This document shows, piece after piece, positions 1 through 9,294 of a stretch of DNA of 9,294 nt. Position numbers and translations under genes: made by a program. The notes under the pieces were generated by a model. It worked only from the letters and a program-made list of their open reading frames with translations, had not been told where the DNA came from and did no database searches. The DNA lies in the NCBI GenBank assembly GCA_013203065.1, contig JABMQV010000466.1:1-9294 (forward strand), read 5' to 3'. Origin of the DNA: Desulfobacteraceae bacterium (lineage in GTDB: Bacteria; Desulfobacterota; DSM-4660; Desulfatiglandales; Desulfatiglandaceae). Position 1 is the stretch's first letter, and each line of letters starts with the position of its first letter.

Positions 1-128
1 TCCCGTCGGGCATCAAGGTGGATGCGATCATGGGAGTAGGTTATCCTGATGAGACAAAGGCCCCCCATGGCAAAGAGGAACTGCAGTACGATAAGGTACA
101 TTATGATACGTACGGAAAAGAGGCATAG
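1..128 (+). CDS. Nitroreductase-family protein, C-terminal end only (partial)
   Basis: An open frame enters from the left edge (codons from position 3) and stops at TAG 126-128, giving about 41 residues. The visible tail contains IMGVGYPDETKAPHGKEEL followed by a YDKVHYDTYGKEA ending. A 'GYP-[DE]-[DE]-xKAP' element followed by a short 'V-x-Y-x-x-Y-G' terminus is the usual C-terminal signature of FMN-dependent nitroreductase-like oxidoreductases. The FMN-binding core lies outside the window, so substrate and subfamily cannot be given. The next gene begins 195 bp downstream in the same direction, and I saw no convincing terminator between them. Assignment rests on family-pattern memory over a short stretch. 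Confidence 0.6.
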   Translation, partial: PSGIKVDAIMGVGYPDETKAPHGKEELQYDKVHYDTYGKEA

Positions 129-323
129 AGCTATAGGATTGAAGATTGACTATTGGCGATTGCCTGCCCCGTTGAATGAAGATCCTATTCAACTGGGGTC
201 GATTGAAAAGCGCCTGAAAAGCCAAAGCACATAGTATCCAAATACCAAAACATTATCTCAAGGACTATAGAAGGTACTAAGGAAGATCAGGGATTTTGTA
301 AAGGGAGATAGGAGGTAGAGAAA

Positions 324-803
324 ATGAAGAGGATGTCTATTCTAGGGGCGTTCATGATTCTGATGGCCTCGGCCACCTGGGTGATGGCAGGACCTTTCGG
401 TCCGGGCTGCGGGGGTACCTATGGCGGGGGGATGGGGGCGCAGGCCCTCTCATTCCTGAACCTGACGGCGGATCAGGCCGAAAAGATCCGATCCCTGAGG
501 GAAACCTTTATGAGGGGGATAAAACCGATCCGTCTCCAGATGTTTAACACGAGGGCGGAACTGAGATTGCTTTGGATGCAGACAAACCCTGATTCGGAAA
601 AGATCAAGGCCAAACAAAAGGAAATGGGAGCGATTCAGGGGCAGATCCGCGACAGGATCACTGACCTCCGACTTGCCATCAGAAAAGCGCTGACCTCTGA
701 CCAGGTCTCGCAGCTCCTGGCGCGGGGTCTTTGGAGGGGCAGAGGCCCGGGGTGCTGGAGGGGCAGTGGTGACGTTCCGTGTCGGAGCAGAAGGGGGTTT
801 TAG
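324..803 (+). CDS. Spy/CpxP/ZraP-like periplasmic protein
   Basis: A 159-residue exported protein. Residues 1-22 form a signal peptide (MKRM basic start, hydrophobic core, VMA cleavage site before GP). A Gly/Pro-rich linker with one Cys (C29) follows, then a long charged helical region with two LTxxQ motifs (LTADQ at 47-51, LTSDQ at 123-127). These motifs are typical of the Spy/CpxP and ZraP/CnrX families, which act as periplasmic chaperones or metal-responsive envelope-stress proteins. The C-terminus is Gly/Arg-rich with two more Cys (C144, C153), which could bind metal (inference). The ribosome site GGAGGT at 311-316 is well placed for ATG 324. Its stop codon overlaps the stop of the convergent HesA/ThiF gene. 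No two-component partner is visible, and its link to the AOR locus is probably only positional. Confidence 0.75.
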   Translation: MKRMSILGAFMILMASATWVMAGPFGPGCGGTYGGGMGAQALSFLNLTADQAEKIRSLRETFMRGIKPIRLQMFNTRAELRLLWMQTNPDSEKIKAKQKEMGAIQGQIRDRITDLRLAIRKALTSDQVSQLLARGLWRGRGPGCWRGSGDVPCRSRRGF

Positions 804-1666
804 TCCTCCGCTTCGGCTTCGAACGAGAATTCATTCATCTGAGCGGTCTCCATATCCACGTGGATCATGGCGTTTCGAATTGATCTTCCGCGTTCAAGGA
901 TGATTTTTACGACCTCCATTGCCTGCAGGGTTGCGATGAGGGAAGGGGTCAATGTGGGGACGCCCAGGACCGATTCGGGGCTTTTTGACTTATCTACAAC
1001 TGCCCCTTCGTTTCCGTAGAGGTTTTTGAGGCCCGAATCATTGGGGAATATCGTCATCAGTTGCCCCTCAAAACCTGCCAATGCCCCGTGGACCATGGGA
1101 ATGCCAAGCCCCTTGCTCACATCTTCCAGCAACAAGCGATCCGGCACATTGTCCAGGGCATCAACGATCACATCCGATCCTCCCAGTATCTCAGGGGCAT
1201 TGGATCGATCCAATGCCAGATGATGGGATATGACATCAACGGCCGGGTTTATAGAAGCCACAGCGGCCACCGCAACCTCTGATTTGGGTTTACCTAAAGC
1301 CTCCTGGGTGCACAGGGCCTGTCTGTTGAGATTGCTCTCGTCAAAAAGATCTTTGTCAACCACCACAAGGCGCCCGATCCCGATTCTCGCCAGGAGCAAA
1401 ATGAGGTTACCCCCCAGTCCGCCTGCGCCCACCACCGACACCTGGGATCGGGCAAGTTTTAATTGCTCCCCCAGCGAAATGATTTCTCTGTTGCGGATAT
1501 AGCGGTGGGGAGAGATCCCCAGGGAGAGGGCTTCGATATAGACCTCATGCACGCGGCACCCGAAGTTTTCGGCAATTTTCAAGGCCTGACGGTCATCCAG
1601 AACCATTATCTCACGCCCGGCAGGGTCCTTTATCTTTCTGGAATTCTTGTTCAGTAAGTCACGCAT
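800..1666 (-). CDS. HesA/MoeB/ThiF-family E1-like adenylyltransferase lacking the usual cysteines
   Basis: E1-like protein of 288 residues from ATG 1666; a TTG start at 1684 would add six. Numbering from the TTG form: the nucleotide-binding glycine loop GAGGLGG is at 86-92, the acidic D110 ends the second strand, NLNRQ (118-122) supplies the Arg/Gln that contact ATP, K134 follows, and DALDN (175-179) ends the core. A helical domain of about 80 residues precedes the fold. Enzymes of this fold adenylate the C-terminal Gly-Gly of MoaD/ThiS-like proteins. Unusually, the only cysteines are C43 and C125: the two CxxC zinc pairs and the catalytic Cys of MoeB/ThiF are missing, and where CxxC is expected it reads GLKNLYGN. 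From memory this matches a cysteine-poor subfamily found beside AOR genes. The ATG start is preferred because the upstream MoaD-like frame ends at TGA 1661-1659, overlapping it, and GGGGGA lies about 10 nt upstream. Its 3' end overlaps the convergent Spy-like gene. Confidence 0.85.
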   Translation of the reverse strand: MRDLLNKNSRKIKDPAGREIMVLDDRQALKIAENFGCRVHEVYIEALSLGISPHRYIRNREIISLGEQLKLARSQVSVVGAGGLGGNLILLLARIGIGRLVVVDKDLFDESNLNRQALCTQEALGKPKSEVAVAAVASINPAVDVISHHLALDRSNAPEILGGSDVIVDALDNVPDRLLLEDVSKGLGIPMVHGALAGFEGQLMTIFPNDSGLKNLYGNEGAVVDKSKSPESVLGVPTLTPSLIATLQAMEVVKIILERGRSIRNAMIHVDMETAQMNEFSFEAEAED

Positions 1667-2034
1667 AAGAATCTGTTCCCCCAAACCTCAGCCCCCCTCT
1701 ACTTACCCCCCCATTTTTCTCGCGGCGGGCGCGCTCAAGGTTCTCCCTGGCGATACCCAAAAAGACGCGATAGGGCCCCGGGGTCCCTTGGGGAAAAAGG
1801 AGAGCCGGTCTCAGGGAAATACAGCGTCATAGATATTCATGACCCGGCCGTTACAAAAGACGGCCTCGATTTTCTCGGGTGGAATCGAGATTACCTGTGC
1901 TACGGAATAGGCGGAAAGCCCATTATCAGGATGCCCCTTTCCAGGGTATATGGCATGCCCTGTTCATCCATATAGCGCCGGAGAAACCCAAATACGCGGA
2001 TCTCGATAAGGCCCTGTCCCTTGGGAGATACCAA
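1659..2034 (-). pseudogene. Broken MoaD/ThiS-like beta-grasp gene (two frameshifts and one in-frame TGA)
   Basis: The roughly 370 bp between the intact MoaD-like gene and the HesA/ThiF gene are coding-like only if frames are joined. Frame A begins near TTG 2034 and gives IEIRVFGFLRRYMDEQGMPY. Near 1935-1945, in a run of AAAGGGG, the sense moves to frame B, which reads DNGLSAYSVAQVISIPPEK then IEAVFCNGRVMNIYDAVFP. TGA 1813-1811 interrupts it where a glycine is expected ('FPGD'); DRLSFFPKG follows. Near 1780, in GGACCCCGGGG, it moves to frame C: PYRVFLGIARENLERARRE, ending at TGA 1659. Adding one base at each shift restores a continuous protein of about 125 residues. 'VFxNGRV...GDRLSFFP' is the C-terminal half of a MoaD/ThiS-like fold, here with a charged tail instead of a terminal Gly-Gly. 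The homopolymer-rich shift sites could be read errors, but the TGA is a substitution. Confidence 0.7.
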
Positions 2035-2035
2035 T

Positions 2036-2275
2036 TTAGCCCCCTCCCACTGGCGGGAAGAGTCCTACACGTTCGTGTCCTTTCAGGACGAAGTCCATGG
2101 ACTGACTCCTTCCATCTACCATCACAACCTTGATATGATTTGAGGGTATGTTCAATAGCTTGCAGAGTTGGGCCACTGTGACGGGTTTGTTCAGGTCGAG
2201 GTCTATGCCCGTTGACGGGTCATACCCGGGAGGATGCCTACGAAGAGTCGAACTGAGGGGGATTTTTAGCGCCAT
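2036..2275 (-). CDS. MoaD/ThiS-like sulfur-carrier protein (first copy)
   Basis: A protein of 79 residues from ATG 2275; an in-frame TTG at 2290 would add five. The fold pattern fits the ubiquitin-like beta-grasp carriers: an opening strand (MALKIPLSSTLRR), a helix after 'PVTVAQLCKLLNIP', a strand with 'VVMVDGRS', then a closing 'HERVGLFPPVGGG' with the terminal Gly-Gly that E1-like enzymes adenylate. MoaD carries sulfur for molybdopterin synthesis and ThiS for thiazole synthesis. The choice here rests on context: a HesA/ThiF gene lies downstream on the same strand and an AOR gene starts divergently 790 bp away, which favours pterin cofactor work. It is first in the minus-strand operon, and the broken second carrier gene begins directly after its stop. 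The ribosome site is weak (TTGGAAAA just before ATG). Confidence 0.75.
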   Translation of the reverse strand: MALKIPLSSTLRRHPPGYDPSTGIDLDLNKPVTVAQLCKLLNIPSNHIKVVMVDGRSQSMDFVLKGHERVGLFPPVGGG

Positions 2276-2622
2276 TTTTCCAATACTCAACTACCAATAT
2301 GAAACAAAAGGGAATCATTTTCTCAATTAGCCTATCAGTAAAGGCCTGTCCGTGTCAATATCCTTATGTCAAACTTGATCTAGAACCGTGAATCAAGATA
2401 TTCCCCTTGATGTTGCCCTTCACTTGTGTCAGTATAATTTTAGGCTTTCAGGTAGCACAATTTCTAAAGACAGAGATTTCATCTTCTTCCCCTCTTGTAT
2501 TGAAGGCCTTTTCCATCTGGGGAGAGCGGGGTAATGGCAACATAATGAACAGGTAAGTTATAATTAGTAATCACGTTTATGAATAAAAAGATTGAGCATT
2601 TTGGGAATTCAATTATGCCCTG

Positions 2623-2640
2623 ATCGTTCGTTAGAACGAT
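2623..2640. promoter_or_regulatory. Perfect inverted repeat ATCGTTC-N4-GAACGAT
   Basis: ATCGTTC, four bases (GTTA), then GAACGAT is an 18-bp dyad in AT-rich intergenic DNA. It lies about 265 bp upstream of the possible sigma-54 -24 element and 425 bp before the AOR start. It could be an activator or repressor site, or a small RNA hairpin. No T run follows directly, so it is not a terminator by itself. Confidence 0.4.
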
Positions 2641-2658
2641 TGGAGGTCTCCAAAAACA

Positions 2659-2694
2659 GGTGGAGTTATTTCAAAGTCTCTCACCGGCTTTTTT
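2659..2694 (+). terminator. Weak terminator-like hairpin with T run
   Basis: GGTGGAG (2659-2665) can pair imperfectly with CTCTCACC (2678-2685), with one bulge and a 12-nt loop; after three bases comes TTTTTT at 2689-2694. There is no + strand gene just upstream. It could end a leader transcript, act in attenuation, or be chance in AT-rich DNA. Confidence 0.22.
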
Positions 2695-2905
2695 ATGTCA
2701 AAAATAATATTGCAAGGTTCGACCTTTTTTTAACCTTATCATAATCATAGAAAATGTAAATTTATCAGAATGAGAAAGTAATTCTTAAATTGAGAGATTT
2801 TAGGGTGAATCCTTGTCTGAAATGCCTTTTGGAGGGGAAGATCCAGTACCTGTTTTCACTTTGCTTTCAATAGGTTAAGATTAATCGTTAAATGCAGTTC
2901 ATTTT

Positions 2906-2920
2906 TGGCATGCATATTGT
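2906..2920 (+). promoter_or_regulatory. Possible sigma-54 (-24/-12) promoter for AOR
   Basis: TGGCATG, four bases, then TTGT resembles the sigma-54 consensus TGGCACG-N4-TTGC with correct spacing. The -24 GG is intact, but the -12 GC reads GT, which is a serious mismatch. A start near 2931 would leave a leader of about 135 nt before the AOR ATG. No sigma-70 promoter of clearly better quality was seen by eye. Confidence 0.28.
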
Positions 2921-2965
2921 GTAGAGGAGGAGTGTTTTCTTGAAGAGGAGGAGTTTAGATCATGA

Positions 2966-2983
2966 AAGATCAGGAGTGATCTT
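2966..2983. promoter_or_regulatory. Perfect inverted repeat AAGATCA-GGAG-TGATCTT in the AOR leader
   Basis: Seven-base perfect arms separated by GGAG, located 82 bp before the AOR start codon and downstream of the possible sigma-54 promoter. As DNA it is a plausible operator; as RNA it is a 7-bp hairpin presenting a GGAG loop. It overlaps a tiny frame (ATG 2962, MKDQE then TGA) preceded by AGGAGGAG, so a leader-peptide arrangement is conceivable but unproven. Confidence 0.35.
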
Positions 2984-3064
2984 GATGAAATCTTAACAAG
3001 GTCACGGAATGGCAAAGATTTTCGGGAATAAAGTTAACCTTAATCTGGACAAGGAGGTGCAATT

Positions 3065-4936
3065 ATGTTTGCTTTTACGGGAAAGATCTTGAGGGTGAAT
3101 TTGTCAGAGGGCAGGGTTTCGGTGGAAGATATTCCGGAAGATTGGATGAAGAAGTATTTAGGTGGCATAGGTGTAGGTACCAAGTACCTTTATGATGAGG
3201 TACCAAAAGGGATTGATCCGTTGGGCCCGGAAAATAAGTTGTTATTCATGACCGGACCTTTGACCGGTACAATTTCACCGAGTGCCGGAAGGTATGATGT
3301 GATAGCAAAGTCTCCCCTGACTGGCATATGGGGACATGCAAACTCAGGAGGTCAGTGGGCAAACCAATGTAAGAGAGCCGGCTTTGATGGTGTTATCTTT
3401 GAGGGAATATCGCCAAAGCCCGTTTATCTTAAGATTGAGAACGGGGAGGCGGAACTTAGAGATGCGAGCCATCTCTGGGGGAAGCTTACGCCTGAAACCA
3501 CCGACCGTATCATTGAAGAATGTGGGAAAGGTTTCAGGGTGGCCTGTATTGGTCCCGCGGGTGAAAAAATGGTGAAATACGCATGCGTGATTAACGAAAA
3601 GAGCAGGGCTGCCGGAAGAACCGGAATGGGAGCTGTTATGGGCTCAAAGAAGCTCAAGGCGATAGCCGCGTCCGGTAAAGATGCCCCGAAAATCGCTAAA
3701 GAGGCAGAGTTTAAGGAGGTATCCAAAAGACAATATGATTTGTTGAATGAGTCCATGTTGAAGGTCGGTTTTGAGTCCTTTGGCACCAATATGCTTATAG
3801 ATATAGTCAATGCCAAGGGGGGATTGCCAACTCGAAATTTTCAAACAGGTGTATTCGATCAAATTGAAGAAATAGGTGCTCAGGCGTTGTCGGATAAGGT
3901 TCTTGTATCACAGGTTAACTGTTTTGCCTGTCCTATCTCCTGTGGGCGCAAGACGGAGATCAAGAAAGGCCCGTGGAAAGGCGAAAAAGGGGAAGGCCCG
4001 GAGTATGAATCGAATGCCCTGTTAGGATCCAACTGTGGTATTGGCGATATGGAAGCAGTTACCAAGGCCAACTTCCTGTGTAATGATTATGGACTCGACA
4101 CCATATCCACCGGAGGTACGATCGGTTTTGCCATGGAATGCTATGAAAAGGGGATCCTGACCAATGAACAGACCGGCGGCCTTGAGATCAAGTTTGGAGA
4201 TGCTAATATGCTGGTGGAGCTTACGGAAAAGATAGGAAAGAGAGAAGGCGTTGGTGACTTATTGGCCGAAGGGACAAGGATAATGGCCGAAAAACTGGGG
4301 CAAGGATCTATAAATTTTGCCATGCAGGTTAAGGGTCTCGAGCTCCCTGCCTATGATCCGCGAGCCGCCAAGATATGCGGTCTGGGGTATGCGACGGCGA
4401 TTCGTGGCGGGGACCACATGGCAGGTTACGTGGAGGGGCCCGCATTAATAGATACCCCTTTTCTGGTGATAGATGATAGCAAAATCGAGGACGCATTTGA
4501 GGTGAACCCGGCAGAGGCCAAAGTCCTTGTAGATCAAGAGAATGCACTCACGTTTTTTGATCTGGCCGGGGCTTGTAAGTTTATGGGTTTCCTCCTGAAG
4601 GCCGAGGAATGGGTAGAGCTGGTAGCCACCTCGACAGGCTGGGATTTTGACGTAAATGATTTTAGAAAAACCGGCGAACGGATCTATAACCTTGTAAGGG
4701 CATTCAATATCAGAGAAGGAATAACCCGTGCTGATGATTGTCTCCCCGCGCGTTTTACTGAGGAGCCACTACCGGAAGGGCCCGCTAAAGGTATGGTGCT
4801 CTCCCGGGACAAATTAGACTTGTACCTGGACGCTTATTACGATCTTCGGGGGTGGGACAAGGAAACCGGGAAGCCAACCCGTGAAAAACTTACTGAACTG
4901 CGCCTGGAAGATCTGATTCCGGATGTATGGGGATAA
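3065..4936 (+). CDS. aor: Tungsten-type aldehyde ferredoxin oxidoreductase
   Basis: A 623-residue, full-length AOR-family enzyme (Pyrococcus AOR is about 605). These cytoplasmic enzymes hold a tungsten (or molybdenum) bis-pterin plus one 4Fe-4S cluster, and oxidise aldehydes to carboxylic acids with ferredoxin, or the reverse. The N-terminal domain opens with the family pattern GKILRVNLSEG and KYLGGIGVGTKYLYDE. Cluster ligands are C286-x2-C289-x3-C293 plus the distant C504 in DLAGAC. Pterin-site motifs are NDYGLD (340-345) and DLAGAC (499-504). E313 (in PEYE) and H451 (in GGDHM) correspond to the active-site Glu and His of Pyrococcus AOR. The ribosome site AAGGAGGTG (3051-3059) fixes ATG 3065. 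The ligase gene follows after 109 bp. The sequence is of classical AOR type rather than the benzoyl-CoA reductase BamB type. The metal and substrate are inferred. Confidence 0.95.
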   Translation: MFAFTGKILRVNLSEGRVSVEDIPEDWMKKYLGGIGVGTKYLYDEVPKGIDPLGPENKLLFMTGPLTGTISPSAGRYDVIAKSPLTGIWGHANSGGQWANQCKRAGFDGVIFEGISPKPVYLKIENGEAELRDASHLWGKLTPETTDRIIEECGKGFRVACIGPAGEKMVKYACVINEKSRAAGRTGMGAVMGSKKLKAIAASGKDAPKIAKEAEFKEVSKRQYDLLNESMLKVGFESFGTNMLIDIVNAKGGLPTRNFQTGVFDQIEEIGAQALSDKVLVSQVNCFACPISCGRKTEIKKGPWKGEKGEGPEYESNALLGSNCGIGDMEAVTKANFLCNDYGLDTISTGGTIGFAMECYEKGILTNEQTGGLEIKFGDANMLVELTEKIGKREGVGDLLAEGTRIMAEKLGQGSINFAMQVKGLELPAYDPRAAKICGLGYATAIRGGDHMAGYVEGPALIDTPFLVIDDSKIEDAFEVNPAEAKVLVDQENALTFFDLAGACKFMGFLLKAEEWVELVATSTGWDFDVNDFRKTGERIYNLVRAFNIREGITRADDCLPARFTEEPLPEGPAKGMVLSRDKLDLYLDAYYDLRGWDKETGKPTREKLTELRLEDLIPDVWG

Positions 4937-4971
4937 ATAAAGGCCTCATATATCTACTAAGGCACAATCTC

Positions 4972-5012
4972 CCTCTGCTGGTTCAGGATACACAACATAG
5001 AACCAGCAGAGG
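4972..5012 (+). promoter_or_regulatory. Perfect 13-bp hairpin between AOR and ligase genes
   Basis: CCTCTGCTGGTTC (4972-4984), a 15-nt loop, then GAACCAGCAGAGG (5000-5012): thirteen uninterrupted pairs. It sits 36 bp after the AOR stop and 33 bp before the ligase start. No T run follows (ATAAATGTT), so it is a poor intrinsic terminator. It is better read as an mRNA-stabilising or processing structure giving different levels of AOR and ligase, a partial terminator, or a protein-binding dyad. Confidence 0.7.
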
Positions 5013-5045
5013 ATAAATGTTAGATAGAATAAGGAAGGAGTGAAT

Positions 5046-6731
5046 ATGTCTTACGCGGATAAACCCTGGTTGAAGAGTTACTTCTTGGGCCCTTATAAAC
5101 TCAAGAAGAGTCTTGCCCCCTATCCGAAAGTTCCGCTATCCGCAGTCCTGGATGATGCGGCTGAAAAATTCCCTGGCCAAACGGCTGTCCTTTTCGAGGA
5201 GAGAAAACTCAGCTATAAGGATTTAAAAATCCAGGCAGATAAATTAGCGGCAGCACTGGCCGGGTTTGGTGTTAAGAGGGGAGATCGGGTGCAGATATTC
5301 CTGCCCAACTGCACGGAGTTTGTCATAAGCGATTGGGCTATCCTGAAGGCAGGTGCCTGTGTGGTCCCCACCAGTATCATGCGGACCGATAAAGGACTTC
5401 TCCATGAATCCGGGAGCTCAAAAAGTAGGGTCACTATTTGCAGGGAAGAACACCTGGAGCGTGTATTGGGAATAAAGGACAAGTGCGATATTGAACATAT
5501 TATCGTGACCTCCACCGATGGCTACGATGTTAAAGGGTTATCCACAAAGCTTCCAAAAGGCGCCTATGAATTCAGGAAGGTACTAGAGGATAATGAACCG
5601 ACACCTCCCGCGGTTAAAATCGACCCCACGGAGGATCTGGCCGAACTCGCTTTTACGGGGGGTTCCACTGGTGTTCCCAAGGGAGTTATGATTACCCATT
5701 TTAATCGATATACCAATTTCATGCAGAGTATTCCCTGGATGCTGACACCATTGTCCCGGGGAATTATTGGTAAGTCCTCTTTTTTTATCACCACCCCCCT
5801 GTTTCACGCATACGGACATTTTATACAACAATTAGCTGCTTACTGGGCCCTTCGGATTATCTTGGTGCCTGATCCGAGAGATAATGAGGGGATCATACAA
5901 ACCATGAAGAAATACCGTCCTCTTCTGGTTCCCACGGTTCCAACCCAGCTCATGCGGATGGCCAAGGGTAAGGTGGGAAGGATGACCTGCATGCCTATGT
6001 CTTGCGCGGCCCCACTTCCTGAAGAGATTTCCGAGGCAATCAAAAAGGAGATCGGCAATCCGGTCTCAGAAGCTTACGGTTTAACCGAGACGGGACCTAT
6101 GACTCATATCAACGTTTCGGCCTTTTCCAAGATTACCGGTTTCATGAAGCAGGAAAAGCGCGGACTGGGTATTCCTGTACCTGACACGGAGTGTAAGCTG
6201 GTAGACCCTGAAACGGGCAAAGAAGTTCCCGTTGGTGAAGTTGGGGAAATCGTTTCCAGGGGTCCGCAGGTAATGAAAGGATTCTGGCCCGAGCTGGGCT
6301 CCGGATTAGAGGATGGCTGGCTTCACACCGGGGATCTCGCCCATATGGATGAAGATGGCTATTTTTTCATCCGTGACAGGATCAAGGATATGATTAATAT
6401 CTCCGGGTTGAAGGTCTATTCCACGTCTGTTGATGAGGCATTATTCAAGCATCCGGGTGTGCTCATGGCCATGGGTATCGGAGTTCCCGATCCAAACATT
6501 CCAGGCAGTGAAAGGGTAATGGCCGTAGTGAGGCTGAGGGAGGATTACAAAGGCAAGGTAACGGTAGAAGATATTATTAATACCTGCAAGGAGCATCTCC
6601 CGCCTTATGCAGTTCCGAAATACGTTGAATTCAAGGATGATCTGCCTCTGACAGTAACAGAGAAGTTGTTTAAAAAGGAAGTGAGAGATGAGTTGGTTGA
6701 GAAGATGAAAGCAAGAGGAGAGCTAAAATAG
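5046..6731 (+). CDS. AMP-forming acyl/aryl-CoA ligase (ANL superfamily)
   Basis: A 561-residue adenylate-forming enzyme that activates a carboxylic acid with ATP, then transfers it to CoA. ATG 5046 is the start: an in-frame GTG at 5040 lies inside the ribosome site AAGGAAGGAG (5031-5040), so it is unlikely to be used. Core motifs are in order: P-loop FTGGSTGVPKG (203-213), YGLTETGP (344-351), HTGD (427-430) with the ribose-binding Asp, hinge region DRIKD (444-448), GLKVYSTSVDE instead of the more common 'GxKVxPxEVE', and the C-terminal catalytic lysine K540 in VTEKLFKK. No signal peptide or membrane segment is seen. It resembles the branch with dihydroxybenzoate-AMP ligases and fatty or aromatic acid CoA ligases; substrate cannot be set from motifs. 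Next to AOR, the natural reading is activation of the acid that AOR makes, or supply of acid for reduction. A terminator follows after 84 bp. Confidence 0.92.
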   Translation: MSYADKPWLKSYFLGPYKLKKSLAPYPKVPLSAVLDDAAEKFPGQTAVLFEERKLSYKDLKIQADKLAAALAGFGVKRGDRVQIFLPNCTEFVISDWAILKAGACVVPTSIMRTDKGLLHESGSSKSRVTICREEHLERVLGIKDKCDIEHIIVTSTDGYDVKGLSTKLPKGAYEFRKVLEDNEPTPPAVKIDPTEDLAELAFTGGSTGVPKGVMITHFNRYTNFMQSIPWMLTPLSRGIIGKSSFFITTPLFHAYGHFIQQLAAYWALRIILVPDPRDNEGIIQTMKKYRPLLVPTVPTQLMRMAKGKVGRMTCMPMSCAAPLPEEISEAIKKEIGNPVSEAYGLTETGPMTHINVSAFSKITGFMKQEKRGLGIPVPDTECKLVDPETGKEVPVGEVGEIVSRGPQVMKGFWPELGSGLEDGWLHTGDLAHMDEDGYFFIRDRIKDMINISGLKVYSTSVDEALFKHPGVLMAMGIGVPDPNIPGSERVMAVVRLREDYKGKVTVEDIINTCKEHLPPYAVPKYVEFKDDLPLTVTEKLFKKEVRDELVEKMKARGELK

Positions 6732-6815
6732 AGGGCAAAGGAAGAGGAGGTTGTGCCTGATCTGGAACTCCAAGGAGTGTGACTTTACATCTTAAAGGAT
6801 CATTTTTTCTTCTCG

Positions 6816-6840
6816 CTGGGGCCGCTCATGGCCCAGTTTT
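6816..6840 (+). terminator. Rho-independent terminator after the ligase gene
   Basis: CTGGGGCC (6816-6823), a 6-nt loop, then GGCCCAG (6830-6836) form a GC-rich stem with one bulged G, followed at once by TTTTATATT. It lies 84 bp after the ligase stop, so AOR and ligase form one unit and the Fe-S gene probably has its own promoter or depends on read-through. Confidence 0.65.
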
Positions 6841-6900
6841 ATATTGAAGCCTTCGGATAGTAGGTTGTGTGGCGCCTGGAAGAACGGACATGTCGCGTGT

Positions 6901-6961
6901 GGAAGGTCGTAGGGCAGGAAGGCTGTTGTGAAGTCGGAAGTGGGAAGGCGGAAATCGGAAG
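6901..6961. repeat. Purine-rich stretch with repeated GGAAG units
   Basis: Five GGAAG units occur in about 60 bp (at 6901, 6917, 6936, 6943 and 6957), two of them inside TCGGAAG repeats (6934-6940 and 6955-6961). It lies between the terminator and the Fe-S gene start. It resembles degenerate intergenic repeat DNA, but one copy in one window cannot show that it is a dispersed family. Confidence 0.3.
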
Positions 6962-6991
6962 AGAGAATAATGAAAAAGGAAAGTGTGCTGA

Positions 6992-8461
6992 ATGAGTGCC
7001 GAAGATAGACTCAGGTACGAGATTAATAAATGCCGTAATTGCGAGGCATGCAAGACTCTGCTGAATTCTTCATGCGTCCTATTCCCGGAAATGTTCAGGC
7101 TGGTGGATGAAGAGAGGGAAACGGGAGAGAAGATCAGCACCGATGGACTGAGAAAGCTTGTGAACCTGTGTAATTTTTGTGCAGCCTGCCCCTGCTTGGA
7201 CATCCGTGTGGCCATAATGGAGGCAAAAACCGAGTATATGGACAGATATGGCCTGGGGTTTAAGATTCGGCTCATAGAGGACGTTGAGCGCATAGGAAAA
7301 CTGGGTGGCGCGCTTCCCCAACTCACCAATGTCCTGTGCAAAAACAGGGTTGCCAGAAGCTTGATGGAAAAGGGCGTGGGGATTCACATGGATCGTAAAA
7401 TCCCCAGTTTTCCGAAAGAGAACTTTCCAATATGGATCAAAAGACACAAGACGAATATCGAAGCACGGGGAAGAGATAAGAAAAAAGTGGCTTATTTTGT
7501 TGGGTGTAGCGCCAAGTACTTCTTTCCCGAAGTGCCGAAGGCAGTGGTTGAAGTCTTTGAGAGAAACGGCATTGAGGTCTATTATCCGGAACAGCAATGC
7601 TGTGGCATGCCTTCCCTTCTCGAGGGAGACAGGAAATTAACACTGGAATTTGCCCGGTTCCAGGTGCCCGGTTTAGCGGAAGCCGTGGAAGAAGGGTATG
7701 ATATCGTCTGTTCCTGTCCCACGTGTGGATATATGCTGAAGAAAATCTTAAAAGTGGGAGCCTACTATTCCGCAGAATATCGAGACTTGGTAAAATCGAG
7801 TGATGGTTTTGTGAAAATTCCAATAGGTGAGAGCCCATTGTCCTCTACATACGGGGGTTTCGTACATTTCCCTGTAGATCTATTTAAAGGAATGTTGAGG
7901 GACGAAGGTTACTTCTCTTCCATAAGCCCCAAAAAACGGATAATGGTGGCGGAAAACAGTTATGATGTGGGTGAATATTTAAGAATGTTGCATGAACGGG
8001 GTGAACTTGATACGAGGTTTGGGCCTGTCTCTGTAAGGGCGACCTATTACCCCCCATGCCACTTAAGGGAGCAAAGAATAGGAAGAGAGATATTGGTATC
8101 GATACCATCTACACCTTTTCATTTTTCCTTCCGCCTGAAGGAGCAAAGAATAGGAAGGCCGTATCAAGATTTATTGGGTTTGATTCCTGGATTGTCTTTA
8201 GATACAATCAGCGGAGACTATTGCTGCGGCAATGCAGGCATTATGGGCTTTAAGCAGGAGTTCCATCAGTTGTCCATTAAGATCGCAAGCAGGTTGATAG
8301 CAAAAATAAAGAGCATGAACCCAGAAGTGCTTGTAACAGATTGCCTGAGTTGCAGGATACAGTTCAATCAACTCACCCTGTACAAGGTCCTTCATCCCAT
8401 TCAGATTATCGGGGAATCGTACAGCAATTATCAAGAGCAGTCTGAAAGGAAGGCAGTCTGA
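6992..8461 (+). CDS. HdrD/GlpC-like Fe-S oxidoreductase with two CCG domains
   Basis: A 489-residue soluble electron-transfer protein. An N-terminal ferredoxin-like part has C14-x2-C17-x2-C20-x7-C28 and C60-x2-C63-x2-C66-x-C68, likely holding two clusters. The first CCG domain has C172, C203-C204-G205 and C240/C242-x2-C245; the second has C356, C411-C412-G413 and C451-x2-C454. CCG domains bind the unusual 4Fe-4S cluster of heterodisulfide reductase HdrB/HdrD and are found in succinate dehydrogenase SdhE, GlpC and LutA relatives. No membrane helix is visible, so it probably works in the cytoplasm with partners. Next to AOR and the ligase it likely takes or gives the electrons (inference). The second CCG domain carries a 24-residue in-frame insertion near residues 359-388; without it the C356-to-CCG spacing drops from 54 to 30 residues, close to the family norm. 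ATG 6992 follows AAGGAAAG; a 12-residue frame from ATG 6970 overlaps the start. Confidence 0.88.
   Translation: MSAEDRLRYEINKCRNCEACKTLLNSSCVLFPEMFRLVDEERETGEKISTDGLRKLVNLCNFCAACPCLDIRVAIMEAKTEYMDRYGLGFKIRLIEDVERIGKLGGALPQLTNVLCKNRVARSLMEKGVGIHMDRKIPSFPKENFPIWIKRHKTNIEARGRDKKKVAYFVGCSAKYFFPEVPKAVVEVFERNGIEVYYPEQQCCGMPSLLEGDRKLTLEFARFQVPGLAEAVEEGYDIVCSCPTCGYMLKKILKVGAYYSAEYRDLVKSSDGFVKIPIGESPLSSTYGGFVHFPVDLFKGMLRDEGYFSSISPKKRIMVAENSYDVGEYLRMLHERGELDTRFGPVSVRATYYPPCHLREQRIGREILVSIPSTPFHFSFRLKEQRIGRPYQDLLGLIPGLSLDTISGDYCCGNAGIMGFKQEFHQLSIKIASRLIAKIKSMNPEVLVTDCLSCRIQFNQLTLYKVLHPIQIIGESYSNYQEQSERKAV
8068..8157. repeat. 72-bp in-frame insertion flanked by an 18-bp direct repeat, with a 14-bp palindrome
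   Basis: The 18-mer GGAGCAAAGAATAGGAAG occurs at 8068-8085 and, exactly, at 8140-8157, a 72-bp offset (24 codons). Between the copies lie 54 bp unlike the neighbouring sequence, including the perfect palindrome TGGTATCGATACCA (8094-8107). The left flank encodes YYPPCHLREQRIG and the right flank encodes IGRPYQDLLGLIPG; joining them at one repeat copy gives a normal CCG-domain sequence. This is the footprint of an inserted small element with a long target duplication, or of a templated insertion. The protein frame is kept throughout. Confidence 0.75.
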
Positions 8462-8464
8462 AAG
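8437..8464. repeat. 16-bp tandem duplication at the stop codon of the Fe-S gene
   Basis: The unit GCAGTCTGAAAGGAAG (8437-8452) is followed by a partial second copy GCAGTCTGAAAG (8453-8464). The period of 16 shifts the frame, and the second copy supplies the TGA stop (8459-8461). Removing one unit would extend the frame by about 20 codons to a TAG near 8525. The duplication may therefore have reset the C-terminus, beyond the conserved domains. Confidence 0.5.
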
Positions 8465-8877
8465 CGGACTCAGAGACTCCGCCCCAATCAGAGTATTTGC
8501 CCGCCCTGGGGCGACGTGTTTGGAATAGGGCCTTGCCGCTGAAATATTTCAGGACTTGATTCCGATGAACCGGGGCTTCATAAATCAGGCGTGGAATAGG
8601 GAGCAATGGACATTGAATTGATGTCTTTCGAGGATTGGCACTTGATAAATATTTCAATTTAGGTTTAAAATGGTCATAGCCACCGAACACTTATTGACGA
8701 GAGTAATCGGATCATCAAGCACCTGCGGTTCTCCATCACTGACCGTTGCAACCTGAGATGCGGGTCCTGTATGCCCGAAGAGTGAATCCGTTTTGTACCG
8801 CACAGTGAAATACTTTTCTTTGTTTATAAAAGGGTCATTACCGGTCAAAATATTGTGAGTCTAAAAGGAGGTGAGTC
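8462..8877. other. Intergenic stretch between Fe-S gene and third MoaD-like gene
   Basis: 416 bp without an intact gene. It contains the moaA relic (about 8690-8815), a perfect 14-bp palindrome CTGAAATATTTCAG (8539-8552) and two copies of TGGAATAGGG (8521-8530 and 8592-8601). A frame of 18 codons starts at ATG 8607 but shows nothing recognisable. No clear terminator or promoter was seen. Confidence 0.6.
8690..8815 (+). pseudogene. moaA: Relic of the 5' end of moaA (GTP 3',8-cyclase), with internal TGA
   Basis: From 8690 the + frame reads LIDESNRIIKHLRFSITDR, then CNLRCGSC, then MPEE, stop TGA (8783-8785), and in the same frame IRFVPHSEIL. This is the start of MoaA, whose usual form is 'LIDxxxRxIxxLRxSxTDRCNxRCxYCMPEEGIxFVPHxEIL'. 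The CxxxCxxC motif binds the radical-SAM 4Fe-4S cluster; here the usual Tyr before the third Cys is Ser. The TGA stands where GGA (Gly) is expected. Homology ends near 8815, about 42 of some 330 codons. No start codon lies in frame (TAA at 8666-8668 and no ATG after it). The rest of the gene is absent: the next gene's ribosome site begins about 50 bp on. It is a dead fragment. Its position just before a MoaD-like gene suggests an ancestral moaA-moaD pair. Confidence 0.85.
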
Positions 8878-9120
8878 ATGATCATAGAAGCAAAAATATT
8901 CTCCAGCCTCCGTCATTATTTACCAAATTCGCCCAACCATCTGGATGGAGACAAATGGGATATACCGGAAGGAGCAACCGTGGCGCATGCCCTGAAAATG
9001 CTAAACATTACTGAAAAAGAGACCAAGATCCTCCTTATCAATGGCCGTCGTGCTGATATGGAGAGTGTCCTGAACAAAGGGGATGTTTTTCATGTTTTTC
9101 CCCTAATGGCTGGGGGCTAA
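8878..9120 (+). CDS. MoaD/ThiS-like sulfur-carrier protein (third locus)
   Basis: An 80-residue beta-grasp protein. An opening strand 'IIEAKIFSSLRHYLP' is followed by a helix after 'EGATVAHALKMLNI', a strand 'TKILLINGRRADM', and the closing 'LNKGDVFHVFPLMAGG' with the terminal Gly-Gly needed for adenylation and sulfur loading. 'F..LR.YLP' near the start and 'NGRRA....L.DGD.V.VFP...GG' at the end are common to MoaD/ThiS-like proteins. The ribosome site AAGGAGGTGA ends 5 nt before ATG 8878 and is essentially perfect, so this copy is probably well expressed. It differs clearly from the minus-strand copy, so it is not a recent duplicate. Its partner E1 could be the HesA/ThiF protein at 800-1666. 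MoaD rather than ThiS is favoured by the AOR and moaA-relic context. Confidence 0.82.
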   Translation: MIIEAKIFSSLRHYLPNSPNHLDGDKWDIPEGATVAHALKMLNITEKETKILLINGRRADMESVLNKGDVFHVFPLMAGG

Positions 9121-9223
9121 TTCATGGACGGGCGCGTGATTACCATCCTAGCCCGACTTTCCTAGTTAGCAAAACATATTTCTATTTTGGCCGATTTTTC
9201 AACATGTTATATGAGGTTTAACC

Positions 9224-9292
9224 TTACCCTAAAATACTATTTTCTTCTTTCTTGAGCATCAAAATCGACATCAATTGTTGCTGAACTTCAGA
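9224..9292 (-). CDS. Possible C-terminal end of a convergent gene (partial, unrecognised)
   Basis: A minus-strand frame enters from the right edge and ends at TAA 9226-9224, giving 22 residues ending LMLKKEENSILG. The lysine/glutamate mix is protein-like, but the stretch is too short to recognise or to tell from chance. The DNA between it and the MoaD-like gene has only a weak inverted repeat (CGGGC...GCCCG, about 9129-9155). Confidence 0.15.
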   Translation of the reverse strand, partial: SEVQQQLMSILMLKKEENSILG

Positions 9293-9294
9293 AA

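What the first reader, a model, noticed from the sequence alone, without database searches (positions are those of the whole stretch)
8068..8157. Small palindrome-bearing element inserted in frame in a conserved CCG iron-sulfur domain
An exact 18-bp direct repeat flanks 54 bp of foreign-looking sequence, including a perfect 14-bp palindrome, and the total 72 bp keeps the frame. The protein gains 24 residues between C356 and the CCG triplet of the second domain, where spacing is normally about 30-38. In-frame palindromic insertions that proteins tolerate are known from Rickettsia palindromic elements; I know of no such case in this setting. The 18-bp duplication is long for a standard transposase target duplication.
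Basis: partly seen in the sequence, partly recalled or inferred. Interest (0 to 1): 0.72.

Follow-up and report, generated by a model that had tools for sequence, protein, structure and literature searches.

The report
Inherited loop insertion, not mobile element
A 72-letter stretch inside an iron-sulfur protein gene, which looked like a tiny mobile DNA element, is most likely an old inherited extra loop shared by related bacteria and lost in some of them, so it is mostly ordinary gene evolution.

Summary
The sequence facts are right: an exact 18-bp repeat (8068-8085, 8140-8157), 54 bp between, a 14-bp palindrome, 72 bp in frame, 54 residues instead of 30-31 between C356 and the CC pair. The repeat exceeds chance (0 of 500 simulations); a palindrome this long does not (226 of 500). 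The mobile-element reading fails. The 24 residues sit at the same site in 11 of 142 retrieved homologues (window included) and in a Desulfobacteraceae MAG, L001, with a shared core V-x-x-P-S. L001 breaks the palindrome, and no convincing second copy was found in its genome or in 84 others of its order. Best account: one old in-frame insertion, in the window's lineage containing a 27-32-nt copy of the sequence upstream, translated as a loop in a turn between two helices and later lost: exactly (P0006), within a recombined tract (P0009), or shortened to 8 residues (P0025). The core's origin and any function stay open.

The parts
6992..8461 (+). Gene of a 489-aa protein with an N-terminal cysteine-rich part and two CCG (noncubane iron-sulfur) domains, HdrB/EtfD-like
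   Evidence: ORF; Pfam CCG PF02754, two stretches; PDB sequence relatives HdrB; fold relatives LutA (integrative model), EtfD, HdrB
8087..8158 (+). The 72-nt insert, residues 366-389 (the breakpoint is ambiguous by the length of the repeat)
   Evidence: alignment with 119 other homologues; spacing count in 142
8087..8131 (+). Core of the insert, residues 366-380 EILVSIPSTPFHFSF, origin unknown
   Evidence: V4, P7, S8 invariant in 10 distinct inserts; near/far homology 0 of 5000 column shuffles
8059..8085 (+). First copy of the direct repeat, over the codons HLREQRIGR after C356 (exact part 8068-8085)
8131..8157 (+). Second copy of the direct repeat, over the codons RLKEQRIGR (exact part 8140-8157)
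8094..8107 (.). 14-bp perfect palindrome, most likely a chance feature of the codons for V-S-I-P
   Evidence: one mismatch in L001; 226 of 500 simulations have one this long
8057..8059 (+). Codon of C356, first ligand of the second CCG domain
   Evidence: invariant in the 87 rows (P0084, not among them, has Phe here)
8222..8227 (+). Codons of C411-C412, the CC pair of the second CCG domain
   Evidence: invariant in the 87 rows

Best explanation
An old, single-locus, in-frame insertion of 24 residues, inherited in a group of Desulfobacteraceae-like bacteria and translated as a flexible loop in a short turn between two helices of the second CCG domain. In the window's lineage its last 9-11 residues look like a diverged copy of the sequence just upstream (HLREQRIGR; the preceding Pro-Cys appears as Pro-Ser in 5 of 6 near carriers), so it looks like a local duplication with about 45 nt of filler (inferred). 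Because the turn tolerates it, the insert drifts faster than the rest of the protein and has been lost several times: once exactly, as recombination between the repeats or with an insert-free allele would do; once inside a recombined tract; once by shortening. Shown: shared site and length, conserved core, no second copy found in L001's genome, exact absence in a close relative, a localized difference tract, a low-confidence loop in the model. Inferred: the mutational event, the mechanisms of loss, translation of the insert, near-neutrality.
For: Same site and length in 11 of 142 retrieved proteins, 8 residues in 1, none in 130 (one search corrected). L001 carries it at the DNA level, 64/72 nt. 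Ten distinct inserts share V4, P7, S8, and the cores of the two carrier groups match beyond all of 5000 column shuffles. One clade holding both groups with their insert-free members is not rejected, p-AU 0.46; carriers alone (12 rows, P0025 included) as one clade are rejected, p-AU 4e-5, so loss or exchange is needed (at least 5 changes). L001 and P0006 are 96.9% identical (443/457) with 24 gap positions, and P0006 matches P0003 at 57 of 57 compared positions in residues 330-410. P0008 and P0009 differ at 17 of 97 positions in residues 305-425 but at 6 of 359 elsewhere, Fisher p 4e-8, the range chosen after seeing the differences. Models: residues 362-386 pLDDT under 50 with the insert; without it (P0006), helices 356-361 and 366-371 with a 4-residue turn, block means 91-97.
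Against: The origin of the core is not explained: it matches the upstream segment no better than shuffles and nothing else in the window. All 11 full inserts are exactly 24 residues, more uniform than a free loop would need. In the far group the second repeat copy is not recognisable (0-2 of 9 identical), so the original event may not have been a duplication. The two carrier groups are not joined in the best tree (unresolved base), so transfer between them is possible. Insert dS (0.12) is below that of the neighbouring 26-codon flanks (0.64 and 0.39), which leaves open recent exchange or DNA-level constraint; the sites are few. A weak intergenic-looking match in a genome of L001's family (L048) is not fully explained.
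Confidence: 0.78

Rival explanations
1. A small mobile palindromic element (as in Rickettsia) inserted in frame and made an 18-bp target duplication.
For: Direct repeats flank foreign-looking sequence with a palindrome; presence varies between close relatives. In 85 genomes a 60-nt query gave 3 weak hits besides G001 where E 0.01 predicts about 0.9; one, L048 in a genome of L001's family, shares ATACCATCTACACC exactly and reads IPSTP..FFPS in one frame.
Against: Shared by relatives down to 67% identity at one site. In L001's genome the 99-nt search finds only itself, next best E 0.4; the 24-aa profile's next best is E 0.005, antisense to an ORF that I recognise from memory as S41-protease-like. 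A 19-nt core pattern with 2 mismatches gives 4 matches besides G001 against 16 for its reversed control. Palindrome at chance level and not conserved.
Confidence: 0.03
2. The insert spread between the two carrier groups by recombination of a tract, not by descent from their common ancestor.
For: The groups are not joined in the tree; P0008/P0009 suggest that tracts across this site are exchanged.
Against: Near and far carriers are not more alike around the site than near carriers and far non-carriers (0.78 against 0.79, 0.77 against 0.76); far and near inserts share 5-11 of 24 residues; one clade is not rejected.
Confidence: 0.15
3. The insert is skipped during translation (a bypassed gap between matching codons), so it never reaches the protein.
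For: In the window's lineage the possible take-off and landing sites are repeated; between window and L001 the 8 changes fall 2, 3, 3 over the codon positions (my hand count) and dN is about equal to dS.
Against: The frame is open in all 11 carriers; V-x-x-P-S is kept at the amino-acid level; the 99-nt region folds no better than shuffles (z -0.09 in the window, -0.82 in L001), though a 72-nt piece gives z -1.87; in the far group the repeat is gone. Protein databases would miss inserts with stops, so the open frame is partly a selection effect.
Confidence: 0.02
4. An assembly artefact.
For: The repeat could mislead short-read assembly.
Against: Contigs from different sources carry it (L001), and other contigs lack it (P0009 in 16 contigs, P0007 on a 19-kb contig).
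Confidence: 0.01

Closest known systems
Conserved signature indels (clade-specific insertions in conserved proteins)
   Same: An insertion of fixed length and position in a conserved protein, limited to related lineages, in a loop (the kind is recalled; search listing only)
   Different: Here it is absent in several close relatives, so it is not a clean clade marker, and in one group it contains a copy of the flanking sequence
Rickettsia palindromic elements
   Same: In-frame extra sequence inside a protein gene
   Different: By the review passages read (PMC10969869) those are ~150 bp, in ten families with 44 insertions in unrelated genes of one species; here 72 nt, one gene, no second copy found, no conserved palindrome
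HdrB / EtfD-type CCG proteins
   Same: Two CCG domains; sequence relatives HdrB, fold relatives LutA (integrative model), EtfD, HdrB
   Different: 24 extra residues between the first cysteine and the CC pair of the second domain

Membership tests
Rickettsia palindromic element-like mobile element | Many copies in unrelated genes of one genome | tested here: not met
   Only itself found in L001's genome; in 85 genomes of its order 3 weak hits besides G001 where about 0.9 is expected and no excess over the reversed control. The window's own genome could not be searched
Rickettsia palindromic element-like mobile element | Conserved palindromic/hairpin structure | tested here: not met
   One mismatch in L001, chance level, no significant fold of the 99-nt region; a 72-nt piece z -1.87
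Rickettsia palindromic element-like mobile element | In-frame insertion in a protein gene | tested here: met
Clade-specific conserved indel | Same position and length in related lineages | tested here: met
   24 residues in 11 of 142, one search corrected
Clade-specific conserved indel | Present in all members of one clade | tested here: not met
   P0006, P0007, P0009, P0019, P0015, P0026, P0028, P0036, P0070, P0121 lack it inside the two groups
CCG-domain iron-sulfur protein | Pfam CCG match and the Cys ligands of both domains | tested here: met
   C172, C203, C204, C242, C356, C411, C412, C451, C454 invariant in 87 rows, C245 at 90% or more

The most novel reading that the evidence does not exclude
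The repeat-flanked insert is a reversible in-frame indel: populations keep alleles with and without a 24-residue loop beside the cysteine that holds the second CCG cluster, exchange them by recombination, and can delete the loop exactly through its repeats, so that the loop tunes access of a partner or substrate to the cluster.
Probability: 0.08. Interest if true: 0.5.

Novelty: new member of a known kind. Interest (0 to 1): 0.2.

Why it matters
Mostly as a correction: a short insert with a palindrome and direct repeats can pass for a mobile element until relatives are aligned. It is also a compact natural case of an in-frame loop next to an iron-sulfur ligand that is kept in some lineages and absent, once exactly, in close relatives, which could be used to study how such loops arise and vanish.

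Tried and rejected
Rejected: (1) The whole 72 nt as a tandem copy of the 72 nt upstream. The full insert aligns with its upstream segment in the 6 near carriers (0 of 2000 shuffles each) but through the repeat; in the 5 far carriers 60-1246 of 2000 shuffles do as well. The 15-aa core alone is matched by 166-1877 of 2000 shuffles across the 11 carriers, and the core DNA by 1875 and 1960 of 2000. (2) Core copied from elsewhere in the window: best score 20, reached by 169 of 200 shuffles (8041-8170 masked). (3) Dispersed copies: the three weak hits were inspected. L049 lies at the start of an ORF that I recognise from memory as cold-shock-like. L047 (25 nt) and L048 (about 38 nt) lie in stretches with only short open frames. 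L048 is in G019, a genome of L001's family, and shares ATACCATCTACACC; at E 0.007 in 85 genomes I take it as chance, without proof. (4) Viral contigs: no relative of the protein, no exact match to a 25-nt core pattern. (5) Rfam: one match in the whole window at E 0.31, bits 17 against a cut-off of 70, not at the insert. (6) More insert DNA: order and class searches gave the same 85 genomes; at E 1e-80 four have a relative and only G001's covers the insert. Thus the DNA-level tests rest on two sequences, window and L001.

Limits and corrections: only 120 of 1405 homologues were listed, and the two region searches missed some known carriers (one search lacks P0001, P0002, P0023; one search lacks P0051), so the carrier count is a lower bound. 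The tree labelled P0006 and P0007 as partial carriers through an alignment artefact (3 misplaced residues), corrected. The trees leave out 3 of 56 rows (P0048, P0125, P0126: long branches), and the 56 were themselves chosen from 142. One search's pattern gave 34 for P0001 (it matched PFH) and missed P0029; 54 and no insert follow.

Full report
What is there. The repeat is 27 nt at 85% in the window and 32 nt at 88% in L001. A repeat of 18 exact bases within 200 nt occurred in 0 of 500 simulated windows; a perfect palindrome of 14 bp or more occurred in 226 of 500. The window's longest perfect palindrome is elsewhere (1196-1217, 22 bp).

The gene. The 489-aa protein has two CCG stretches. HdrB is its sequence relative in the PDB, and LutA (an integrative model), EtfD and HdrB are its fold relatives. 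In EtfD the noncubane cluster is held by Cys637, 672, 673, 709 and 712 and by His583 (PMC13083937, passages read); C356, C411, C412, C451, C454 here show the same arrangement (inference from the invariant columns). The neighbours are an aldehyde ferredoxin oxidoreductase, an AMP-binding enzyme and a ThiS/MoaD-like protein; these stretches and the CCG gene align in the same order with L001 at 85-91%.

Who has the insert. Of the 120 homologues listed out of 1405 found, 11 including the window have 24 extra residues at the same site and P0025 has 8. Two further searches aimed at the insert region listed 53 and 95 proteins and brought the total to 142 without a new carrier: 11 with +24, 1 with +8, 130 with 30-31 residues before CC (corrected as told in Tried and rejected). 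The lists are capped and the region searches missed some known carriers, so 11 is a lower bound. Of the related loci examined, L001 has the insert; L002-L007 and the loci L035-L037 (29-31 residues) do not; for L034 the script printed no match.

How it varies. The near group (P0001-P0005, P0023) is typified by P0004, QRLVSIPSTPFLFPSHLREQRIGR, the far group (P0008, P0010, P0051, P0060, P0092) by P0010, QNFVLVPSSSFTSPSPVKKATIVN. V4, P7 and S8 are invariant in the ten distinct inserts; F11, P14 and S15 nearly so. The core matches between groups beyond all 5000 column shuffles, the tail beyond 4950 of 5000. The insert changes faster than the rest: P0001/P0002 are 88% identical outside and 13/24 inside, P0001/P0008 77% and 6/24. 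Between window and L001 it is 64/72 nt, dN 0.119, dS 0.124, against dN 0.084 and dS 0.445 for residues 1-365. Judged by the gene's dS this is moderate constraint; judged by its own dS it is none. The numbers are too small to choose.

History. On a tree of 53 proteins without the insert columns the carriers form two groups, each with insert-free members; the label needs 5 changes. Holding both groups with their insert-free members as one clade costs 2.4 log units (p-AU 0.46); holding the carriers alone together costs 348 (p-AU 4e-5). So one origin followed by losses is allowed, and some loss or exchange is required. P0006 is 96.9% identical to L001 with 24 gap positions and equals P0003 at 57 of 57 compared positions around the site, though it is a single-contig sequence. 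P0009 differs from P0008 mainly in residues 331-407 (17 of 97 positions in 305-425 against 6 of 359 elsewhere, p 4e-8, range chosen after the fact), and in residues 330-410 it is closest to the insert-free P0026 and P0028. P0025 keeps 8 of the 24 residues.

Not mobile, as far as could be searched. In L001's genome the 99-nt query finds itself (E 1e-32) and then nothing better than E 0.4; the peptide profile finds itself (E 2e-15) and then E 0.005, antisense to another open frame. In 85 genomes of the order a 60-nt query gives 3 further hits at E 0.001-0.008, where about 0.9 would be expected at E 0.01. One of them, L048, in a genome of L001's family, shares 14 exact bases with the core; I read it as chance but cannot prove it. 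A 19-nt pattern with two mismatches gives 4 further matches against 16 for the reversed control. The window's own genome is not held.

Place in the fold. Without the insert (P0006) the model has helices 356-361 and 366-371 joined by a 4-residue turn at high confidence. With the insert, residues 362-386 fall below pLDDT 50 and the first of these helices is shorter. The insert therefore most likely extends that turn as a flexible loop; low confidence does not prove disorder.

Conclusion. Most likely an inherited loop insertion at a tolerant site, not a mobile element. Its first step may have been a local duplication with filler; that step is inferred, and the core's source is unknown. Function: most likely none of consequence, with a modest role of the V-x-x-P-S core not excluded. 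Papers: search listings and passages of PMC10969869 and PMC13083937. I made no search for a published description of this very insert.

Noticed in passing
window 8640-8814; L001 11467-11642 onward: Between the CCG gene and the MoaD-like gene the window has a fragment reading like the start of moaA (DESNRIIKHLRFSITDRCNLRCGSCMPEE, then a stop); L001 has a much longer open frame there, and between the two aligned stretches L001 has 954 nt where the window has 32. The name moaA is recalled.
   Followed up: partly
window 1196-1217: A 22-bp perfect palindrome, GGCATTGGATCGATCCAATGCC, inside the ThiF-family gene (800-1684, minus strand), longer than the one in the finding.
   Followed up: no
window 800-9120: Cluster with aldehyde ferredoxin oxidoreductase, AMP-binding enzyme, CCG protein, ThiS/MoaD-like protein and ThiF-family protein, plus a second small protein ending in GGG at 2036-2290 minus (ThiS-like by its ending, recalled).
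   Followed up: partly
P0008 and P0009, residues 331-407: Two proteins nearly identical elsewhere differ in a sharp tract around the insert site, pointing to gene conversion among related alleles.
   Followed up: partly
L048 (G019:C192:782-818, minus strand): A stretch with only short open frames, in a genome of L001's family, with a 38-nt partial match to the insert core that reads IPSTP..FFPS in one frame.
   Followed up: partly
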